A stretch of DNA of 64,000 nucleotides from Nostoc edaphicum CCNP1411 (lineage in GTDB: Bacteria > Cyanobacteriota > Cyanobacteriia > Cyanobacteriales > Nostocaceae). Every line of letters begins with the position of its first letter. Position 1 is the stretch's first letter. Below are positions 1 to 64,000 of this stretch, in pieces. Under the pieces are notes generated by a model, which ran no database searches, was not told the DNA's origin, and was given only the letters and a program-made list of their open reading frames with translations. A program made the position numbers and the translations under genes. The DNA is taken from NCBI RefSeq assembly GCF_014023275.1, contig NZ_CP054698.1, positions 6,161,001 through 6,225,000 of the forward strand. Direction: 5' to 3'.

Positions 1-359
1 GCATTTTAGTTGTAGATGATGAAGCTGCTATTCAGGAAATTACTAAAACATCCTTGGAAAACTATAATTACACTGCAATTACTGCTAGTGATGGCATGGA
101 AGCATTAGCAATTTATGTCCAGTATAAAGATAAAATTAGTGCTGCTATTATTGATATGATGATGTCCAAAATGGATGGAGCAACTACCATTCGCACATTG
201 CAAAGTATCAATCCGTTATTGCCGATTATTGCTGTTAGTGGACTGCTAACAAGTGAGCAAGTACCAATCGATAAAACAGCCCAATATACCGCCTTTTTAC
301 CTAAACCTTACACGACACAAGAATTATTGAAAACCCTAAATGCAGTTATTAGTCATTAA
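1..359 (+). CDS. C-terminal receiver (CheY-like) domain of a truncated regulator or hybrid kinase
   Basis: The left window edge cuts this gene. The frame is open from base 3 and stops with TAA at 357-359. The roughly 118 visible residues make one complete receiver domain: the acidic pair in VVDDE near the start, the phospho-accepting Asp in AIIDMMMSKMDG, the Ser of IAVSG and the conserved Lys of FLPKPY. The protein ends about 25 residues after that Lys, so the receiver is the last domain. In cyanobacteria such terminal receivers often sit on hybrid histidine kinases; that the missing part is a kinase is inference. The TTG at 54 is internal, because the domain begins upstream of it. The stop overlaps the stop of the convergent KTSC gene. 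Confidence 0.85.
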   Translation, partial: ILVVDDEAAIQEITKTSLENYNYTAITASDGMEALAIYVQYKDKISAAIIDMMMSKMDGATTIRTLQSINPLLPIIAVSGLLTSEQVPIDKTAQYTAFLPKPYTTQELLKTLNAVISH

Positions 360-772
360 TCTACACCATCTAGCCGATCGCAATCATATCTACCTTTAAT
401 CTCTTGATTGAAAAAGCTGCCAATTGAGTTAGAGGAATGTAAATCTTCCCAAGTATCCTCGTCTATGCCTAAGTATTGATAAACAGCACCACTTTGAAAC
501 TCAACTTGCAAAATCTGTTCGTTGCGATCGTAGCCTACAGCCATAGCCATTGATGAGACAACTGGTAGCATGACAATTGGTTCTTCTTCAAATGGCAATG
601 CAGGCGTTTCAGCAATCGCTTCGTTAAGTTCTTGCAATCCTTCATAAGCTTCTATTGGCGCCGGAATTTCCAAAAACTCTAGTTCATCGCCTCGATCGAG
701 CAACAACTGCAAATATCCGTCAGAGTGAGCGATCGCAACTAAACTGCTCAAGTCTACCTTAGATAGCTTCAT
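356..772 (-). CDS. KTSC domain protein
   Basis: A 138-residue soluble protein. Residues about 74-135 match the KTSC domain, with the typical order VSSMAMAVGYD, a strand rich in LQVEF, VYQYLGI and a GSFFNQEIKGRY end. The family is small, widespread and of unproven function; it takes its name from lysyl-tRNA synthetase C-terminal context. The N-terminal 70 residues are acidic and lack a recognisable domain. The start is the ATG at 770-772, right after an AGGAGAGC-like purine stretch on the minus strand, a good ribosome binding site. It converges on the receiver-domain gene with overlapping stop codons and seems to be a single-gene unit. Confidence 0.75.
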   Translation of the reverse strand: MKLSKVDLSSLVAIAHSDGYLQLLLDRGDELEFLEIPAPIEAYEGLQELNEAIAETPALPFEEEPIVMLPVVSSMAMAVGYDRNEQILQVEFQSGAVYQYLGIDEDTWEDLHSSNSIGSFFNQEIKGRYDCDRLDGVD

Positions 773-1239
773 TTATATGCTCTCCTGTTGGCATAGTCGG
801 GAGTGTTAAAGTTTTATGCAACACTTACGTGCTTTGTAGTACAAATATACTATAAAAGCATTTGGCTGTCAAGCTTGCTAAAACACTGAGTAAAGAATAT
901 GTCAGAACAGACCTTCATTCAAACTGACTTTGAGCGATCGCAGGACATTAACTCATCTCACAGCTTTTCGAGTCATTAGCACCAATGACAAATGACAACG
1001 CTCACTAGTACAACACGACAGAAATAAACTAATCATTCCAAATCAACGAAACCCTTATGCTGTATTCATTTTTAATTTTTAATTTTTAATTTTTAATTCC
1101 GCTTTGCGGTACTAGTTCACCCTTTTGGGTGAGTCATATATCAACCTATCAGGTGACCTGACTGAAGGAAGCTGAGATTAATAATAAAGAGGAATCTATT
1201 ACTAAGGAACACCGATCGCATTTTACCTAAGAATAACTT
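773..1239. other. intergenic stretch with A/T heptads and two hairpins
   Basis: No gene is seen in these 467 bases. Positions 1069-1098 are about four copies of the heptamer TTTTTAA. Two compact hairpins follow directly: CCGC-TTT-GCGG (1099-1109) and TCACCC-TTTT-GGGTGA (1117-1132). The heptads plus hairpins look like a short repeat of the kind scattered through Nostoc-type genomes. Promoters for the two divergent neighbours must also lie here but were not pinned down. Confidence 0.5.
1069..1132. repeat. TTTTTAA heptad run followed by two short hairpins
   Basis: Four tandem TTTTTAA units are followed by a 4-bp stem with a 3-base loop and a 6-bp stem with a 4-base loop. Heptanucleotide tandem runs are a hallmark of filamentous cyanobacterial intergenic DNA. 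Neither hairpin is followed by a T-run on the plus strand, so a terminator role is unlikely. Confidence 0.6.
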
Positions 1240-1632
1240 ATGAAACTTGCTACCTTAATAAATTCTGCACTAATTTTTGCTTCTATTACTCTTTTACCTG
1301 GAATCGCTAACGCTCAAACAGCTACTACCAACAACAATGAAATAATAGTTATTAACTCTAACAATTTATCCAGTAACTCTACTGCTGTTAGTTACCTCCA
1401 GCCTTTCAATCTAGTTACTTTTGCTTATCAAGGAGGTCTGCAACAGCACGGCATTCCTAGCGGTGGAGAGCTAGTATTTAAAACTTTGAACAGAAATATT
1501 ATTGCGAAAGATGTGGTTAAGGCTGCTGTTAATGCAGATAAATTACCATCACAAGTTTTAAACGACCAAAGTTATCTCAGTGCTGTTAATTTAGAACTCA
1601 ATGCATTGCCCGATTATGCTGCTGCTGACTGA
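1240..1632 (+). CDS. exported protein of unknown function
   Basis: A 130-residue protein beginning with a clear signal peptide: MKLATL, a hydrophobic core through about residue 20, and a signal peptidase I site near ANA-QT (cut after residue 25). The mature part of about 105 residues is Asn/Thr-rich at its start. It contains a segment with LQPFNLVTFAYQGGL and HGIPSGGEL, then a helical C-terminus. No family was recognised. It is probably periplasmic or secreted. No strong Shine-Dalgarno is visible before the ATG. The next object downstream is a gene remnant on the opposite strand, so this gene stands alone. Confidence 0.65.
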   Translation: MKLATLINSALIFASITLLPGIANAQTATTNNNEIIVINSNNLSSNSTAVSYLQPFNLVTFAYQGGLQQHGIPSGGELVFKTLNRNIIAKDVVKAAVNADKLPSQVLNDQSYLSAVNLELNALPDYAAAD

Positions 1633-1673
1633 TTTTGTTTTTCTTATAGAACCCATTTAGCATCTAACATTTC

Positions 1674-1835
1674 CTAGCCTTTTTCCACAATAAAAACTAA
1701 GGGTCTGCTAAATTCAACGCCCAAGATTAATGTAGATTCAGCAGTACGCCCAAATTCTTCTGATGCATATTGCAGATAAACTTCCGCACCAGTCCAAGAA
1801 AATTTACTTAGATTTGCTGTAGCCAAAGATGGCAT
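1674..1835 (-). pseudogene. duplicated C-terminal remnant of the alpha-2-macroglobulin-like gene
   Basis: The minus strand encodes 53 residues, ATG at 1833-1835 to TAG at 1674-1676. They contain FSWTGAEVYLQYASEEFGR and TAESTLIL, nearly the same as the tail of the large neighbour (FSWPGAQVHLQYAPEEFGR, TAESTLIL). At DNA level 1726-1805 aligns with 1860-1939 at a 134-base offset with only a handful of mismatches. It then diverges into a different ending (VEFSRPLVFIVEKG). It is either a partial tandem duplication or the last scrap of a second, deleted paralogue. Expression is unlikely. Confidence 0.8.
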
Positions 1836-1840
1836 AAAGA

Positions 1841-4800
1841 TTACTTCCCATCCTCCAATATTAATGTAGACTCAGCAGTACGCCCAAATTCTTCTGGTGC
1901 ATATTGCAGGTGAACTTGAGCACCAGGCCAAGAAAATGTCCCAGGTGTTACAGAACGGACTAAGTAGTGCAAGCTATAAACTCCTGGTTCGAGGTGGTCG
2001 GCGTAGGCGATAATGCGATCGCGGTAGATATTTCTAAAACCAAGTTCCCAGCTATCGGCTTTTGCTTGTAATGCGGCTGTGGTAGTTTGAAAACTTGCAT
2101 CCACCGCCTCAAAACCTGATGGTAACGGATCTTTAATTACTATATGATCCACAGGATGATCGGCAATAATTTCTAAACCAATATCAAACACTTGTCCAGA
2201 GGCTAAATTTAAAGGTTTATCAAAAGCGTAAAGACCTGTTTTTTGCAGAACTTTCTCTTCATTTAATTTGCTAATTTCTCGTGTTACGCGTAAACCGTTA
2301 AATCTGCCTGGTTGATTTCCCTGCAAGCGGTAATTATAAGCAACTAGATAGTGCAAAGTGCCATTACCTGATTTTTGTAGCGTTAAATCATTACGCCCAC
2401 GAGGTAATAGATTCATCGGCACTATTAGTTGTAAGCTAGGATTTTTGTAGCCATTAAACTTATTTTCTCCTAACTTATTACCAGCTAATTGCACTGTGGC
2501 GACGAAATTAGGTGGTGTGGGTTGCAGTTGGCTATATTCTACCAAAGCTGTTAATGCTTGGGCATTATTATAGTTAGTTTGCCATGTGCCATTCCGTCGT
2601 AATGCGAGAAGACTTTGGAATAACTTATTGATAACTTCGGGTTTACTCTGCTTGGCAATAAATAATCGTAAAGCTTGTGCTTGCGCCGTGGTAGATGAAC
2701 TCATCCATCCCCAACTAGTTGGTAAACTTACAACTGCTGTGCGACCACTTTCATAGATATTCTGTTGCAGTTTGTTCACTAATTGTTGAGATTCGTCTTG
2801 CCATTCTGGGAATTGAGATAAGTATCGCGCTAGTTTAATTTGAGTTACTACATCAAAGTTATTGCGCTGTTCATAAATATCTGCGAGGAAAGTATTGCGT
2901 TTTTCACCCACTTCTGATAGGGCAATTAAAGCATTAAGTTGCAGTTGTCTTTTACAGAGTAGTTGTTTGCAAAACTCATATTCTCCAGGATTCGCCAGAA
3001 CTTTTTGCAGATAAACTTTCAGGCGAGACAGCATTGCAGAATCGACTAAATTCGGGAACACCTGACTGGCTTTAGCCAAAGATTCAGCCGCATAAGCAGA
3101 AACCCAAGGGTCTGATTTTTCTTGTCCGGGGAAAGCAGCAAAACCACCATCGGCTATTTGGAGTTTTTGTAATTTTTCAATTGCCTGATTTGCCTTTTGG
3201 CTAGGATTAAATTCTGCAAATGTTTGACCATATTTTTGGGAAATAGTTTGCAGATTAGCCGCAATTATTAACTGACTTGCAGCCGGTTCTGTGAAAGGCA
3301 AATCATCATCTTCTAAAACCTGCTTTGCTGGTGCTTGAATCTCCGGTATCAAAGTACTCGCTAACTGAATATCTAAACCTCCCGCATCAGGGAAGGTATT
3401 TTTATCAATATTCAGGGGAATCTTCACCTGTTTTTCAGTCACACCAGATTCAACGACTTGTTCTGTAATTTCAATTGGCTTAATTTCCAAAGGTACTTCA
3501 AAAGCATCTGCGGCTGTACCATTTAGCTGAGTGGTAAAGCGAATTTTAGCAGTTCCCACACTATCCGCCAGCATGGGAAAGCGATAAGCCTGAGTTGCGG
3601 ATTCTGCTTTGGTTTGCAAAGCAGTAGTTGTAGGGTTTTTATCAGCAAACTTCACAGTACCGCTAAGTTCGCCATTTATTGAGAGATTTCCTGTATTCCC
3701 GGTGTTGTTTGTGACGGATAAACCAGCGAGGATGCGATCGCCTGGACGGGCAAATTGTGGCAAGATGGCATTAGTTAGCAGTGGCTTGGTGCTGATAAAC
3801 GTCGCCTCCCCATTGCCGAAACGCAGATTTCCATCAGTGGCCACAGCCATCACTCGCCATGTAGTTAAGTCATCCGGGAGTTTAAAGGTTATCTGTGCAT
3901 TACCATTTTCATCGGTGATGACAGAACCGTTGTAGTAAGCTAAGGCTTTAAAATCGGTGCGAGTGCGAGTATTTGCTGCACCAGTTGACAAACCACCGCC
4001 ATAACCCCAACCTTTGGGTTTAGCTACATCTTGCGCTTGTAATATGACATCTGGCCGATTATCGCTAAAGCGGGTAGATATTGGCTGTTCTGCATAAACT
4101 GTATCTACCAAATTTGGCGGTCGATAACCAGAAAGTTGTAATATCGCCTCATTTACCACCATGACTGTGAACTGTCCTTTGGTGGGGTTTCCTTGATTGT
4201 CCTTCAGTTCTAGTTGTACTGTTTCTTCTGCGCCAGGTTCTAATGATGCTTGCACTGGCTTAACTTGCAGTTTTAAATACTTATCTTCTAAGTTAACTTT
4301 AAAAGGTGTAAAACCAATCTTCACTAAGTTATCTAAACTTCCCGCTTCCACTTGGTTTATGGGTTTACCTTGTCTTACTAACACAGCTTCAATGGCTGCA
4401 TTAGGCAGCATTTCTGGCGTAACTTGAAACTGAATTTGTGGTGCGCCTCCCTGAACTTTGACAATCTGCTGATAAAGGGGTTTATCTTTTATCACAGCAA
4501 AGTACAATTCTGCATCTGGATAGGGAGATTGAATTAGTACAGTAGCAGTTTCACCAGGTTTGAACTCTTTTTTATCTAATTTAACTTCTAAAACATCTTC
4601 TTCTCTAGAACCCCAAAATACTGGATTTTCTCCAGTTGCCCAAATTTGTAAATCTGTGGCACTTAATTCGTTTTTGGCATCGCTAAAATTAACTCTAATC
4701 CGATACGAACCAGATTCCGGCGCTGTTAAATTTACCGATTGCGGATTACTAGCAGACGTAATTTCTGCTTGTCCCACTGTTTTATATTCAATTTGATTTT

Positions 4801-7684
4801 TTGCTGTCCGGCTACCTTCCACCAACTGCGTGACACTGCTGTATTTTATTTGTTGTAATTCTAGTCGCACCCGTTGACCTGTTATCGGTTTTCCTGTAGG
4901 GTCAGTAACTATCACTTCAGTGGAAAAAGCCTTACCAGCATCAGCGATAAAATTGCTTTTTAACCCGATAAGTCGATTACTTGGTAAAGCAGTAAAAGTT
5001 TTGGAATTCGCTACCGATAGATTAGAAACATCTGCAACTTCCACATCTACCCGGTAAGTCATCGGATATGGTAAATCATTAGCCACATCCACAGTTTGAC
5101 TACTTTTACCATTAGCATCTAGCTGGGCATTATTTTGCAATACATCACTAGATATAGTAGGGGTTTCTTCTGGCCATAACCATTGCCTACCAAAAGTAAA
5201 TTCTTCCCAACCTTTAGGAATAAAATTAGCCTGTTGGCGAGTGATAAAATATTTTGCTTCACCACCTTCTACAGGTGGGCCAAACAAATAATTGCTTGTA
5301 GCATTAATATCAACTTTCTCGTCAATGAAAGCAAATTCTTTATTTAAGTTGAGTTCGACTTTAAAGTTGGGTGGCTTAAACTCAGCTACCCGAAATTCTC
5401 CAGAAATTTCTTGTCCATTCTTCCCCTTCGCCTGGATGGTATGGTAGCCTAAGCGCTCAGTAGTCTTGATTGGCAGTTCCAGAGAAAATGTGCCAAATTC
5501 ATTTGTAGTTTGCGTACCTAAACTGGTCTTTTGTCCATCAGGATTTACCAAGGTTAATTGGTAAACAGCATTTTTATCTTGCCGAATCGCCCCATTTTGT
5601 AAATAGTCCGTAAACCCAGTTAACCAAGCTTTTTCGCCTGGTTGATATAACTGTCTATCTGAGAAAATTATCCCGCGTGATTCGGGCTTACTATTTTGCC
5701 AACCAGCATCAATACCATATCCATAAACGCCGCTATATTCTTCTGTTCTAGCGAATGCCCAATCTTGATTTTCACGGGCAATTACTAATAATTGTGGTGA
5801 TTTGCTAGAGCTTTCATTCCCAGAATAACATTGCTGTAATCCTTCACCAACAACTCTAAAAATTCCATTTTCATCAGTTTTACCCGTTGCACAAGGTACT
5901 GGTTCTGGGCGAGATTTTGCTTGTAATTTTGATTGATAAATTTCAATAGCGCTATTTTTAACTGGTGAACCATCTGTAAGATGATTGACGCGAATTAACC
6001 CGGACTCAGGAAACCACTGACTAAATACGCCCAAATTTGTCAATTCAACCATTCCATAAGTCGTAGGTTCTCGCCACAGTTCTTTGCCATTCTCCTGGTA
6101 TTTATTAGTGCGGGCTTGCACTCCATAAGCTAACATTCCCGTAGGAGAATTTATTTTTTCCCGGAGAGGAACAGCAATATCAACTGATTGATTTTTCTTA
6201 CCTGATACCTTAAAGCTTTGCCAATCAGCAGGTTGTGGTAAGAAATCGTTACTATAATTAAAATAAACTAAATCTGTCGGTTGAACTACTCGATAAGCTG
6301 CTTTGTATTTTGATTCTGGCAGATTTCCCGTACTAATATTTAGCTGTAAATCTTTACCTGTGGGGAAAATATTTAAATCTGATGGCACCCAGATATCCCC
6401 AGCTAAATCTCCAGTATCATATTTCAGTGTTAGAGGCTTACCTAAAGTTTGTCCAAACTTATCTTTGAGATTTCCACCAATAGTAATTGTATAAGTTTTG
6501 GCAGGTTCTAGCGCATAAGGATTGATGCCAACAATTTTATCCTCATCATTAACTTGCAGAATTCTCGAAATGTCTTTTGGTGCTGGATTAATAGTAATAT
6601 TTTCTTTAGCTGAATCTGCCAATAAGACATTATTAAATTCTAGCTGCGGACTGCCTTTAATAAATCGTCCAAATGTTCCTCCTGAATCTGGCTGTCCGTA
6701 AAAGTTAATTTTCTGAAATGCTAAAGGCGAATAAGTTGCTAACTTACTGACAAATTCTTTCTCTGTCGATAAATTACCATAAGCAGGACGTATTCCGGGA
6801 GAAAATACCAGGCGATAACTGGTTGCTTTTTCGAGATTTTGTTGTGGAATGAGGTTATAAATCCAATTGCGTGCTGAAGGGTCAAATTTTTCTAAAGGTT
6901 CTTGATTTTCTAATGGTTTTTCTTCTTTGTTCAATTCGACTTTGAAGCTTACACCCTTGTCTTTTCCTTCAGGAATTAACTTTAAATGTTCTTGTACAGA
7001 ACCTAAATCCAATTCGACATTGGAAGTAAACTGTAACTTTTGTTGTAAATCAATTGGTTCAATATCAGCCTTCTCAATGGGATTAACACCTGGTAAATTA
7101 GTCAGGTTGATAGATTCGGTATTGAAAGTCCAAGGCAAATCTTTGTCTAGGCGATGATTTTTTAAATCGGCTAAACCTGCTTTGAGAGTGACTTGAAATC
7201 TTGTCGCTATTGGCAATGCTTTATCAGCTTGAAAACCCACCATGCGCGGTGTTAAAAAGCGAAATTGGCCGGGTAAAGGCGGCCAAAGGGCAAATTTTTC
7301 TAATATTTTCTGCTGTTCTGGACTGTCAAGACTTTCAACTGGGATTAAAGCTTCTTTAAAACGGATACGGATTTGGTTGAGAGGTTTGGTATCTCCAATG
7401 GGACTTATTTGTTCAATCCAGTCTGGTAATTTTGGTGGTGTAAGTGAGGAAACTGCTGGTAGTTGTTCTTTACTGGAGTTGATACCAAAAAAATTACACC
7501 CTGCCATCCCTAATATAAATGTAAAGAGAAGAAGAAACTGGATTGTTTTTTTCCGGCTTGAAGAACGTCCAACTTTTTTTAACGAGCTGCCAATAAGACC
7601 AAGAACGCGATAGGTTATTTTATGGTAAAAACGCAGTAAAACTCTGATAATCATCTTTTTAGTAATTAAAAATAAAAAATTCAC
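1841..7684 (-). CDS. alpha-2-macroglobulin-like lipoprotein (bacterial A2M, YfhM/MG-domain type) without a thioester motif
   Basis: A 1947-residue envelope protein. A basic N-terminus and hydrophobic core end in ILGMAGC, a likely lipobox with the lipidated Cys near residue 63, so it is probably membrane-anchored in the periplasm. Macroglobulin domains follow: the bait-region-side block GIIFSDRQLYQPGEKAWLTG, the A2M core with DLTTWRVMAVATDGNLRFG, an alpha-helical toroid (about 1500-1750) and a C-terminal MG domain with HPVDHIVIKDPLPSGFEAVD. Known bacterial A2Ms trap proteases attacking the cell wall. The CxEQ thioester of many homologues is not seen; the corresponding stretch reads VLEDDDLPFTEPAASQ. 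The start is GTG at 7682-7684, but an ATG ten codons in may be the true start. It is divergent from pbpC, the classic A2M partner. Confidence 0.85.
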   Translation of the reverse strand: MNFLFLITKKMIIRVLLRFYHKITYRVLGLIGSSLKKVGRSSSRKKTIQFLLLFTFILGMAGCNFFGINSSKEQLPAVSSLTPPKLPDWIEQISPIGDTKPLNQIRIRFKEALIPVESLDSPEQQKILEKFALWPPLPGQFRFLTPRMVGFQADKALPIATRFQVTLKAGLADLKNHRLDKDLPWTFNTESINLTNLPGVNPIEKADIEPIDLQQKLQFTSNVELDLGSVQEHLKLIPEGKDKGVSFKVELNKEEKPLENQEPLEKFDPSARNWIYNLIPQQNLEKATSYRLVFSPGIRPAYGNLSTEKEFVSKLATYSPLAFQKINFYGQPDSGGTFGRFIKGSPQLEFNNVLLADSAKENITINPAPKDISRILQVNDEDKIVGINPYALEPAKTYTITIGGNLKDKFGQTLGKPLTLKYDTGDLAGDIWVPSDLNIFPTGKDLQLNISTGNLPESKYKAAYRVVQPTDLVYFNYSNDFLPQPADWQSFKVSGKKNQSVDIAVPLREKINSPTGMLAYGVQARTNKYQENGKELWREPTTYGMVELTNLGVFSQWFPESGLIRVNHLTDGSPVKNSAIEIYQSKLQAKSRPEPVPCATGKTDENGIFRVVGEGLQQCYSGNESSSKSPQLLVIARENQDWAFARTEEYSGVYGYGIDAGWQNSKPESRGIIFSDRQLYQPGEKAWLTGFTDYLQNGAIRQDKNAVYQLTLVNPDGQKTSLGTQTTNEFGTFSLELPIKTTERLGYHTIQAKGKNGQEISGEFRVAEFKPPNFKVELNLNKEFAFIDEKVDINATSNYLFGPPVEGGEAKYFITRQQANFIPKGWEEFTFGRQWLWPEETPTISSDVLQNNAQLDANGKSSQTVDVANDLPYPMTYRVDVEVADVSNLSVANSKTFTALPSNRLIGLKSNFIADAGKAFSTEVIVTDPTGKPITGQRVRLELQQIKYSSVTQLVEGSRTAKNQIEYKTVGQAEITSASNPQSVNLTAPESGSYRIRVNFSDAKNELSATDLQIWATGENPVFWGSREEDVLEVKLDKKEFKPGETATVLIQSPYPDAELYFAVIKDKPLYQQIVKVQGGAPQIQFQVTPEMLPNAAIEAVLVRQGKPINQVEAGSLDNLVKIGFTPFKVNLEDKYLKLQVKPVQASLEPGAEETVQLELKDNQGNPTKGQFTVMVVNEAILQLSGYRPPNLVDTVYAEQPISTRFSDNRPDVILQAQDVAKPKGWGYGGGLSTGAANTRTRTDFKALAYYNGSVITDENGNAQITFKLPDDLTTWRVMAVATDGNLRFGNGEATFISTKPLLTNAILPQFARPGDRILAGLSVTNNTGNTGNLSINGELSGTVKFADKNPTTTALQTKAESATQAYRFPMLADSVGTAKIRFTTQLNGTAADAFEVPLEIKPIEITEQVVESGVTEKQVKIPLNIDKNTFPDAGGLDIQLASTLIPEIQAPAKQVLEDDDLPFTEPAASQLIIAANLQTISQKYGQTFAEFNPSQKANQAIEKLQKLQIADGGFAAFPGQEKSDPWVSAYAAESLAKASQVFPNLVDSAMLSRLKVYLQKVLANPGEYEFCKQLLCKRQLQLNALIALSEVGEKRNTFLADIYEQRNNFDVVTQIKLARYLSQFPEWQDESQQLVNKLQQNIYESGRTAVVSLPTSWGWMSSSTTAQAQALRLFIAKQSKPEVINKLFQSLLALRRNGTWQTNYNNAQALTALVEYSQLQPTPPNFVATVQLAGNKLGENKFNGYKNPSLQLIVPMNLLPRGRNDLTLQKSGNGTLHYLVAYNYRLQGNQPGRFNGLRVTREISKLNEEKVLQKTGLYAFDKPLNLASGQVFDIGLEIIADHPVDHIVIKDPLPSGFEAVDASFQTTTAALQAKADSWELGFRNIYRDRIIAYADHLEPGVYSLHYLVRSVTPGTFSWPGAQVHLQYAPEEFGRTAESTLILEDGK

Positions 7685-8000
7685 AAATTATAGAAAATAA
7701 AAATTTGCATTGTTCATGAATGGGCAATGCCAACACTGATAAAGGACGCAAGATAACTAGTTATTTATACCCCACCTTGAATGTAATATATGTTTATTTA
7801 CATAGATAACTAATCTACTGTAATTGTTCCAAAAATGACTACAATTCTTAACCATAAAGAAATATTTAATTTTCGCAAACATTGATTTAATTTTGCTAAT
7901 TTATGACAAATAAATTATTAAGTATTTGACATATTACCTGATGTAGATGTAATCATTGCGTCAAAATTAAGGTAAGTTTTCTTGGGCACGGGATTCCCTG
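7685..8000. other. divergent promoter region of the A2M and pbpC genes
   Basis: 316 AT-rich bases with no gene. Both neighbours must be transcribed outward from here. On the plus strand, TTGACA at 7926-7931 is followed 18 bases later by TAATCA, a weak sigma-70-like candidate for pbpC about 45 bases upstream of its ATG. No repeat element is seen. Confidence 0.35.
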
Positions 8001-10334
8001 ATGAGACTAATTTCACGATCGCTACTCAAAATTAAGCACAGTAGTAAGATTATCCTGGCTGTGCTGTTAATCTGTCTGGTTGTCCGCCTCCTACCTTATT
8101 TTGCGCCCATTCGTGCCGCAGATATTGCCCAAAATCAGTTGGCAATGCAATTTAGCGATCGCAATGGTTTACCATTAGGAACATTGCTCACCCGTGACCA
8201 AGAGCATACATCAGTAGTACCACTAAATCAGGTTTCGCCCCAGTTTATCCATGCCATTCTAGCCGCCGAAGATAGCAGCTTTTACCATCATGGGGCGTTG
8301 GATATGAAAGCTGTTATCCGCGCCAGCAAAGAAGCCATCCACGCCAAAAGAATTGTTTCCGGCGCTTCCACTATTACTATGCAGTTAGCGCGGATGTTAG
8401 ATCCTGTGCCGCGTACTCTGTCAGGTAAAATGCAAGAGATTTGGCTATCTTGGCGGTTAGTAGCAGGGATGAATAAAGATGAAATTCTCTCTGCATACAT
8501 CAATCGGCTGCCGATGGGAGGAAATATATATGGTGTAGAAGCAGCCGCGCAGACTTATTTTTCCATCCCAGCTAGTGAATTGAATCTTGCCCAAGCTAGT
8601 TTGTTGGCTGCTATTCCCAATAATCCCACATACTTTAACCCTTATGAGCATTGGGAACGGTTAAAGCAACGGCAAAAATACGTTCTTAATCGGATGGTAC
8701 TAGAAAAACATATTAGTGGTGCGATCGCAGATCGAACATCCATCGAAAAGGTTGTATTTCAGTCTAGCCAACGAGGAATTATCGCCGCACCACACTTTTT
8801 ATTTTGGTTAGCAAATCAAATCCCCCCAACCCCCCTTGAAAATAAGGGCTTAACTCCCCCCTTTTTAAGGGGGGTTAGGGGGGATCAATCCGTTATTCGC
8901 ACGACTATAAATCGCCCTTTACAGCAGTTTGTCGAAGCACAAGTACAGCAGGTAATTTCTTCCCTAGCCGCAAACAACGTCCATGATGCAGCGGCGTTGG
9001 TGATTGATAACCGCACTGGTGAGGTTTTGGCTTATGTCGGTTCGCCTGATTACTTTAATGAAGCCAAACTGGGACGCAATAATGGAGTGCAAGCCCTACG
9101 TCAACCAGGTTCTACCCTCAAACCTTTTGTCTATGAATTAGCTTTAGAAAAAGGTTTAATTCGCCCAAATACTATTTTGGCAGATGTACCCGCCCATTAC
9201 GCAATTCCTGGTGCGAAACTTTATAGCCCAACCGATTACACCGAAAGCTTCCTTGGCCCTGTGCGGGTGAGAATCGCTTTAGCAAATTCTCTAAATGTCC
9301 CCGCAGTCCGCGTGTTAGAAAAAGTAGGTGTGCAGACTTTCCTAGAACGTCTGCATCAACTGGGATTTGAACACCTCAATCAAACTCCAGAACATTATGG
9401 TTTGGGTTTGACTCTCGGTAGTGGTGAAGTCAGTCTTTGGGAATTAGCTCGTGCCTACCTGACCATAGCACGACAAGGAGATGCGACTCCTTTAATAAGC
9501 ACATTTTCCAATTCCCCACTTCCGACTTCCGACTCCCGACTCCCCAACGACACAATATGGCAATTAATCACGAATATGCTCAGTGACGGCTATGCTCGTG
9601 CAACAGCTTTTGGTGTAGACTCCGTATTAAATTTACCCTTTCCTGCTGCTGTTAAAACTGGCACTTCTTCCAATTTTCGCGATACTTGGACAGTTGGTTT
9701 CACTACAGATTACACCGTCGCTACTTGGGTAGGCAATTTCAACGGTGAACCAATGCGACAAGTTTCAGGTGTGACAGGTGCAGCACCCCTGTGGAATCGG
9801 ATTATGTTACACCTGCATGAAAATCAAGAACCAGCAGATTTTCCGCCTCCAAAAGGTTTAGTGCAATTACCTGTTTGTGCAATTTCAGGATTACGACCAA
9901 CACCAGATTGTACATCAGTGGTACAAGAATATTTTTATCCTGAAGATAAAAGTAATTACGAACGTGAAAATCAATTCAATTTACCATCAGAGTATAATGA
10001 ATGGTTGGCAAAACAACAGCAATCGAATTTTAATTCTACCAATTTGAGAATTTTATCTCCCCATGATGGCGATTCATTTTTACTTTATCCAGGTGAAGAA
10101 ACGAAGCAAAAACTCGAATTCAAGCTAGTGGGAAATAAATCTGCACCTGTGGAATGGTGGTTGAATGGTGAAAAGTTAGATACAAATGCAACTAATTCTT
10201 TATTTTGGAATTTGCGTCCTGGTAAATGGACTTTGGAAGCGAGAAGTGGAGAAATGAGCGACAAAGTAAGTTTTAAAGTGGAGTTAGCAAACATTAAACC
10301 CACACGTCGAGGTTTTTCTATTATTAATTCTTAG
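8001..10334 (+). CDS. pbpC: penicillin-binding protein 1C (bifunctional peptidoglycan glycosyltransferase/transpeptidase)
   Basis: 777 residues. A membrane anchor at about 17-34 is followed by a GT51 glycosyltransferase domain with catalytic Glu90 in AAEDSSFYHHG. The penicillin-binding domain has STLK (Ser371-Lys374), SLN (430-432) and KTG (552-554). Residues about 690-770 form the C-terminal domain typical of PBP1C. It polymerises and cross-links peptidoglycan. It is divergent from the A2M gene, matching the widespread pbpC-A2M pairing. Two intergenic-type repeats are embedded in frame: a palindrome at residues 274-296 between the two domains, and a Pro/Ser-rich run at about 504-517 between the SLN and KTG motifs. 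All catalytic motifs remain, so the enzyme is probably functional. Confidence 0.93.
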   Translation: MRLISRSLLKIKHSSKIILAVLLICLVVRLLPYFAPIRAADIAQNQLAMQFSDRNGLPLGTLLTRDQEHTSVVPLNQVSPQFIHAILAAEDSSFYHHGALDMKAVIRASKEAIHAKRIVSGASTITMQLARMLDPVPRTLSGKMQEIWLSWRLVAGMNKDEILSAYINRLPMGGNIYGVEAAAQTYFSIPASELNLAQASLLAAIPNNPTYFNPYEHWERLKQRQKYVLNRMVLEKHISGAIADRTSIEKVVFQSSQRGIIAAPHFLFWLANQIPPTPLENKGLTPPFLRGVRGDQSVIRTTINRPLQQFVEAQVQQVISSLAANNVHDAAALVIDNRTGEVLAYVGSPDYFNEAKLGRNNGVQALRQPGSTLKPFVYELALEKGLIRPNTILADVPAHYAIPGAKLYSPTDYTESFLGPVRVRIALANSLNVPAVRVLEKVGVQTFLERLHQLGFEHLNQTPEHYGLGLTLGSGEVSLWELARAYLTIARQGDATPLISTFSNSPLPTSDSRLPNDTIWQLITNMLSDGYARATAFGVDSVLNLPFPAAVKTGTSSNFRDTWTVGFTTDYTVATWVGNFNGEPMRQVSGVTGAAPLWNRIMLHLHENQEPADFPPPKGLVQLPVCAISGLRPTPDCTSVVQEYFYPEDKSNYERENQFNLPSEYNEWLAKQQQSNFNSTNLRILSPHDGDSFLLYPGEETKQKLEFKLVGNKSAPVEWWLNGEKLDTNATNSLFWNLRPGKWTLEARSGEMSDKVSFKVELANIKPTRRGFSIINS
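8821..8885. repeat. C/G-tract palindromic repeat inserted in frame in pbpC
   Basis: A roughly 65-bp imperfect inverted repeat. The left arm TCCCCCCAACCCCCCTTG and the right arm AAGGGGGGTTAGGGGGGA pair almost perfectly. The same family occurs outside genes at 39510-39590. Here it is translated as about 22 residues (IPPTPLENKG, LTPPFLRGVRGD) and keeps the frame. Confidence 0.8.
9511..9546. repeat. CTTCCGA/CTCCCGA-type tandem repeat inside pbpC
   Basis: Successive units CTTCCGA, CTTCCGA, CTCCCGA and CTCCCC make a heptad run of the type normally found between cyanobacterial genes. It is translated in frame as a Pro/Ser/Asp-rich loop (NSPLPTSDSRLPND) inside the transpeptidase domain. Confidence 0.65.
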
Positions 10335-10344
10335 GTAAATAGCA

Positions 10345-10454
10345 TATAGCAATCCTAAATGAGTTGTGAAAATTTGCGTTGTCCAGATCCCCGACTTCTT
10401 TGAGAAGTCGGGGATCTAATTTTAATTTTTCATGAATGATTTAGAACTGCTATA
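10345..10454. mobile_element. MITE-like element, copy 1 (central AGATCCCCGACTTC palindrome)
   Basis: A 110-bp element with imperfect terminal inverted repeats (TATAGCAATCCTAAATGAG against the inverted right end TATAGCAGTTCTAAATCAT). Its centre is a perfect 14-bp stem, 10385-10398 with 10404-10417. A second copy lies in reverse orientation at 51666-51768, where ends and centre are conserved but the spacers differ. No coding capacity. It sits between the convergent pbpC and sensor-kinase genes, and the strong central hairpin may end transcripts. Confidence 0.75.
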
Positions 10455-10485
10455 GGCATCTAGATTTTCGGATTGCTATATTTGT

Positions 10486-12090
10486 TTAATGTGTCTGCTT
10501 GATAGGAATTTCAACCACAAACTCTGTACCTTCTCCTGGTGCAGAAATACATTTAATTCTTCCTTTATGTTTATCTACTATAATCTGATAACTAATAGAT
10601 AATCCTAAGCCAGTACCTTTCCCTATAGGTTTAGTAGTAAAGAAAGGGTCAAATAATCTAGTTTTAACTTCCTCAGTTATTCCTGAGCCATTATCTTTAA
10701 TGCTAATAATTATCCAATTTTCATTTTTAACTTGAGTATGGATAATAATAGAACTAAGCTGTTTTTCAATCTCTCCTTCTAAAAAGTCTATTTCTGGTTG
10801 ATAGAAAGCATCAATGGCATTACTCAGGATATTCATAAATACCTGATTCAATCCCCCTGGATAACATTCCACAAGAGGTAAGTTACCATAATTTTTGATA
10901 ATTTTAATTTCCTGCTTTTTATGATTTTCTTTTAACCGATACTGTAAAATCAATAACGTGCTATTAATTCCTTCATGAATATCAACCAGTTTCATTTCGG
11001 CTTCATCAATACGCGAGAAGTTCCGCAAAGTTAGTACAATTTCGCGAATACGTCCAGCACCAACTTCCATTGATGATAATATTTTTGGCATATCATCAAT
11101 AATAAACTCTAAATCTATCTCATCAATTAGAATATTTGTTTCTGGGCTTTCACTACAATATTGTTGCTGATACAGGTTAATTAAAGTTAGTAATTTCTGA
11201 CTATATTCTCTAACATAGAGTAGGTTGCCATAAATGAAATTAACTGGATTATTGATTTCATGAGCAACACCAGCAACTAACTGACCTAATGAAGACATTT
11301 TTTCAGTTTGAATAAGTTGTACTTGAGTGTGTTGCAATTCTTGTAGTGTCTGTTGTAGTTGAAAATTTTTGTATTTTAACTTCGCTGTTCTCTCTGCAAC
11401 TTGTATTTCCAATCTAGAGTTAGTTTCTTCTAAAGCAGCTTGAGCAAATTTTTTATCTTTTAAGTATTGCTGCAATAAATGCAATACTAAAAGCCATGCC
11501 GGAATCAACATTGCTAAACTTATAATAGATTCTGAAATTGCCCATAATATTCTTTGATAATATTCATCAACTTTCTGCTTTAACTGAAGCGAAATATTCT
11601 GCTGCCTTTTAGCAACGCCATTAGCATAAATCTGTTTATTGGTTTCATATTCACTACTAGAAAGTAGTAAAATTGCTTTTTCTTTGTTGTTTTTATTAAC
11701 TAAATCAAAAGATTGATATTCTATTGCAACCAAACGTTGATTAGCAGCATCAATTTTTTTGGCATCCTCATTTTTATATGCTTTAGGAGCCAGTTTAATA
11801 GATTCTTTAATAACATTATCAAGTTTAGGTTCAAATTGGCGATACCGTTGTTCCCAAAAAACGTTACCTGTAGCAGCATTCATGCGGGCTGACATCGTTA
11901 AGACTTCATCAAGATAGGTAATTTCATCACTCAGTGTTTGCAGTTTAAATTCATATTTAGTAATACTATTAAAACTATGATATGCTTGCCAGTTAAGCCA
12001 AATTTGAGGGATAAATAAGAGCAATGTCAACAGTACTGTTAAAGTTACAAGTTGAGAGGAAACAAATCTAAGTTTATAAGATAGGTGCAT
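10486..12090 (-). CDS. membrane-bound sensor histidine kinase
   Basis: 534 residues. TM1 lies at about 15-33, a periplasmic helical sensor region of about 150 residues follows, TM2 is near 186-206, and a coiled coil (215-262) leads into the kinase core. The phospho-accepting His is His277 in VAHEINNPVNF. The ATP-binding domain shows the N box (FMNILSNAIDAF), G1 (IKDNGSGI), F box (LFDPFFTTK) and G2 (GKGTGLGLS). It should autophosphorylate in response to a periplasmic or membrane signal. No response regulator is adjacent, so it is an orphan kinase whose partner cannot be named. The promoter lies in the shared region upstream of 12090. Confidence 0.92.
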   Translation of the reverse strand: MHLSYKLRFVSSQLVTLTVLLTLLLFIPQIWLNWQAYHSFNSITKYEFKLQTLSDEITYLDEVLTMSARMNAATGNVFWEQRYRQFEPKLDNVIKESIKLAPKAYKNEDAKKIDAANQRLVAIEYQSFDLVNKNNKEKAILLLSSSEYETNKQIYANGVAKRQQNISLQLKQKVDEYYQRILWAISESIISLAMLIPAWLLVLHLLQQYLKDKKFAQAALEETNSRLEIQVAERTAKLKYKNFQLQQTLQELQHTQVQLIQTEKMSSLGQLVAGVAHEINNPVNFIYGNLLYVREYSQKLLTLINLYQQQYCSESPETNILIDEIDLEFIIDDMPKILSSMEVGAGRIREIVLTLRNFSRIDEAEMKLVDIHEGINSTLLILQYRLKENHKKQEIKIIKNYGNLPLVECYPGGLNQVFMNILSNAIDAFYQPEIDFLEGEIEKQLSSIIIHTQVKNENWIIISIKDNGSGITEEVKTRLFDPFFTTKPIGKGTGLGLSISYQIIVDKHKGRIKCISAPGEGTEFVVEIPIKQTH

Positions 12091-12424
12091 TTTGATAATA
12101 TTTTTAGATAGATTATAGTTGAGGACTAACCAAATTTAATCCTCTCCTAAAACTTTATTCCAACAGTATTAATACTTAATAAAATGGTTAAATTTTTTGT
12201 AGTTGATTTTGATAGAATTCAAAAATAATCTCATTTCTTTAATTAAGAGAAATTCTTTTGCCAGAGACAAAACATAAATTATCAAGTTTTTTCAACCTCG
12301 AAACTCGAAAGTTGGACTCCAGAACCCGAAACTTGTACTAAAGATGTTGCTGCAATAGCTTTATCATGGTTTAGTTGATGGGCTGTTTCCCACAGTCCTG
12401 AATTCGATTTAGGCAACGAATTAG
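12091..12424. other. divergent intergenic region, sensor kinase / RCCR homologue
   Basis: 334 AT-rich bases without a gene. It must hold the outward promoters for both neighbours. No repeat, hairpin or known operator was recognised. Confidence 0.4.
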
Positions 12425-13255
12425 ATGCCAGAAAGTGTCAAACTAAATATTAAGTCTATAGAAAAGCCGCAAACTCAAACTATGACTCAGCAACCAACAG
12501 ATTTAGACAATAAAGCTGTATTTGAGCAGCTATGGGAGATTACAAAGGAACTCCGCCAAAAACTGGAGGCTCGTTTTCAGTTACATCCAGACCCTTCTGT
12601 TGAAAATTTACAGCAATACAGCAGTCTCGATGGCAATATGAAGGGTTCGCTCACCGCTTTTTCTGGGGGAGAAATTGATTGGTTAGTGCATTTGTGGCTA
12701 GGAAACGCGGAAAAATCAAACTTTAGCACCATGCGTCTCACCACTTGGTTGAAGTCGTATATCCAGGTTCCGCATTTGGCGTTTGAGTTTGGCACACTTC
12801 CAAATGCAGATATTTTCTTTTATATAGATTACATTCCCCGAACTGAGCTTTTAACCGATTTAGCATATCTCGATCGCTACTATGAGCCAGTTAACCAAAC
12901 ATTTTTAAAGTTGCAGGAAGATTCACGGCTCAAGTTATTTACCAGCAAAAGTGCATATATTCGCCTGTTTCAATCGCCTGCTAGCTTGTGCTACACAGGC
13001 GCACCTACCTTTGAGACTATCGAACTAACTCGCACACTTGCACACGAAACACTCGATCGCTGGCTAGCTTGGGTAGATGCAGCTGAACCTGTGCCAGAAG
13101 ATGCACGCACCGCTTTAGCTGCTCGTGATTTGTTGCTCCGCCGTACTGGTGCTGAACGCGATCCAGGTAATAAATTTGCCGCACAGATGTTTGGCTCGGA
13201 ATTGACAGATAAGCTTGTGCGATCGCTCTGGGGTGGCGATCGCATTGGTCATTAG
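12425..13255 (+). CDS. red chlorophyll catabolite reductase-like protein (bilin reductase superfamily)
   Basis: 276 residues. From about residue 80 it follows plant RCCR closely in pattern: GGEIDWLVHLWLG, a long middle block ending FFYIDYIPRTELLTD, then LAYLDRYYEPVNQTF, matching the plant order G-IDF, LDLPHRKDLV, DYLKEYY. RCCR belongs to the ferredoxin-dependent bilin reductases and, in plants, reduces the open-chain pigment made from pheophorbide. Cyanobacterial homologues exist, but their substrate is not settled to my knowledge. The first 20 residues look spurious; an ATG at 12482 (MTQQPT) is an alternative start. It heads a row with the nitrilase-like and aldehyde dehydrogenase genes on the same strand. 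Confidence 0.75.
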   Translation: MPESVKLNIKSIEKPQTQTMTQQPTDLDNKAVFEQLWEITKELRQKLEARFQLHPDPSVENLQQYSSLDGNMKGSLTAFSGGEIDWLVHLWLGNAEKSNFSTMRLTTWLKSYIQVPHLAFEFGTLPNADIFFYIDYIPRTELLTDLAYLDRYYEPVNQTFLKLQEDSRLKLFTSKSAYIRLFQSPASLCYTGAPTFETIELTRTLAHETLDRWLAWVDAAEPVPEDARTALAARDLLLRRTGAERDPGNKFAAQMFGSELTDKLVRSLWGGDRIGH

Positions 13256-13354
13256 TCCTTTGTCAGTTGTCCTTTGTCCTTTGCTAATGACCAAATACTT
13301 CTCTACGAGAGGCTGCACTAATCGGCAAAGCTCAGTACAAGTGACCAATAACCA

Positions 13355-13385
13355 ATGACAAATGACAAATGACAAATGACAAATG
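13355..13385 (+). repeat. heptad repeat (ATGACAA)n supplying the start codon of the nitrilase-like gene
   Basis: ATG triplets occur every 7 bases at 13355, 13362, 13369, 13376 and 13383; the last is the start of the next gene. Each of the first four opens a five-codon mini-frame (MTNDK, then a stop). The stop of the third overlaps the gene's ATG as ATGA. Possible effects on initiation are inference. Confidence 0.75.
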
Positions 13386-14417
13386 ACAAATAATCCAGAA
13401 TTCTACCGCGCTTTAGCACTGCAAATTACCTGTCATGCAGTCAACCAAACGAGTAATCGCCACGAAGCGCGATCGCTCATGCAAAATTCCATCAACCGCC
13501 TAGCCCAACAAATTGCTGCCAGTATCGCTTTCATCGGCTTCGATTGTCGTTTAATTGTACTGCCAGAATATTTCCTCACCGGTTTTCCGATGGGAGATTC
13601 TCTAGCAGGATGGGCAGAAAAAGCTTGTATAGAAATGGCTGGTGCTGAGTATGAAGCGCTGGGTAAAATTGCCCAAAAGCATCAAATCTTTTTGGCTGGT
13701 AACGCCTACGAAGTTGACCCCAACTTTCCCGGCTTGTACTTCCAAACCTGCTTTATACTTGACCCCTCTGGCTCAATCGTCTTACGGTATCGGCGGCTAA
13801 ATTCCTTATTTGCTCCCACACCCCATGATGTTTGGGATAAATATCTCGACTGCTATGGTTTAGAAGGAGTTTTCCCCGTTGCCAAAACTGCGATCGGTAA
13901 TTTAGCTGCTTTAGCATCAGAAGAAATTTTGTATCCAGAAGTGGCGCGGTGTCTGGCGATGCGAGGAGCAGAGATTTTTGTCCATTCCACCTCGGAAGTA
14001 TACAACAAAAACCTCACCCCCAAAGACGCAGCAAAAATCACTCGTGCCGTCGAAAATATGGCATACATAGTTTCAGCTAATACCGCAGGCATCGCTAATA
14101 TTGCCATCCCCATTGCTTCGGCTGATGGTGGTTCTAAAATCATTGACCATCGCGGAATCGTTTTAGCAGAGACAGGTGCAGGCGAAAGCATGGCAGCATT
14201 TGCAGAGATTGATTTAGGAGCATTACGCCGCGATCGCCGCCGACCGGGGTTAAATAATTTACTTAGCCGCCAGCGGTTTGAACTATACGCCGAAAGTTAT
14301 CAGCAGTCACACTTTTACCCCGCTAATACTATGCTGGAGGGAGAAGTAGACCGCAAACACTTCTTGCAAACACAGCAAGCCACCATTGAGCGGTTAGCCA
14401 AACTGGGGATAATTTGA
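13383..14417 (+). CDS. nitrilase-superfamily (carbon-nitrogen hydrolase) protein lacking expected catalytic Lys and Cys
   Basis: 344 residues with the nitrilase-fold layout. The catalytic Glu is present in VLPEYF (Glu62). The strand that normally reads YRK has YRRLN (Arg138). The nucleophile position, normally C-x-D before (F/Y)PEVAR, reads LASEEILYPEVAR, putting Ser179 where Cys is expected. So two of the three catalytic residues appear substituted. It is either a non-enzymatic relative, an enzyme with altered chemistry, or I have misaligned it. Family members hydrolyse nitriles, amides or carbamoyl groups. It lies between the RCCR homologue and an aldehyde dehydrogenase, suggesting one pathway. 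The ATG is the last of a heptad repeat series. Confidence 0.8.
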   Translation: MTNNPEFYRALALQITCHAVNQTSNRHEARSLMQNSINRLAQQIAASIAFIGFDCRLIVLPEYFLTGFPMGDSLAGWAEKACIEMAGAEYEALGKIAQKHQIFLAGNAYEVDPNFPGLYFQTCFILDPSGSIVLRYRRLNSLFAPTPHDVWDKYLDCYGLEGVFPVAKTAIGNLAALASEEILYPEVARCLAMRGAEIFVHSTSEVYNKNLTPKDAAKITRAVENMAYIVSANTAGIANIAIPIASADGGSKIIDHRGIVLAETGAGESMAAFAEIDLGALRRDRRRPGLNNLLSRQRFELYAESYQQSHFYPANTMLEGEVDRKHFLQTQQATIERLAKLGII

Positions 14418-14483
14418 ATTTGAATTTGGGAATGGGGCATTGGGCATTGGGCATAGGGAATGGGGATTAGGAAGTAACAACAA

Positions 14484-14556
14484 ATGACCAATGACCAATG
14501 ACTAATGACTAATGACCAATGACCAATGACCAATGACAAATGACCAATGACAAATG
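14484..14556 (+). repeat. heptad repeat (ATGACCA/ATGACTA)n supplying the start codon of the aldehyde dehydrogenase
   Basis: Eleven ATG triplets at exact 7-base spacing from 14484 to 14554, of which the last starts the next gene. The spacing puts ATGs in all three frames. The flanking 14418-14470 is another low-complexity run (GGGCATT, GGGAATG units). Confidence 0.75.
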
Positions 14557-15972
14557 ACAGAACCAATAGAAGTCCGCAATCCCCGAACTGGTAAATTTGA
14601 CTACGTAATTATCCCGCCGCCTCCAAGGCTGGTGGTGCAGCAATGTAAGCGCACGCGTCGGGCACAAATTCGCTGGCAGCAGTTGGGTTTAGAGGGGAGA
14701 ATTGAAGCTTTACAGCAGTGGAAGGAAGCGATATTATCTGGACGCGATCGCCTCACAGAAGCTTTGGTAAATGATACCGGAAGATTGTCAACCTCAATAT
14801 TAGAAATAGATTCCTTCCTCTCTAGCATCGATCGCTGGTGTAGGTTAGCACCAGAATTGCTGCAAGAATCTGCAAAAAACACAGCAATTCCCTTTATTGC
14901 CTTGCAACAAACATCCGTTCCTTATCCCCTCGTTGGGGTAATTAGCCCGTGGAATTTTCCGCTGTTACTATCTACCATTGATACCATTCCGGCATTGTTG
15001 GCGGGTTGTGCTGTGATTGTCAAACCCAGTGAAATTACTCCCCGCTTTGTAGCGCCACTAATTACAGCACTCAACACCGTTCCCAAACTGCACGATGTCT
15101 TAACTTTTGTGGAAGGAGCAGGCGCAACCGGATCTGTTTTGATTGAGAATGTAGATTTGGTCTGCTTTACAGGCAGTGTAGCCACGGGGAGAAAAGTTGC
15201 ACAGGCAGCTGCAAAACAGTTTATTCCAGCTTTTTTGGAATTAGGGGGAAAAGATCCTGCGATCGTTTTAGAATCAGCCAATTTAGAATTAGCAACCTCA
15301 GCAATATTATGGGGTTCCGTCGTCAACACCGGACAGTCATGCCTCTCAATTGAGCGAATTTACGTTGCAGACTCCATATTTGAAAAGTTTTATCATCAAC
15401 TAGTAGCCAAAGCACATCGCCTGGAACTAGCCTACCCTACGGTTGAAAGTGGAGAAATAGGCCCCATCATCGCCGAAAAACAAGCAGCTATTATTAGCGA
15501 TCATCTTCTAGATGCAGTGGAAAAAGGAGCAGTAATTCACTGCGGTGGTGTAATTGAAGACTTAGGTGGGGGTTGGTGGTGTCGTCCGACAGTTCTCACT
15601 CAGGTTAATCATTCCATGAAAGTGATGACCGAAGAGACTTTCGGCCCGATTATGCCAGTAATGCCTTTTGGCACAGTAGAGGAAGCAGTATCTTTAGCCA
15701 ATGACTCAATTTATGGATTGAGTGCTGCTGTATTCGCCTCAGAAGCCGAAGCTTTAGAAATTGCCCAACAGATAGATGCAGGTGCTATCAGTATCAACGA
15801 TGCTGCACTCACCGCAATTATGCATGAGGGAGAGAAAAACGCCTTCAAATTCTCCGGTATGGGAGGATCACGCATGGGTGCGGCGGCGTTGAAACGGTTT
15901 ATGCGAAAAAAAGCTATTTTGATTAAAACTAACACTACTAATGACCCTTGGTGGTTTGATAATGGGGAGTAA
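14554..15972 (+). CDS. NAD(P)-dependent aldehyde dehydrogenase family protein
   Basis: 472 residues covering the whole ALDH fold. The cofactor-binding part shows SPWNFPLLL, IVKPSEITP and the FTGSVATGR loop. The catalytic base is in LELGGKDP and the catalytic Cys in NTGQSCLSIERI. A C-terminal EETFGPIMPV and later NDSIYGLSAAVF complete the family signatures. It oxidises an aldehyde to an acid; the substrate cannot be told from sequence. It is the third gene of the row with the RCCR and nitrilase-like genes, which could mean a joint catabolic route (inference). The start is within a heptad repeat, with no clear Shine-Dalgarno. Confidence 0.92.
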   Translation: MTEPIEVRNPRTGKFDYVIIPPPPRLVVQQCKRTRRAQIRWQQLGLEGRIEALQQWKEAILSGRDRLTEALVNDTGRLSTSILEIDSFLSSIDRWCRLAPELLQESAKNTAIPFIALQQTSVPYPLVGVISPWNFPLLLSTIDTIPALLAGCAVIVKPSEITPRFVAPLITALNTVPKLHDVLTFVEGAGATGSVLIENVDLVCFTGSVATGRKVAQAAAKQFIPAFLELGGKDPAIVLESANLELATSAILWGSVVNTGQSCLSIERIYVADSIFEKFYHQLVAKAHRLELAYPTVESGEIGPIIAEKQAAIISDHLLDAVEKGAVIHCGGVIEDLGGGWWCRPTVLTQVNHSMKVMTEETFGPIMPVMPFGTVEEAVSLANDSIYGLSAAVFASEAEALEIAQQIDAGAISINDAALTAIMHEGEKNAFKFSGMGGSRMGAAALKRFMRKKAILIKTNTTNDPWWFDNGE

Positions 15973-15978
15973 CTAATG

Positions 15979-16020
15979 GCGTAGCTTGCCGCCGTACTCC
16001 TTTGGAGAAGCAAGCTACGC
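15979..16020. repeat. GCGTAGCTTGC inverted repeat
   Basis: Perfect 11-bp arms GCGTAGCTTGC (15979-15989) and GCAAGCTACGC (16010-16020) around a 20-base loop. It lies directly after the aldehyde dehydrogenase stop. It is a common cyanobacterial interspersed palindrome and may also end the upstream transcript. Confidence 0.65.
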
Positions 16021-16149
16021 AAAGCGTCTCCAAGAGTTGGCATCGCATTCTCATGCTGTTCAAAATATTTGTTTTACCAGAAGCGATCGCTTCGCCCATA
16101 GTTTCGTCCACGATAATCAAAGCACCTGGAAGAATTTTGATATTTTTGG

Positions 16150-16367
16150 TTCAGAACACGAGTCCATTCATTCAGAACATGAGTCCATTCGTTCAGAACA
16201 TGAGTCCATTCGTTCAGAACACGAGTCCATTCATTCAGAACACGAGTCCATTCGTTTAGAACACGAGTCCATTCATTCAGAACACGAGTCCATTCATTCA
16301 GAACACGAGTCCATTCATTCAGAACACGAGTCCATTCATTCAGCACACGAGTGAGTCCATTCGTTCA
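16150..16367. repeat. 21-bp tandem repeat (about 10 copies)
   Basis: The unit TTCAGAACACGAGTCCATTC plus A or G repeats about ten times with few changes. Because 21 is a multiple of 3 and the unit has no stop in several frames, it reads as heptapeptides on both strands: SEHESIH or QNTSPFI on plus, LNEWTRV on minus. Open frames of about 90-120 codons therefore exist on both strands (15986-16354 plus, 16074-16346 minus), but none has a known domain and they are best treated as by-products. The rest of the 15973-16516 gap holds only the inverted repeat and a HIP1 site. Confidence 0.85.
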
Positions 16368-16516
16368 CTTGGTCAGTAGTGCGGTGTTGAAGTATGGCAA
16401 AGACAGCCGGGAATATGAGATGACAGGCATCGCTGTTCGTTTCCTTGTCGTTTAACAATTAGTTGCACACTATAATAAATAGGGCGATCAAATGCTTTAC
16501 TTGAAAGCTTGCCTGT

Positions 16517-16789
16517 ATGTCTTATCCGAAACTAAGTGACGAAGAAATTATCCAACGTGGTAAAGAATTCTACGAAAAACATATCCGTTCCCAAGTTGAG
16601 ACAGTAGAGAATATTGGCAAATTAATTTCCATCAATGTTGAAACAGGTGAATATGAAATTGGTGATGATTTGTTGGTAACAAGCCGTCGTTTGCAAGCCA
16701 AACAGCCTGATGCAGCAATTTGGGCAGAAAGGATTGGTTATGATGCCGTGTATGCTGTTGGTGGTTCATTAGTCAGGACGATACAGTGA
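16517..16789 (+). CDS. small conserved hypothetical protein upstream of the aspartic protease
   Basis: A 90-residue soluble protein with charged N-terminal helices (LSDEEIIQRGKEFYEKHIR), a short Gly-rich turn with VETGEYEIGDDL, and a C-terminus reading AAIWAERIGYDAVYAVGG. I do not recognise a named family. Its TGA overlaps the GTG of the next gene (GTGA at 16786-16789), so the two are translationally coupled. Such tight small-gene pairs in cyanobacteria often behave like toxin-antitoxin or stability modules; that reading is inference. Confidence 0.6.
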   Translation: MSYPKLSDEEIIQRGKEFYEKHIRSQVETVENIGKLISINVETGEYEIGDDLLVTSRRLQAKQPDAAIWAERIGYDAVYAVGGSLVRTIQ

Positions 16790-17155
16790 TACATGGGACG
16801 GTGGTTGGGCTTCAAGCACGAATAAGTGTTTTGGTTCGTTTGGAAGACAAGTCAGATGTAGAAATTGAGTTTGTTATTGATACGGGGTTTGAAGGTTTTC
16901 TTACCTTGCCACCTGATCTGGTTGCAAAACTTAGCTTGCCATATATTGCTAAAATTCAAGCAAATCTTGCCGACAACTCCAAAACTACAACAAATGCTCA
17001 TGCGATAAAGATTGTTTGGGAACGGTACGGAGCGAGAAGTCATCGTGTTGGCGATGGGTCGTCGTCCTCTCCTGGGAACTGCACTACTTGCAGATTATCA
17101 TCTCAGCATTGATTTTTATGAAGGTGGTACTGTCTTGCTTGATGAAATTTTGTAA
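16786..17155 (+). pseudogene. clan AA (retropepsin-like) aspartic protease, frameshifted
   Basis: The N-terminal part shows the catalytic Asp motif FVIDTGFEGFLTLPP and a LADNSK flap-like stretch. Near 17018-17020 (TTTGGGAAC) one extra base breaks the frame. The correct C-terminal half continues in another frame with NGTEREVIVLAMG, RRPLLGTALLADYHLSIDF and a stop at 17153-17155, exactly the family's usual ending. Deleting one G of GGG restores a protein of about 122 residues. It is either a recent loss of function, a programmed shift or a sequencing error. The start is the GTG at 16786, overlapping the stop of the upstream small gene. Confidence 0.8.
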
Positions 17156-17296
17156 TCTTGCCAAAGTAAAGCATTCACGGTGAATGATGCCCATTGCTTG
17201 GCGATCACATCAAAGTGGCAAGTTAAAAGATTTTTCGCATTGTCTCTATTGTTGAGTTATGTTGTTTTTAAGCAATTTATAAGCACTTAGAGAAAT

Positions 17297-17642
17297 ATGA
17301 CAACGCTGCTCGTTCTAGGCAACATTAATCAGTTTACATTTGCGAACTCCATAGTTGTAGCTAATGCTAAAGCTGAGGAGATGTTTAAGCAGGCTCTAAC
17401 AAACATATTTGTTGTGCATTCAAGAGATTCTTATGCAAAGCTAAAGAGTAATGAAGATTGGGTGAATCATATAGAAGCAAATAAAGTAAGCCGAGAATTA
17501 TTTGTTGATAAAATTGTCGAAATTACAGAAGAAGCTTCAACTAAAAACTTTGTTGATTATATTGAGTTTATTTTAAAGGGTATTCCAAATGGTTCAAATC
17601 TTATTGTTGATCTCACAAATGGAACTTCATTACAGAAAAATC
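17297..17642 (+). pseudogene. 5' part of an IS-split CARF-HEPN-mCpol gene (putative CARF domain)
   Basis: The 115 codons before the IS encode an alpha/beta unit that starts with TTLLVLGNIN and later has LIVDLTNGTSLQKN, a pattern like the D-x-T-x-G-T-K loop of CARF (ligand-binding Rossmann) domains. The frame runs into the IS and stops after 10 foreign residues. Joining 17642 to 19527, which removes the IS and one copy of the 8-bp duplication, keeps the frame and continues LLSIASYILDI, a natural helix. The full ancestral protein is 484 residues. The CARF assignment comes from motif pattern only. Confidence 0.75.
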
Positions 17643-19518
17643 GTATCGGCTCAATAAGTCGGGGTAGCGAATAAAAGTAAAAAGACTTGCTAACATCCAA
17701 TTTATTGAGAGTTAACTAGATTGTTCTAACGCAGGGATTCTATTTGAATGCAAACGCTTGACTATAAAGGTTGAGGATTAATAGAAAATTTTGAGCGAAT
17801 AATAGTGTCCAATTCGGGGATTTTATCAGAGAGAGAAATCCGGTCATGTATATATTCAAAGAAGCTGATTCCCAATTTACGAGTAGTGGCAACAAGAGAC
17901 ATAAAAATGTCCCATGCCTTAGTACCCTCACTCGTTTGAGTGGCGTAACTAATTTTTTCGTCGCTGCACCATAGTCCTAGCAGCTAATTCCGCCGGATTA
18001 TTATGTAAAGGTAAGTTTGGATACTCTAAGACCAGCAGTAGTTCAGACTCTTTAGCTGCCGTTAATTTTTTTCGCTCATCTAATTGTTTATATCCAGTTT
18101 CAGTACCGAATAGCTGACAGAATTTAGTCTTTAATTCCTGTTTGGTTTTTGGGGAAGGGGAATTTCTGTAAGCGACTAATTCTCGGTAGTAATCCCAAAA
18201 TTCCCCTAAAAATTTGTCTAATGTTTGTTGACAAAAAACCAACAAATGGACTTAATTATTTATAATGTCTGGCTTCATGTACCCAACATAAAGCCAAATT
18301 ATCTGTAATTAATTTGAATTGGGGTGCATCATCGCAGACCAGAAATTCTACCACTGGTATTTGAGATTGCTGATGATAGAACGAAATTGCAGCAGCTTCC
18401 AAAACACGAGTCCGGTATTGAGAACCTAGCTTGCTTAAATACGTATCCAGCAATGAATTAAACTCTAATTCAGTCAAAACTGTTTCTTGCGGCAACAATT
18501 TCATTTGATTGTGCCATTTAGTTGGGACATTAAAACTTGTAAGCAACTCGTAAGTCAGCCCATTTAGAACATATTCAAGCTCTTGTCTATTTTGCAAGAC
18601 CCCAATTACGCTTAGTCGGTCTTTCTTAGCTGTAGTTGAGTAGACTGTGTACCAGGGGTTACAAATTACATTCGTGGTCTGATTTACTCCTTTAACACGG
18701 GCACTTGTTTGGTCTATATGCTGCCACGAGCTACTTTCTAACCCAGATGTATAAACTTGATTATATTCAGCTTCAAAATCGCCTAAGTTTTTTGATGAGT
18801 AGATTTGATAAATAGCCAGCCGACATTGAGATCCCAATATTCTCTAAAAACTCTAGCAACTTACCTTGGGTCATATTACCGCCGTAATATAAGCTAATTA
18901 CTAGAGCTTTTATTCCCGGACCAAATTCTCCATCGTAACCAGGTGGCAAAGATGCTAAATACGTTTTTCCAACACTAGGCGAGTAATATTTTTCTTTCCG
19001 GGAATAATACGTTATCAGTTAACAGTGAAATATCTTGAATGATTACCTCTTCATAGCCTTTGAACTGTGCATCAGGCGGTAGCTCACTCGCCGGATAATC
19101 CAGAATGCATGTCCTGTCTACTTTTATGCTCTGATTTTTGCTACTTTTCGTATGTTTTTTTTGGAGTGTGTCGTTCTTTTTTCGGATGAATGATTGCTCT
19201 TGAACCCTTTCGACTGATTGCTCTTGATTTCTGGTTTCCCCTGTTCGCCTTTCAGACGATTGTTTTCGTCCCGTAGTTTTTGGTTTTCTTCACGTAATTC
19301 TTTTATCTCTGATTGTTGCTGCTCTATGACGTTTAGCAGAACAGTTAATGTCTGGCGCAAGGATTCGTCTGCAAACTTTGAGGGGTCGATGGTTTGCAAC
19401 AATGCCTCTACTTGTTTTTCTGGAGATTGCTTTTGCGCCATGTCATATATTCTACGACCCTATGTGCATCTCTCTACTTTGTTATTTTTTCTACTACCCC
19501 GATTTATTGAGCGGATAC
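17643..19518 (-). mobile_element. IS66-like insertion sequence (1876 bp, degraded)
   Basis: Terminal inverted repeats of 25 bases with two mismatches: left GTATCGGCTCAATAAG from 17643, right inverted GTATCCGCTCAATAAA ending at 19518, each continuing TCGGGGTAG. The 8-bp target duplication GAAAAATC is perfect at 17635-17642 and 19519-19526. An 8-bp duplication fits IS66. The single transposase gene on the minus strand is broken, so the element should be unable to move by itself. Confidence 0.85.
17762..19441 (-). pseudogene. IS66-type transposase, multiply frameshifted
   Basis: Reading from ATG at 19439-19441 to TAG at 17762-17764 gives the pieces of one transposase of about 550 residues. They are an N-terminal coiled coil (EIKELREENQKLRDENNRL), a middle part with YYGGNMTQGKLLEFLE, a catalytic-core segment with VCDDAPQFKLITDNLALCWV (DDE-type), and a C-terminus with NNPAELAARTMVQRRK followed in another frame by ISYATQTSEGTKAWDIF. 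At least four frameshifts or stops separate these pieces (near 19124, 18990, 18838, 18246 and 17949). Confidence 0.8.
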
Positions 19519-19526
19519 GAAAAATC

Positions 19527-20635
19527 TACTCTCAATAGCTTCTTATATCCTTGATATAAAAAATCAATATTTAATTGACGTTTCAAAATTATTTGAGCTA
19601 ACTCAAGAAAGAGGATTTCTTCCACTTAATATTTTGCTATCCTGCTATACTCCAGTTCCTGATAGCACTAGGCTCGATAGCATAGCCTATCTAAATTTAT
19701 CAGAGATGGTACGCTATAGAAAAATTATAGAAACTCAAACTAATAAATATGTAGCTATAGATTCAGATTCTTCTGATAAAGAGTTTTTTAAAGATAACTT
19801 AGGTCATTCTATTCAGCTAAAGTTACAAGGTGATCAAAGTAAAGATAATGCTATCTATCGTATAGCAGCTTCATCAATTTCGGCGAGTGTAGAGGATCTA
19901 ATTCGACTTCTCGTCAGTAAATTTATCTTGGCTGATACACCTGACGGAGTAGATCGCAGAACTTTTGGACAAAAGCTCAAAATTATTCAAGCCAAAATTG
20001 AAAGTGATGCTCCATCTGACTTTGATTTAGAGTTTTTTAGCAAATTTAATGATTTCATTTTGTACTTGAGAAATAGTTCCACACACAAGGGCAAACTTTT
20101 AACTGATTTGGAGAAATTCAAGGCAGAGCTTTCTGTCAAAATGGCTTTTCCTTTTATTGATTTTTATACAGATATTGTGCATCCTTTGCTATCAAATGGT
20201 GAGCTTTCTAAAGAACCTAAGCATATGAAAAGATTATCGTATGCTGAGATAGCAGCAGGAGAGACTTTATATTATGGGTTAGATGGAGATGATACAGGAA
20301 AGATATTAGAAGAACTTTTTCTTGCCTGTAGCGATGAAGCTAGTTTTCGGAAGTTAAGTAAAAATATAGCTAATGCAATTTCAAGGATTGCTAAATTTGT
20401 TACTGATAAGCTTGGCAAGAATGCAATTGTATTTGAAGCAGGTGACGATCTTCTATTTAAGGGAAATCTTCAAGAAGAAATGCTTTTAGAAATGAAAGCT
20501 ATGTATTCACAACTAACACCTGGACTAACGTGTTCAATTGGATATGGGCGATCATTTCAAGAAGTATATTTGGCATTGAAACTTGCAAAAACTCAGCCAG
20601 GTAAAAATGCTATTGTTGGAATTGAGCTTTGCTGA
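19527..20635 (+). pseudogene. 3' part of the IS-split gene: HEPN-like segment and minimal CRISPR polymerase (mCpol)
   Basis: The frame is open from the IS edge to TGA at 20633-20635. In reconstructed numbering, a helical region contains FILYLRNSSTHKGKLL with the HEPN R-x4-H motif (Arg297, His302). Residues about 360-484 match mCpol: LYYGLDGDDTGKILEELF (metal-binding Asp368 to Asp371), IVFEAGDDLLF (GDD 421-423), CSIGYGRSFQEVYLALKLAK and QPGKNAIVGI. mCpol is related to the Cas10/cyclase palm and is linked to cyclic nucleotide defence signalling. This fragment keeps both catalytic segments and could still be made from an internal start such as the ATG at 19706. It lacks the first 116 residues. 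Confidence 0.8.
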
Positions 20636-20695
20636 GTAGGTTATGGCAGAATTCGTGAGAGTTATGATTTCTGTGCAATCACCCCTCTCGTTTTC

Positions 20696-21421
20696 ATGCC
20701 AACAAATGATTCTGAGCTTCAAGCTCAAGCTCGGAGAATTCTGGATGCGATCGCCTTCATTCCCTTTGAACAATGCCAACCCTTGACTCGTGATTTTGCC
20801 AGAATTCCGGCTCGTCCTGGCATCTATGCAATCAGGCATAAGACTGACGGATTGCTCTACATCGGTAAAACCAAGAGCTTGCGGGGGCGTTTTAGTGGTG
20901 GACATAAAGCTTTTTTGTGGGCGTGGCTCGATAAGTATACAGCACTTCCGGCAGCTATGAGGTACATCATCCTCAAAGCTGAAAACTATGCTAGGAGAGG
21001 GGCAAGAAGAAAAACTGTATTGCATAATAGCGGTAAGCGCTGTAACCCTCTTCTGTCACTCTCCGAAAACATTTGCCTTTTCTAAAATCTAGAGCTTTTG
21101 TATAACAAGCGATTGCGCGATTATTTTCTAATAACAAATACAAGTCCTATTTTTTTCTAATAGTATAGCTTGTATTGATTGCCTCATGAGGCTTCTAGCG
21201 ATCACTTTCCCGGAAAGTGACAGAAGAGGGGTAACGATGAAGATGTGCGAATCGCAGTGCAATTCATTTCATATTGGGAAAACCCTACGTTACTATTGGA
21301 GCTAGAAGCCATTATTTTAAGAGCTACCGAACCTCCTTACAACTCCAACCGAAGGGTAGTAAAGCGATGCAAGCAAAACTCCAAGAGCAACTTTCCCCTA
21401 ATGATGCCGAAGTTATTTTAG
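20696..21421 (+). pseudogene. GIY-YIG nuclease-like gene split by a MITE
   Basis: The N-terminal part has a short helix and then the domain signature RPGIYAIRHKTDGLLYIGKT with SLRGRFSGGHKAFLWAW, the GIY-YIG fold. It is interrupted at about 21042 by a 194-bp element. After the element the same frame resumes with DEDVRIAVQFISYW, LELEAIILRATEPPYNS (the usual domain end) and a stop at 21419-21421. GIY-YIG proteins cut DNA; small stand-alone ones occur in mobile or defence regions. The gene follows the mCpol gene by 60 bases on the same strand, so they may once have formed one operon. Confidence 0.7.
21042..21235. mobile_element. MITE-like insertion in the GIY-YIG gene
   Basis: 194 bp without coding capacity, bounded by inverted ends GTAACCCTCTTCTGTCACT (left, 21042) and, inverted, GTTACCCCTCTTCTGTCACT (right, ending 21235). 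The two arms match over about 28 bases with few differences. The target duplication was not resolved. Confidence 0.7.
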
Positions 21422-21573
21422 GATGCTTACCTGAACAAATTCGTGCTGCTCTAATTGCTCGCGCTACTGAAATTGAATATCCAATCGAAGCAGTTATTGA
21501 GATGGCGATTGCAAGTTTTCTCGACACAGAGGCATTAGGTTTTGCAGATTGTAAGCCAGGGCGTGGACAATAA
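21367..21573 (+). CDS. small helical hypothetical protein
   Basis: 68 residues from the ATG at 21367 (MQAKLQEQLSPNDAEVILG) to TAA at 21571-21573. It is predicted mostly helical, with repeated Ala/Ile/Glu (AALIARATEIEYPIEAVIEM), and ends GFADCKPGRGQ. A longer frame opens at 21274 but would use MITE-disrupted GIY-YIG sequence. The gene overlaps the GIY-YIG end in another frame, which suggests translational coupling in the intact state. The helical pattern could fit a small DNA-binding or antitoxin-like protein; no family was recognised. Confidence 0.5.
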   Translation: MQAKLQEQLSPNDAEVILGCLPEQIRAALIARATEIEYPIEAVIEMAIASFLDTEALGFADCKPGRGQ

Positions 21574-21943
21574 AAGCGTCAACTGGCGATCGCAGGCGGC
21601 GGGACTGGTGAAAGATATTGGTGTGGATACAGAAGAACGTTAGAAGCCAACGATAAACGCGTAGGCGTAGCCCGCCGCAGGCATCGCTTGGAAGAAAAAC
21701 GGAATTCGTTATACTTCGCGTCAAGTTATGCCAGCGATGATTAAAGCCCAATTATAGTTCAGATAAGACCAAAACACTTGTAGAGACGGCGATTTATCGC
21801 GTCTCGAAAACCCAAAATTTTTGCCATTGGCCCTTAACCCAAGCGTATTGGATTAAAGCCATCTTTGACAACCTTCCCCACTGCCCACTCATAATATGCG
21901 AACATAATTAAGTTGTAGCTGACTACCTGCACAGAGGTTAAAA
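21574..21943. other. repeat-rich gap with eroded coding scraps
   Basis: Holds the interspersed palindrome GCGTAGGCGTAGCCCGCCGC (about 21659-21686) and a hairpin with GAGACGGCGATTTATCGCGTCTC (about 21783-21805). Short readable scraps such as NGIRYTSRQVMPAMIKAQL do not make a gene. It looks like decayed DNA at the edge of the accessory island. Confidence 0.5.
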
Positions 21944-22096
21944 GTGGATACCATTGCAATCCCTGTTCTGAATCGCCCAGTAGATACCACGGTCACTGGC
22001 TTAAAGGTTCCAAGCATTGTAATAAAACACCCTGGTTGTACAGCTAAAACTTTTCCCGATTACTTTACTCGATTTTTCCAAATGTTAGAACAATAA
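21944..22096 (+). CDS. 50-residue ORF upstream of the 22110 gene (possible gene or remnant)
   Basis: GTG at 21944 to TAA at 22094-22096. It encodes VDTIAIPVLNRPVDTTVTG and VPSIVIKHPGCTAKTFPDY, ending FFQMLEQ. It ends 13 bases before the next gene's ATG. Composition is protein-like, but the peptide looks like a piece of a larger fold. No strong start signal is seen. It may be a remnant of a longer gene or a small partner of the next gene. Confidence 0.35.
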   Translation: MDTIAIPVLNRPVDTTVTGLKVPSIVIKHPGCTAKTFPDYFTRFFQMLEQ

Positions 22097-22109
22097 AAGG
22101 TGAATTGCA

Positions 22110-22556
22110 ATGTCTAATATTCGAGAAGGTATGCCCGTACTCGCCCGTCATGAAGGAGATTGGGTAGGAACTTATACATTAATTGATACAACAGGAAAAA
22201 TTCTTGACAACTATGAATCTCACTTAACTTGTCAATTTCCAGAAAATGGCCCTCATCCCTATTACCAAATAAATCGCTACAAGTGGTCTGATGGGAAACG
22301 AGAGGAGTATGAATTTCCAGGAATATACAAAGATAATAAGCTCTGGTTTGACACCGATCGCATTGAAGGAAAAGCCTGGGAAGCCGATGATTCCATTGTT
22401 ATTTTGTGGTTTACTTATAAGTCAAACCCAGATATGAGCTTATATGAAATGATCTACATTAGTCCTGACAATAACAATCGCGCCCGCACTTGGCATTGGT
22501 TTAAAAACAATCAAATCTTTCAACGCACTCTAATTCAAGAAGAACGGCTAAGATAG
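22110..22556 (+). CDS. conserved beta-rich protein, possibly DUF3598/lipocalin-like
   Basis: 148 residues with no signal peptide. The pattern is strand-rich: RHEGDWVGTYTLIDTTGKI, a middle PYYQINRYKWSDGKREEYEF, then DRIEGKAWEADDSIVILWF and a Trp/His-rich RARTWHWFKNNQIFQRTL. It resembles small calycin-like barrels of the DUF3598 type, which I recall only by pattern. The start ATG is preceded by AAAAGGTG, a reasonable ribosome binding site. It lies 13 bases after a 50-codon frame on the same strand. Function unknown. Confidence 0.6.
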   Translation: MSNIREGMPVLARHEGDWVGTYTLIDTTGKILDNYESHLTCQFPENGPHPYYQINRYKWSDGKREEYEFPGIYKDNKLWFDTDRIEGKAWEADDSIVILWFTYKSNPDMSLYEMIYISPDNNNRARTWHWFKNNQIFQRTLIQEERLR

Positions 22557-22681
22557 TAATTTCTCCTTTCAGAGATAATCCGTCATTATTCTCCAGTCCG
22601 CGCAGGCGGACTTTGTTTGTGTAGCCATGACTTCCAGTCGTTAGGCTTTCATCTCAAATTTCAACTTAGTAAGGTACACGC

Positions 22682-24070
22682 ATGGCCAAAGGTGACAAAA
22701 TAAACTTTTCTACTCCTAGCGGTTTCCCAGAATTTCTGCCTAGTGAAAAGCGTCTAGAATTATATTTACTAGATATCATCCGTAGAGTTTTTGAAAGCTA
22801 TGGATTTACGCCCATCGAAACACCTGCTGTAGAACGTTTAGAAGTGCTGCAAGCTAAAGGTAATCAAGGCGATAATATCATTTATGGAATTGATCCTATA
22901 CTGCCACCAAATCGGCAAGCCGAGAGAGATAGATCGGGCGAAACTGGTTCAGAAGCTAGAGCTTTAAAGTTTGATCAAACAGTTCCTTTAGCGGCGTATA
23001 TTGCCCGTCACCTGAACGAATTAACCTTTCCCTTTGCCCGTTACCAAACGGATGTAGTTTTTCGGGGAGAACGGGCTAAAGATGGGCGTTTTCGTCAGTT
23101 TCGTCAGTGCGATATTGATGTAGTTGCTCGTCGTGAACTCAGCTTGCTTTATGATGCTCAAATGCCTGCAATTATCACTGAGATATTTGAAGCAATTAAT
23201 ATTGGCGATTTTCTGATTCGCATCAATAACCGAAAAGTTCTGACTGGTTTCTTTAAATCACTGGGAATTGTCGAAAATCAAATTAAATCGTGTATTGGTA
23301 TTGTTGACACACTAGAAAAGATTGGTGAAAGTAAAGTAAAACAAGATTTAGAAAAAGAAGGAATTTCAGCCGAACAGGCGCAAAAAATTATTGAGTTTAT
23401 TAAAATTGACGGTTCGATTGATGACGTATTAGACAAGCTCAAGCATCTCGCTCAAAATCTGCTAGAAACCGAGCAATTGAGCTTAGGCATTACCGAATTA
23501 GAAACGGTAATTGCAGGGGTGCGTAATCTCGGAGTTGCCGAAAACCGTTTCTGTATTGATTTATCTATTGCCCGTGGTCTTGATTACTATACTGGCACAG
23601 TTTACGAAACAACCCTATTAGGACATGAAGCTTTAGGTAGTATTTGTTCTGGCGGTAGATATGAAGAATTAGTCGGGGTATTTTTGGGCGAGAAAATGCC
23701 TGGTGTAGGCATTTCTATTGGCTTAACTCGCTTAATTAGCCGCTTGTTAAAAGCTGGTATTCTAAATACCTTAGCTGCTACACCAGCCCAAGTGATGGTA
23801 GTGAATATGCAAGAAGATTTAATGCCCACTTATTTAAAAGTTTCTCAACATCTTCGTCAGGCGGGAATTAATGTGATTACTAACTTTGATAAGCGTCCTT
23901 TGGGTAAACAATTTCAATTAGCAGACAAGCAAGGAATTCAATTTTGTGTAATTATTGGTTCTGAAGAAGCAGCCGCACAAAAATCCTCGCTCAAAGATTT
24001 GAAAACAGGTGAGCAAGTAGAAGTGCTACTAGAAAACTTGGCTGAGGAAGTTAAAACAAGGCTTACCTAA
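22682..24070 (+). CDS. hisS: histidine--tRNA ligase
   Basis: 462 residues, a class II aminoacyl-tRNA synthetase. Motif 1 is near the N-terminus (GFTPIETPAVERLEVL). Motif 2 contains VFRGERAKDGRFRQFRQCD. The histidine-specific loop is LDYYTGTVYE, and motif 3 includes GVGISIGLTRLI after CSGGRYEELVG. The C-terminal alpha/beta anticodon domain begins around VMVVNMQEDLMPTYLK. It charges tRNA-His in the cytoplasm. The protein is somewhat longer than the usual 420-430 residue bacterial form, mainly in the insertion domain (about 190-275). A repeat with GTCCGCGCAGGCGGAC lies just upstream (about 22597-22613). Confidence 0.93.
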   Translation: MAKGDKINFSTPSGFPEFLPSEKRLELYLLDIIRRVFESYGFTPIETPAVERLEVLQAKGNQGDNIIYGIDPILPPNRQAERDRSGETGSEARALKFDQTVPLAAYIARHLNELTFPFARYQTDVVFRGERAKDGRFRQFRQCDIDVVARRELSLLYDAQMPAIITEIFEAINIGDFLIRINNRKVLTGFFKSLGIVENQIKSCIGIVDTLEKIGESKVKQDLEKEGISAEQAQKIIEFIKIDGSIDDVLDKLKHLAQNLLETEQLSLGITELETVIAGVRNLGVAENRFCIDLSIARGLDYYTGTVYETTLLGHEALGSICSGGRYEELVGVFLGEKMPGVGISIGLTRLISRLLKAGILNTLAATPAQVMVVNMQEDLMPTYLKVSQHLRQAGINVITNFDKRPLGKQFQLADKQGIQFCVIIGSEEAAAQKSSLKDLKTGEQVEVLLENLAEEVKTRLT

Positions 24071-24153
24071 AAGTTGATTTATAAAGTAGCAACTGTTTAT
24101 TGCGATGCGTTATGGCTTTCGCCTGATACACCTTACTTATTTGGAAGTCCTTT

Positions 24154-24246
24154 ATGAGCTTGTCTGATCTCCCTAATCTCTGGGTTCCTCTAGCACTTTT
24201 AGGTTTAATTGTGATAGCTGCTGTATTTTTCAGCCGCAGCAATTGA
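24154..24246 (+). CDS. 30-residue single-pass membrane peptide
   Basis: ATG at 24154 to TGA at 24244-24246. The peptide begins MSLSDLPNLW, then has a hydrophobic run VPLALLGLIVIAAVFF and ends with a polar tail SRSN, a typical tiny thylakoid or membrane subunit layout. GGAAG lies 7 bases before the ATG. It does not match the small photosystem or cytochrome b6f subunits I know by sequence. It follows hisS by 83 bases on the same strand and may share its transcript. Confidence 0.55.
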   Translation: MSLSDLPNLWVPLALLGLIVIAAVFFSRSN

Positions 24247-24266
24247 TATTTAAAGCATTACAGAAA

Positions 24267-25049
24267 TTAAGTAAGGTAAAGTAGGAGAGCCTTGTGTTGC
24301 CTGACAGCACTCTGGTAATAATCAACAATCTCATTGTAGTAATCTGTCATCCAATCCAACATTTCTTCTTCAGACCAGTCAATCCAGGGTACTGGTTCTG
24401 AATTCTGTGATTCTCGGATGAAACGATTCTGGAACCCCTCTTGTGAAAGTTCTAATAACCCATCAAGAATTTGTCCAACTTCATCACCTGGCGATAGATA
24501 CCTCATAGGGCCATAACTCGTTGTATTTTCATTACCGATTTCTTGACCAGCGCCAAAGGCGTTAACTAAAGGCATACCATCCCACGCAGAATTTTCTATC
24601 ACTGAAAATGGTAGAAAATCTTTTTTATATTCTTGATCTACTATCAATTCTGGAATTTTCCCTTGAGATGTAGCATAATAACCGGGAACATAGCCAGCTA
24701 ATAGAAACGTTAATTCCTGCCAATATTTGTGTAAATCTAGTTCGGGATTTTCCCATTCTGCGAGAAACTGTTGTTCTAGTGCTTGCCAATCATAATTATT
24801 TTTCCATTGTTGGCGATTTCCAGGAATAAACCTGCTTAAACCCTGCCTTTTAGCCAATTTACCAAACCGCGCTCTCATTTCTTGTTTGGTTTTTTCAGCC
24901 GACTCTCCTTTCCAATAAGTTGCTCGTTGCCAAAGAGCCGATTCTGGCAACCATTGAGCATCACGAAATACCCGAACAAGAAGTGGATCTTTTCTAAGTA
25001 ATTCAAGGGTTGATGCAGAAATCTGCTTAATCTCACCTATAATTCCCAT
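24267..25049 (-). CDS. DUF1877 (YfbM-like) family protein
   Basis: 260 residues. Family landmarks are the start MGIIGEIKQIS, a middle DLHKYWQELTFLLAG and GAGQEIGNENTTSYGPMRYL followed by SPGDEVGQI, and a C-terminus with YYNEIVDYYQSAVRQHKALLLYL. The family is small and cytosolic, with no proven function. This member is longer than the usual 160-170 residues because of an insertion around 50-105 (WKGESAEKTKQEMRARFGKL). It is a single-gene unit between hisS and Uma2 genes on the other strand. Confidence 0.75.
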   Translation of the reverse strand: MGIIGEIKQISASTLELLRKDPLLVRVFRDAQWLPESALWQRATYWKGESAEKTKQEMRARFGKLAKRQGLSRFIPGNRQQWKNNYDWQALEQQFLAEWENPELDLHKYWQELTFLLAGYVPGYYATSQGKIPELIVDQEYKKDFLPFSVIENSAWDGMPLVNAFGAGQEIGNENTTSYGPMRYLSPGDEVGQILDGLLELSQEGFQNRFIRESQNSEPVPWIDWSEEEMLDWMTDYYNEIVDYYQSAVRQHKALLLYLT

Positions 25050-25141
25050 AAAACTTTGTTGCAGCGCTTAGAAGTTATTATCCTCAAAGTCTAGCTACAG
25101 TTTATCTAAAGCATTACAGTTGAGGTGGAGGTATCAGTTCT

Positions 25142-25780
25142 ATGTTTGCTGTTGTCACACCCGATACAATCCATTTGCCCCCAGGCGCAGTAGTACGCCT
25201 ACTCGGAAGTTGGCAAGACTATCAAGTATTGAATGAACAACTAGGCGATCGCTCTTCGCCTCGTATTAAATATCGAGATGGAGAAATTCTCTTGATGGCA
25301 CCACTACCAGAATATGGGCGTAAAGTAAGTGTAATTGCAGATGTAGTCAAAGTTTTACTCGATCATCTGGGACGAGAATACGAGGCATTTACCCCAATCA
25401 CAATGGAACTACCACAAGAAAGTGGTATAGAACCAGACTACTGTTTTTATATTGAAAACTGGGAGACAATCGCAGGTAAAGATCGCATTAATTGGGGCGT
25501 CGATCCATCACCTGATTTAGTGGTGGAGATAGACATCACCAGTTACACCGATGTAAATGACTACCTACCTTATCGAGTACCAGAAGTTTGGTTGTTTAGG
25601 AAGAACCAGCTTGTAATTTACAGATTGCAGGGCGATCGCTACACTGTTGAAACCAGTAGCCGTTATTTCCCTAACATCAATGTGTCAGAAGTAGTTACAG
25701 AGTGTTTTAAAATTGCCTACGAGCGCAATACTAGCGCTGCTATTCGGGAATTACGGCGGAAATTGGCAAGTGAGAATTAA
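25142..25780 (+). CDS. Uma2 family (DUF820) putative endonuclease
   Basis: 212 residues. The PD-(D/E)xK-like core of the Uma2 family is visible: GEILLMAPLPEYGRKVS, then GIEPDYCFYIENW (the Pro-Asp position), DLVVEIDITSYTD (the E-x-D position) and VPEVWLFRKNQLVIYRL. Uma2 proteins are very numerous in cyanobacteria. Nuclease activity is predicted from the fold and biological roles are unknown. It carries no signal peptide. The gene sits 23 bases before the TMEM175 homologue on the same strand; shared transcription is possible. Confidence 0.85.
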   Translation: MFAVVTPDTIHLPPGAVVRLLGSWQDYQVLNEQLGDRSSPRIKYRDGEILLMAPLPEYGRKVSVIADVVKVLLDHLGREYEAFTPITMELPQESGIEPDYCFYIENWETIAGKDRINWGVDPSPDLVVEIDITSYTDVNDYLPYRVPEVWLFRKNQLVIYRLQGDRYTVETSSRYFPNINVSEVVTECFKIAYERNTSAAIRELRRKLASEN

Positions 25781-25803
25781 AGATATAAAAAAGGAATGCG
25801 TAT

Positions 25804-26379
25804 ATGGGAAAAGGGAGATTAGAAGCATTCAGTGATGGAGTGATTGCCATCATCATCACTATCATGGTGCTAGAAATCAAAGTGCCGCATGGGTTAGATT
25901 TAGCTGCGCTACATCCGCTAATCCCGGTATTTCTGAGCTACGTGCTGAGTTTTATTTATATCGGCATCTATTGGAACAATCACCATCACCTACTACAAGC
26001 AGTCCGACAGGTAAATGGGCGTATACTTTGGGCTAATCTGCATCTGCTGTTTTGGTTGTCGCTAATCCCCTTCGTCACTGGTTGGATGGGCGAGAATCAC
26101 TTTGCCGCCATGCCAGTTGCCCTTTATGGTACGGTGTTGTTGTTGAATGCGATCGCTTACTTCATCCTTACCCGCGTCCTCATTTCTTACCACGGTAGGG
26201 ATTCAACTTTAGCGATCGCAGTTGGTGAAGACTTAAAAGGAAAAATATCGGTGGTATTCTATGCTGTGGCAATTCCACTTGCCTTTGTGAACTCATGGTT
26301 TGCCTGTGCATTCTACGTTTTAGTCGCAATCATCTGGCTGATTCCAGATCGTCGCATTGAGAAGACTCTCACTTCCTAG
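25804..26379 (+). CDS. TMEM175-like potassium channel family (DUF1211)
   Basis: 191 residues with about six membrane segments. The signature RLEAFSDGVIAI at the N-terminus is the TM1 FSDG motif that lines the pore in TMEM175 channels. NNHHHLLQ and LFWLSLIPFVTGWMGEN follow as in bacterial members. Bacterial proteins of this family conduct K+ in the plasma membrane. The ATG is preceded by AAAAGGAATGCG, a good ribosome binding site. A terminator-like hairpin follows at 26524. Confidence 0.85.
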   Translation: MGKGRLEAFSDGVIAIIITIMVLEIKVPHGLDLAALHPLIPVFLSYVLSFIYIGIYWNNHHHLLQAVRQVNGRILWANLHLLFWLSLIPFVTGWMGENHFAAMPVALYGTVLLLNAIAYFILTRVLISYHGRDSTLAIAVGEDLKGKISVVFYAVAIPLAFVNSWFACAFYVLVAIIWLIPDRRIEKTLTS

Positions 26380-26523
26380 ACTAATTACGAATTACCTAAG
26401 TTGTTACGCATTTAATTTGTACATTTACCTGATGACAGTTAACGACTAATTTCACCAAAAGAAAAGGCATAGCCGTTATCTTCTGGTGAACACATGGTCA
26501 AAATTTCTGTATAAAAAATCAAG

Positions 26524-26555
26524 AACGCGAAGTATCTTTTAAGACGCTTCGCGTT
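26524..26555. terminator. bidirectional terminator-like hairpin
   Basis: Arms AACGCGAAG (26524-26532) and CTTCGCGTT (26547-26555) pair perfectly around a 14-base loop. It lies between the convergent TMEM175 and rubrerythrin genes. T-rich sequence is short, so strength is uncertain. Confidence 0.55.
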
Positions 26556-26591
26556 TGTATGCTAAAAAAGATTGCCTAATTGATTGCTGTC

Positions 26592-27305
26592 TTAAGCTGC
26601 AACTTTTTCCTCAAATGGTTTAAAGGTTTTTTTGCTAGCGCCGCAAATCGGACATTCCCAATCTTCGGGAATTTCTTCAAAAGGTGTACCAGGTGCAATC
26701 CCCGAATCAGGATCGCCAGCAACGGGATCGTAAATCATACTGCATTGTTTACAAATCCATTTACGAGTTTTAGGTTCTTCACCAGCAACTCTGGTTGCTG
26801 CTTGTCCTCCGTTTAATACTTCTAAGGCTTCAGTGTAGCGATCGGCGTGGTAATTTTCGATGAATTTTAACAAGCCAAAACGGTGTGCAGCTTCCCGAAA
26901 TGTGTTGGCATGATCGGTAGATTCTTGAACTTGTTTGAGAAATTCTTCAGCTGCGGGATTGTCGCGATCGCGTTGGGCATCTGCGGCAAACTCAGGATAC
27001 ATTGTAGTATATTCATAAGTCTCGCCTTCAATTGCCAAAGATAAACAGCGAGATACAATTTCCCGTTTTTGTTCATCAGTTAAAGCCGCTGCATCTTCTA
27101 CCACCAGTTCTGGATGCAGTAACTTAAAATGTGCAAAAGCGTGTTCTGTTTCTTGTTCTGCTGTTTCTTTAAAAAGTTTCGCCAAGTCTGTAAACCCAAG
27201 TTGACGCGCCACCTCAGCAAAAAACAGATACTTGCGATTTGCCATCGATTCACCACCGAAGGCAGCTTCTAAGTTTTGAAGTGTAGAAAAATTAGACAAA
27301 TCCAT
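26592..27305 (-). CDS. rubrerythrin (ferritin-like diiron domain plus rubredoxin domain)
   Basis: 237 residues from the ATG at 27303-27305 (MDLSNFSTLQNLEAAF). An upstream ATG would add 14 atypical residues, so the internal start is preferred. The diiron four-helix domain has AEQETEHAFAH and ESTDHANTFREAAHRFG ligand helices. The C-terminal rubredoxin knuckles are CKQCSMIYD and CPICGASKK, four Cys for one iron. Rubrerythrins reduce hydrogen peroxide with electrons passed through the rubredoxin site. In heterocystous cyanobacteria such a protein protects nitrogenase, which makes a similar role plausible here. Cytoplasmic, single-gene unit. Confidence 0.9.
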   Translation of the reverse strand: MDLSNFSTLQNLEAAFGGESMANRKYLFFAEVARQLGFTDLAKLFKETAEQETEHAFAHFKLLHPELVVEDAAALTDEQKREIVSRCLSLAIEGETYEYTTMYPEFAADAQRDRDNPAAEEFLKQVQESTDHANTFREAAHRFGLLKFIENYHADRYTEALEVLNGGQAATRVAGEEPKTRKWICKQCSMIYDPVAGDPDSGIAPGTPFEEIPEDWECPICGASKKTFKPFEEKVAA

Positions 27306-27469
27306 AACTTGTGGATGACAGTGAAGTGATATTGAGGATGAAAACACAGACTCTACAACTGTATAGCCGAGCTGTTATTTGTATAAGATTATAAAACCGA
27401 AAAGTTTGACTGCTGAAAAATTATATTTTTGATTTAGAGATGGCTGTAATGCCTTCAAGTAGTCTGAAG

Positions 27470-27784
27470 TTATAAAAATGGGTAGTCGGTGTATCCTATG
27501 GCGTCAGGGGCATAAAATGTTTTTGGATCGGGAGCGTTCAAATGTGCGTTGAGTTCTAAACGTTTTGGTAAGTCAGAATTCGCAATATATAACTTGCCAA
27601 AATAAACTAAATCTGTATTGTTACTGGCAAGAATACTATCTCCTGTTTGGCGATCGTAGCCACCATTGCTAATCAAAGTACCTTGGAATATTTGCCGAAA
27701 TTAGGGTGTCACTGGGTTCATGACTTCGCTTGGTTGCATCAGGTGAAGATAGGCAAGTCCAAAGGGGTTAAGAGCTTTGATCGC
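27470..27784 (-). pseudogene. C-terminal remnant of an Old Yellow Enzyme (NemA-like flavin oxidoreductase)
   Basis: Only the last quarter survives. Residues EAIKALNPFGLAYLHLMQPS near 27783 run into a stop, with a deletion before FRQIFQGTLISNGGYD. Then comes DLVYFGKLYIANSDLP and the typical end IGYTDYPFL with TAA at 27470-27472. The flavin-binding N-terminal barrel is missing and replaced by the SDR gene. It is non-functional. Confidence 0.75.
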
Positions 27785-27785
27785 C

Positions 27786-28526
27786 TCATGCAATTCCACC
27801 GTTGACACGGATGTTTTGGCCAGTAATCCACCTGGCTTCATCGCTAGCGAGAAACGCTACTACATCGGCGATTTCTTGCACATCTCCCAGTTTGCCAAAA
27901 GCAGCCATTTGGGCTAAACGGTCTATCTGTTCTTGTGTTTTGCCTTCTCGAAATAGTTCTGTATCGGTGGGGCCAGGAGAAATAACATTAACTGCGATCG
28001 CTTTTGCACCTAATTCTTTAGCTAGTACCCGCGTGATTTGTTCAACAGCACCCTTGGTTCCTACATAAGCGCTGTAAGTTGGCAGCATCATCGCCGTAGT
28101 AGATGAGGAAAAGTTGATAATCCGTCCCCCCTCTGCCATGTGTTGCGCCGCTTGTTGACAAGCAAAAAAAGTACCTTTGACGTTAATAGCAAAAATCTTG
28201 TCAAAATCTTCTTCACTCACCTCAGTAATTGGTTTATAGAAGGCGATTCCGGCATTGTTGACCAAAATATTGACTTTACCAAAGCGTTCGAGTGTTTGCT
28301 CAAATAACCGTTGGATGTCGAGTACTTTGCTAATATCAGCTTGGATTGCGATCGCACCTACTCCCAACTTTTCAATTTCTGCAACAACTTCCTGTGCTTT
28401 GACTGCATTACCTGCATAGTTAACGACAATAGATGCACCGTTACCAGCTAACTTAAGTGCGATCGCTCGTCCAATTCCCCGCGATGCACCAGTGATAATT
28501 GCAACCTTCCCTGTCAAAGATGCCAT
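27786..28526 (-). CDS. short-chain dehydrogenase/reductase (3-oxoacyl-ACP reductase-like)
   Basis: 246 residues with the classical SDR layout: the cofactor loop TGASRGIGRAIA at the N-terminus, NNAG, the catalytic Ser in INFSSSTT, the YSAYVGTKGA motif (catalytic Tyr and Lys) and VISPGPTDTELF. It is an NAD(P)-dependent oxidoreductase for an alcohol or ketone; the substrate is unknown. The ATG at 28524-28526 fits the family's usual start. Its 3' end abuts the OYE remnant, suggesting an old deletion that joined two redox genes. Confidence 0.88.
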   Translation of the reverse strand: MASLTGKVAIITGASRGIGRAIALKLAGNGASIVVNYAGNAVKAQEVVAEIEKLGVGAIAIQADISKVLDIQRLFEQTLERFGKVNILVNNAGIAFYKPITEVSEEDFDKIFAINVKGTFFACQQAAQHMAEGGRIINFSSSTTAMMLPTYSAYVGTKGAVEQITRVLAKELGAKAIAVNVISPGPTDTELFREGKTQEQIDRLAQMAAFGKLGDVQEIADVVAFLASDEARWITGQNIRVNGGIA

Positions 28527-28599
28527 AGATTAATCGAGTTTTATTTTGGTTAACCAAAGTGATTATCTACTGTTAAAGTACTGTATCAAGGTTAAATTT

Positions 28600-28748
28600 A
28601 GGGAATTGGGTATGGGGCATGGGGGATTATGAAAAAGGGTAAAGGGTAAAGGGGAAGGGGGAAGGGGTTTGTTTCTTTATCCTTTTCCCTTTAACCTTGT
28701 CCCTTTGTCCTCTCATCTCCCTCATCTCCCCACTCCCCACTCCTCTTA
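28600..28748. repeat. purine/pyrimidine low-complexity inverted array
   Basis: GGGTAAAGG/GGGAAGG units (about 28600-28668) are followed by their pyrimidine counterparts (CCTTTTCCCTTTAACC, then TCTCCC/CACTCCC units). They form a long imperfect stem-loop after the adaptor gene's stop. It is the typical heptad-type intergenic filler of this genome. Confidence 0.55.
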
Positions 28749-28749
28749 A

Positions 28750-30060
28750 TTAAAATTCTGGAACGATCGCAACACCATCCCTAAGATTGAGCAAACCTGA
28801 GATAATAACTTTATCTTCTGGCTGTAATCCTTCAATAACTTGGTAATTATTATCTTTGATCTCGCCTAGCTTCACTCGCTTTTGCCGAGCTACTTGTTGA
28901 GATACGCCTTGGGGAGATGTTTCTGTTTCAACTACATAAACAAAAGTGTCCCCACCTACACGAGTCATTGCTGTTGTGGGAATTAAAACTCCGGGGCGTT
29001 GATTCCAGAACACTCTAGCCCTTACCAATTGATCTGCACGTAACTGACCGTTAGGATTATCAAAAAGTGCTTTGATCAGTATTGTTTGTGTCTCAGTACT
29101 AGGATTAGGTGCAATGTAAAATACCCTACTTCTACCCAGCTTTTGACCTTGTGTGTTCATAACTTCCACTGGCATTCCCTTACGCAATTGGGGCGCCTGC
29201 TGTAGTGGCACAGAGATATTCACTTCTAAAGGTCGATTTTGGGTGATATTAACTAATGGTGTAGAAGTATTAACTAAATTACCGACTTTCACACCGAGGT
29301 TGCCAACAGTGCCACTAAAGGGAGCGGTAATTTTGTCGGACTGGGGCTGTTGCGTTTGAGTATTTACATCAGCTTGCTGCAAGGTTTTTTCAGCTTGCAA
29401 TATATTAGCTCGTTGTACTTGAATCCTGGAATCAATTGCATTAAGACTAGTTTTAGCATTAGCGAGCCTATTAGCGAACTGATTGCTAGTTTGTCGAGAC
29501 ACGGCTCCTTGTTCCGCTAGAGCAAGAAACTTTTCATAATTTTGCTCATACAATTGCACATTTGCAATATATGATGGTCGTTCTGCTTCCAGAGATTGGA
29601 GTGTAGCGCGGGCATTTGCCAGTTGCATTAAAAATGCTGGAGGTACAGAATTTTTAAGAGCGATCGCTGCTTGTGGTGTACGATCTACTTGGAGAATCGC
29701 TGCTCCTTCGGCTACTGGATCTCCCGATTTCACAAGTATCTGGGTAACTTGGCCCTGAATCTTCGGCTGGAGCGTAACTGAGCGCTGGGATTTCAGGCTA
29801 GCAATAAAATCTGAACTTTCCTCAATGATGCCGCTTTGTACCGTGGATATTTTGACTCTTACCCCTTCAGGTTGAGCGTTAGCAGTTGAAGGTGCTGAAT
29901 TTTGCGGAGTGAGCAAACGCCAAACTATAGTTACTCCGCCCCCTAACAATAGTAGTGCTGCTAAAAATAACCAAAGCCACCGCCGTTTTCCAGAAGGTGG
30001 CTCAAATGAGGTTTGTGGAGCTTTTTCTCCAAAATCAGTTTGAGGCTCAGGGGATGTCAT
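28750..30060 (-). CDS. RND efflux periplasmic adaptor (HlyD/MFP family)
   Basis: 436 residues. A single membrane anchor near 28-48 (WLWLFLAALLLLGGGVTIVW) is followed by the split lipoyl-type barrel (VTLQPKIQGQVTQILVKSGD, later ITAPFSGTVGNLGVKVGN). A helical hairpin (about 150-240) lies between, then beta-barrel and membrane-proximal domains ending EGLQPEDKVIISGLLNLRDG. It links an inner-membrane pump with an outer-membrane channel. No RND pump or TolC gene adjoins it, so it is an orphan adaptor in this window. Start ATG at 30058-30060. Confidence 0.9.
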   Translation of the reverse strand: MTSPEPQTDFGEKAPQTSFEPPSGKRRWLWLFLAALLLLGGGVTIVWRLLTPQNSAPSTANAQPEGVRVKISTVQSGIIEESSDFIASLKSQRSVTLQPKIQGQVTQILVKSGDPVAEGAAILQVDRTPQAAIALKNSVPPAFLMQLANARATLQSLEAERPSYIANVQLYEQNYEKFLALAEQGAVSRQTSNQFANRLANAKTSLNAIDSRIQVQRANILQAEKTLQQADVNTQTQQPQSDKITAPFSGTVGNLGVKVGNLVNTSTPLVNITQNRPLEVNISVPLQQAPQLRKGMPVEVMNTQGQKLGRSRVFYIAPNPSTETQTILIKALFDNPNGQLRADQLVRARVFWNQRPGVLIPTTAMTRVGGDTFVYVVETETSPQGVSQQVARQKRVKLGEIKDNNYQVIEGLQPEDKVIISGLLNLRDGVAIVPEF

Positions 30061-30512
30061 GGCTTTTGAGGAAATTAAGGAACAAATTGACTATAATTCA
30101 ATCAAAATTTCATCTATTTATCTTGAAATTACTGATTTAGCATGAGGTTTTGTGGCAAATTATGTGTTACCCCATTCAAATATACAGTTTTGATGATTCT
30201 GTCTAAATCTACCAAAAGGTGAATCCCTAATTTTTTATCCAGTTATGGAAATACTGGATAAGCAAAAAACTCAGTTCCTTATTTCTTAATACGATTTGCT
30301 GAAGGGGAAAGGGAAAAGGTTTTAAGACTGCGCGTAACATCAAAACGTGAAGGCGGAAGTTGCTACAAGGAAGACAGGAGTTACTTTACTATAGAAGCGA
30401 TCGCTGCCTTAAACTTTAGTTCAAGGCAGAGAGAGATTTATCAAACTTAGGTTGCGTTAATTGGTTGTGTTTTAGCTTACTATCCTTAGACACTCATCAA
30501 CAGCACTTTTGT
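30061..30512. other. intergenic region without a recognised gene
   Basis: 452 bases between the adaptor start and the SLH protein stop. They contain one HIP1 site (GAAGCGATCGC near 30397) and a short GGGGAAAGGG purine run near 30303. The adaptor promoter must lie on its left side. No conserved RNA or repeat was recognised. Confidence 0.4.
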
Positions 30513-32609
30513 TTAACTCACTGTAATAACTGTTCCCACACTCTCATTCGCCAATCTATCCACCGCACACACCGCATAGCTTCCCGCTTGTTGGACGGTA
30601 GCGAAGGTTGTGCCAGCAGACAAAATTCGCTGAATTGTCCAAGTATCGCCACTCAGCCGATACAGTGTCCAAGAACGAACTGGCTGATTATCTCCAGGCT
30701 GCCAACTCAGTTTGCGGTTATTCACTTGTAATCCAGTCGGTGGTGGGGGTGGTGTTGTATCTTGCCAAGGCAAAGTTGGCGGTAGCGCAGGTTTGTTATA
30801 AAGCAGACTTTGGAATTTATCAGCAATGCCCTGACTATTTTCCGTCAAAACACCGAGATTAAAGAAGATATTCCCTAATGACAACTGTCCAGCTTGGCTG
30901 CGACTAATTATCACCTGCTTTTCAATCTCACCACTCTCTCGACTCTTGTTGCTTGGTTCTGTCAAATTGTTCCCAGCATAAACGTGTCTTTGCTTTGTAT
31001 TTATCTGTGTCCACCACTTTAGCAACGCGGAATAACTTTGTTGTGGTTGGTCTGTGCGCCAATATAATTGAGGAGCAATATAATCAATCCAGCCTTCTTC
31101 TAACCATTTCTTAGAGTCAGCATACAGCACATTGTAAGCATCCAACCCAGTAATACCAGCGGGTTGTCCGGGGCGATAAATCCCAAAGGGACTAATACCA
31201 AATTTTACGTCGGGTTTGGTTGCTTTAATTCCCTGCCAGAGGCGCTGTACCATTTTGTTAACATTGTCCCGTCGCCAGTCGCCAAGGCTGAGTGTACCAC
31301 CGGCAGCTTTGTATGCAGCGTAGGTTTTGTCATCGGGAAAAGACTGCCCTTCGATGGGATATGGATAGAAATAATCATCTAAGTGAATGCCATCAACATC
31401 GTAGCGCTTCACTACATCGAGAATTACGTTGTACGCCCTATCCTGAACTATTTTCAGTCCTGGGTCCATCCAGCGTTGAGTTTTCCACAAATAAACGCTT
31501 TCTGGATTGGTAGCTGCTATGTGGGGACGGACTGTTTTGGCTGGGTCGGTGGAAGTGCTAGCGCGGTAAGGGTTGAACCAAGCATGAACTTCAATATTAC
31601 GCTTGTGACATTCTGCGATCGCAAATGCTAAAGGATCATAAAATGGTTCTGGTGCTTTCCCCTGAGTTCCGGTAATCCAAGCACTCCAAGGCTCTAATTG
31701 AGACTCATATAAAGCGTCTCCTTCCGGTCGCACCTGGAAAATCAGGGCATTGAAGTTCAACGCTTGTAATTTAATAGTAATTTCGGTGAGTTCAGCTTTT
31801 TGTTGGGCAACAGAAAGTCCGGCTTTGGAAGGCCAATCACCATTCCACACAGATACTAACCATGCCCCCCGGAACTCCCGGCTATGATTTACTCTAACGC
31901 TACCGATAGGGGTGGGGGTTGGCGTTGGAGTTGGTGTGGGGGTTGGTGTGGGGGTTGGAGTCGGTGTCGGTGTGGGGGTTGGTGTCGGTGTGGTTATTGG
32001 CGGCTGCACTAAGTAACTAGAGGCAATTTTTTCTGCCTCACCTAAATACACCAAAGCTTGATAAATAATCACTGCCACATCTGCACGGGTGGCTGCAATA
32101 TTGGGACTGAGTAATTTCAAATTTGGGAAACTAGCCACCAATCCGGCACTAGTGGCAATAGCTACGTGATTTCTGCCATAGCCAGGAATCTGAAGAGAAT
32201 CTTGATAAATTTGTGGGAGTGCTGAGAGGAGGTCAGGTTTTACCTTGGTGGCAATTTCTAGACCAGCTACCAAGGAAACTAATACTTCTACTCTAGTAAT
32301 TCGGTTAGCGGGACGGTAACTTTTATCAGGAAACCCACTAATAAATGCTTTTTCGTAAGCTGTTTGAATGGCGGCTGCTGCCCAATAACTAGTGGGTACA
32401 TCAACAAAGGGGACATACTGCCGCTTCTTGGCAACGGTGGGAAATGCCTTGGCGATGATGGCGGCAAATTCAGCGCGGGTGAGTGAGTTATCGGGGCGAT
32501 AGGTGCCATTAGGCAACCCACTGACAATACCACGTTGGGCTAAGGCTGTAATAAATAAGCGTGCCCAATGGTTTTGAATATCCGAGAAGGGAGTAGCAAT
32601 AGATACCAT
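30513..32609 (-). CDS. SLH-domain protein with a family-10-type glycosyl hydrolase-like (GHL10) domain
   Basis: 698 residues. Three SLH repeats (about 5-195) bind cell-wall polymers: PFSDIQNHWARLFI, PFVDVPTSYWAAAAI and YQDSLQIPGYGRNH. A Pro-Thr linker of about 14 TP pairs (about 205-232) leads to the catalytic-like domain, which starts EFRGAWLVSVWNGDWPSKAG and includes FNALIFQVRPEGDALY, VHAWFNPYRA and DGIHLDDYFYPYP. A C-terminal fibronectin-III-like module ends the protein. It is probably an envelope protein acting on or bound to polysaccharide. The first SLH begins at residue 5 with no signal peptide, and an in-frame TAG lies a few codons upstream. Activity is unproven for this family. Confidence 0.85.
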   Translation of the reverse strand: MVSIATPFSDIQNHWARLFITALAQRGIVSGLPNGTYRPDNSLTRAEFAAIIAKAFPTVAKKRQYVPFVDVPTSYWAAAAIQTAYEKAFISGFPDKSYRPANRITRVEVLVSLVAGLEIATKVKPDLLSALPQIYQDSLQIPGYGRNHVAIATSAGLVASFPNLKLLSPNIAATRADVAVIIYQALVYLGEAEKIASSYLVQPPITTPTPTPTPTPTPTPTPTPTPTPTPTPTPIGSVRVNHSREFRGAWLVSVWNGDWPSKAGLSVAQQKAELTEITIKLQALNFNALIFQVRPEGDALYESQLEPWSAWITGTQGKAPEPFYDPLAFAIAECHKRNIEVHAWFNPYRASTSTDPAKTVRPHIAATNPESVYLWKTQRWMDPGLKIVQDRAYNVILDVVKRYDVDGIHLDDYFYPYPIEGQSFPDDKTYAAYKAAGGTLSLGDWRRDNVNKMVQRLWQGIKATKPDVKFGISPFGIYRPGQPAGITGLDAYNVLYADSKKWLEEGWIDYIAPQLYWRTDQPQQSYSALLKWWTQINTKQRHVYAGNNLTEPSNKSRESGEIEKQVIISRSQAGQLSLGNIFFNLGVLTENSQGIADKFQSLLYNKPALPPTLPWQDTTPPPPPTGLQVNNRKLSWQPGDNQPVRSWTLYRLSGDTWTIQRILSAGTTFATVQQAGSYAVCAVDRLANESVGTVITVS
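31908..31991. repeat. GGTGTGGGGGTT-type hexamer repeat encoding the Pro-Thr linker
   Basis: Tandem GGTGTG / GGGGTT / GGAGTT hexamers, read on the minus strand as (Thr-Pro)n. Such simple repeats change length easily, so the distance between the SLH and catalytic-like parts may vary among strains. Confidence 0.8.
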
Positions 32610-32709
32610 TGTTGATTGCAGCTAGCTGGCCTGGATTTTTATTTCCTTAGTTAATTTAGCAATATGAAGGCGATCGCTGCTGCAATCTCGTTGTAAACTT
32701 TGACTATTT

Positions 32710-32880
32710 AATTTTGGGATAGGGCATTGAAAAGAGGCAGAGGGGCAGGGGGAAGAGTGCAGAGGAGAGGAATTTTTCCCCCATTCCCCATCTACTAGGT
32801 AGGCGGGAATAAACCAAACAAACTATGTTACTAAAAGTAAACACGCCTAAAACCCTTACCAATGACAAATGACGACTCTT
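32710..32880. repeat. low-complexity G/A and heptad repeats
   Basis: GGGGCAGGGGGAAG-type purine units (about 32735-32770), their C-rich counterpart CCCCCATTCCCCAT, a short TCTACTA(G/A)GTAG palindrome occurring twice (about 32790 and 32904), and CCAATGACAAATGAC heptads near 32858. No coding potential. Confidence 0.45.
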
Positions 32881-32908
32881 ACAAGTTAACTTTGTTTACG
32901 CCCATCTA

Positions 32909-33481
32909 CTAAGTAGCATTTGTAGCTTCGTTAGTAGGATTTGAGGTAGAACGCGCATTCAACGCCAGCATCACGCGTGAAATGCCAGTGAAAAGAATGC
33001 TGACACCAACTAGTGTGCCAAGAAGCCAAGGCGCATTGAAGGGCCACTGGAACCAAATCATTCCACCTAATACCAGCGTAATAATACCATCAGCGAGTAT
33101 CCACGTCCAGTTATCTTGCGGACGTAACTGGAATGCCAGAATTAACTCGAATGTGCCTTCAGTCAGCAAAAAGCTGCCAAGCAACAGAGTGAGTGTGAGA
33201 ACACCCGTAAAAGGATAAACAAATAGCATTATGCCCGTTGCAATATAGAGTGCGCTCAATAAAATTTTCCAAATGAAACCTCCGCGATCGCGGGTTTGAG
33301 TGGCGTACACTAGTTTTGTAAATCCGGCGAAAATCAAAATCACTGCAATCCAAGTCTCGGCGAATATCGTTGAGATATTAGGCACTGCGATCGCAATAAC
33401 CCCCGCAATACTCAGAAGAACACCAGTTATCAGCGCTCCATTAACATTCTTGTTAATATCTCTAGAAACGTTGGTTGTCAT
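32909..33481 (-). CDS. HdeD-like (DUF308) multi-pass membrane protein
   Basis: 190 residues with six predicted membrane segments in three pairs, as in HdeD: GALITGVLLSIAGVIAIAVP, ETWIAVILIFAGFTKLVYA, KILLSALYIATGIMLFVYP and so on. Gly-rich small-residue motifs sit between. HdeD proteins are linked to acid and general envelope stress; the mechanism is unclear. N- and C-termini are polar. The start ATG at 33479-33481 is preceded by AGGGAAAACTTTAT on the minus strand, a good ribosome binding site. It is in the same direction as the DUF1400 gene upstream (103 bases). Confidence 0.85.
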   Translation of the reverse strand: MTTNVSRDINKNVNGALITGVLLSIAGVIAIAVPNISTIFAETWIAVILIFAGFTKLVYATQTRDRGGFIWKILLSALYIATGIMLFVYPFTGVLTLTLLLGSFLLTEGTFELILAFQLRPQDNWTWILADGIITLVLGGMIWFQWPFNAPWLLGTLVGVSILFTGISRVMLALNARSTSNPTNEATNAT

Positions 33482-33584
33482 ATAAAGTTTTCCCTAACTC
33501 TACAATTACGTTAGGGAATTTCTCAGTCACAGAATAGAGCCTTAAGATAGACTCATCGGTATTAAATTTCAGCAGTAACTAGCC

Positions 33585-34136
33585 TCAGAAAAGTTTTGCA
33601 AGATTGCTTAGGCGTTCATAAACGGGGATGAGACGATCTCCTTCAAGTTCAACAGAAGTACTTGGATAATTCTGGATGGCTCCAAGCAGTGTAACTTCAC
33701 CATTTTGTTTAATAGATTCACTTAAAGCGTTTCGCAGCGCCTCCTGATCTAGTTCTCCTGCGGTAGGACGAATTACCTCACCAATCTGATTAACTAAAAC
33801 TGGCCCCGCCCAGCTAGACAGTAAGCTATTTAAAAAGGAAGGATCGGCTTTTATCGAAGCTTTAAGTGCCTTACGAGCTACAGCGGGATCTTGTTGCGCT
33901 GCTTGTAAATAAGCTCTTAATGTCGGGGTAGTTTTGCCAGTTTCTGTAAACTGAGTTAATTCTTGAACAGATATTTGCCCCTGAAAACTACCGTACTTTA
34001 AAATAACTTGCTCGGCAGCATTAGCATTAGTACTTGAGAGGAGAACAATAGCACCTACACCTAAAGCTACTGTTTGAGTGAGTAACTTAGCGAATTTCTT
34101 ATTGTTTAATCGATTGAAAAATTGAGTAATCTGCAT
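33585..34136 (-). CDS. exported DUF1400-domain protein
   Basis: 183 residues. A signal peptide (KKFAKLLTQTVALGVGAIVLL, with a cut after SSTNANA near residue 41) precedes one DUF1400 domain: EQVILKYGSFQGQISVQELT, TGKTTPTLRAYLQAAQQDP, VLVNQIGEVIRP and AIQNYPSTSVELEGDRL. In many cyanobacteria this domain is the N-terminal part of exported alpha/beta hydrolases; here it stands alone. It is likely periplasmic. It may be co-transcribed with the HdeD gene downstream. Confidence 0.8.
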   Translation of the reverse strand: MQITQFFNRLNNKKFAKLLTQTVALGVGAIVLLSSTNANAAEQVILKYGSFQGQISVQELTQFTETGKTTPTLRAYLQAAQQDPAVARKALKASIKADPSFLNSLLSSWAGPVLVNQIGEVIRPTAGELDQEALRNALSESIKQNGEVTLLGAIQNYPSTSVELEGDRLIPVYERLSNLAKLF

Positions 34137-34320
34137 TTTGTCTAACTTTCTAATGGTGCGGAGTGTACATAGGCAAAAAATGCCTAATTGTTGGATTTTT
34201 TCACGAAATTATTGCTACAGATACATGATTAGGGGCGTACAGATGTAAGCCCCTACAACCAATTTATTTGTTACAAAGATTTTTGGAAATGGTGTTATCA
34301 AGCCTTGTCATTAGGCGAAG

Positions 34321-34512
34321 CTAATGAGGTAGTATTGGTTTATCTTCGTCTAAGGTTGGTGCAGGTATGCCCAAGTGCTTCCTTGCAGATTCTTCAGCTA
34401 GCTTTCGGTCTTGCTCGTTCTCGAACTGACTCTCATCTAACAAGTGAGGGTTTTTTGCCGCTTCATCTCGGCTTGGTTTATAGCCATTTTTCCACCTGTA
34501 CTTCCAGTCCAT
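34321..34512 (-). CDS. 63-residue charged hypothetical protein
   Basis: Begins MDWKYRWKNGYKPSRDEAAK, with a central acidic stretch (LDESQFENEQDRKLAEESAR) and a Pro-rich tail (GIPAPTLDEDKPILPH). It has no membrane segment and no known family. Composition and the even use of charged residues suggest a real small cytosolic protein, though the ribosome binding site is weak. The gap to the DUF1400 gene is 184 bases. Confidence 0.5.
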   Translation of the reverse strand: MDWKYRWKNGYKPSRDEAAKNPHLLDESQFENEQDRKLAEESARKHLGIPAPTLDEDKPILPH

Positions 34513-34952
34513 AAGTTGAAAGGCAGATATACTGCGATTTGATTACCTAGTTTTCATCGTAGGTGCTTAATGGAAAATTATACTCCTGCTATAGGTTGAA
34601 GAGGCTCATTCAGAGGGTACAAATCTAACATAAAATTTCACAGTTCCAGAATTTGCTTGCCAGAATTTGTTTGATTTTATATTTTCATTCAAAAACCAAT
34701 CGACGATCGCACCACTAATTTTGTTCCAAATACCATGCCTACAATTGATGCATAAATAAAGTAGTGGTTTTCAAGCAATATCTCTATAGATATAACTAAA
34801 ATAGCTAATTTTATTATGAGAATTATACCTTTAGGCTCACGCAATTTAAACTAAAAAATTTAATACTGAAAAATAGCTTTGTCAGTTTTAAATCTACTTG
34901 TAATCAAAAAATTGCAGTCCAGGAAAAGTAAATAGAGAAAAAACTAAAACCA
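34513..34952. other. AT-rich divergent intergenic region
   Basis: 440 bases with no gene or repeat recognised. It must carry outward promoters for the small charged protein and for the PNPOx-like gene. Runs such as ATAACTAAAATAGCTAATTTTATTATG (34794-34820) are simply AT-rich. Confidence 0.35.
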
Positions 34953-35414
34953 ATGACAACTTCTACAGATCGCAACCAAGAAATTACAAAACTACATGAA
35001 CTAATCCAAGATATTGATTATGGTATGTTTACCACAGTCGATGATGATGGAAGTTTGCATAGTTACCCGATGTCCAGGAGTGGCGAGGTTAATTCTGATG
35101 CTACACTCTGGTTTTTTACCTATGCGGCTTCCCATAAGGTAACTGAGGTTGAACACCATCCGCAGGTCAATGTCAGCTTCTCGTCACCCAATCCGCAGCG
35201 GTTCGTTTCTATCTCAGGTACAGCGCAGCTTGTGAAAGACCGCAACAAGATGCAAGAGCTATGGAAGCCGGAACTTCAAACCTGGTTTCCTAAAGGACTG
35301 GACGAAGCCGATATTGCTTTGCTCAAGGTGAATATTAATCAGGTTAATTATTGGGATAGTGTATCGAGTTTTAAGCCACAAACAATTAGTTTTTTGACCC
35401 CATCACGCCTTTAA
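34953..35414 (+). CDS. pyridoxamine 5'-phosphate oxidase-fold protein (general stress protein 26 type)
   Basis: 153 residues with a split beta-barrel FMN-binding pattern: YGMFTTVDDDGSLHSYPM, then DATLWFFTYAASHKVTEVE, PQVNVSFSSPNPQRFVSISG and a helix with MQELWKPELQTWFPKG. Bacterial relatives bind flavin and are induced by stress; true pyridoxamine oxidase residues are not obvious. It is a cytosolic single domain. The downstream DUF411 gene is on the same strand and might share transcription. Confidence 0.82.
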   Translation: MTTSTDRNQEITKLHELIQDIDYGMFTTVDDDGSLHSYPMSRSGEVNSDATLWFFTYAASHKVTEVEHHPQVNVSFSSPNPQRFVSISGTAQLVKDRNKMQELWKPELQTWFPKGLDEADIALLKVNINQVNYWDSVSSFKPQTISFLTPSRL

Positions 35415-35489
35415 AATATGTAAACTAACGTGAGTTCGCTCGCTATCACCGTCAACATCAAGTGTGGCGGGAGTACCCCGGAGGTTTAC

Positions 35490-36125
35490 ATGGAACACAG
35501 TATAGTTTTGCGTAAAATCGTAGTGTTTTTAAACACAGAGAGACGCAGAATGTTTTTGAATTATTACTGGCAAAAATGGTTACCGCCTATCTTGGTACGT
35601 GCTGCTGTGCGAGTGTTAGTGATGATTTGTCTAACAGCAGGGGTGTTGGGCATTTTGGGAAGTACTGCTCCGATGAGTTATGCTCAACTAGTAAGTACCA
35701 CTACGCCTATCCAGGATAAACAGATACCATTAAAATCAACAGCGCTCAATGCCACTGTATATCACAGTCCTGATTGTAACTGTTGTGGCGGGTGGATTGA
35801 TCACTTAAAGGCACAGGGTTTTAAAGTCACAGACTTTTCTACACCTAACATCGAAACAGTCAAACAAAAGTACAACGTGCCGGATAACTTGTCATCTTGC
35901 CACACAGCAATTGTTAATGGATATGTCATCGAAGGACACGTCCCAGCAGACGACATCAAACGTCTGCTTCAAGAAAAGCCAAATGTTGCTGGTTTATCTG
36001 TTCCTCAAATGCCTGTAGGTACTCCTGGGATGGAGATGGGGAATCGAAAAGATCCGTTTTCTGTGTTTTCCTTTGATCGCAAAGACTCAGTTGCAGTATT
36101 TAATAAGTATGGTGCTGAGTCTTGA
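35490..36125 (+). CDS. exported DUF411 (metal-associated) protein
   Basis: 211 residues from the ATG at 35490, chosen because GGAGGT sits 5 bases upstream. A GTG at 35430 gives 20 more, unlikely residues, and an ATG at 35550 is an alternative. A hydrophobic segment (VLVMICLTAGVLGILG) exports or anchors it. The DUF411 domain follows: TVYHSPDCNCCGGWIDHLKA (the C-x-CC metal-like motif), NLSSCHTAIVNGYVIEGHVP and a final GMEMGNRKDPFSVFSFD. Family members often accompany copper resistance genes; none is adjacent here. Likely periplasmic metal handling, by inference. Confidence 0.85.
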   Translation: MEHSIVLRKIVVFLNTERRRMFLNYYWQKWLPPILVRAAVRVLVMICLTAGVLGILGSTAPMSYAQLVSTTTPIQDKQIPLKSTALNATVYHSPDCNCCGGWIDHLKAQGFKVTDFSTPNIETVKQKYNVPDNLSSCHTAIVNGYVIEGHVPADDIKRLLQEKPNVAGLSVPQMPVGTPGMEMGNRKDPFSVFSFDRKDSVAVFNKYGAES

Positions 36126-36184
36126 GTGAGTTACGAGTGCTGTTAGCGGTAGCGGGGCTAACAGCACTCGTAATTCAGCACTCT

Positions 36185-37153
36185 TCAATGTTTGGAACCA
36201 GATTTGATCAGCTGCGACAAATGATTTAACCATCTCTCAAACCAGAAGACAGATGCGAAAGTTGCAACATTTTGAGAAAGAAGCTCAATTGCATGGTTAC
36301 AATCTTGCAGGCTTTCATCAAGTCCCATTAGATGATATATTTCACGAGCATTGCAAAAGGCATTGAGCGCTTCTGATTCTCGATTAATTTTTTCTAACAC
36401 CAAACCTAAATTAAACCAGGCGTTTGCTTCCCCATTTTGGTCATTGAGATCCATTTTAATCTCTAATGATTGTTGATAAAACTCAAACGCTCTTTGGTAT
36501 TCTCCCAAAGCTTTATAAGCACTGCCCAAACCACTCAAGGCCATAGCTTGGCTATTGCTATCGCTAATGAATTTTGCCAGTCCTAACCATTGCTGGTAAA
36601 ACTCAATTGCCAGTTGGTAATTCCCTAATGATTCATAAGTATTGCCCAAACTTCCCAGGCTTATGCATTCTCCAGCCCAATCGCCGATTTTCTTTGTTAT
36701 ACCCAACCACTGTTCATAGAACTCTATCGCTTGCTCATACTTACCCAGGTATTCATAAGTATTACCTAAACTTCCCAAGCAAATACCTTCCCCAGTGCGA
36801 TCGCCTATTTTCCTGGTGATACTCAACCACTGGTGATAAAATTCAATCGCTCGCTGGTATTTGCCCAGTGATTGGTAAGCGTTACCCAACCCAGATAAAG
36901 ATTTGGCAACGCCTGCGTGATCGCCTGTTTCTCTAGCTATATCCAACCACTGCTGATAAAACTCAATTGCTAGATGGTACTCGCCTCGTGAGTAGTAAGC
37001 ATTGCCCAAACTTGCTAAAGAAATGACTTCTCTATTGCGTTGGCTTTGCCCGCCGTAGGCATCGCCTGTTTCTCTAGCTTTTTCTAAGCACTGTTCTTCA
37101 AACTCAATGGACTCAATGTTATTTAGGCTCCCGAATCTAATTACTTCTGTCAT
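36185..37153 (-). CDS. tetratricopeptide repeat protein
   Basis: 322 residues made of about six near-identical 40-residue TPR units (GD-x-G-E-x-x-SLGSLGNTYESLG, then Y-QLAIEFYQQWLGI). The DNA repeats with a 120-base period. TPR stacks bind other proteins; no enzymatic domain is fused, so it is likely a scaffold. The final 60 residues leave the pattern (NHAIELLSQNVATFASVFW). The first unit contains a 30-base interspersed palindrome read as AYGGQSQRN, which lengthens the loop between two helices. The high internal repetition suggests frequent unit gain and loss. Confidence 0.88.
   Translation of the reverse strand: MTEVIRFGSLNNIESIEFEEQCLEKARETGDAYGGQSQRNREVISLASLGNAYYSRGEYHLAIEFYQQWLDIARETGDHAGVAKSLSGLGNAYQSLGKYQRAIEFYHQWLSITRKIGDRTGEGICLGSLGNTYEYLGKYEQAIEFYEQWLGITKKIGDWAGECISLGSLGNTYESLGNYQLAIEFYQQWLGLAKFISDSNSQAMALSGLGSAYKALGEYQRAFEFYQQSLEIKMDLNDQNGEANAWFNLGLVLEKINRESEALNAFCNAREIYHLMGLDESLQDCNHAIELLSQNVATFASVFWFERWLNHLSQLIKSGSKH
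37037..37066. repeat. interspersed palindrome inside the TPR gene
   Basis: The 30-bp sequence beginning GCGTTGGCTTTGCCCGCC and ending GTAGGCATCGCC belongs to the same family as copies at about 21659 and 63288. Its length is a multiple of three, so the TPR frame is preserved with ten extra codons. Confidence 0.65.
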
Positions 37154-37934
37154 TTTCTATAGAAAACGAAATTTTTGGTTAATAAGCTGTCGATTATACA
37201 ATTTTCTGTGACTTCAGCACAGGATAAGTGCAACTTATGGCTGCAACTTCTTTCAAAATCTAGAAATTGTTCTTCAAAAACTTTCTTTTATACACAGTCA
37301 GGGCTGTGTATAAAAGAATTTTATTTATATTCTTTCAAATAAAAAAATACTCAATTACTTTTTGTGGAGTTGGCGTTTCACCCGTAGCTAAAAGCGGGCT
37401 TTCCAACCCACCCCACAAGATTGGATAATTTATTTGTTGGAAGTCTCTGAGTAACAAGCCTATTAAATATAGTATGGTATAAAATTTTGACTACTGTTTG
37501 TTTTATACCAATTTTTTTGTGAAGCTGTATATAATTCACCTCCCGGCTATCGCCGTCCCCCCAAGGCATCGCTACGGTGTACACACAAGTCCTAAAAACC
37601 TAGCTTGATAAGACTTTCCTCGTTCCCAGTCTCCGACTGGGAATGCATTCATTGAGTCAGAGACTCAATGCCAGATTGGAGGCAGAGCCTCCACGAGGAG
37701 CATTCCCATGTAGAACATGGGAACGAGATAAAAACGAGGTAAATGAGATAAACGAGAGAAGAATGGAAAATCAAGCTTTTTTCGACTTGTGTGTACACCG
37801 TAGCCAAGGCATCGGGGGGAAACAATAAATCTAGTTCCCTCTCCTTTGCAAGGGGAGGGTTAGGGTGGGGTAAAACCTTGGTTAATCTAGCTATTTCAGA
37901 CTTGTGCGCACACCGTAGCGATGCCTTGGGGGGA
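37154..37934. other. repeat-packed intergenic region
   Basis: 781 bases with no convincing gene. Contents in order: a shortened MITE relic with TTGGATAATTTATTTGTTGG (about 37421); one arm of a long repeat (about 37556-37594); a chain of hairpins (TTCCCAGTCTCCGACTGGGAA, ATTGAGTCAGAGACTCAAT, GGAGGCAGAGCCTCC, TCCCATG..CATGGGA; 37623-37727); a second copy of the arm (about 37783-37820); a GGGGAGGGTTAGGGTGGGG run; and an inverted third copy (37897-37934) touching the cobL stop. Confidence 0.65.
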
Positions 37935-37938
37935 CTAA
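37556..37938. repeat. three copies of a CTTGTG(T/C)(G)CACACCGTAGC arm flanking a hairpin cluster
   Basis: The sequence GACTTGTGTGTACACCGTAG or a close variant, with GATGCCTTGGGGGG beside it, occurs once inverted (37556-37594) and twice direct (about 37783-37820, 37897-37934). The outer pair bounds about 380 bp like terminal inverted repeats of a composite non-coding element. Confidence 0.55.
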
Positions 37939-39164
37939 AGGGGGGTATCGTTTTCAGACTTTACAACTACCCATTGCGTTACAGGCGCCATTGCTCGCCA
38001 GCCCAAAAATTTACCAATAGGTTCCGCCCGCTGAATAGCAATACGAGTTAAATCGCCACCGACTCGTTTATGCCATTGAAATAAAGTTTGCTCACCCTCT
38101 ACCGTCACAACATTTGCCACCAAACGTCCACCCGGACGTAGCGCTTCCCAGCAAACATCAAAAAGTCCCATTGCTGTCACCCCACCACCAATAAAGATGG
38201 CATCTGGTGCTGACAAGTCTTTCAGAACATGGGGCGCTTTACCTTCAATGATTTGCAGATTGGGAGTACCAAGAGTGGCAGCATTATCAGCAATATATAG
38301 TAGTCTAGAGGAGTTTTGTTCGATCGCGATCGCTCGACACCGAGCATGGCTCCGCATCCATTCGATAGAAATTGAACCGCAACCCGCGCCAACATCCCAC
38401 AATAATCCTCCCGGTGTGGGAGCCAAAGCTGCTAGGGTAACTGCTCTAACTTCACGCTTAGTTAACTGTCCATCGTGATGGTAGGCGTTATCTGGTAATC
38501 CTGGTAATCTTGGCAAAGGAATAACCCCAGGATCAGGAATACAATAAACTGCGATCGCATTCAAAGCCGCAACTTCAGTTTCACTCCAAGATGCAGCCGT
38601 CCCTTCCACAATTCTTTCATGAGTGCCGCCCATGCGCTCCAATACGGTGATTGTACTGCCACCGTAGCCGCGATTTGTCAAAATTTCGGCAACAATGGCG
38701 GGTGTGTTTTTCCCTTCACTCAAAATCAACAACCGCGCTTTTGGATAAATGTAGGGCTGGAGTAGTGAGGATGGACGACCATTCAAACTTAAGGTTTCCA
38801 CCTCCGTTAAAGACCATCCCACCCTGGCACAGGCGAGGCTGAAGGCTGAAGGTGCGGGAATAATCGTCATTTCAGAGACGGGAATTCGCCGTATCAAGGT
38901 GACACCAATGCCGTAACACATCGGATCGCCACTGGCTAGTACGCAGATTGACTGACCCCGACGCTGGATGATTTCCTCTACAGAGGTGCTAATAGGGGAT
39001 GTCCAGACTAGTTTTTCACGTTGGTCATCTTTAGGGAGCATTGCTAAATGGCGATCGCCTCCCACAATTACTTTAGCTTGAGTGATTAGGGAAAGAGCGA
39101 TCGCGCTTAATCCCTGTAATCCATCTTCCCCAATGCCGACGATAGAAAGCCATTTCTCTGTCAT
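37935..39164 (-). CDS. cobL: precorrin-6Y C5,15-methyltransferase (decarboxylating), CbiE-CbiT fusion
   Basis: 409 residues. The N-terminal CbiE-type tetrapyrrole methylase (about 1-205) has WLSIVGIGEDGLQGL, VLASGDPMCYGIG and IIPAPSAFSLACARVGW. The C-terminal CbiT-type domain (about 225-400) has LTKREVRAVTLAAL, the SAM loop LLWDVGAGCGSISIEW and IFIGGGVT. It adds two methyl groups and removes a carboxylate during corrin ring synthesis for vitamin B12. It is a single gene with no cob neighbours here. The last residues (NDTPL) and stop lie at the edge of a repeat, which may have altered the C-terminus. Confidence 0.93.
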   Translation of the reverse strand: MTEKWLSIVGIGEDGLQGLSAIALSLITQAKVIVGGDRHLAMLPKDDQREKLVWTSPISTSVEEIIQRRGQSICVLASGDPMCYGIGVTLIRRIPVSEMTIIPAPSAFSLACARVGWSLTEVETLSLNGRPSSLLQPYIYPKARLLILSEGKNTPAIVAEILTNRGYGGSTITVLERMGGTHERIVEGTAASWSETEVAALNAIAVYCIPDPGVIPLPRLPGLPDNAYHHDGQLTKREVRAVTLAALAPTPGGLLWDVGAGCGSISIEWMRSHARCRAIAIEQNSSRLLYIADNAATLGTPNLQIIEGKAPHVLKDLSAPDAIFIGGGVTAMGLFDVCWEALRPGGRLVANVVTVEGEQTLFQWHKRVGGDLTRIAIQRAEPIGKFLGWRAMAPVTQWVVVKSENDTPL

Positions 39165-39269
39165 GCTAATTCATGATTAATAACTAATATTTGACGCTAA
39201 TTCTAATTCTGAATTATTCCGTCAATTTTGGTAGAATATAGTTCATAGTGCTGGATTGAGGATAACAGA

Positions 39270-39479
39270 ATGAACTCACTCCCAGAAATAGAAGCTGCTA
39301 TTCTGCAACTGTCTGAAGATGAAATGCGGGATTTATCAAACTGGCTTCAAGAATATCTCAATGATGCCTGGGACAAGCAAATTGAAGCAGATGCAAAATC
39401 TGGTAGATTGGATCAGTTAATCCAACGTGCAAAGGCAGATATTCAAGCTAATCAGGTAAAACCGTTAGAGGTTGTTTGA
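39270..39479 (+). CDS. small antitoxin-like protein (addiction-module component type), no toxin next to it
   Basis: 69 residues, helical and acidic: IEAAILQLSEDEMRDLSNWL, then a linker and DAKSGRLDQLIQRAKADIQA. The GRLDQLI..A..D.. pattern with GxLD and a following helix is common in antitoxins whose toxins are RelE/ParE-like. Normally the toxin gene follows within a few bases; here the next 320 bases are repeats. The ATG is preceded by a purine-rich GAGGATAACAG. It is either an orphan antitoxin or a regulator. Confidence 0.6.
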   Translation: MNSLPEIEAAILQLSEDEMRDLSNWLQEYLNDAWDKQIEADAKSGRLDQLIQRAKADIQANQVKPLEVV

Positions 39480-39509
39480 AAAGTTTTTCGTTGTGACTTT
39501 AAGCACTTT

Positions 39510-39590
39510 TAGATCCCCCCTAACCCCCCTTAAAAAGGGGGGAAACAGAATCAAAGTCCCCCTTTTGAAGGGGGATTTAGGGGGATATAA
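39510..39590. repeat. C/G-tract palindromic repeat (same family as inside pbpC)
   Basis: Two hairpin-forming halves, ATCCCCCCTAACCCCCCTTA with AAGGGGGG and CCCCCTTTTGAAGGGGGA with TTAGGGGGAT. It is the extragenic relative of the copy translated in pbpC at 8821-8885. Confidence 0.75.
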
Positions 39591-39742
39591 AATTTTTGTT
39601 CCCGACAAGAGGACTTTTCAAATATCCTCTTATGCTGCACTTTCAAATAATATTGCTATTTCAACCTTTACGAACTTTAAAAATAGTGAACAGTCAATAG
39701 TTACTAGTCTTACCTAGTACAATGTTTAAGCTAGTTTTGAGA

Positions 39743-39776
39743 GTTCATAGTAAGGACTTTAGTCCTTACTATGAAC
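39743..39776. terminator. 16-bp perfect hairpin downstream of ispH
   Basis: GTTCATAGTAAGGACT and its exact complement AGTCCTTACTATGAAC are separated by two bases. It lies 26 bases beyond the ispH stop (minus strand) and after the antitoxin gene (plus strand). There is no clear U-run, so it may act as a transcript-end stabiliser or terminator. Confidence 0.5.
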
Positions 39777-39801
39777 TTATATACTTGATAATTGATCACC
39801 G

Positions 39802-41010
39802 TTAAACCAGCGCTGCTGTTGCTTTCAAAGCAAAAATCTTCTCAATCACATCTTCTACAACCTTATCTGGCGTAGAAGCACCAGAAGTAACTCCCACAAC
39901 AATTTTTCCATCTGGCAACCAGTTTTCTGTAGTTATTAACTGCCCATTTAATTGCCGATGTTCTATGGAATCTCCTGATTTAATCCGTTCAACAGTATCA
40001 ATATGATAAGAAGGAATTCCCCGCTCAAAAGCAATTTGTTGCAATTGAGTAGTATTGGATGAATTAAACCCACCAATCACTACCATCAAATCTAAATTAT
40101 GTTCCACTAATTCCAACATGGCATCTTGCCGTTCTTGGGTAGCGTCACAAATAGTATTGAAGCTTTGGAAATGCTGATTTAACTCTGTAGGGCCATACTT
40201 TTGCAACATAGTCCGCTCAAAAAGCTTGCCGATTTGCTCAGTTTCACCTTTAAGCATGGTAGTTTGGTTAGCAATACCAACTCTTTCTAAATCTTGATCG
40301 GGGTCAAATCCGGCTGAACAAGCTTTAGCAAATTTTGTCAGAAATTCTTCCCGGTTGCCACCATTAATAATATAGTCAGCAACATATTGCGCTTCTTGCA
40401 AATTCAACACAATTAAATACTTGCCAGCAAAAGAACTAGTAGCAACTGTTTCTTCATGCTTATATTTACCGTGAATTATTGATGTGTAATCGATTTTTTT
40501 GTGCTTTTCTACTGTATTCCAAACTTTAGATACCCAAGGGCAAGTTGTGTCAACAATTTTGCAGCCTTTATCGTGAAGTATCTGCATTTCTTGAACGCTT
40601 GCCCCAAAAGCCGGTAATATGACTACATCGCCAGTTCCCACAACCGAAAAGTCTTTATTCTTGCCTTCAATAGGGATGAATTCTACTTCCATCTCCTGCA
40701 TCCGTTGATTTACAGAAGGGTTGTGGATAATTTCGTTAGTAATCCAGATGTGTTCTTTGGGGAAGTGCTGACGGGTTTCATAGGCCATAGCTACAGCTCG
40801 TTCTACACCCCAGCAAAAGCCAAAGGCTTGTGCTAGTCGGATTGTGACATCACCTCGTTGTAGGATGTAATTGCGATCGCGAATTTCCTGAATCAAGTTA
40901 CTCTGATACTCAGATTGCAACTGGGTAGCAACTTCTGCTTGATGACCAAAACCCTTGCGATTGTAATTTTCTGAATGTTGGAGGCTGCGCTTAAAAGCTT
41001 TTGTATCCAT
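39802..41010 (-). CDS. ispH: 4-hydroxy-3-methylbut-2-enyl diphosphate reductase
   Basis: 402 residues, the longer plant/cyanobacterial type of IspH. Iron-sulfur ligands are in [27 protein letters not shown] and [15 protein letters not shown]. Also visible are [15 protein letters not shown] and the end [20 protein letters not shown]. It performs the last step of the MEP pathway, making IPP and DMAPP for carotenoids, phytol and quinones, using electrons from ferredoxin. The N-terminal 60 residues ([16 protein letters not shown]) are the usual cyanobacterial extension. Cytoplasmic, single-gene unit. Confidence 0.95.
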
Positions 41011-41147
41011 TAGATTTGTCTACTTAAACCACTATTTCTTATTTTCTCGCGCCCAGACGCGATTTATACAAAGTTGTATTCAAAGATATTACTTCTTTTT
41101 GGACTTTAGCCTTTTTTTCCCGCAGGACGTTGACTCTGGGGTTTTAA

Positions 41148-41268
41148 GGGAACTCCAAAAAATAAATTATCCAATTTTTGGAATCACAACGACTTTTCCT
41201 CCCCCTACTCCCTGCCCCCTGCTCCCCTGCCCTAAAAGCGATGGGATATTTTTTTATTTGGAAGTCCC
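41148..41268. mobile_element. MITE-like element (GGGAACTCCAAA ends), copy overlapping the SGNH gene
   Basis: Ends GGGAACTCCAAAAAATAAAT and, at the right, TTTATTTGGAAGTCCC are imperfect inverted repeats. The inner motifs TTATCCAATTTTTGGAATC and AGCGATGGGATATTTT recur, inverted, in the copy at 53920-54025. A C-rich heptad run separates the halves here. The right end supplies the last codons and stop of the SGNH hydrolase gene. Confidence 0.7.
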
Positions 41269-42087
41269 TAATTCGATGTCGCTATAAATCTGCAATGCAG
41301 AACGCCAAACTATATAGCCTTCAGGACTTAAGTGTAAGCCATCGGTAGTAAATTCCCTGCGGAGATTTCCTTGCTTGTTGGTAAACAGCGGGTATAAATC
41401 GAGAAATTTGACACCTTTTTTGGTAGATATGCTTTGCAACTGCTGATTCAACTTGCGAATGCGACTATTGGCAACAGCCAGAAGTTTTTCTCGTCCTTGC
41501 CAAGTTGCTTCCTCTGCTCCATGTGGCAAAATCGATTGGACAACAATTTGCGCTGTGGGATGAGTCTTTTGCAGGTAACTGATAATTTGCCGTTGATTAT
41601 CCAAAATTACCCTGTCGCTCATCCCCCGAATTAGGTCATTAATGCCAATCATCACAAAAATCACCTCTGGCTGGGTGCGGTCAAATATCTTCAATCTTTT
41701 CAAGAGTCCATTGCTGGTTTCGCCAGAAATTCCTTGATTGAGCCAATTTTTACCTTCGGGTAATAACTCAGGGGGAAACCACAAACTCAGAGAATCTCCC
41801 GCCAGGATAGTTAAATCGGCAGGACGTTGGTCAGCGGCGACCTTGGCTTCTTGCTTGAGGATGTCTACCCACTCTTGATAACTGAGTTGGTGACGGCGAC
41901 CCAAATCAGGTGTAGCAATTTGGGGTGAGTTGTTCAGGTTGATTGGTTCTGGGGATGTTACTATCCCAAAAAAAGCGGACAATCTCTGCTGTTGCCAAAT
42001 TAGCAGGATGACCGCCAACATTAGGATGCCGTTGGTTAACAGCGAGAAAAATGCCCAGATAGGAAAGGTTTTAAGAGAAGTAGACAC
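41254..42087 (-). CDS. membrane-anchored SGNH (GDSL-type) hydrolase
   Basis: 277 residues. The N-terminal membrane anchor (about 10-30: WAFFSLLTNGILMLAVILLI) is followed by a periplasmic SGNH domain. Block I is LAGDSLSLWF (nucleophile Ser), block II NQGISGETSNGLL (Gly), block III VIFVMIGINDLI (Asn) and block V DGLHLSPEGY (Asp/His). It likely hydrolyses esters on lipids or polysaccharide; the substrate is unknown. The C-terminal GTSK and TAA come from the end of a MITE (GGGACTTCCAAATAA on the minus strand), so the original tail was probably different. Start ATG at 42085-42087. Confidence 0.85.
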   Translation of the reverse strand: MSTSLKTFPIWAFFSLLTNGILMLAVILLIWQQQRLSAFFGIVTSPEPINLNNSPQIATPDLGRRHQLSYQEWVDILKQEAKVAADQRPADLTILAGDSLSLWFPPELLPEGKNWLNQGISGETSNGLLKRLKIFDRTQPEVIFVMIGINDLIRGMSDRVILDNQRQIISYLQKTHPTAQIVVQSILPHGAEEATWQGREKLLAVANSRIRKLNQQLQSISTKKGVKFLDLYPLFTNKQGNLRREFTTDGLHLSPEGYIVWRSALQIYSDIELGTSK

Positions 42088-42243
42088 AACTAGCGAAATT
42101 TACCAATTATTTGAATCAAATTTTAACGCTAGCGATCGCAAATGACACACTCTTAAAGTGGGGATTGGGGATTGGGGACTGGGGAAGCAAACAGAAAGTC
42201 CTTTCCTCCTAACTCAGCACTCACCACTCAGCACTCACCACTC

Positions 42244-43656
42244 CTAAGTGGGACGATCGCCAAACTCGGAGTTGTAACCTTCTTCACCATGTTCGTTGAT
42301 ATCTAAACCTTGCAATTCAGCTTCCTCTTTGACTCGTAGCCCGACTGTAGCATCGATAACCTTGAGAATAATCCACGTACCAACACCTGCGATCGCATAA
42401 GCAATGGCAATTGCTACTAGTTCAACTCCCAATTCACCAAAATTACCACGCAACACTCCGTCTTTACCTCCTCCATTGACTTGAGTAGTGGCAAAGACTG
42501 CTGTTAAAATTGCCCCCACTGTACCACCAACACCATGCACAGGAAAGGTATCTAAAGCATCGTCAATTTGTAGCTTGTGCTTGAAACTGATTGCATAGAA
42601 GCAAACAAAGGCGGTGATGAAACCAATTAAAATCGCTGATAGTGGTGTGACAAATCCGGCGGCGGGAGTGATACCCACCAATCCAGCAACGGCTCCTGTA
42701 GCTGCTCCCACGGCGGTTGGTTTACCCCGTAAAATACTCTCCAAAATTAGCCACATTAATGCACCAGCTGCCGCAGCTGTATTCGTAGAGACGAAGGCTG
42801 TTGTTGCCACATTTGTTACTAAGTTACCAGAGGTTCCACTAGCAAGAGTTAGAGCACTCCCAGCGTTGAAGCCGAACCAACCAAACCACAATAAGCCAGC
42901 ACCCAGTAAAATAAACGGAACGTTGTGCGGTGGGCTAAGACGATCAGGATGGGTTTTCCGAGGCCCAAGAACGATCGCTGCTACCAGGGCTGAAACGCCA
43001 GAACTAATGTGAACTACTGTACCACCGGCAAAATCGAGAGCACCCAAGCCACCATACAAACCTAAGAATCCACCTTTTGCCCATACCATGTGGTCTAGAG
43101 GGGCGTAAATAAAAGTTGACCACAATACCACAAACAGACAATAAGCGCGAAAACTCATCCGTTCTGCGATCGCCCCAGAAATTAAAGCTGGGGTGATAAT
43201 GGCAAACATGGCTTGGTAGATCATGAATGCCTGGTGAGGTATCGTTCCAGCATAAGAAAGAACCTCCGGGGGATTTGACCCTTTGAGATAATCGGTTATC
43301 TCTAAGCCGACACCATTCAATCCCAGCCATTGCAATCCACCGATAAACGGTAAACCTGGTGCAAAGGAAAGACTATAACCCCAGAGAATCCAGCTAACTC
43401 CCACGATCGCCATCAACACAAAGCTCATCATCAATGTGTTTAGGATGTTGCGCGATCGCACAAATCCACCATAGAAAAATGCTAATCCTGGTGTCATTAG
43501 CAGCACAAGGGCTGCTGAAATCAGCATAAATGCCGTATCTCCAGTATCAGCAGCAGGTGGAGTAGCGGCTGGTGTTTGGGCAAAAGCATTGCCCATCAGC
43601 GGTACTCCCAAAAACAGTAGAGTGATAGCCCCAATCATCACAACTTTCTTCAACAC
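42244..43656 (-). CDS. amt: ammonium transporter (Amt/Mep/Rh family)
   Basis: 470 residues. A signal-like N-terminus (cut near NAFAQ) is followed by eleven membrane segments. Family marks: ALVLLMTPGLAFFYGGFVR, FVVLWSTFIYAPLDHMVW, DFAGGTVVHISSG (first pore His region) and DDALDTFPVHGVGGTVGAI (second). It imports ammonium across the cytoplasmic membrane. The start is GTG at 43654-43656 with AGGAAG nine bases upstream; ATG at residue 7 is an alternative. A perfect NtcA-type palindrome lies 29 bases before the GTG, suggesting nitrogen control. No glnB-type gene adjoins. Confidence 0.94.
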   Translation of the reverse strand: MLKKVVMIGAITLLFLGVPLMGNAFAQTPAATPPAADTGDTAFMLISAALVLLMTPGLAFFYGGFVRSRNILNTLMMSFVLMAIVGVSWILWGYSLSFAPGLPFIGGLQWLGLNGVGLEITDYLKGSNPPEVLSYAGTIPHQAFMIYQAMFAIITPALISGAIAERMSFRAYCLFVVLWSTFIYAPLDHMVWAKGGFLGLYGGLGALDFAGGTVVHISSGVSALVAAIVLGPRKTHPDRLSPPHNVPFILLGAGLLWFGWFGFNAGSALTLASGTSGNLVTNVATTAFVSTNTAAAAGALMWLILESILRGKPTAVGAATGAVAGLVGITPAAGFVTPLSAILIGFITAFVCFYAISFKHKLQIDDALDTFPVHGVGGTVGAILTAVFATTQVNGGGKDGVLRGNFGELGVELVAIAIAYAIAGVGTWIILKVIDATVGLRVKEEAELQGLDINEHGEEGYNSEFGDRPT

Positions 43657-44131
43657 TTGTTTTTCTTCCTAAGCACCAATGATTTGTATCCTTAACTACA
43701 TTTGATTACTTTTAGTTACACATTTTTGTCTTGAAAGTTACTTAACGTTAATTTTGTGGAAATGTTAACAAAAATATAATCCAGCCCGTAGTTGCCAAGA
43801 TAAAAAAAGGGTATGAATATGCAATAGTTGCATCTTTATTTTTTGAAGAATAGCATTCTATTCAACTGCCACAAAATTGCAAATTTTTAGTTACCTACTG
43901 TTACAAAGCCAAATAATTTTCAATTCTGACAATTATGGTAAATTACCAGAGAATTTGCCCAAATATTTCATGATTTATCTTGATATCTCCTGCATAAACA
44001 CATAAATATCTGCATGACTGCTGCTCACCGTTTGGTCGCTAAAAAACTTTTGCATTTTGGGGTGAGGTTATTATCTGTTTAAAAGGGAACATTATAAAAG
44101 TTATTGTTCAAAAATAATCTAGAAATTTTAC
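43657..44131. other. intergenic region between ynfA and amt
   Basis: 475 AT-rich bases. The amt-proximal end holds the NtcA-like palindrome (43685-43700). No gene, hairpin or repeat was recognised in the remainder. Confidence 0.45.
43685..43700 (-). promoter_or_regulatory. NtcA-type binding site upstream of amt
   Basis: TGTATCCTTAACTACA is a perfect TGTA-N8-TACA palindrome, the strong form of the GTA-N8-TAC consensus bound by the cyanobacterial nitrogen regulator NtcA. It is only 29 bases from the annotated GTG. A class II activator site would place the transcript start around 43651, inside the annotated frame. So either translation starts later (ATG at 43636-43638) or the site acts in another mode. 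Confidence 0.6.
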
Positions 44132-44455
44132 TTAATTTCTGGGTGCAAACATGATAATTAAAACACCTACTAAAGCTAAACATGCTCCGATTAAGTCATA
44201 GCGGTCTGGAATTACCCTGTCTATCTTCCAACCCCAAAGCATTGCCATTGCGATAAACGCGCCACCGTAAGCCGCATACACTCTGCCAAAATTTGCCGAT
44301 TGGAGAGTTGCAATAACCCCATAGCAAGCTAAAGCAATTCCACCCAATATGCCCCACCAGAAAGGCTTACCTTCGCGCAACCACAACCAAATCAGGTAGC
44401 CGCCGCCGATTTCAAAGAAACCAGCCCAGAAAAAATACAGTAGAGACTTGATCAT
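44132..44455 (-). CDS. YnfA/UPF0060 family four-helix membrane protein
   Basis: 107 residues with four membrane helices and the family's conserved runs: FFWAGFFEIGGGYLIWLWL, ALACYGVIATLQ, GRVYAAYGGAFIAMAMLWGW and DLIGACLALVGVLIIMF. The fold resembles small multidrug resistance exporters (EmrE-like), so it may export small cations, but transport by YnfA members is only partly documented. Start ATG at 44453-44455. Single-gene unit. Confidence 0.9.
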   Translation of the reverse strand: MIKSLLYFFWAGFFEIGGGYLIWLWLREGKPFWWGILGGIALACYGVIATLQSANFGRVYAAYGGAFIAMAMLWGWKIDRVIPDRYDLIGACLALVGVLIIMFAPRN

Positions 44456-44648
44456 TTGAACGATTATTTCACAAAGTCGAACTCAGTGAAATTACGCTAA
44501 CGCTTTTAACTAAACTATTGTCATTAATTAAAGTAAGTTTGTTGAATTGGGAATTGGGAATTGGGCATTGGGCATTGGTTATATTATCCTGCTCCCCTGC
44601 TTTTTCCCTGCTCTGCTACCTCTCCCAGAATGTAGATAAGGCTTAAGG

Positions 44649-47600
44649 ATGAAAGCACCATTACCTGATAACGAAGCAAAGAGAATTGAGATGCTTTTGC
44701 AGTATAAGATTCTCGATACCCCACCTGAAGCTGCATTTGACGACCTCACCCGTCTAGCTTCGTATATTTGTCAGACTCCTATCGCCTTAATTAGCTTAAT
44801 TGATACAAACCGTCAGTGGTTCAAGTCAAAAGTCGGAATGGAAGCCTTAGAAACACACCGAGATTTAGCATTCTGTGCCCATGCTATTCTCCAGCCTGAT
44901 GTTTTGGTTGTACCTGATGCAACAGATGATGAACGGTTTGCTACAAACCCACTGGTAACATCTGACCCAAATATTCGGTTTTATGCTGGTGTACCTCTGA
45001 CCAATCCAGAGGGATACCCGTTAGGAACCTTGTGTGTAATTGACTACGTACCACGAGAACTTAATCCAGAACAACTGGAGGCATTACGAACATTAGGCCG
45101 TCAAGTCATTAAGCAACTGGAATTGCGCCGAAATTTAGCAAGTTTGGTACTTGTTACCAAGAAAGACAAGCAGTCTCAGAGGGTATACAAGCAATTTTTC
45201 CAAAAGATTGCAGCAGGTTTTGCTTTGGCGTCGGCAATTTTAGTTGTGGTTGGCGCGGTTTCTTATCAAAATACAAGAGTATCTACTAATAATCGCAGTA
45301 TCGTAAAAAATACTTATAAAAAACTCAACAGCTTAGAAGAACTACTGTCTCACATCAAGGATGCTCAGACTAGACAAAGTGGTTACATTCTGACTGGAAA
45401 ACAAATTTATCTCAAACCTTATCAAGCAGCACTTGCTAACGTCGATCAAGAAATTGCTCAACTGAAAAGTCTAACGGCAGATCAACCGGATGAACAAAAG
45501 CAGATTGCAACGCTTGAATCTCTGATCACAGCTAAACTTACTGAACTAAAACAGACTATCGACTTGCGCCAGAACAAGGGATTAGAGGCGGCGTTGCAAG
45601 TACTACTGAGAAATGATGAACAAAATCTCATAGGTGATATCCGCAAGACGATCAATGAGATGGAAAACGAGGAAAGAAGGAAGCTTCAACAGCAGTTACA
45701 AGCAAAACAAGCCAGAATTCGCAACACAATTCTGACACTTGCGATCGCTATCAGCCTAAGTTTTATCATTCTTGCTGTAGTCTACTACTTCATCTATCGT
45801 GAGGTAATTGAGCGGAAGAGGACAGAAGAAACCTTAAATCAAGAACGCAACTTTATCTCAGCAGTCGTTGATACAGCCAGCGCGTTGGTAACAGTTCTCG
45901 ATTCTCAAGGGAAAATCGTTCGTTTCAATCAAGCTTGTGAGCAAATAACAGGTTACCCTTTCGATGAGGTGAGGGGTAAGTATTTCTGGAACGTGTTCCT
46001 ACTTCCTGAAGAGGTGAATTCAGCCAAAGCAGTTTTTGAGCAATTGTTAACTGGTACAGGCTTTCTAGAGAACGAAAACCATTGGGTAATGAAAGATGGT
46101 AGTCGCCGACTGATTGCCTGGTCAAATACCTTCTTAAAAGACTATGAAGGATCAGTAGAATACATTGTTGGTACTGGCACTGACATTACTGATCGCAAAC
46201 GCACACAACAGCATCTAACTGCACAATATGCTGCAACCCGCGTTTTAGCCGAATCCGCCACCATCAGCGAAGCTACTCGCCAAATATTGCAAGGGATCTG
46301 TGAGAGTTTAGCATGGGATTTGGGTGAAATTTGGATGGTGGATCAACAGGCAAATGTGCTGCGTTTTCTCGATACATGGCATAAAGCATCCCTTGAGATG
46401 CAAGAGTTTGAAGCATTAAAGCGGCAAACTACCTTTGCGCCAGGAATTGGATTACCTGGTCGGGTTTGGGCTAGTTCTGAACCTGTTTGGATCGCTGATG
46501 TCGTTAAAGATATTAATTTCTCTAACTTCAAAATTGCTGCTCAAGTAGGACTACACGCGGCTTTTGGTTTTCCAATCCGCAGCGGTAACAAAATCCTTGG
46601 TGTCATTACCTGCTTCAACCGTGAAATCCAGCCGCTTGACGAAGATTTGGTAAAAACGATGAATTCGATTGGTGAGCAAGTGGGGCAATTTATCCAGCGG
46701 AAACAGGCTGAAGAAGAAATACAACGCCAAAACTTGCGATCGCAATTATTTACCGAAATCACCCTCAAGATTCGCCAATCATTACAAATCGAAGAAATTC
46801 TCCAAATCACTGTTGAAGAGGTACAAAAGATTCTCCAGACTGACCGAGTTTTGATCTATCAGCTTTTGCCAGATGAGTCTGCAACCACCGTTATAGAAGC
46901 AGTAGTTTCTGGCTTACCAGCAATCAAAGAGCAAAGCATCACCCCTCCCTACTTCCAAGCGGAGTATCTACAACAATACTATCTACAGCAGTACCGTCAA
47001 GGACGGGTTTTAGGACTGGCTAACTTGGATCTATTAGAAGTTGAACAAAGCCATTTAGAATTAATGCAACAGTTTGGGGTCAAAGTCAATTTGGTTGTGC
47101 CCATTCTTGTCAAAGAAGAAGTTTGTGGTTTGCTCATAGTTCATCAGTGTGACGATTCCCACCATTGGTCTAGCTTTGAAACTCATCTCTTGCGGCAAAT
47201 AGCCGACCAAGTAGGTATTGCCTTAGCGCAAGCCCAACTATTAGCAGCAGAAACTCGTCAGCGACAAGAACTTGAAATTGCCCGTCGCCAAGCCGAATTA
47301 GCTTCTCAGACTAAAAGTGCTTTTTTGGCAAATATAAGTCATGAAATTCGCACTCCAATGAACGCTGTATTGGGAATGACCAGTTTAGTTTTAGATACTC
47401 CCTTAGATGCAGAACAGCGAGATTTTATTGAAACAATTCGGAGTAGTGGAGACGCTCTTTTGAGTTTAATCAACGAGATTTTGGATCTTTCCAAACTTGA
47501 AGCTGGAGAAATGGCTCTCGAAACTCTAGATTTTGACCTATCCACTTGTATAGAAGAAGTGGTGGAATTATTAGCCCCTTCAGCCCATAACAAAGGATTA

Positions 47601-49289
47601 GAAATTGCCGCCATGATTGAGCATAACGTCCCCACCCATCTCCAAGGAGATGCTGGTAGACTGCGGCAAATTCTCATGAACTTAATCAGCAACGCGATCA
47701 AGTTCACCAGTACAGGCGAAGTATTAGTACAAGCCGAATTGCGTGCGCTTTCTCCTACTACAGCCACAATCCATTTTGACATCACAGATACAGGTCTTGG
47801 CGTTAGCCCTGAAGACCAACGCAAACTCTTTATGCCCTTTACCCAAGTGGATGCTTCTACCACTCGCAAGTATGGTGGTACTGGTTTGGGATTAGCCATC
47901 TGTAAACAACTTGTAACCTTGATGGGAGGAGTGATTGGGGTAGAAAGTCAGGTAGAAAAAGGATCTAAGTTTTGGTTTGAGGTGCTTTTTACCAAGCAAA
48001 TTGAGCCTGTTTTGCCAAAATGCGATCGCGGATTTTTGCACAATCGCCGCTTGTTAATAGTAGATAACAACGCTACTAATTGCAAAATTATCCATCATCA
48101 AGCTACTTATTGGGGAATGCAGGTAGATCAAGCTGACAGTATTGCTGCGGCCCTCAAAGTTATTCAGAAAGCTTGTGAGCAGGGAAAATCATATCATGTT
48201 GTCTTGATTGATATGCAAATACCCCAAACAAATGGCATGACAATAGGAGAACAAATTCAAGCCAATTCGGCAATTGCTGAGATACCTTTGATTATGCTTG
48301 CCTCTACTAATCAACGGGAGGAAGTGCAGCAGGCGCTCAAAATTGGATTTGCTGCTTATTTAGTCAAACCCATTAAGCCATCACGACTTCTCAATACAAT
48401 CATCACTATTTTAGAAACTCAGCCGGAATCAGGGCTAGAGGCTACCGAAGAAATTCAGAGTACAGAAACTTCAGCCGTTCTTACTTCCTCTTGCCCTAAC
48501 ACCGCTACTAAATCCAAGTTAAGAATTCTCTTAGCTGAAGATAATTTGGTGAATCAGAAAGTAGCCTTGAAACAACTCGATAGTTTGGGCTATAAAGCCG
48601 ATGTTGTTGCTAATGGAAAGGAAGTTTTGCAGCAATTAGAAAAAATTCCTTACGATTTGATTTTAATGGATTGCCAAATGCCAATTCTTGACGGTTTAGA
48701 AACCACAAAAGAAATTCATCGTTGGCAAAAGGGCGACTTTGCCTTGCGTCGCCGTCCGGTGGTGATTGCGATGACGGCCAATGCGATGAAAGAAGACGAA
48801 CAAATGTGTCTCAATGCAGGTATGGATGACTATTTGAGTAAGCCAGTGTTTAAAGAAAAATTGGCTGCGACCTTAGAGCATTGGACAGGTGTGATCAGTT
48901 CACAACAAGAGGCGGTTGTGTATGAACAGACAGTTTCCAGCGACCTAGCAATTGATTGGGAACACTTGCATCAGATATCGGGAAATGATCAAGAATTTGA
49001 ATTAAATCTATTGCAAATATGCGTTGAAGATATTAAACCCCGTTTAGAGATCATTAAAGTTGCGATCGCAACTCATGACTTTGGGCAAATAGCGCGAGAA
49101 GCTCATCACCTTAAAGGTGCCACTGCCAATATTGGAGCCACAGCATATATAGCCGCTGACAAACTAGAACAGCTAGCTGACTATCAAGAGCTTAGAGGCA
49201 CCACTAACTTAGTCTCAGAATTAGAAGAATTTGTCAACTGCATTCAAGAATTTTTAATCAAAAACAAAGTTTTCACAATTCAAAATTGA
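44649..49289 (+). CDS. hybrid sensor histidine kinase with GAF, CHASE3-like, PAS, two GAF, kinase, two receiver and HPt domains
   Basis: 1546 residues. Order: an N-terminal GAF (about 20-160); TM near 190; a CHASE3-like extracellular helical bundle (about 215-350, [19 protein letters not shown]); TM about 357-380; PAS (about 400-515); GAF (530-680); a second, phytochrome-like GAF (700-880) without an obvious bilin Cys. Then come HisKA ([16 protein letters not shown]), HATPase ([20 protein letters not shown]), receiver 1 ([12 protein letters not shown]), receiver 2 ([29 protein letters not shown]) and HPt ([13 protein letters not shown]). It is a complete phosphorelay in one chain, integrating outside and cytoplasmic signals. 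The first receiver has VDNNA where VDDE is usual. Confidence 0.93.
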
Positions 49290-49494
49290 ACTAGGGATTG
49301 GGGATTGGGGACTGGGGAATGGGGACGGGAGAGGGGGAGCAGGGGAAGCAGGGGGAGTAAAGAGAAAATACTAATAACTTTTACTACTAAAAATAGTTCA
49401 AAATGCACTTAATTTCTTTCTCTCCCCCTGCCTCCCCTGCCTCCTCTGCCTCCCCTGCCTCCCCTGCTCCCCTGCTCCCCCACCTCCCCACTCC
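49290..49494. repeat. G-rich then C-rich heptad array between convergent genes
   Basis: GATTGGGGATTGGGGACTGG and GGGAGCAGGGGAAGCAGG runs are followed by CTGCCTCCCCTGCCTCC repeats, ending at the acyl-CoA ligase stop. The two halves are near complements and can form a long imperfect stem. This is typical filler between convergent genes here. Confidence 0.6.
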
Positions 49495-50997
49495 CTACTC
49501 CCCAATATTCAGCAATTTCGCCATAGCCAACCGTTGCAGTTTCCCAGTAGCACCACGAGGTAGTTGATCCAAAATGTGAACTTGCTTGGGAATTTTGAAG
49601 TCTGCCAGCATAGTTGCACAGTGAGCTAAAAGTTCTTTTTCGCCAGCTTCTACCTTGAGGACAACAGCGGCGTGGATATCTTCTCCTAAAGATTTGTGGG
49701 GGACAGCAAAAGCCAAAGCTTCAGCGACGGCGGGATGGCGTAGCAAGACATCATCTACTTCTAAGGGAGAAATTTTTTCCCCACCCCGGTTAATCAATTC
49801 TTTAATGCGTCCAGTCAAGCGGAGGTAACCGTCTGCATCCACTGTACCCTGATCCCCTGTGCGAAACCAACCGTTCACAAAAGCTGTGGCGTTAGCTTCC
49901 GGGTTGTTTTCGTAGCCATCTATAACATTGGGTGCTTTTACCACCACCTCGCCCAAGCTTCCCTGAGATAATAGGTTGCCTTCGGAGTCCATAATGCCCA
50001 CTTCTACACCAAAGCCATAACCTACAGTTCCTGGTTTCCGCACTTTTGGCGGTAGGGGATTGGTGGTCATTAAGTGAGATGCTTCAGTCATGCTGTAAGC
50101 TTCCACCACCGGAGCATTAAGAGTTGCCTCTAGCTGTTCAATGATAATCGGGGGCAAGGAAGCGCTACTAGAGCGAATAAAACGAAAGCGGTTAGCTTTG
50201 ACAATTTCTGTGTTGCGGCTAGCGCGGGCCAAAATTGTCTGATGCATAGTTGGCGCTGCGGAGTACCAGGTAGGTTTATAGGTATCTACCAGTTTCCAAA
50301 ACTCCAGGGCATTAAAACCATTGGGACAAATTAGTGTACCGCCTGATGCCAGAGTTGCTAGTAAACAGCCCACCAATCCGTGAACGTGAAACAGGGGCAT
50401 TAGACAAAATGTAGTGTCATCTGCTGTGAGTGAGTAAGCATCAATGAGGTTGCGGGCTGAAGCGATTAAGTTGCGATGACGAATCGGTACACGTTTGGGA
50501 CGACTGGTGGTACCGCTAGTGTGGAGAATCATCGCTATATCATCAGACTGAGGCAAGGGAGCAGGGAGTTGGGAGCAGGGGGGAAGTTTTTCCTTGACTA
50601 ATTCAAAGCTTAATGTGCCATCAGTGTTTACCTTGGCATTAATCAGCATCATGTCAGGTGTGACAGCGGCAATGGCTGCTTCTGGATCTTCAGACAATGT
50701 AATCAGTGCTTTTGCTTGGGTATCTTTGTAGTAAAAGGCAAATTCATCTTGCTTGTATTTAGGATTTAGGGGTGCAGCAGTACCACACAGAGAGGCAGCC
50801 AAAAAGGTAATAGCCATTGGTGAACCGTTAGTCATAGCAATGGCTATGCGTTCCCCCCGTTTCAATCCAAAGCTATTGAGTTGGGATACTAGTCCAACAA
50901 CATTCTCGCGCAATTGCTTATAAGTTAGCGATCGCTCCCCAGGCGTAATAACGGCTAGATGATCGTCTTCCCCTGCTAAAAGCTCAAATAAGTTCAT
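49495..50997 (-). CDS. acyl-CoA ligase of the AMP-binding family (AAE3/oxalyl-CoA synthetase-like)
   Basis: 500 residues. Adenylation core motifs: MILHTSGTTSRPKRVPIRH (P-loop), VEAYSMTEASHLM, GWFRTGDQGTVDADGYLRL and GRIKELINRGGEKISPLEVD, with the catalytic Lys in PRGATGKLQRLA. It activates a carboxylic acid as acyl-AMP and joins it to CoA. The size and core resemble plant/yeast AAE3-Pcs60 enzymes acting on oxalate, but specificity is not provable here. A heptad repeat is embedded in frame (LPPCSQLPAPLPQSDD before the P-loop). A long perfect inverted repeat lies just upstream of its start. Confidence 0.9.
   Translation of the reverse strand: MNLFELLAGEDDHLAVITPGERSLTYKQLRENVVGLVSQLNSFGLKRGERIAIAMTNGSPMAITFLAASLCGTAAPLNPKYKQDEFAFYYKDTQAKALITLSEDPEAAIAAVTPDMMLINAKVNTDGTLSFELVKEKLPPCSQLPAPLPQSDDIAMILHTSGTTSRPKRVPIRHRNLIASARNLIDAYSLTADDTTFCLMPLFHVHGLVGCLLATLASGGTLICPNGFNALEFWKLVDTYKPTWYSAAPTMHQTILARASRNTEIVKANRFRFIRSSSASLPPIIIEQLEATLNAPVVEAYSMTEASHLMTTNPLPPKVRKPGTVGYGFGVEVGIMDSEGNLLSQGSLGEVVVKAPNVIDGYENNPEANATAFVNGWFRTGDQGTVDADGYLRLTGRIKELINRGGEKISPLEVDDVLLRHPAVAEALAFAVPHKSLGEDIHAAVVLKVEAGEKELLAHCATMLADFKIPKQVHILDQLPRGATGKLQRLAMAKLLNIGE
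50551..50586. repeat. GGGAGCAGGGAGTTGGGAGC repeat inside the acyl-CoA ligase gene
   Basis: Low-complexity units GGGAGCA/GGGAGTT identical in type to extragenic runs at 49330-49490. Translated as a Pro/Leu/Gln-rich loop just ahead of the ATP-binding P-loop. Confidence 0.6.
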
Positions 50998-51026
50998 TAG
51001 TTTTTCCGGCCTGTCAACAGATGACT

Positions 51027-51072
51027 GATTGACATCCTTACTATGGCCAAAGCTACAGTAAGGATGTCAATC
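51027..51072. promoter_or_regulatory. 16-bp perfect inverted repeat upstream of the acyl-CoA ligase
   Basis: GATTGACATCCTTACT (51027-51042) and its exact complement (51057-51072) surround a 14-base loop with TGGCCA. It sits 30-75 bases upstream of the ligase start codon, in its probable leader or promoter. It could be an operator, an attenuator hairpin or a mobile palindrome; no second copy was noticed. Confidence 0.45.
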
Positions 51073-51127
51073 AAACAAGTTTAACTACTTGTATTCTAGA
51101 TGGGTTGACACTAATGGCTTTCCGATA

Positions 51128-51314
51128 CACTCCACAAAATTGGATAATTTATTTTAGGACTTACGCAAAATTACGCGCTGTAAGGGCAATACCTGCGGAT
51201 TCGCTGAAAGCGTTCTCGTAAGAGTAGCCACTACGCGTCTACATGAATTGCCCCTACCGTAAAATCATTCTTTTCCGCTATTGTTTGCGTAAGTCCTAAT
51301 TTTTTGGAAGTCCC
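51128..51314. mobile_element. GGGACTTCCAAA-type MITE with another MITE nested inside
   Basis: The outer pieces CACTCCACAAAATTGGATAA and TTTTTTGGAAGTCCC belong to the element family at 41148 and 53920. Between them, 51155-51298 is a separate 144-bp element with 15-bp perfect inverted ends TAGGACTTACGCAAA / TTTGCGTAAGTCCTA. The nesting shows the order of insertion. Confidence 0.75.
51155..51298. mobile_element. MITE with TAGGACTTACGCAAA termini
   Basis: 144 bp, 15-bp perfect terminal inverted repeats, no coding capacity, inserted in an older MITE. The GGACTTACGCA termini are a frequent signature in Nostoc-type genomes as I recall them. Confidence 0.8.
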
Positions 51315-51316
51315 TA

Positions 51317-51345
51317 AATAAAAAGCCCCTGGTCAACACCAGGGG
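51317..51345 (-). terminator. intrinsic terminator on the minus strand
   Basis: On the minus strand, ACCCCTGGTG-TTGA-CCAGGGGC is followed by TTTTTATTT. It is similar in build to the ends of the array units but with a different stem, so it may terminate a degenerate first unit (body about 51346-51400) or read-through from the array. Confidence 0.65.
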
Positions 51346-51535
51346 TATCCATCTTTATTCCCTCATATTAGAATCGCATCTGTGAAGCTATAGTAAATCC
51401 GTAGTCATGCAATTAACGCATAATATCGATGATTATTTTGCAAGCTATGCTTAGACAGGAATTTACTCAGTGTCATGAATGAGAGCGATGTCTACGACGG
51501 GCTATTCGGTGTCGTTTATTTCTCGTCACTTGCTC

Positions 51536-51657
51536 AAAAAAAGGTTTAGCACCCAGCTAAACCTCTATATATTTAGTGCTTAAGCAGACATTCCAGATTA
51601 ATTTAGACTCACTCTTAATTTAGTTCATCTTCCTATAGACTGTATCCAAATATCCTG
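51536..51657 (-). ncRNA. small-RNA-like unit A of the tandem array
   Basis: The minus strand begins with the array box (GGATATTTGGATACAGTCTA), then TAGGAAGATGAACTAA, AAGAGTGAGTCTAAATTAAT and TATATAGAGG. It ends in a 9-bp hairpin AGGTTTAGC-TGGGT-GCTAAACCT plus seven Ts (51536-51542). Box, body and terminator are shared with the other units. A 103-bp MITE lies just upstream of it. Confidence 0.7.
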
Positions 51658-51665
51658 AAGACTGA

Positions 51666-51768
51666 TATTGCAGTCCTAAATCATTCGTGAACAATAAGAT
51701 CCCCGACTTCTCAAAGAAGTCGGGGATCTTAGCCTCTCGATTTTCACAACTCATTTGGGATTGCTATA
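51666..51768. mobile_element. MITE-like element, copy 2 (inverted relative to 10345)
   Basis: The central palindrome AGATCCCCGACTTC..GAAGTCGGGGATCT and both ends (TATTGCAGTCCTAAATCATT; inverted right end TATAGCAATCCCAAATGAG) match copy 1. It separates units A and B of the array. Confidence 0.8.
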
Positions 51769-51786
51769 TACCATTGTACAAATAAT

Positions 51787-51900
51787 AAAAGGCTTGGTTA
51801 AACCAAGCCTCTATATATACCAAGCATTTACTACACCAAGATTAATTTAGACCGACTCTTACTTTAGTTCATCTTCCTATAGGCTGTGTCCAAATATTCT
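51787..51900 (-). ncRNA. small-RNA-like unit B of the tandem array
   Basis: Box AGAATATTTGGACACAGCCT, then TATAGGAAGATGAACTAAAG, GAGTCGGTCTAAATTAATCT, GGTATATATAGAGG and the terminator palindrome AGGCTTGGTT-AACCAAGCCT with a short T-run. It is one of the best preserved copies. Confidence 0.72.
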
Positions 51901-51933
51901 GACATCTGATATAACATTTCCTGGTTACTTGTT

Positions 51934-52052
51934 AAAAAAAAGGTTTGGCTGTAAACCAAACCTCAATAATTGCTGTGCTTAACAACGTACTAAATTAATT
52001 TAGTTCTACTCTGTTTACAGATCATCATCCTAGAGGATGTGTATAAATATTC
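51934..52052 (-). ncRNA. small-RNA-like unit C of the tandem array
   Basis: Box GAATATTTATACACATCCTC, then TAGGATGATGATCTG, AGTAGAACTAAATTAATTTA and the terminator AGGTTTGG-TTTACAG-CCAAACCT followed by eight Ts. It starts 147 bases after unit B on the coordinate axis. Confidence 0.72.
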
Positions 52053-52130
52053 AGGTATCTGGTATTCAATCACTTGGTAAAATCTTGACTGGTTTATTTA
52101 AAAAATATATAAAAATCTACCTAAAGAATG

Positions 52131-52246
52131 AAAAAGTCTTGGTTTTAAACAAAGTCTCCATATATACAAAGTATTTACCATAGCTAGTCAATTTAGAATT
52201 ACGTTGACTTCAGTTTATCTTCCTAGAAGATGTGTATAAATATTCT
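52131..52246 (-). ncRNA. small-RNA-like unit D of the tandem array
   Basis: Box AGAATATTTATACACATCTT, then CTAGGAAGATAAACTGAAGT, AATTCTAAATTGACTAGC, TATATATGGAGACTTTG and TTTTTC. The terminator stem has mismatches, so this copy may be decaying. Confidence 0.6.
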
Positions 52247-52512
52247 AAAAACTGATATCTCATCAGCTAGATATAAATTGGAAGAAGAATTCTAGATTTT
52301 GATAAAATACTGCTCGGTTAAGAATATTCGTAAGTCGGGTTAAGGCAATGCGTTACCCAGCAACCCTCTCTAAATATTGGGTTACCCTGTGAGAAGCCCC
52401 TTCTCTTCTCTTTCAGAGACGCTAATGCGAATGAGAGGCTTTGCGAACCGATCTATGTTCAATTTACCGTTACTCTAATGAGAGTTTATCTTTTGCTGAT
52501 CTAAGCTTTTAT

Positions 52513-52629
52513 AAAAAAAGACCCTGGGTATTACTCCAGGGTGCATACACGTTTTTCAGGCATTAACAGGCTGAATAATAACTCTGTAAAATAGTTATTT
52601 CTACTATCCATAGAATGATACAAATATTG
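52513..52629 (-). ncRNA. diverged small-RNA-like unit E of the tandem array
   Basis: Box CAATATTTGTATCATTCTAT, then GGATAGTAGAAATAAC. The body is largely different, but the end is a good terminator: ACCCTGG-AGTAATAC-CCAGGGT followed by seven Ts. Only the box and the general build are shared. Confidence 0.5.
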
Positions 52630-52848
52630 ATCTATATATGGTATTGGTAGTTTTTTGTTGCTTAGTCTATTGTAGATAGTATTTTTTAATACTAAAAAGA
52701 TAATTTGGACGATATTTTCTACTCCTTTAGTATAAGTTAAAACATTCTGTTATTTGATATTAATCTCTTATTTACATTCGATCTAGAGATTATAGTGTAA
52801 GTATTTTACTGATTATTTCTACGTTTCACTTACTTGATGCTACTCACG

Positions 52849-52965
52849 AAAAAGGCATGGCTAAAAGCCACGCCCTATATATACCAAGTGTTTACCATAC
52901 CTAGCTAATTTAGAATTACTTTGATTTCAGTTCATCTGTCTCTAGTGGGTTTACAAAAATTCTCC
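52849..52965 (-). ncRNA. small-RNA-like unit F of the tandem array
   Basis: Box GAGAATTTTTGTAAACCCAC, then TAGAGACAGATGAACTGAAA, AATTCTAAATTAGCTAGGTA, CTTGGTATATATAGGGCG and the terminator hairpin GGCGTGGCT-TTT-AGCCATGCC plus five Ts (one mismatch). Confidence 0.65.
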
Positions 52966-53232
52966 AAAGTGTTCGCAAATCAAGAATTAATTGACATATA
53001 AAAGCTTGCATTAAGCTAAATATTAATCTAATACCAGTGCTTTATACAATTTACATTAAATTATACTTAATAGAAACTAATGTTAATTAAAAGATGAAGC
53101 TACAAGCATAATCTGCAAACAAATCTAGGAACTGAGAAAAAGACATATTGTCGGCAAAGATAGTTAAATAGCAACAATTACTATATGTAATTATGTCTGA
53201 GAATTTACCAAATATTTAACTAATTACTTAAT

Positions 53233-53496
53233 AAAAAAGACTTGGCTTATCACCAAGTCTTAGAGGTTTTTTGAAAATTCTAATTTATTACTTGTATCGG
53301 TGATTTTAAATCGCCGATACACAGGTAAAACATGCCTCCGCAGGTTATAAACCATTGATTTTGTATTAGTCCACAGAGGTGTATTTTTTTGTAGTGGCGA
53401 ATTATATTCGCCCAATACTTTTCAAATATCTTCTTAGCTCGACTTTATCTCAAATTAAGAACTCGGTTGCTGTTAGGAAGTATACAAATATTATAA
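53233..53496 (-). ncRNA. interrupted small-RNA-like unit G of the tandem array
   Basis: The upstream box ATAATATTTGTATACTTCCT lies at about 53476-53495 and a terminator AGACTTGG-TGATAAG-CCAAGTCT with six Ts at 53233-53260. Between them about 185 bases of other repeats are inserted, including GTATCGGTGATTTTAAATCG..CGATAC and a TAGTGGCGAATTATATTCGCC hairpin. Probably inactive. Confidence 0.5.
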
Positions 53497-53528
53497 GAAT
53501 CCTTATCAGACGATAATGGAAGCCATGA

Positions 53529-53646
53529 AAAAGGTTTAGCTTAGTGCTAAACCTCCATAGAAAGCAGTTATTCGACACACCAGAATTAATTTAGAGCTAC
53601 TCTTACTTCTGGTCATCTTGCTTTAGGATGTGTACAATAATTCTAA
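53529..53646 (-). ncRNA. small-RNA-like unit H of the tandem array (5'-most)
   Basis: Box GAATTATTGTACACATCCTA, then AAGCAAGATGACCAGAAGTA, AGAGTAGCTCTAAATTAATT, ATGGAGG and the terminator AGGTTTAGC-ACTAA-GCTAAACCT with five Ts. On the minus strand it is the first unit and may be closest to the ancestral promoter. Confidence 0.68.
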
Positions 53647-53919
53647 AATATGATACAGGTTGTTATTGCCATTTTGGCAAGTGATTAAACCTCCTCTAGA
53701 TAGATAAATAGTTAAATATAGTGAATTAGAAATAAAAATTGTCACATTTAAAATTAGCATACAGCAATGGGATAACTTAATAAATATAAATAACCAAATC
53801 ATTCGGCAATACTCTGATTGCTTTTAACTTCAAATAATGTTGGATTAATCTATACATTTAAGCTAATTTTATTTTATGTTATGGGATAAAAACCAGATCG
53901 GTATTCCAGTCAGATGTAA

Positions 53920-54025
53920 GGGACTTCCAAATAAAAAATATCCCATCGCTTTTATGGTAGGGGAGCTGGGGGAAGAAAAGTCGTTTTGATTCCAAAAATT
54001 GGATAATTTATTTTTTGGAGTTTCC
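53920..54025. mobile_element. GGGACTTCCAAA-type MITE, compact copy
   Basis: 106 bp. GGGACTTCCAAATAAAAAAT at the left and ATAATTTATTTTTTGGAGTT at the right are imperfect inverted ends. The inner parts match the copy at 41148-41268 in reverse orientation. Confidence 0.75.
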
Positions 54026-54478
54026 TAATAGCATGGTATCCTTGCGCCGACTAAGCTCGACTTTATCCATTTTTTGGGAACGCTCAATCTTACGCTGAAA
54101 GCTTTGTCGGACAGTAGTTTTACTTTTTCGATTTCACCGAGAATTAGTGACATGGAAAAAGTATTTGCCAAAAAGCTAGGGTTTTGCCGTATAAAGGGAA
54201 CCAAGTTCTTAAGTTTGGATAAAGTCTAGCTAAGATGTAGGAGAAATTAACTGACCAATACGCTTGAGAATTTGCAAAATGGCGTACAGTTCTCTCGTGG
54301 ATGCAAACGGAACAAAAACTCTTGACAAATCGTACTGTGGTGCATTTGTTTGGTTCCACGGATCTAAATTCCTCCTCCAGAATGCTACACAAACTCCCTT
54401 GGGAGGATGTCACCACCCAGTCAATCAGTATCCAATATATCAGGGACTAAGCAACATCCCTAGAAGGAGACTGATTGG
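54026..54478. other. leader/intergenic region before the YihY gene
   Basis: About 450 bases without a convincing gene. On the plus strand there is a TTGACA at about 54322, a CTCCCTTGGGAG palindrome at about 54391-54402, and AAGGAG nine bases before the YihY ATG. A 90-codon minus-strand frame (54144-54416) has no recognisable features and is not called. Confidence 0.4.
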
Positions 54479-55495
54479 ATGAATTTGCAAGCAATTTGGA
54501 AGCTTTTCCAAGAGACATTTAAAGAATGGAGTGAGGATAAAGCCTCACGGTTAGCGGCGGCGTTGGCTTACTACACAATTTTTTCTATTGCACCATTGCT
54601 AATTATTGTAATTGCGATCGCAGGGGCAGTATTTGGAGAAGAGGCGGCAAGGGGTCAAATCGTTGGACAGATTCAAGGTTTAGTTGGCCAAGATGGCGCA
54701 GAATTTATCCAAACAGCTATTAACAATGCTAACAAACCACAAACGGGAGCGATCGCTTCCATTATTAGTGTTGTAGTTTTGCTCTTAGGTGCTACTGGTT
54801 TATTTACTGAGTTACAAGATTCCCTCAACACGATTTGGGAAGTGAAACCGAAACCTGGACGCGGCGTAACTAACATTATTCGCCTACGCTTTTTGTCCTT
54901 TGCAATGGTGATTGGTATTGGCTTTTTACTTTTAGTTTCTCTGGTAATTAGTACGGCCTTAGCAGCATTAGTAACATACTTTAGCAACTTGCTCCCAGGT
55001 CTTGATTTTATCTGGCAGATTCTCAATTTCATCCTCTCTTTCGCCATCACTACATTCCTGTTCGGACTCATTTTTAAAGTCCTACCAGATGTCAAAATTG
55101 CTTGGAGTGATGTTTTGATTGGAGCTATGCTCACCTCCTTTTTATTCTCCATTGGGAGATTTTTATTAGGACAGTATTTAGGTAATGGCAGTTTTGGTTC
55201 AGCTTATGGTGCAGCTGGTTCACTAGTAGTAATCTTAGCTTGGGTTAACTATGCCGCACAGATTCTTTTCTTCGGTGCTGAATTTACCCAAGTTTATTCC
55301 AGAAGATACGGCAGCGGCATAACTCCAACTAAACATGCCATCCCTATATCTGATAACACGGAATATAATGGCACGGCTCCAAAAGGGCAATCATCAACTA
55401 ATAAAAAGCCATTTTCTCGCTTTATGAATCGTTTATTCCAGTCTTTTAGAAAGCCCAAACGCTTACAACAGAGAAGAAAAAATCAGCGATTTTAA
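54479..55495 (+). CDS. YihY/BrkB family (UPF0761) multi-pass membrane protein
   Basis: 338 residues with six membrane helices: LAAALAYYTIFSIAPLLIIV, then ASIISVVVLLLGATGLFTEL, the conserved NTIWEVKPKPGRGVTN loop, RLRFLSFAMVIGIGFLLLVS and so on, ending VVILAWVNYAAQILFFGAEF. The 60-residue C-terminal tail is basic and cytoplasmic. The family was once called ribonuclease BN by mistake; its role is unknown, possibly transport. The start is supported by AAGGAG nine bases upstream. Confidence 0.9.
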   Translation: MNLQAIWKLFQETFKEWSEDKASRLAAALAYYTIFSIAPLLIIVIAIAGAVFGEEAARGQIVGQIQGLVGQDGAEFIQTAINNANKPQTGAIASIISVVVLLLGATGLFTELQDSLNTIWEVKPKPGRGVTNIIRLRFLSFAMVIGIGFLLLVSLVISTALAALVTYFSNLLPGLDFIWQILNFILSFAITTFLFGLIFKVLPDVKIAWSDVLIGAMLTSFLFSIGRFLLGQYLGNGSFGSAYGAAGSLVVILAWVNYAAQILFFGAEFTQVYSRRYGSGITPTKHAIPISDNTEYNGTAPKGQSSTNKKPFSRFMNRLFQSFRKPKRLQQRRKNQRF

Positions 55496-55586
55496 TCAGT
55501 CTCAAACCCTGGCTTAAAGCCTGTTTTACGTAAATAACCTTATACTGGATTTTTTCCAGAATTCTATTGAACCAGGGAGAAAATCA

Positions 55587-56144
55587 GTGCTAATGGAAAA
55601 ATGGTTGTTCATCGATTGGCAGGCAATTTTTGTTCCTAGCATCAGCGTCTTTGAGTTGATTATCCGTGGTTCGTTGGTTTATTTAGCGCTGTTCTCGGTG
55701 TTACGCGTGCTTCCTAGCCGACAACTAGGAACACTAGGAATCACTGATTTACTCGTGGTTGTGCTATTTGCTGAAGCTGCTCAAAATGCTATGGCAAGTA
55801 ATTATACATCGATTACTGAGGGTGCTATCCTGGTAGGAACTGTGATTTTTTGGAGTTACTTGCTGAACTGGTTAGGCTACAAAATACCACAATTCCAACG
55901 TTTTATGAATCAGCCACCACTGCTATTAGTAAAAAATGGTCGGATGATTCAGCGTCATTTGCAACGAGAGTTAATTACAGATGATGAATTGATGAGCAAG
56001 TTACGTCAGCAAGGTGTAGAATTTCTAGCCGATGTGAAGTTTGCATATATGGAAGCTGACGGCAGGATTAGTATCATCATGTCAGATGCAAAAACTAGTT
56101 CCGTCCCTAAGCAAAAAGTAGCATTAAAAAGTGATCTACATTAA
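55587..56144 (+). CDS. DUF421 (YetF-like) membrane protein
   Basis: 185 residues. Three membrane helices (about 20-100: FELIIRGSLVYLALFSVLRV, TLGITDLLVVVLFAEAAQNA, AILVGTVIFWSYLLNWLG) are followed by the cytoplasmic DUF421 domain with PPLLLVKNGRMIQRHLQREL and DELMSKLRQQGVEFLADVKF, then AYMEADGRISII. The family is widespread, with roles reported in spore and stress physiology but no known mechanism. The GTG at 55587 has AGGGAGA upstream; ATG at 55593 is the alternative. Confidence 0.88.
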   Translation: MLMEKWLFIDWQAIFVPSISVFELIIRGSLVYLALFSVLRVLPSRQLGTLGITDLLVVVLFAEAAQNAMASNYTSITEGAILVGTVIFWSYLLNWLGYKIPQFQRFMNQPPLLLVKNGRMIQRHLQRELITDDELMSKLRQQGVEFLADVKFAYMEADGRISIIMSDAKTSSVPKQKVALKSDLH

Positions 56145-56184
56145 TTAGACTGTAGAATATGACGGTTGTATTCTGTGCCGAACT

Positions 56185-57480
56185 GTGATTGAGCGTTATA
56201 CTTTGCCCGAAATGGCTAATCTGTGGAGTGAAGCCTATAAACTAAAAACTTGGCTGGAAGTCGAAATTGCTGTTTGTGAGGCTCAAGCTGAACTTGGTTA
56301 CATTCCATCTGAGGCAGTTGAGGAAATTAAAGCCAAGGCAGATTTTGACCCGAAGCGGGTACTGGAAATTGAAGCTGTAGTCCGCCATGATGTCATCGCT
56401 TTCTTGACAAACGTCAATGAATATGTTGGTGATGCCGGACGCTATATTCACCTGGGTTTAACTAGTTCGGATGTTTTGGATACGGCTTTAGCATTGCAAT
56501 TGGTTGCCAGCCTGGATCTATTATTGCAACGTCTGGAAGATTTGATTCAGGTAATTCGCCAAAAAGCACGGGAACATCGTCATACAGTGATGGCTGGCCG
56601 ATCGCATGGTATTCACGCTGAACCGATTACTTTTGGTTTCAAGCTAGCTGGTTGGCTAGCAGAAGTGTTGCGACACCAAGAACGCCTGAGAATACTCCGC
56701 CAAACGATCGCTGTGGGTAAAATTTCTGGTGCGGTGGGAACTTATGCAAATGTTGAACCCCGTGTAGAAGCGATCGCTTGCGAAAAACTCGGACTCAAAC
56801 CCGATACAGCATCAACCCAAGTTATTTCCCGCGATCGCCACGCCGACTACGTGCAACAATTAGCTTTAGTAGCCGCATCCATCGAACGCTTTGCTGTAGA
56901 AATTCGCAATCTGCAAAAAACAGACGTTCTGGAAGTTGAAGAATTTTTCGCCAAAGGTCAGAAAGGTTCCTCAGCAATGCCACACAAGCGCAACCCCATC
57001 CGTTCGGAACGCCTGACGGGAATGGCACGACTCGTCAGAAGTCATGCCGGTGCAGCTTTAGAAAACGTTGCTCTATGGCATGAGCGGGATATTTCCCACA
57101 GTTCTGTAGAACGGGTGATTTTGCCAGATGCTTGCACTTTGACCCACTTTATGTTGTCAGAAATAACCGACTTGGTGAAAAACCTGTTGGTCTATCCTGA
57201 GAACATGAAACGGAATCTCAACTGTTACGGCGGCGTTGTGTTCAGTCAAAAAGTGCTACTGGCTTTGATAGACAAGGGAAGCAACCGAGAAGATGCTTAT
57301 GCGATCGTTCAAGAAAGCGCTCACGCTGCTTGGAACAAAGCAGAAGGCAATTTCCAAGACTTGATTAGCAAAGACCCGCGTGTTACTCAAAAGTTGTCTC
57401 CAGAAGAACTAGAGGTGTGTTTCGACCCCCAGCAACATCTCCAGCATTTAGAAGAAGTTTACCAACGATTAGGTATCTAG
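56185..57480 (+). CDS. purB: adenylosuccinate lyase
   Basis: 431 residues of the fumarase/aspartase superfamily. Signatures: IHLGLTSSDVLDTALALQL, GRSHGIHAEPITFGFKLAGW (catalytic His) and the family loop GSSAMPHKRNPIRSERL with the catalytic Ser. It cleaves adenylosuccinate and SAICAR, acting twice in purine synthesis. The start is GTG at 56185 (MIERYTLPEMANLW), matching the family's usual beginning. The previous gene ends 40 bases upstream. A perfect palindrome follows the stop. Confidence 0.95.
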   Translation: MIERYTLPEMANLWSEAYKLKTWLEVEIAVCEAQAELGYIPSEAVEEIKAKADFDPKRVLEIEAVVRHDVIAFLTNVNEYVGDAGRYIHLGLTSSDVLDTALALQLVASLDLLLQRLEDLIQVIRQKAREHRHTVMAGRSHGIHAEPITFGFKLAGWLAEVLRHQERLRILRQTIAVGKISGAVGTYANVEPRVEAIACEKLGLKPDTASTQVISRDRHADYVQQLALVAASIERFAVEIRNLQKTDVLEVEEFFAKGQKGSSAMPHKRNPIRSERLTGMARLVRSHAGAALENVALWHERDISHSSVERVILPDACTLTHFMLSEITDLVKNLLVYPENMKRNLNCYGGVVFSQKVLLALIDKGSNREDAYAIVQESAHAAWNKAEGNFQDLISKDPRVTQKLSPEELEVCFDPQQHLQHLEEVYQRLGI

Positions 57481-57800
57481 GATTAATTTGCTTGTAGTAA
57501 GCGCTTAAGCGCTTACTATTAACTTGTTACCTAAAAAATACGCAGATATTACAAAAAAAGATATATAGGACTCTTATTTGATTTTTGAAAAAACACCGTA
57601 CAACTCAAAAATCCTTCTTGCCTATTGCCTTCTTGCCTATTGCCTACCCACGCAAGTAAGTTCAAAAATCAAAGCAGATTCCTATATAAAGATACCAACA
57701 ACATTTAGTATTGCAATCTGTTTAATGCTGGAATTATTGCTCATAGTGGGTAGTATACACAACAAATACTTACTTATTTATTAGTGTTACCAGTGCTTTG
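57481..57800. other. gap after purB: terminator palindrome and short repeats
   Basis: 320 bases. Besides the palindrome at 57495-57518 there is a direct repeat TTCTTGCCTATTGCC (twice, about 57614-57645). A 68-codon frame here (57578-57784) has an unusual, repeat-derived sequence and is not called. Confidence 0.45.
57495..57518 (+). terminator. palindromic hairpin after purB
   Basis: The perfect 24-bp palindrome TAGTAAGCGCTTAAGCGCTTACTA starts 15 bases after the purB stop. It is followed by TTAACTTGTT rather than a U-run, so termination efficiency is uncertain. Confidence 0.5.
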
Positions 57801-58352
57801 ATGATTGAAATCCTAGCCACACTTTCTGCATCTGCCGCAGCAGGAATGAGAATAGGCATACCTTTGCTAATTATTGGACTATTGCAGGGTAGTAACTTAT
57901 GGTCGCAAGTTCCAATTTTATCTCACATTTCTCCACCAATATTATTAGGCTGCCTCACCAGTTGGTCATTAATTGAATTATTAGTCTCAAAAAAGCTATG
58001 GGGGCAAAGATTGCTCCAACTGATTGAGTTATTTATGTCTCCCCTCGTGGGCGCAATTATGGGGTTAGGAGTAGCTACCGCAACAGCAACGCCAAACTGG
58101 CTGATTGCCATAATTGGGGGTTTGCTAGCTTTGGTACTCCAGTTAGTCCAAGTTGGTTGGTTCTATCGATTACGTGGCTTACCGTTGTGGGCAGTATTTC
58201 TTCAAGATACCTTGTGCATTGCTCTAGTACTTTTTGCCTTTGATGCTCCCTGGCAAGGAGGAGTAATTGCTTTAATACTGCTCTGGTTTGCAGTTCGTAG
58301 TGCTAAACAGTGGTATGGCTGGTATAACAAGGGTAAAAGGCGTAGGGCATAG
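57801..58352 (+). CDS. DUF4126 family membrane protein
   Basis: 183 residues from the ATG at 57801 (MIEILATLSASAAAGMRIGI); a TTG just before it would add one residue. Five to six hydrophobic segments: GIPLLIIGLLQG, MSPLVGAIMGLGVATATATP, WLIAIIGGLLALVLQLVQVG and ALVLFAFDAPWQGGVIALIL. The AAAGMR start is typical of DUF4126. Function unknown, likely in the cytoplasmic membrane. The basic C-terminus (GKRRRA) runs into a heptad repeat, which may have changed the tail. Confidence 0.8.
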   Translation: MIEILATLSASAAAGMRIGIPLLIIGLLQGSNLWSQVPILSHISPPILLGCLTSWSLIELLVSKKLWGQRLLQLIELFMSPLVGAIMGLGVATATATPNWLIAIIGGLLALVLQLVQVGWFYRLRGLPLWAVFLQDTLCIALVLFAFDAPWQGGVIALILLWFAVRSAKQWYGWYNKGKRRRA

Positions 58353-58562
58353 GGCATGGGGCATGGGGCAAGGGCATGGGGCATGGGGCATGGGGCATGG
58401 GGCAAGCAGAGAAGTCTAAAGATCAGGCTTTCTTTGATGGCTATGTCATCCCCAACGGGGTACAGAAATTTTTATAACGGAGACGCTACGCAAACGGAAG
58501 GACAAAGGAAGAGTTTTCCAATGCCCAATGCCCAATGCCCAATGCCCAATGCCCAATGCCCT
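58346..58562. repeat. inverted heptad arrays (GCATGGG / ATGCCCA)
   Basis: About nine GGGGCAT-type units (58346-58404) and about six ATGCCCA units (58520-58561) are near complements of each other. They could fold into a long cruciform between the DUF4126 and hemH ends. Confidence 0.7.
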
Positions 58563-59729
58563 TTATTGCAAAATTCCAATCATGTGCAAGAAGCCATGAC
58601 CAGTAATTAGCTCGATGATTAAGGCAATAAAACCGAGCATAGCAATCCGACCATTCCATACTTCAGCGCTAGTCGTCAGACCCCACTCCCAACGCTCTTG
58701 AGGGTACATCTTTACCATTTTTTTCATTTGAGCAGCTTGGGAAAGCTTGAAACTGGGGTTTCTCAGCGCATCAATCACTAATTCGGCTAGTGCATTAATA
58801 AATACTGGATGGGTATTGGGAGCAGGTACGCGGCGGAAGTTGTGAATTCCTGATTCTTCGGCTACTTCTCGATACTCAATATCGATTTCTTGTAGTGTCT
58901 CGATATGCTCTGAGACAAAACTGATAGGCACGACAACCAAATCTTTCACGCCTTCTGCGCCTAGTTCTTTGAGGGCATCTTCAGTATAGGGTTGGAGCCA
59001 TTCTACTGGGCCAACACGGCTTTGGTAAGCTAAGGTATGGGGATTGGGCCGATTGAGAGTCTGCATAATCAACGCAGTACATTCTTCAATTTCCACCTGG
59101 TAAGGGTCGCCTGCTTCTTCAACGTAGCTTTTTGGAACGCCGTGAGCGCTGAAGAATATATGAACGTCATCCGGTTTAGGGTACTGCTCAAGTTCCTGGG
59201 CTATGAGTTGCGCCATTGCTTGCAGGTAGCCTGGTTGTTTGTACCAAGAAGGAATGACGGTGTAATCAATCGGTTGAAGTTTTGGGTCTTCTTGCCAAAG
59301 CTTTTCTAAAAGCCGGAAGCTGGAACCACTGGTACTGATAGAAAACTGGGGATATAGTGGTAATATTACCAGGTGTTCTACGCTATCTTGGCTGATCTGT
59401 GCGATCGCCTCTTCTGTATAGGGATGCCAATAACGCATTCCCACGTAAATATTAACTTCTTGCCCCAAAAAACCTAACTGTTCTTTTAAAGCTTCACCTT
59501 GGGCTTCTGTGATCCGCCGCAATGGTGAACCACCACCAATTTGCTTATAATTTTCTTGAGATGTTCTGGTTCGCCGCGTGGCAATAAACCAGGCTAGGGG
59601 TTTTTGCAACCAGCGAAATGGTAGGCGAATAATTTCCGGATCGGAAAATAGGTTGTATAAAAACGGCCCGACATCCTCTAGCTTATCGGGGCCACCGAGA
59701 TTGAGTAATAAGACGCCTACACGACCCAT
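58563..59729 (-). CDS. hemH: ferrochelatase with C-terminal chlorophyll-binding-like helix
   Basis: 388 residues. The ferrochelatase core (1-320) shows [19 protein letters not shown], the conserved [19 protein letters not shown] (catalytic His region), [18 protein letters not shown] and [20 protein letters not shown]. It inserts Fe2+ into protoporphyrin IX to make heme. The tail after about 345 reads [20 protein letters not shown], a CAB-like transmembrane helix (with E..NGR) found in cyanobacterial and plant enzymes, where it helps regulation and membrane binding. Start ATG at 59727-59729. The stop lies at the edge of a heptad array. Confidence 0.95.
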
Positions 59730-59822
59730 AGCAGTTACTTTCCCCCAATCTTTTCAGGTTTTTTACTAATGTTAACAATATATCTTTATTAAATATAAAG
59801 CTTAATAGCAAGGAAATATGCA

Positions 59823-60446
59823 ATGGCAACAATTTTAAGGGATTGGAGTTACCGCTATCAGTGGTTATATGATGGTATCTCTCGTTTAGCAGCCTTAAGT
59901 GTAGGTGGTGAAACCCGTTTTCGGCAACTTGCTTTGCAAGGCTTAACAATTCACTCAGATACTCAGATATTAGATTTGTGTTGCGGCAGTGGTCAAACGA
60001 CGGAATTTTTGGTAAAAAGTTCACAAAATGTAACAGGCTTAGACGCCTCACCCAAGTCTTTACAACGGGCGCGGCAAAATGTACCTTTAGCTTCATATAT
60101 AGAAGCTTTTGCAGAGGAGATGCCATTTGCAGATAATCTGTTTGATGTGGTGCATACCAGTGTTGCATTACATGAAATGCAGCCTCAGCAATTACGAAAA
60201 ATTATTAATGAAGTTTATCGGGTGCTAAAGCCAGGAGGGGTGTTTACGCTAGTGGATTTTCATGCTCCGACAAATCCAATATTTTGGCCTGGGGTATCAG
60301 TGTTTTTACTGTTGTTTGAGACGGAAACAGCTTGGGAATTGCTCAAAACTGATTTAGCTGAGTTGTTAACTAAGACTGGCTTTGAAGTGGGTGAGCCAAC
60401 TTTATATGCAGGTGGTAGTTTACAAGTAATACAGGCGAAGAAGTGA
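59823..60446 (+). CDS. class I SAM-dependent methyltransferase
   Basis: 207 residues with a Rossmann methyltransferase core: motif I ILDLCCGSGQTTEFLV, motif II VTGLDASPKSLQRAR, motif III region AEEMPFADNLFDVVHTSVAL and post-motif VLKPGGVFTLVDFHAP. The Methyltransf_11 type covers quinone, tocopherol and many small-molecule methylases; the substrate here cannot be assigned. An AAGGAAAT stretch precedes the ATG. It is divergent from hemH by about 90 bases. Confidence 0.88.
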   Translation: MATILRDWSYRYQWLYDGISRLAALSVGGETRFRQLALQGLTIHSDTQILDLCCGSGQTTEFLVKSSQNVTGLDASPKSLQRARQNVPLASYIEAFAEEMPFADNLFDVVHTSVALHEMQPQQLRKIINEVYRVLKPGGVFTLVDFHAPTNPIFWPGVSVFLLLFETETAWELLKTDLAELLTKTGFEVGEPTLYAGGSLQVIQAKK

Positions 60447-60534
60447 AGGTTGAAGGAGGCAGGAGGCAGGAGGCAGAAGGTTTTACGGCGTTGCTGAATC
60501 AAGGAATGATTCTTGTAGGGTGGGCGTCTCGCCA

Positions 60535-60738
60535 CTAGTGTCAACTTAAGCCAAAAATAGCGTACTGATTGGGTGTTGTTCACCCGCCAGGGATTGTAAA
60601 TCCCTGACTAATTGCTCAAGTCTACTGAAGTAAACTGAAAATTTTTGCGCTCTAAAGTCTTCTTCAGAGGACTTTAGCTATGAGACAGGGATTTACAATC
60701 CCTGGCGGACGTGCGGTTTCGCGTTAAGTTGACACCAG
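60535..60738. mobile_element. MITE with CTAGTGTCAACTTAA termini
   Basis: 204 bp with 15-bp terminal inverted repeats (one mismatch). An inner inverted pair CGCCAGGGATTGTAAATCCC and its complement CAGGGATTTACAATCCCTGG lies near each end. It splits an older palindromic repeat. Confidence 0.75.
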
Positions 60739-60838
60739 TGGCAAGATGCCCATCCCACAAAACTAGCAAAATCATCCCGCAAATATGCAACGCCGGTTTT
60801 ACCTCAGTTGGGGATTCAGACTCCAACGGAGGTAAAAG

Positions 60839-61060
60839 CGACCAAATTTTTAATTTGGTCGGGGTCTTAAACCCAAGACCTGTCTGGTCGCGGCAAGAAA
60901 TAGATAAAAGGGAAAAGGGAAAAGGGAAAAGGTTAAAGGGGAAAGGGGAAAGGGGAAAGGGATGATGATTGTCGCGCCACTTGCGGGCGAGGTTTTTACC
61001 TTCCCCATAAAATTTGGATTATTTCGCTTTACTTCGGGCGAGGTTTTTACCTTTCCCCCT
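60839..61060. repeat. hairpin, A/G heptads and a duplicated GGGCGAGG unit
   Basis: Starts with a hairpin (GACCAAATT..AATTTGGTC), passes through AAGGGAA/AAAGGGG units and ends with two copies of GCGAGGTTTTTACCTT about 44 bases apart. Typical intergenic filler. Confidence 0.55.
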
Positions 61061-61224
61061 TCCCCTTCTTCATAAATATCTGCAATATCAAACCAAAGAA
61101 CCCAGGATAATGAATCATAATTAATCTCTATAGCTTTGAGCTATCAGCCATCAGCCACCAGTTAAAAGCCGGAAGCTGAGATGCAGAATGCCAAAGGCTT
61201 TTGATTCAACTTAACGAATTGACT

Positions 61225-62247
61225 ATGAATTCTGAACAAATCAAAAATTCTCTAAATATTTCACCAGCGATACGCGTAGGAGTACTGGGTTTCGGCGGAC
61301 TCGGACAAGCAGCCGCCAAGGTAGTTGCTGGCAAACGGGAAATGATTTTAGTCGCAGCAGCAGATCAAAAAGGCTACGCTTATGCTGCTGACGGTTTAAA
61401 TACTGAGGCATCCATTGCGACCTATCAATCCGAAGGTTCGGTGGGTTATTTAGAGCCAGTTGGGACATTAACAAATCAAAGTATTCAGGATTTAATCGAC
61501 ATAGCTCAACCTGTAGATGGGTATTTTTTGGCTTTACCCAACCTGCCAAATGATTTTATTCCCACTGTAGCCAAGCAGTTTATCAAATCTGGTTGGCGTG
61601 GGGTATTAGTAGATGCGATTAAACGCACCACTGCTGTAGAACAACTCCTCGCGATGAAAGAGGAACTGCAAGCCGCTGGGATTACCTATATGACAGGATG
61701 TGGTGCTACACCTGGACTACTAACAGCAGCAGCAGCTTTAGCCGCCCAAAGCTACGCCGAAATTCATCAAGTTGAAATTACCTTTGGGGTGGGAATTGCT
61801 AACTGGGAAGCTTACCGCGCCACCGTTCGGGAGGACATCGGCCACATGCCTGGTTACACAGTGGAAACTGCTAGGGCGATGACTGACGCGGAAGTAGAAG
61901 CACTACTAGATAAAACTAATGGCGTGCTGACATTGACAAATATGGAACATGCTGATGATGTGATGTTAGAAGTGGCAGGGATAGTGGGGCGCGATCGCGT
62001 TACAGTTGGTGGTGTAGTCGATACCCGAAATCCCAAAAAGCCCCTCAGCACCAATGTTAAGGTGACAGGACGTACCTTTGAAGGGAAGATTTCTACCCAT
62101 ACTTTTACTCTTGGAGATGAAACCAGCATGGCAGCAAATGTCTGCGGACCTGCTTTCGGCTATCTCAAAGCTGGTAGACAATTGCACCAACGCGGCATCT
62201 ATGGAATATTTACCGCAGCCGAAATTATGCCGCAATTTGTTAGGTAA
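61225..62247 (+). CDS. saccharopine dehydrogenase-like NAD(P)-binding oxidoreductase
   Basis: 340 residues from the ATG at 61225 ([10 protein letters not shown]); a TTG at 61201 would add eight residues with no clear ribosome binding site. The Rossmann loop is [17 protein letters not shown]. Further marks are [19 protein letters not shown], a Cys-containing [20 protein letters not shown] and a substrate-domain strand set ([17 protein letters not shown]). It resembles saccharopine or carboxynorspermidine dehydrogenase-type proteins common in cyanobacteria, whose substrate is not established. Single-gene unit. Confidence 0.78.
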
Positions 62248-62249
62248 AT

Positions 62250-62341
62250 AGGGAATGGGGCATGGGGAATGGGGAATGGGGAATGGGAATAAGCAATGCC
62301 CAATGCCCAATTCCCAATGCCCAATGCCCAATGCCCAATTC
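62250..62341. repeat. inverted heptad arrays (GGGAATG / CAATGCC)
   Basis: GGGGAATG/GGGGCATG units followed by CCCAATG units as near complements, forming a possible stem just after the dehydrogenase stop. Confidence 0.65.
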
Positions 62342-62380
62342 TTATAATGGGATTTCAAGGCTGATAAATCGGAGGTAAGT

Positions 62381-63286
62381 GTGACCACTACGCTACACTG
62401 GCAGGAACGAGTTGGTAATCAAAGAGATTGGATTTGGCACGGCTGGCAAACCCGCTACACTTACATTCGCCCTAGCCAAAATCACCACAATACAACACCT
62501 CTAATTCTATTACATGGCTTTGGTGCTTCCATTGGTCATTGGCGACATAATTTAGAGGTGTTGGGTGAGCATCACACAGTTTACGCCATCGATATGCTGG
62601 GTTTTGGCGCTTCTGAAAAAGCCGCAGCTAATTACAGCATTGAACTCTGGGTAGAGCAAGTTTATGATTTTTGGAAAACATTTATCCGTCAACCAGCAAT
62701 ATTAATAGGTAATTCCAACGGTTCACTGATTTCTATGGCTGCTGCTGCCACCCATCCTGATATGGTGCGAGGTATGGTGATGATGAGTTTACCTGACCCG
62801 TCATTAGAACAAGAAGCAATTCCTCCTGTGCTGCGCCCACTCGTCAGAGCAATTAAAAATGTTGTCGCTTCGCCGTTGATACTTAAACCTGTGTTTAACT
62901 TCGTGCGCCGTCCTGGGGTGCTGCGCCGCTGGGCTAGTCTTGCCTACGCTAACCCAGAGGCGATTACCGATGAACTGATCGAAATTTTAGCAGGGCCTCC
63001 CCAAGACCGGGGTTCTGCTAGGGCCTTTAGTGCTTTGTTCAAAGCTGCGATCGGAATTAATTTTAGTCCCAGTGTCAAGACAGTGTTACCAACCTTAACA
63101 ATTCCGATGCTGTTAATTTGGGGACAAAAAGATCGGTTTGTTCCGCCAGCCCTTGCTAGTCAATTTGCCCAGTACAACGAGAAACTGGAAGTGCTGAATC
63201 TAGAGGATGTAGGGCATTGTCCCCATGATGAATGTCCAGAACAAGTCAACCAAGCTATTTTAGATTGGATTGAGAAGATGGGTTAG
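62381..63286 (+). CDS. alpha/beta hydrolase
   Basis: 301 residues. Alpha/beta fold marks: oxyanion stretch LILLHGFGASIGHWRHNL, nucleophile elbow GNSNGS (Ser at the centre), Asp in WGQKDRFVPP and His in DVGHCPHDECPEQVN. The cap region (about 145-215) is helical. It likely hydrolyses an ester or acts in tetrapyrrole, lipid or quinone metabolism as do many plastid relatives; the specific substrate is unknown. The start is GTG at 62381 with GGAGG five bases upstream, a strong ribosome binding site. Confidence 0.9.
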   Translation: MTTTLHWQERVGNQRDWIWHGWQTRYTYIRPSQNHHNTTPLILLHGFGASIGHWRHNLEVLGEHHTVYAIDMLGFGASEKAAANYSIELWVEQVYDFWKTFIRQPAILIGNSNGSLISMAAAATHPDMVRGMVMMSLPDPSLEQEAIPPVLRPLVRAIKNVVASPLILKPVFNFVRRPGVLRRWASLAYANPEAITDELIEILAGPPQDRGSARAFSALFKAAIGINFSPSVKTVLPTLTIPMLLIWGQKDRFVPPALASQFAQYNEKLEVLNLEDVGHCPHDECPEQVNQAILDWIEKMG

Positions 63287-63287
63287 C

Positions 63288-63336
63288 GTAGGCGTTCGCG
63301 TAGCGTCTCGTAGAGAAGCCCACCGTAGCCATCGCC
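63288..63336. repeat. interspersed palindrome GCGTAGGCGTTCGCGTAGCG
   Basis: About 49 bp right after the hydrolase stop, related to the copies at about 21659 and, inside a gene, at 37037. The CTCGTAGAGAAG core can form a hairpin. Confidence 0.6.
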
Positions 63337-63419
63337 AACTGTTGGATATTCCCTAATATTCCCTAAATATTATGCAATGGGAGCGATCGCATCACTAATA
63401 CCTTTAAATTCTTTGACAC

Positions 63420-63788
63420 TTAGCCAATCGTGGCTTGGTTAGTGTCTACATCTGTAGTACCATGCACAGAATTGGCTACAGAAACCATCTTATTAAGAAT
63501 TTCTTGACTGGGAACTTTACCTTTCAACACTACAGTGCTACCCGTTTGAGCTACCCAAAGGGTGTTAACATCATCGAGTTGGGGATCTTCATCAAATGCC
63601 AACGCTACCCGTTTTGCCAAGCCACTTTGGTCGTATTCCCCGTTTAATCCCAGACGTTCTGGGGGTATAGATTGAGTAGCAGTAGATGCAACGCTAGTAC
63701 TTGGAGCTTGCGGTATGGCCTGTGCAGTCGGATTTACTTCTGCATTTTGAGGTTTTTCCATTCCAAACAGTCTTTTTAACCAACTCAT
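63420..63788 (-). CDS. BON-domain protein
   Basis: 122 residues from the ATG at 63786-63788 (MSWLKRLFGMEKPQ), preferred over an ATG 31 codons upstream because AGGAGAAAAG directly precedes it. After a low-complexity Pro/Ala/Ser/Thr linker (about 20-50), a BON domain follows: LAKRVALAFDEDPQLDDVNT and LWVAQTGSTVVLKGKVPSQE, ending VHGTTDVDTNQATI. BON domains bind membranes or phospholipids in stress proteins. No signal peptide, so probably cytosolic or peripheral. Confidence 0.8.
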   Translation of the reverse strand: MSWLKRLFGMEKPQNAEVNPTAQAIPQAPSTSVASTATQSIPPERLGLNGEYDQSGLAKRVALAFDEDPQLDDVNTLWVAQTGSTVVLKGKVPSQEILNKMVSVANSVHGTTDVDTNQATIG

Positions 63789-64000
63789 ATAAACTTTTCT
63801 CCTAATTAGAGACTCATCAAACGTAAGTATAAAAGGTTTACAGAAGTTCGGCATCTGCCAATGAAAAGATATACATTCCATTCAATTCATGCTGGGAGTA
63901 TGATTTCTGTCCAATTTATCTTTAGAGAATGCAATGAGTGCAACCATTAAGTTTAAAATAGAAGGTCGCACTAACAATTTAGTGCGGTAGTACCTCTAGC

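Follow-up and report, generated by a model that had tools for sequence, protein, structure and literature searches.

The window, i.e. the whole stretch of 64,000 nucleotides of the Nostoc edaphicum CCNP1411 genome that was analysed, contains a gene for a predicted CARF-HEPN-mCpol protein that is interrupted by an IS66-type insertion sequence (IS). Both halves of this gene match PDLC01967 (CARF_HEPN_mCpol, 471 positions), a single model of PADLOC-DB (2023). The following features were located, with coordinates counted from the first letter of the window:

17297..17642, + strand: 5' part of the CARF-HEPN-mCpol gene, from the ATG start to residue 115, including D105-x-T-x-G of the CARF part (17609); PDLC01967 positions 1-115, E 1.6e-44
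17635..17642, no strand: left copy of the target-site duplication GAAAAATC; sequence match
17643..19518, - strand: IS66-type insertion sequence of 1876 bp with transposase frames in pieces; inverted ends, DDE_Tnp_IS66 match, genome copies
19519..19526, no strand: right copy of the target-site duplication GAAAAATC; sequence match
19527..20635, + strand: 3' part of the gene up to the stop, with the rest of CARF, the helical part bearing the HEPN motif, and mCpol; PDLC01967 positions 150-471 (frame from 19634), E 9.6e-147
20069..20086, + strand: HEPN motif R297-N-S-S-T-H302; R, N and H invariant among relatives
20270..20623, + strand: mCpol domain with D368-G-D370 and G421-D422; Pfam PF18182, E 9.6e-38, and alignment to PDB 9mnr

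The first-pass annotation had proposed that removal of the IS together with one copy of a perfect 8-bp duplication joins two open frames in phase into a protein of 484 residues. This was confirmed, as the duplication flanks the IS without mismatch, and joining 17297-17642 to 19527-20635 results in 484 codons followed by a stop, with the other two phases at the join reaching stops at codons 118 and 123. The residue motifs of CARF, HEPN and mCpol were also found where they had been placed, namely D105 (17609), R297 (20069), H302 (20084), D368 (20282), D370 (20288) and D422 (20444). The gene is indeed interrupted, but the cut falls inside the CARF domain and not between CARF and the remainder of the protein. 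Identity between the joined frame and that of the intact relative in Anabaena sp. UHCC 0187 (L016) is 89%, with 82% for the 5' part and 89% for the 3' part, and dN/dS is 0.16-0.17. After the interruption, the 3' part remains open for 370 codons, with TTG 19634 and ATG 19706 as its first possible starts.

The ends of the IS are imperfect inverted repeats with 33 of 42 aligned bases identical (counted by eye from the alignment). Its minus strand carries transposase pieces in frames of 98, 193 and 105 amino acids, one of which resembles DDE_Tnp_IS66 (E 6.4e-5) with 22.9 bits, just under the curated cut-off of 23.1. A duplication of 8 bp is typical of IS66 elements; duplication, inverted ends and an IS66 transposase are all present, the last in pieces only. 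The element occurs in full length eight times in the 8.3-Mb genome, the window copy included, at 99-100% identity, and interrupted copies of it were also found. Because all eight full-length copies end identically, the boundaries at 17643 and 19518 are firmly placed, and the 99-100% identity between the IS in the gene and the other copies points to a break that is probably young. The insertion was probably an ordinary, recent transposition into a gene previously under constraint. An uninterrupted frame is absent from the N. edaphicum genome, where the IS sits inside the CARF domain, and the window copy, being broken, is unable to act as one chain. It is a recent pseudogene, and the identity of the locus as a recently IS66-inactivated copy of a CARF-HEPN-mCpol gene is close to certain.

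Domain assignment and structure models

The mCpol domain is recognized in the window by Pfam and, as NF033576 (NCBIfam), in all five relatives scanned. It aligns with the Panoptes synthase OptS (PDB 9mnr) at E 1.6e-9, with D368 and D370 of the window corresponding to OptS Asp6 and Asp8, and D422 to Asp57. The catalytic residues Asp6 and Asp57 (numbering and role as given in PMC12657218) are conserved, and an mCpol synthase domain with the catalytic aspartate pair of Panoptes is therefore present. OptS Ser30, one of two residues conferring ATP selectivity (PMC12657230), aligns with S393 of the joined protein and is an invariant serine in 9/9 sequences, and OptS Asn34 is not kept in the aligned family sequences (both read from the alignment by eye).

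The CARF and HEPN parts were analysed in 12 segments, from ten family members and two two-gene partners (see below). At E <= 0.01, the PADLOC profile CARF1--CARF matches nine of the 12 segments and Csx1/Csm6 profiles match seven; the CARF names of PADLOC reportedly derive from Makarova 2020. The motif R-N-x3-H (R297, N298, H302) is invariant in the window and eight relatives (9/9 sequences) as well as in all 12 segments. The family falls into two groups that are about 26% identical to each other, and this split is fully supported. In the group of the window, Pfam detects mCpol but neither CARF nor HEPN in L016, it finds neither of these two in the pieces of the window gene, and L016 and the related L017 match no CARF family at E <= 0.01 except PDLC01967. 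The 5' half in the window matches other CARF models weakly (E 0.0018 to 0.012). In this group the assignment of CARF and HEPN is indirect: it goes through PDLC01967 and the motifs, and through the homology with the second group. PDLC01967 itself matches the whole chain in 5/5 intact relatives scanned (E 3.7e-147 or better), including L016 over positions 1-471 (E 1.4e-207), and matches in part the deletion allele L019. A profile of the CARF-HEPN part found nothing meaningful among PDB sequences. Weak Pfam/PADLOC matches to Cas13a, DUF4145, HEPN_Apea and Abi_2, in one of the 12 segments each, were discounted; the unrelated VPS53_C reaches three of 12.

A first structure model, built from a five-row alignment with the Anabaena protein as target, was poor (pLDDT 52) and usable for mCpol only. 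A second model, from 22 rows with the Nitrospirae protein L024 as target, reached a pLDDT of 79.6 and a pTM of 0.52, with about 60-88 in the HEPN part; it represents the other group, about 26% identical to the group of the window. In a Foldseek search over CARF and HEPN, Csm6/Csx1 top the list, but at an rmsd of 16-22 A, and the closest folds are those of Csm6' and Csm6 complexed with cA6 or a cA6 analogue. Global TM-scores against Csm6 are 0.21-0.29 at an rmsd of 16-18 A. Structural alignment with VIA-align, whose rows cover mainly residues 6-196 and 376-504 of the model, matches the CARF fold and, for mCpol, the fold of OptS. The model of an intact relative, which is of fair quality, appears to resemble Csm6/Csx1 and OptS. 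The three-domain composition that had been proposed from the letters of the window is supported by the CARF profile matches, the invariant R-N-x3-H, the identification of mCpol by Pfam, NCBIfam and the OptS structure, and the predicted fold matches to Csm6/Csx1, which for HEPN give indirect support. Rather than occurring only as separate genes, the segments are also joined in uninterrupted orthologues, which have 485-524 residues.

Distribution, broken alleles and genomic context

After merging of records from the same contig, 21 loci were counted in cyanobacteria and Nitrospirota. Ten are intact (L002, L016, L017, L020-L024, L033 and L034, the last despite an in-frame insertion in its CARF part), and named carriers of intact copies are Anabaena sp. 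UHCC 0187, Richelia sinica FACHB-800 and Microcoleus vaginatus HSN003. The other 11 are broken (the window, L018, L019, L025-L029, L040, L041 and L054); this is an upper figure, as the single frameshifts of L040 and L054, from draft assemblies or metagenome-assembled genomes, may be sequencing errors and L019 reaches the contig end. In L019, an in-frame deletion removes the HEPN region, and mCpol is retained up to that end. In L025 (Okeania) and L026 (Lyngbya), mCpol is truncated and CARF-HEPN still open; the remaining parts have dN/dS values of 0.07-0.22 compared to 0.07-0.21 between intact copies. Genes of the family are under purifying selection and their active-site residues are conserved.

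The three-part gene is present in none of 34 other genomes of the same genus, two of which matched the mCpol part alone. In a sample of 386 genomes of the phylum, eight matched, four with the CARF-HEPN-mCpol family (window included) and four with the mCpol part. Among 388 genomes of the order, 26 matched at E <= 1e-6, 17 with the family or its remains and nine with the mCpol part only. The 395 genomes sampled from the phylum of L024 yielded three matches, i.e. L024 itself, a broken copy in another genome (G873) and one match to the mCpol part. A scan of genome contigs gave 14 named loci and rests on two short peptide patterns, so that relatives can be missed. No relative was found in two scans of viral contigs, and tblastn with two queries against plasmids and one against phages gave no match. 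The GC content of the gene is 32-34% compared to 41% in its surroundings in the window, and it is also below the surroundings in 7/7 relatives checked, as expected of a transferred gene.

Comparison of the proteins predicted near 16 of the 21 loci, up to 10 kb per side where contigs permitted, revealed no recurring partner gene. Three Okeania loci have neighbours in common because they occupy the same site, and other cross-matches are scattered at differing distances and seem to belong to large families, with kinases, ABC ATPases, short-chain dehydrogenases and a tRNA synthetase (read from the sequences by eye). An ABC-type protein adjoins the gene in L017 and L019, on opposite sides. In the window, the neighbours include RCC reductase-like, CN hydrolase, aldehyde dehydrogenase, Asp-protease-like, GIY-YIG, DUF3598_N, histidyl-tRNA-synthetase-like and DUF1877 proteins. 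The ten neighbours show no defence family except for one marginal PADLOC protease match, and no S-2TM-beta effector of the OptE type (Pfam/PADLOC, E <= 0.001).

Co-occurrence with other defence systems was assessed in the carrier genomes of 16 of the 21 loci (all but L033, L034, L040, L041 and L054), some of which have a broken copy and one of which does not belong to the order. They were compared with 195 genomes of the order, among which are some of the carriers. CBASS is not enriched (2/16 carriers vs 22/195, P = 0.70); the SMODS match of the window's own genome was found in the carrier scan and is missing from the 195-genome scan, which used a different first look. Type III RAMP genes (PF03787) are present in 13/16 carriers vs 117/195, which is not significant (P = 0.11). 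PF03787 was substituted as type III marker for the Cas10 marker PF22335, which was rejected because it matches E. coli above the cut-off (13/16 carriers matched, 12 of them over the cut-off). In six comparable genomes (G000, G035, G049, G052, G121, G127), the RAMP genes are either on a different contig from the family gene or separated from it by about 60 kb or more, and in the window's genome they are likewise elsewhere and unlinked to the CARF-HEPN-mCpol locus.

A further 16 loci match the mCpol part only, and for ten of them the neighbouring or containing protein was scanned. Six have CARF_m9--CARF_TM partners, two are mCpol-CARF_TM fusions, and two cyanobacterial loci (L045, L049) encode separate CARF-HEPN proteins, which carry R-N-x3-H and align with the CARF-HEPN part of PDLC01967 at E 2.4e-6 and 5e-4. 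The mCpol gene of L045 lies 67 bp upstream of the CARF-HEPN gene, and that of L049 downstream of it with a 4-bp overlap. In both two-gene relatives the split thus lies between CARF-HEPN and mCpol. That the same domains occur both fused and unfused supports a joint function.

Proposed mechanism and relation to known systems

By analogy, the intact protein may be a one-chain form of Panoptes, in which a constitutive mCpol product represses the HEPN RNase of the same chain; as an account of the whole mechanism, this reading is preferred tentatively and falls somewhat short of an even chance. In Csm6/Csx1, both CARF and HEPN form dimers, and the intact chain would probably form a homodimer or a larger oligomer; the mCpol of OptS is a dimer or tetramer according to the Panoptes papers. 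The mCpol domain would constantly produce a cyclic di- or oligonucleotide, which would be bound by CARF, in the same chain or within the dimer, and would hold HEPN off. If a phage sponge or phosphodiesterase removed this nucleotide, HEPN would be released and would subsequently cleave RNA and arrest the cell. The published mCpols (PMC12657218, PMC12657230) make their cyclic nucleotide constitutively, and this product represses a toxic effector. Because the chain has no sensor domain and its cyclase would be constitutive, repression seems to fit better than activation. Nevertheless, the CARF-HEPN RNases Csm6/Csx1 are turned on, not off, by their ligand, which by analogy counts against the inhibitory sign. 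The alleles L025 and L026 speak mildly against it, since an open CARF-HEPN part with a truncated mCpol should kill if the Panoptes logic holds and the effector works. These alleles may be recent, unexpressed or otherwise dead, and since their dN/dS values are like those of intact copies, their breaks look young and the argument from them is weak. The missing CBASS excess, unlike the published linkage of Panoptes, also counts against the one-chain Panoptes reading, as do the indirect CARF and HEPN evidence in the group of the window and the low scores of the HEPN part in a model that represents the other group. Possibly, although this is rather unlikely, the protein is a complete single-polypeptide Panoptes that guards type III CRISPR instead of CBASS, because its CARF would see the kind of nucleotides that phage ring nucleases or sponges directed against type III systems remove; the type III RAMP genes of 13/16 carriers vs 117/195 (P = 0.11) and the missing CBASS excess are set beside this reading.

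The opposite sign of control is possible but doubtful. A phage cue would then switch on a quiet mCpol, whose product would bind CARF and turn HEPN on, in the manner of type III CRISPR signalling but without CRISPR. Such activation would agree with the best fold matches, the ligand-activated Csm6' and Csm6 with cA6 or its analogue, it would tolerate the state of L025 and L026, and type III RAMP genes are found in 13/16 carriers vs 117/195, a difference that is not significant. However, the chain lacks a sensor domain and has no recurring partner, and the mCpol of Panoptes has constitutive activity, in agreement with its missing Cas10 regulatory region (PMC12657230). If a single chain combined a constitutive cyclase with an RNase that can be activated, it would be toxic to the cell. 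A regulatory signalling protein outside defence, with a cyclic nucleotide controlling RNA turnover, would suit the window neighbours with their single marginal defence match and the lack of relatives in viral contigs, plasmids and phages (one phage query). It is improbable in view of the patchy distribution (0/34 congeneric genomes), the low GC content in the window and 7/7 relatives, and the 11 broken loci out of 21, as a housekeeping regulator would be expected to persist within a clade. It is very improbable that the IS left two functional polypeptides, a truncated CARF and a HEPN-mCpol protein with its start at ATG 19706 or TTG 19634, even though the 3' part is open with in-frame starts and two-gene arrangements are known from L045 and L049: the cut inside CARF leaves neither half with a whole sensor, both two-gene relatives are split elsewhere, and after a probably young break an open frame needs no selection as explanation.

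The first-pass annotation knew of no description of this three-part fusion, but the fusion is not undescribed: besides the PADLOC model, the 2025 Panoptes paper states that mCpol is 'coupled in operons or fused to' HEPN RNases (PMC12657218, section 12). The part of PMC12265719 consulted mentions no CARF-HEPN-mCpol fusion, and no functional study of CARF_HEPN_mCpol was found in the literature searched. New here are the inventory of intact and broken copies, the relatives split into two genes and the finding that CBASS genes are not in excess among carriers; the window itself adds one dead member. Section 12 of PMC12657218 leaves open whether the nucleotides made by mCpol act as repressors or activators of effectors beyond that of Panoptes itself, and the family is a simple place to ask this, as one gene holds three active sites that can be killed separately. 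In addition, intact copies are available from named cyanobacteria, the two-gene relatives allow comparison, and broken alleles occur naturally.

Among known systems, PADLOC CARF_HEPN_mCpol agrees with the chain from end to end in its three domains and their order, and the window copy differs from it by the IS split. Panoptes (OptS mCpol and OptE S-2TM-beta) shares with the family the mCpol fold, the catalytic aspartates and the joint encoding of synthase and effector. In contrast to its two genes with a membrane 2TM beta-barrel effector, CARF-HEPN-mCpol is one gene with a predicted CARF sensor and HEPN effector, and Panoptes is linked to CBASS, of which carriers of the family show no excess. 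Csm6/Csx1 of type III CRISPR have CARF followed by HEPN in one chain with R-x4-H, an arrangement predicted for the family too, but CARF-HEPN-mCpol bears its own polymerase domain at the C-terminal end. The pairs and fusions of mCpol with CARF_m9--CARF_TM also place mCpol beside or within a CARF effector; there, the effector is a predicted membrane protein instead of HEPN, and in the two mCpol-CARF_TM fusions mCpol is N-terminal, whereas it is C-terminal in CARF-HEPN-mCpol.

Fused, paired and shortened relatives of the gene

At two loci, mCpol (the minimal CRISPR-type polymerase/cyclase) forms the N-terminus of a single chain that continues into CARF and a predicted membrane effector (TM), and these chains are a further synthase-effector fusion. 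In cyanobacteria, mCpol and CARF-HEPN are also encoded as gene pairs, for which both gene orders occur (L045 and L049). In an allele at locus L019, the HEPN region is absent through an in-frame deletion, and the contig ends 2 bases beyond this allele.

L043, 478-1938: single-chain mCpol-CARF-TM, 486 residues
L044, 592-1872: single-chain mCpol-CARF-TM, 426 residues
L045, 1504-3043: mCpol and CARF-HEPN as two genes, cyanobacterial
L049, 1435-2843: mCpol and CARF-HEPN as two genes, cyanobacterial
L019, 4596-5153: first ~68 residues of CARF joined straight to mCpol

Repeated DNA in the window and its genome

The genome carries eight full-length, near-identical copies of the IS66-type element, distributed over contigs C6 and C5, so this element spread recently. 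Despite this, the transposase frame of the window copy is in pieces. A tandem array is located just upstream of the CARF-HEPN-mCpol gene; one of its frames reads repeated SEHESIH, and the other frames give other repeats. Two short repeats lie between metabolic genes.

16150-16352: tandem array, 21-bp unit, 9.7 copies, 95% match
13337-13391: ACAAATG tandem repeat, 7 bp, 7.9 copies
14483-14558: AATGACC tandem repeat, 7 bp, 10.9 copies

An mCpol-type match near a CBASS marker

Locus L008 is a stand-alone mCpol-type match on a 23 kb contig (G045:C83), which also carries a SMODS (CBASS) match ~1.5 kb away.

G045:C83:3889-4371: SMODS (CBASS) match

This arrangement looks like the Panoptes-CBASS adjacency known from the literature.
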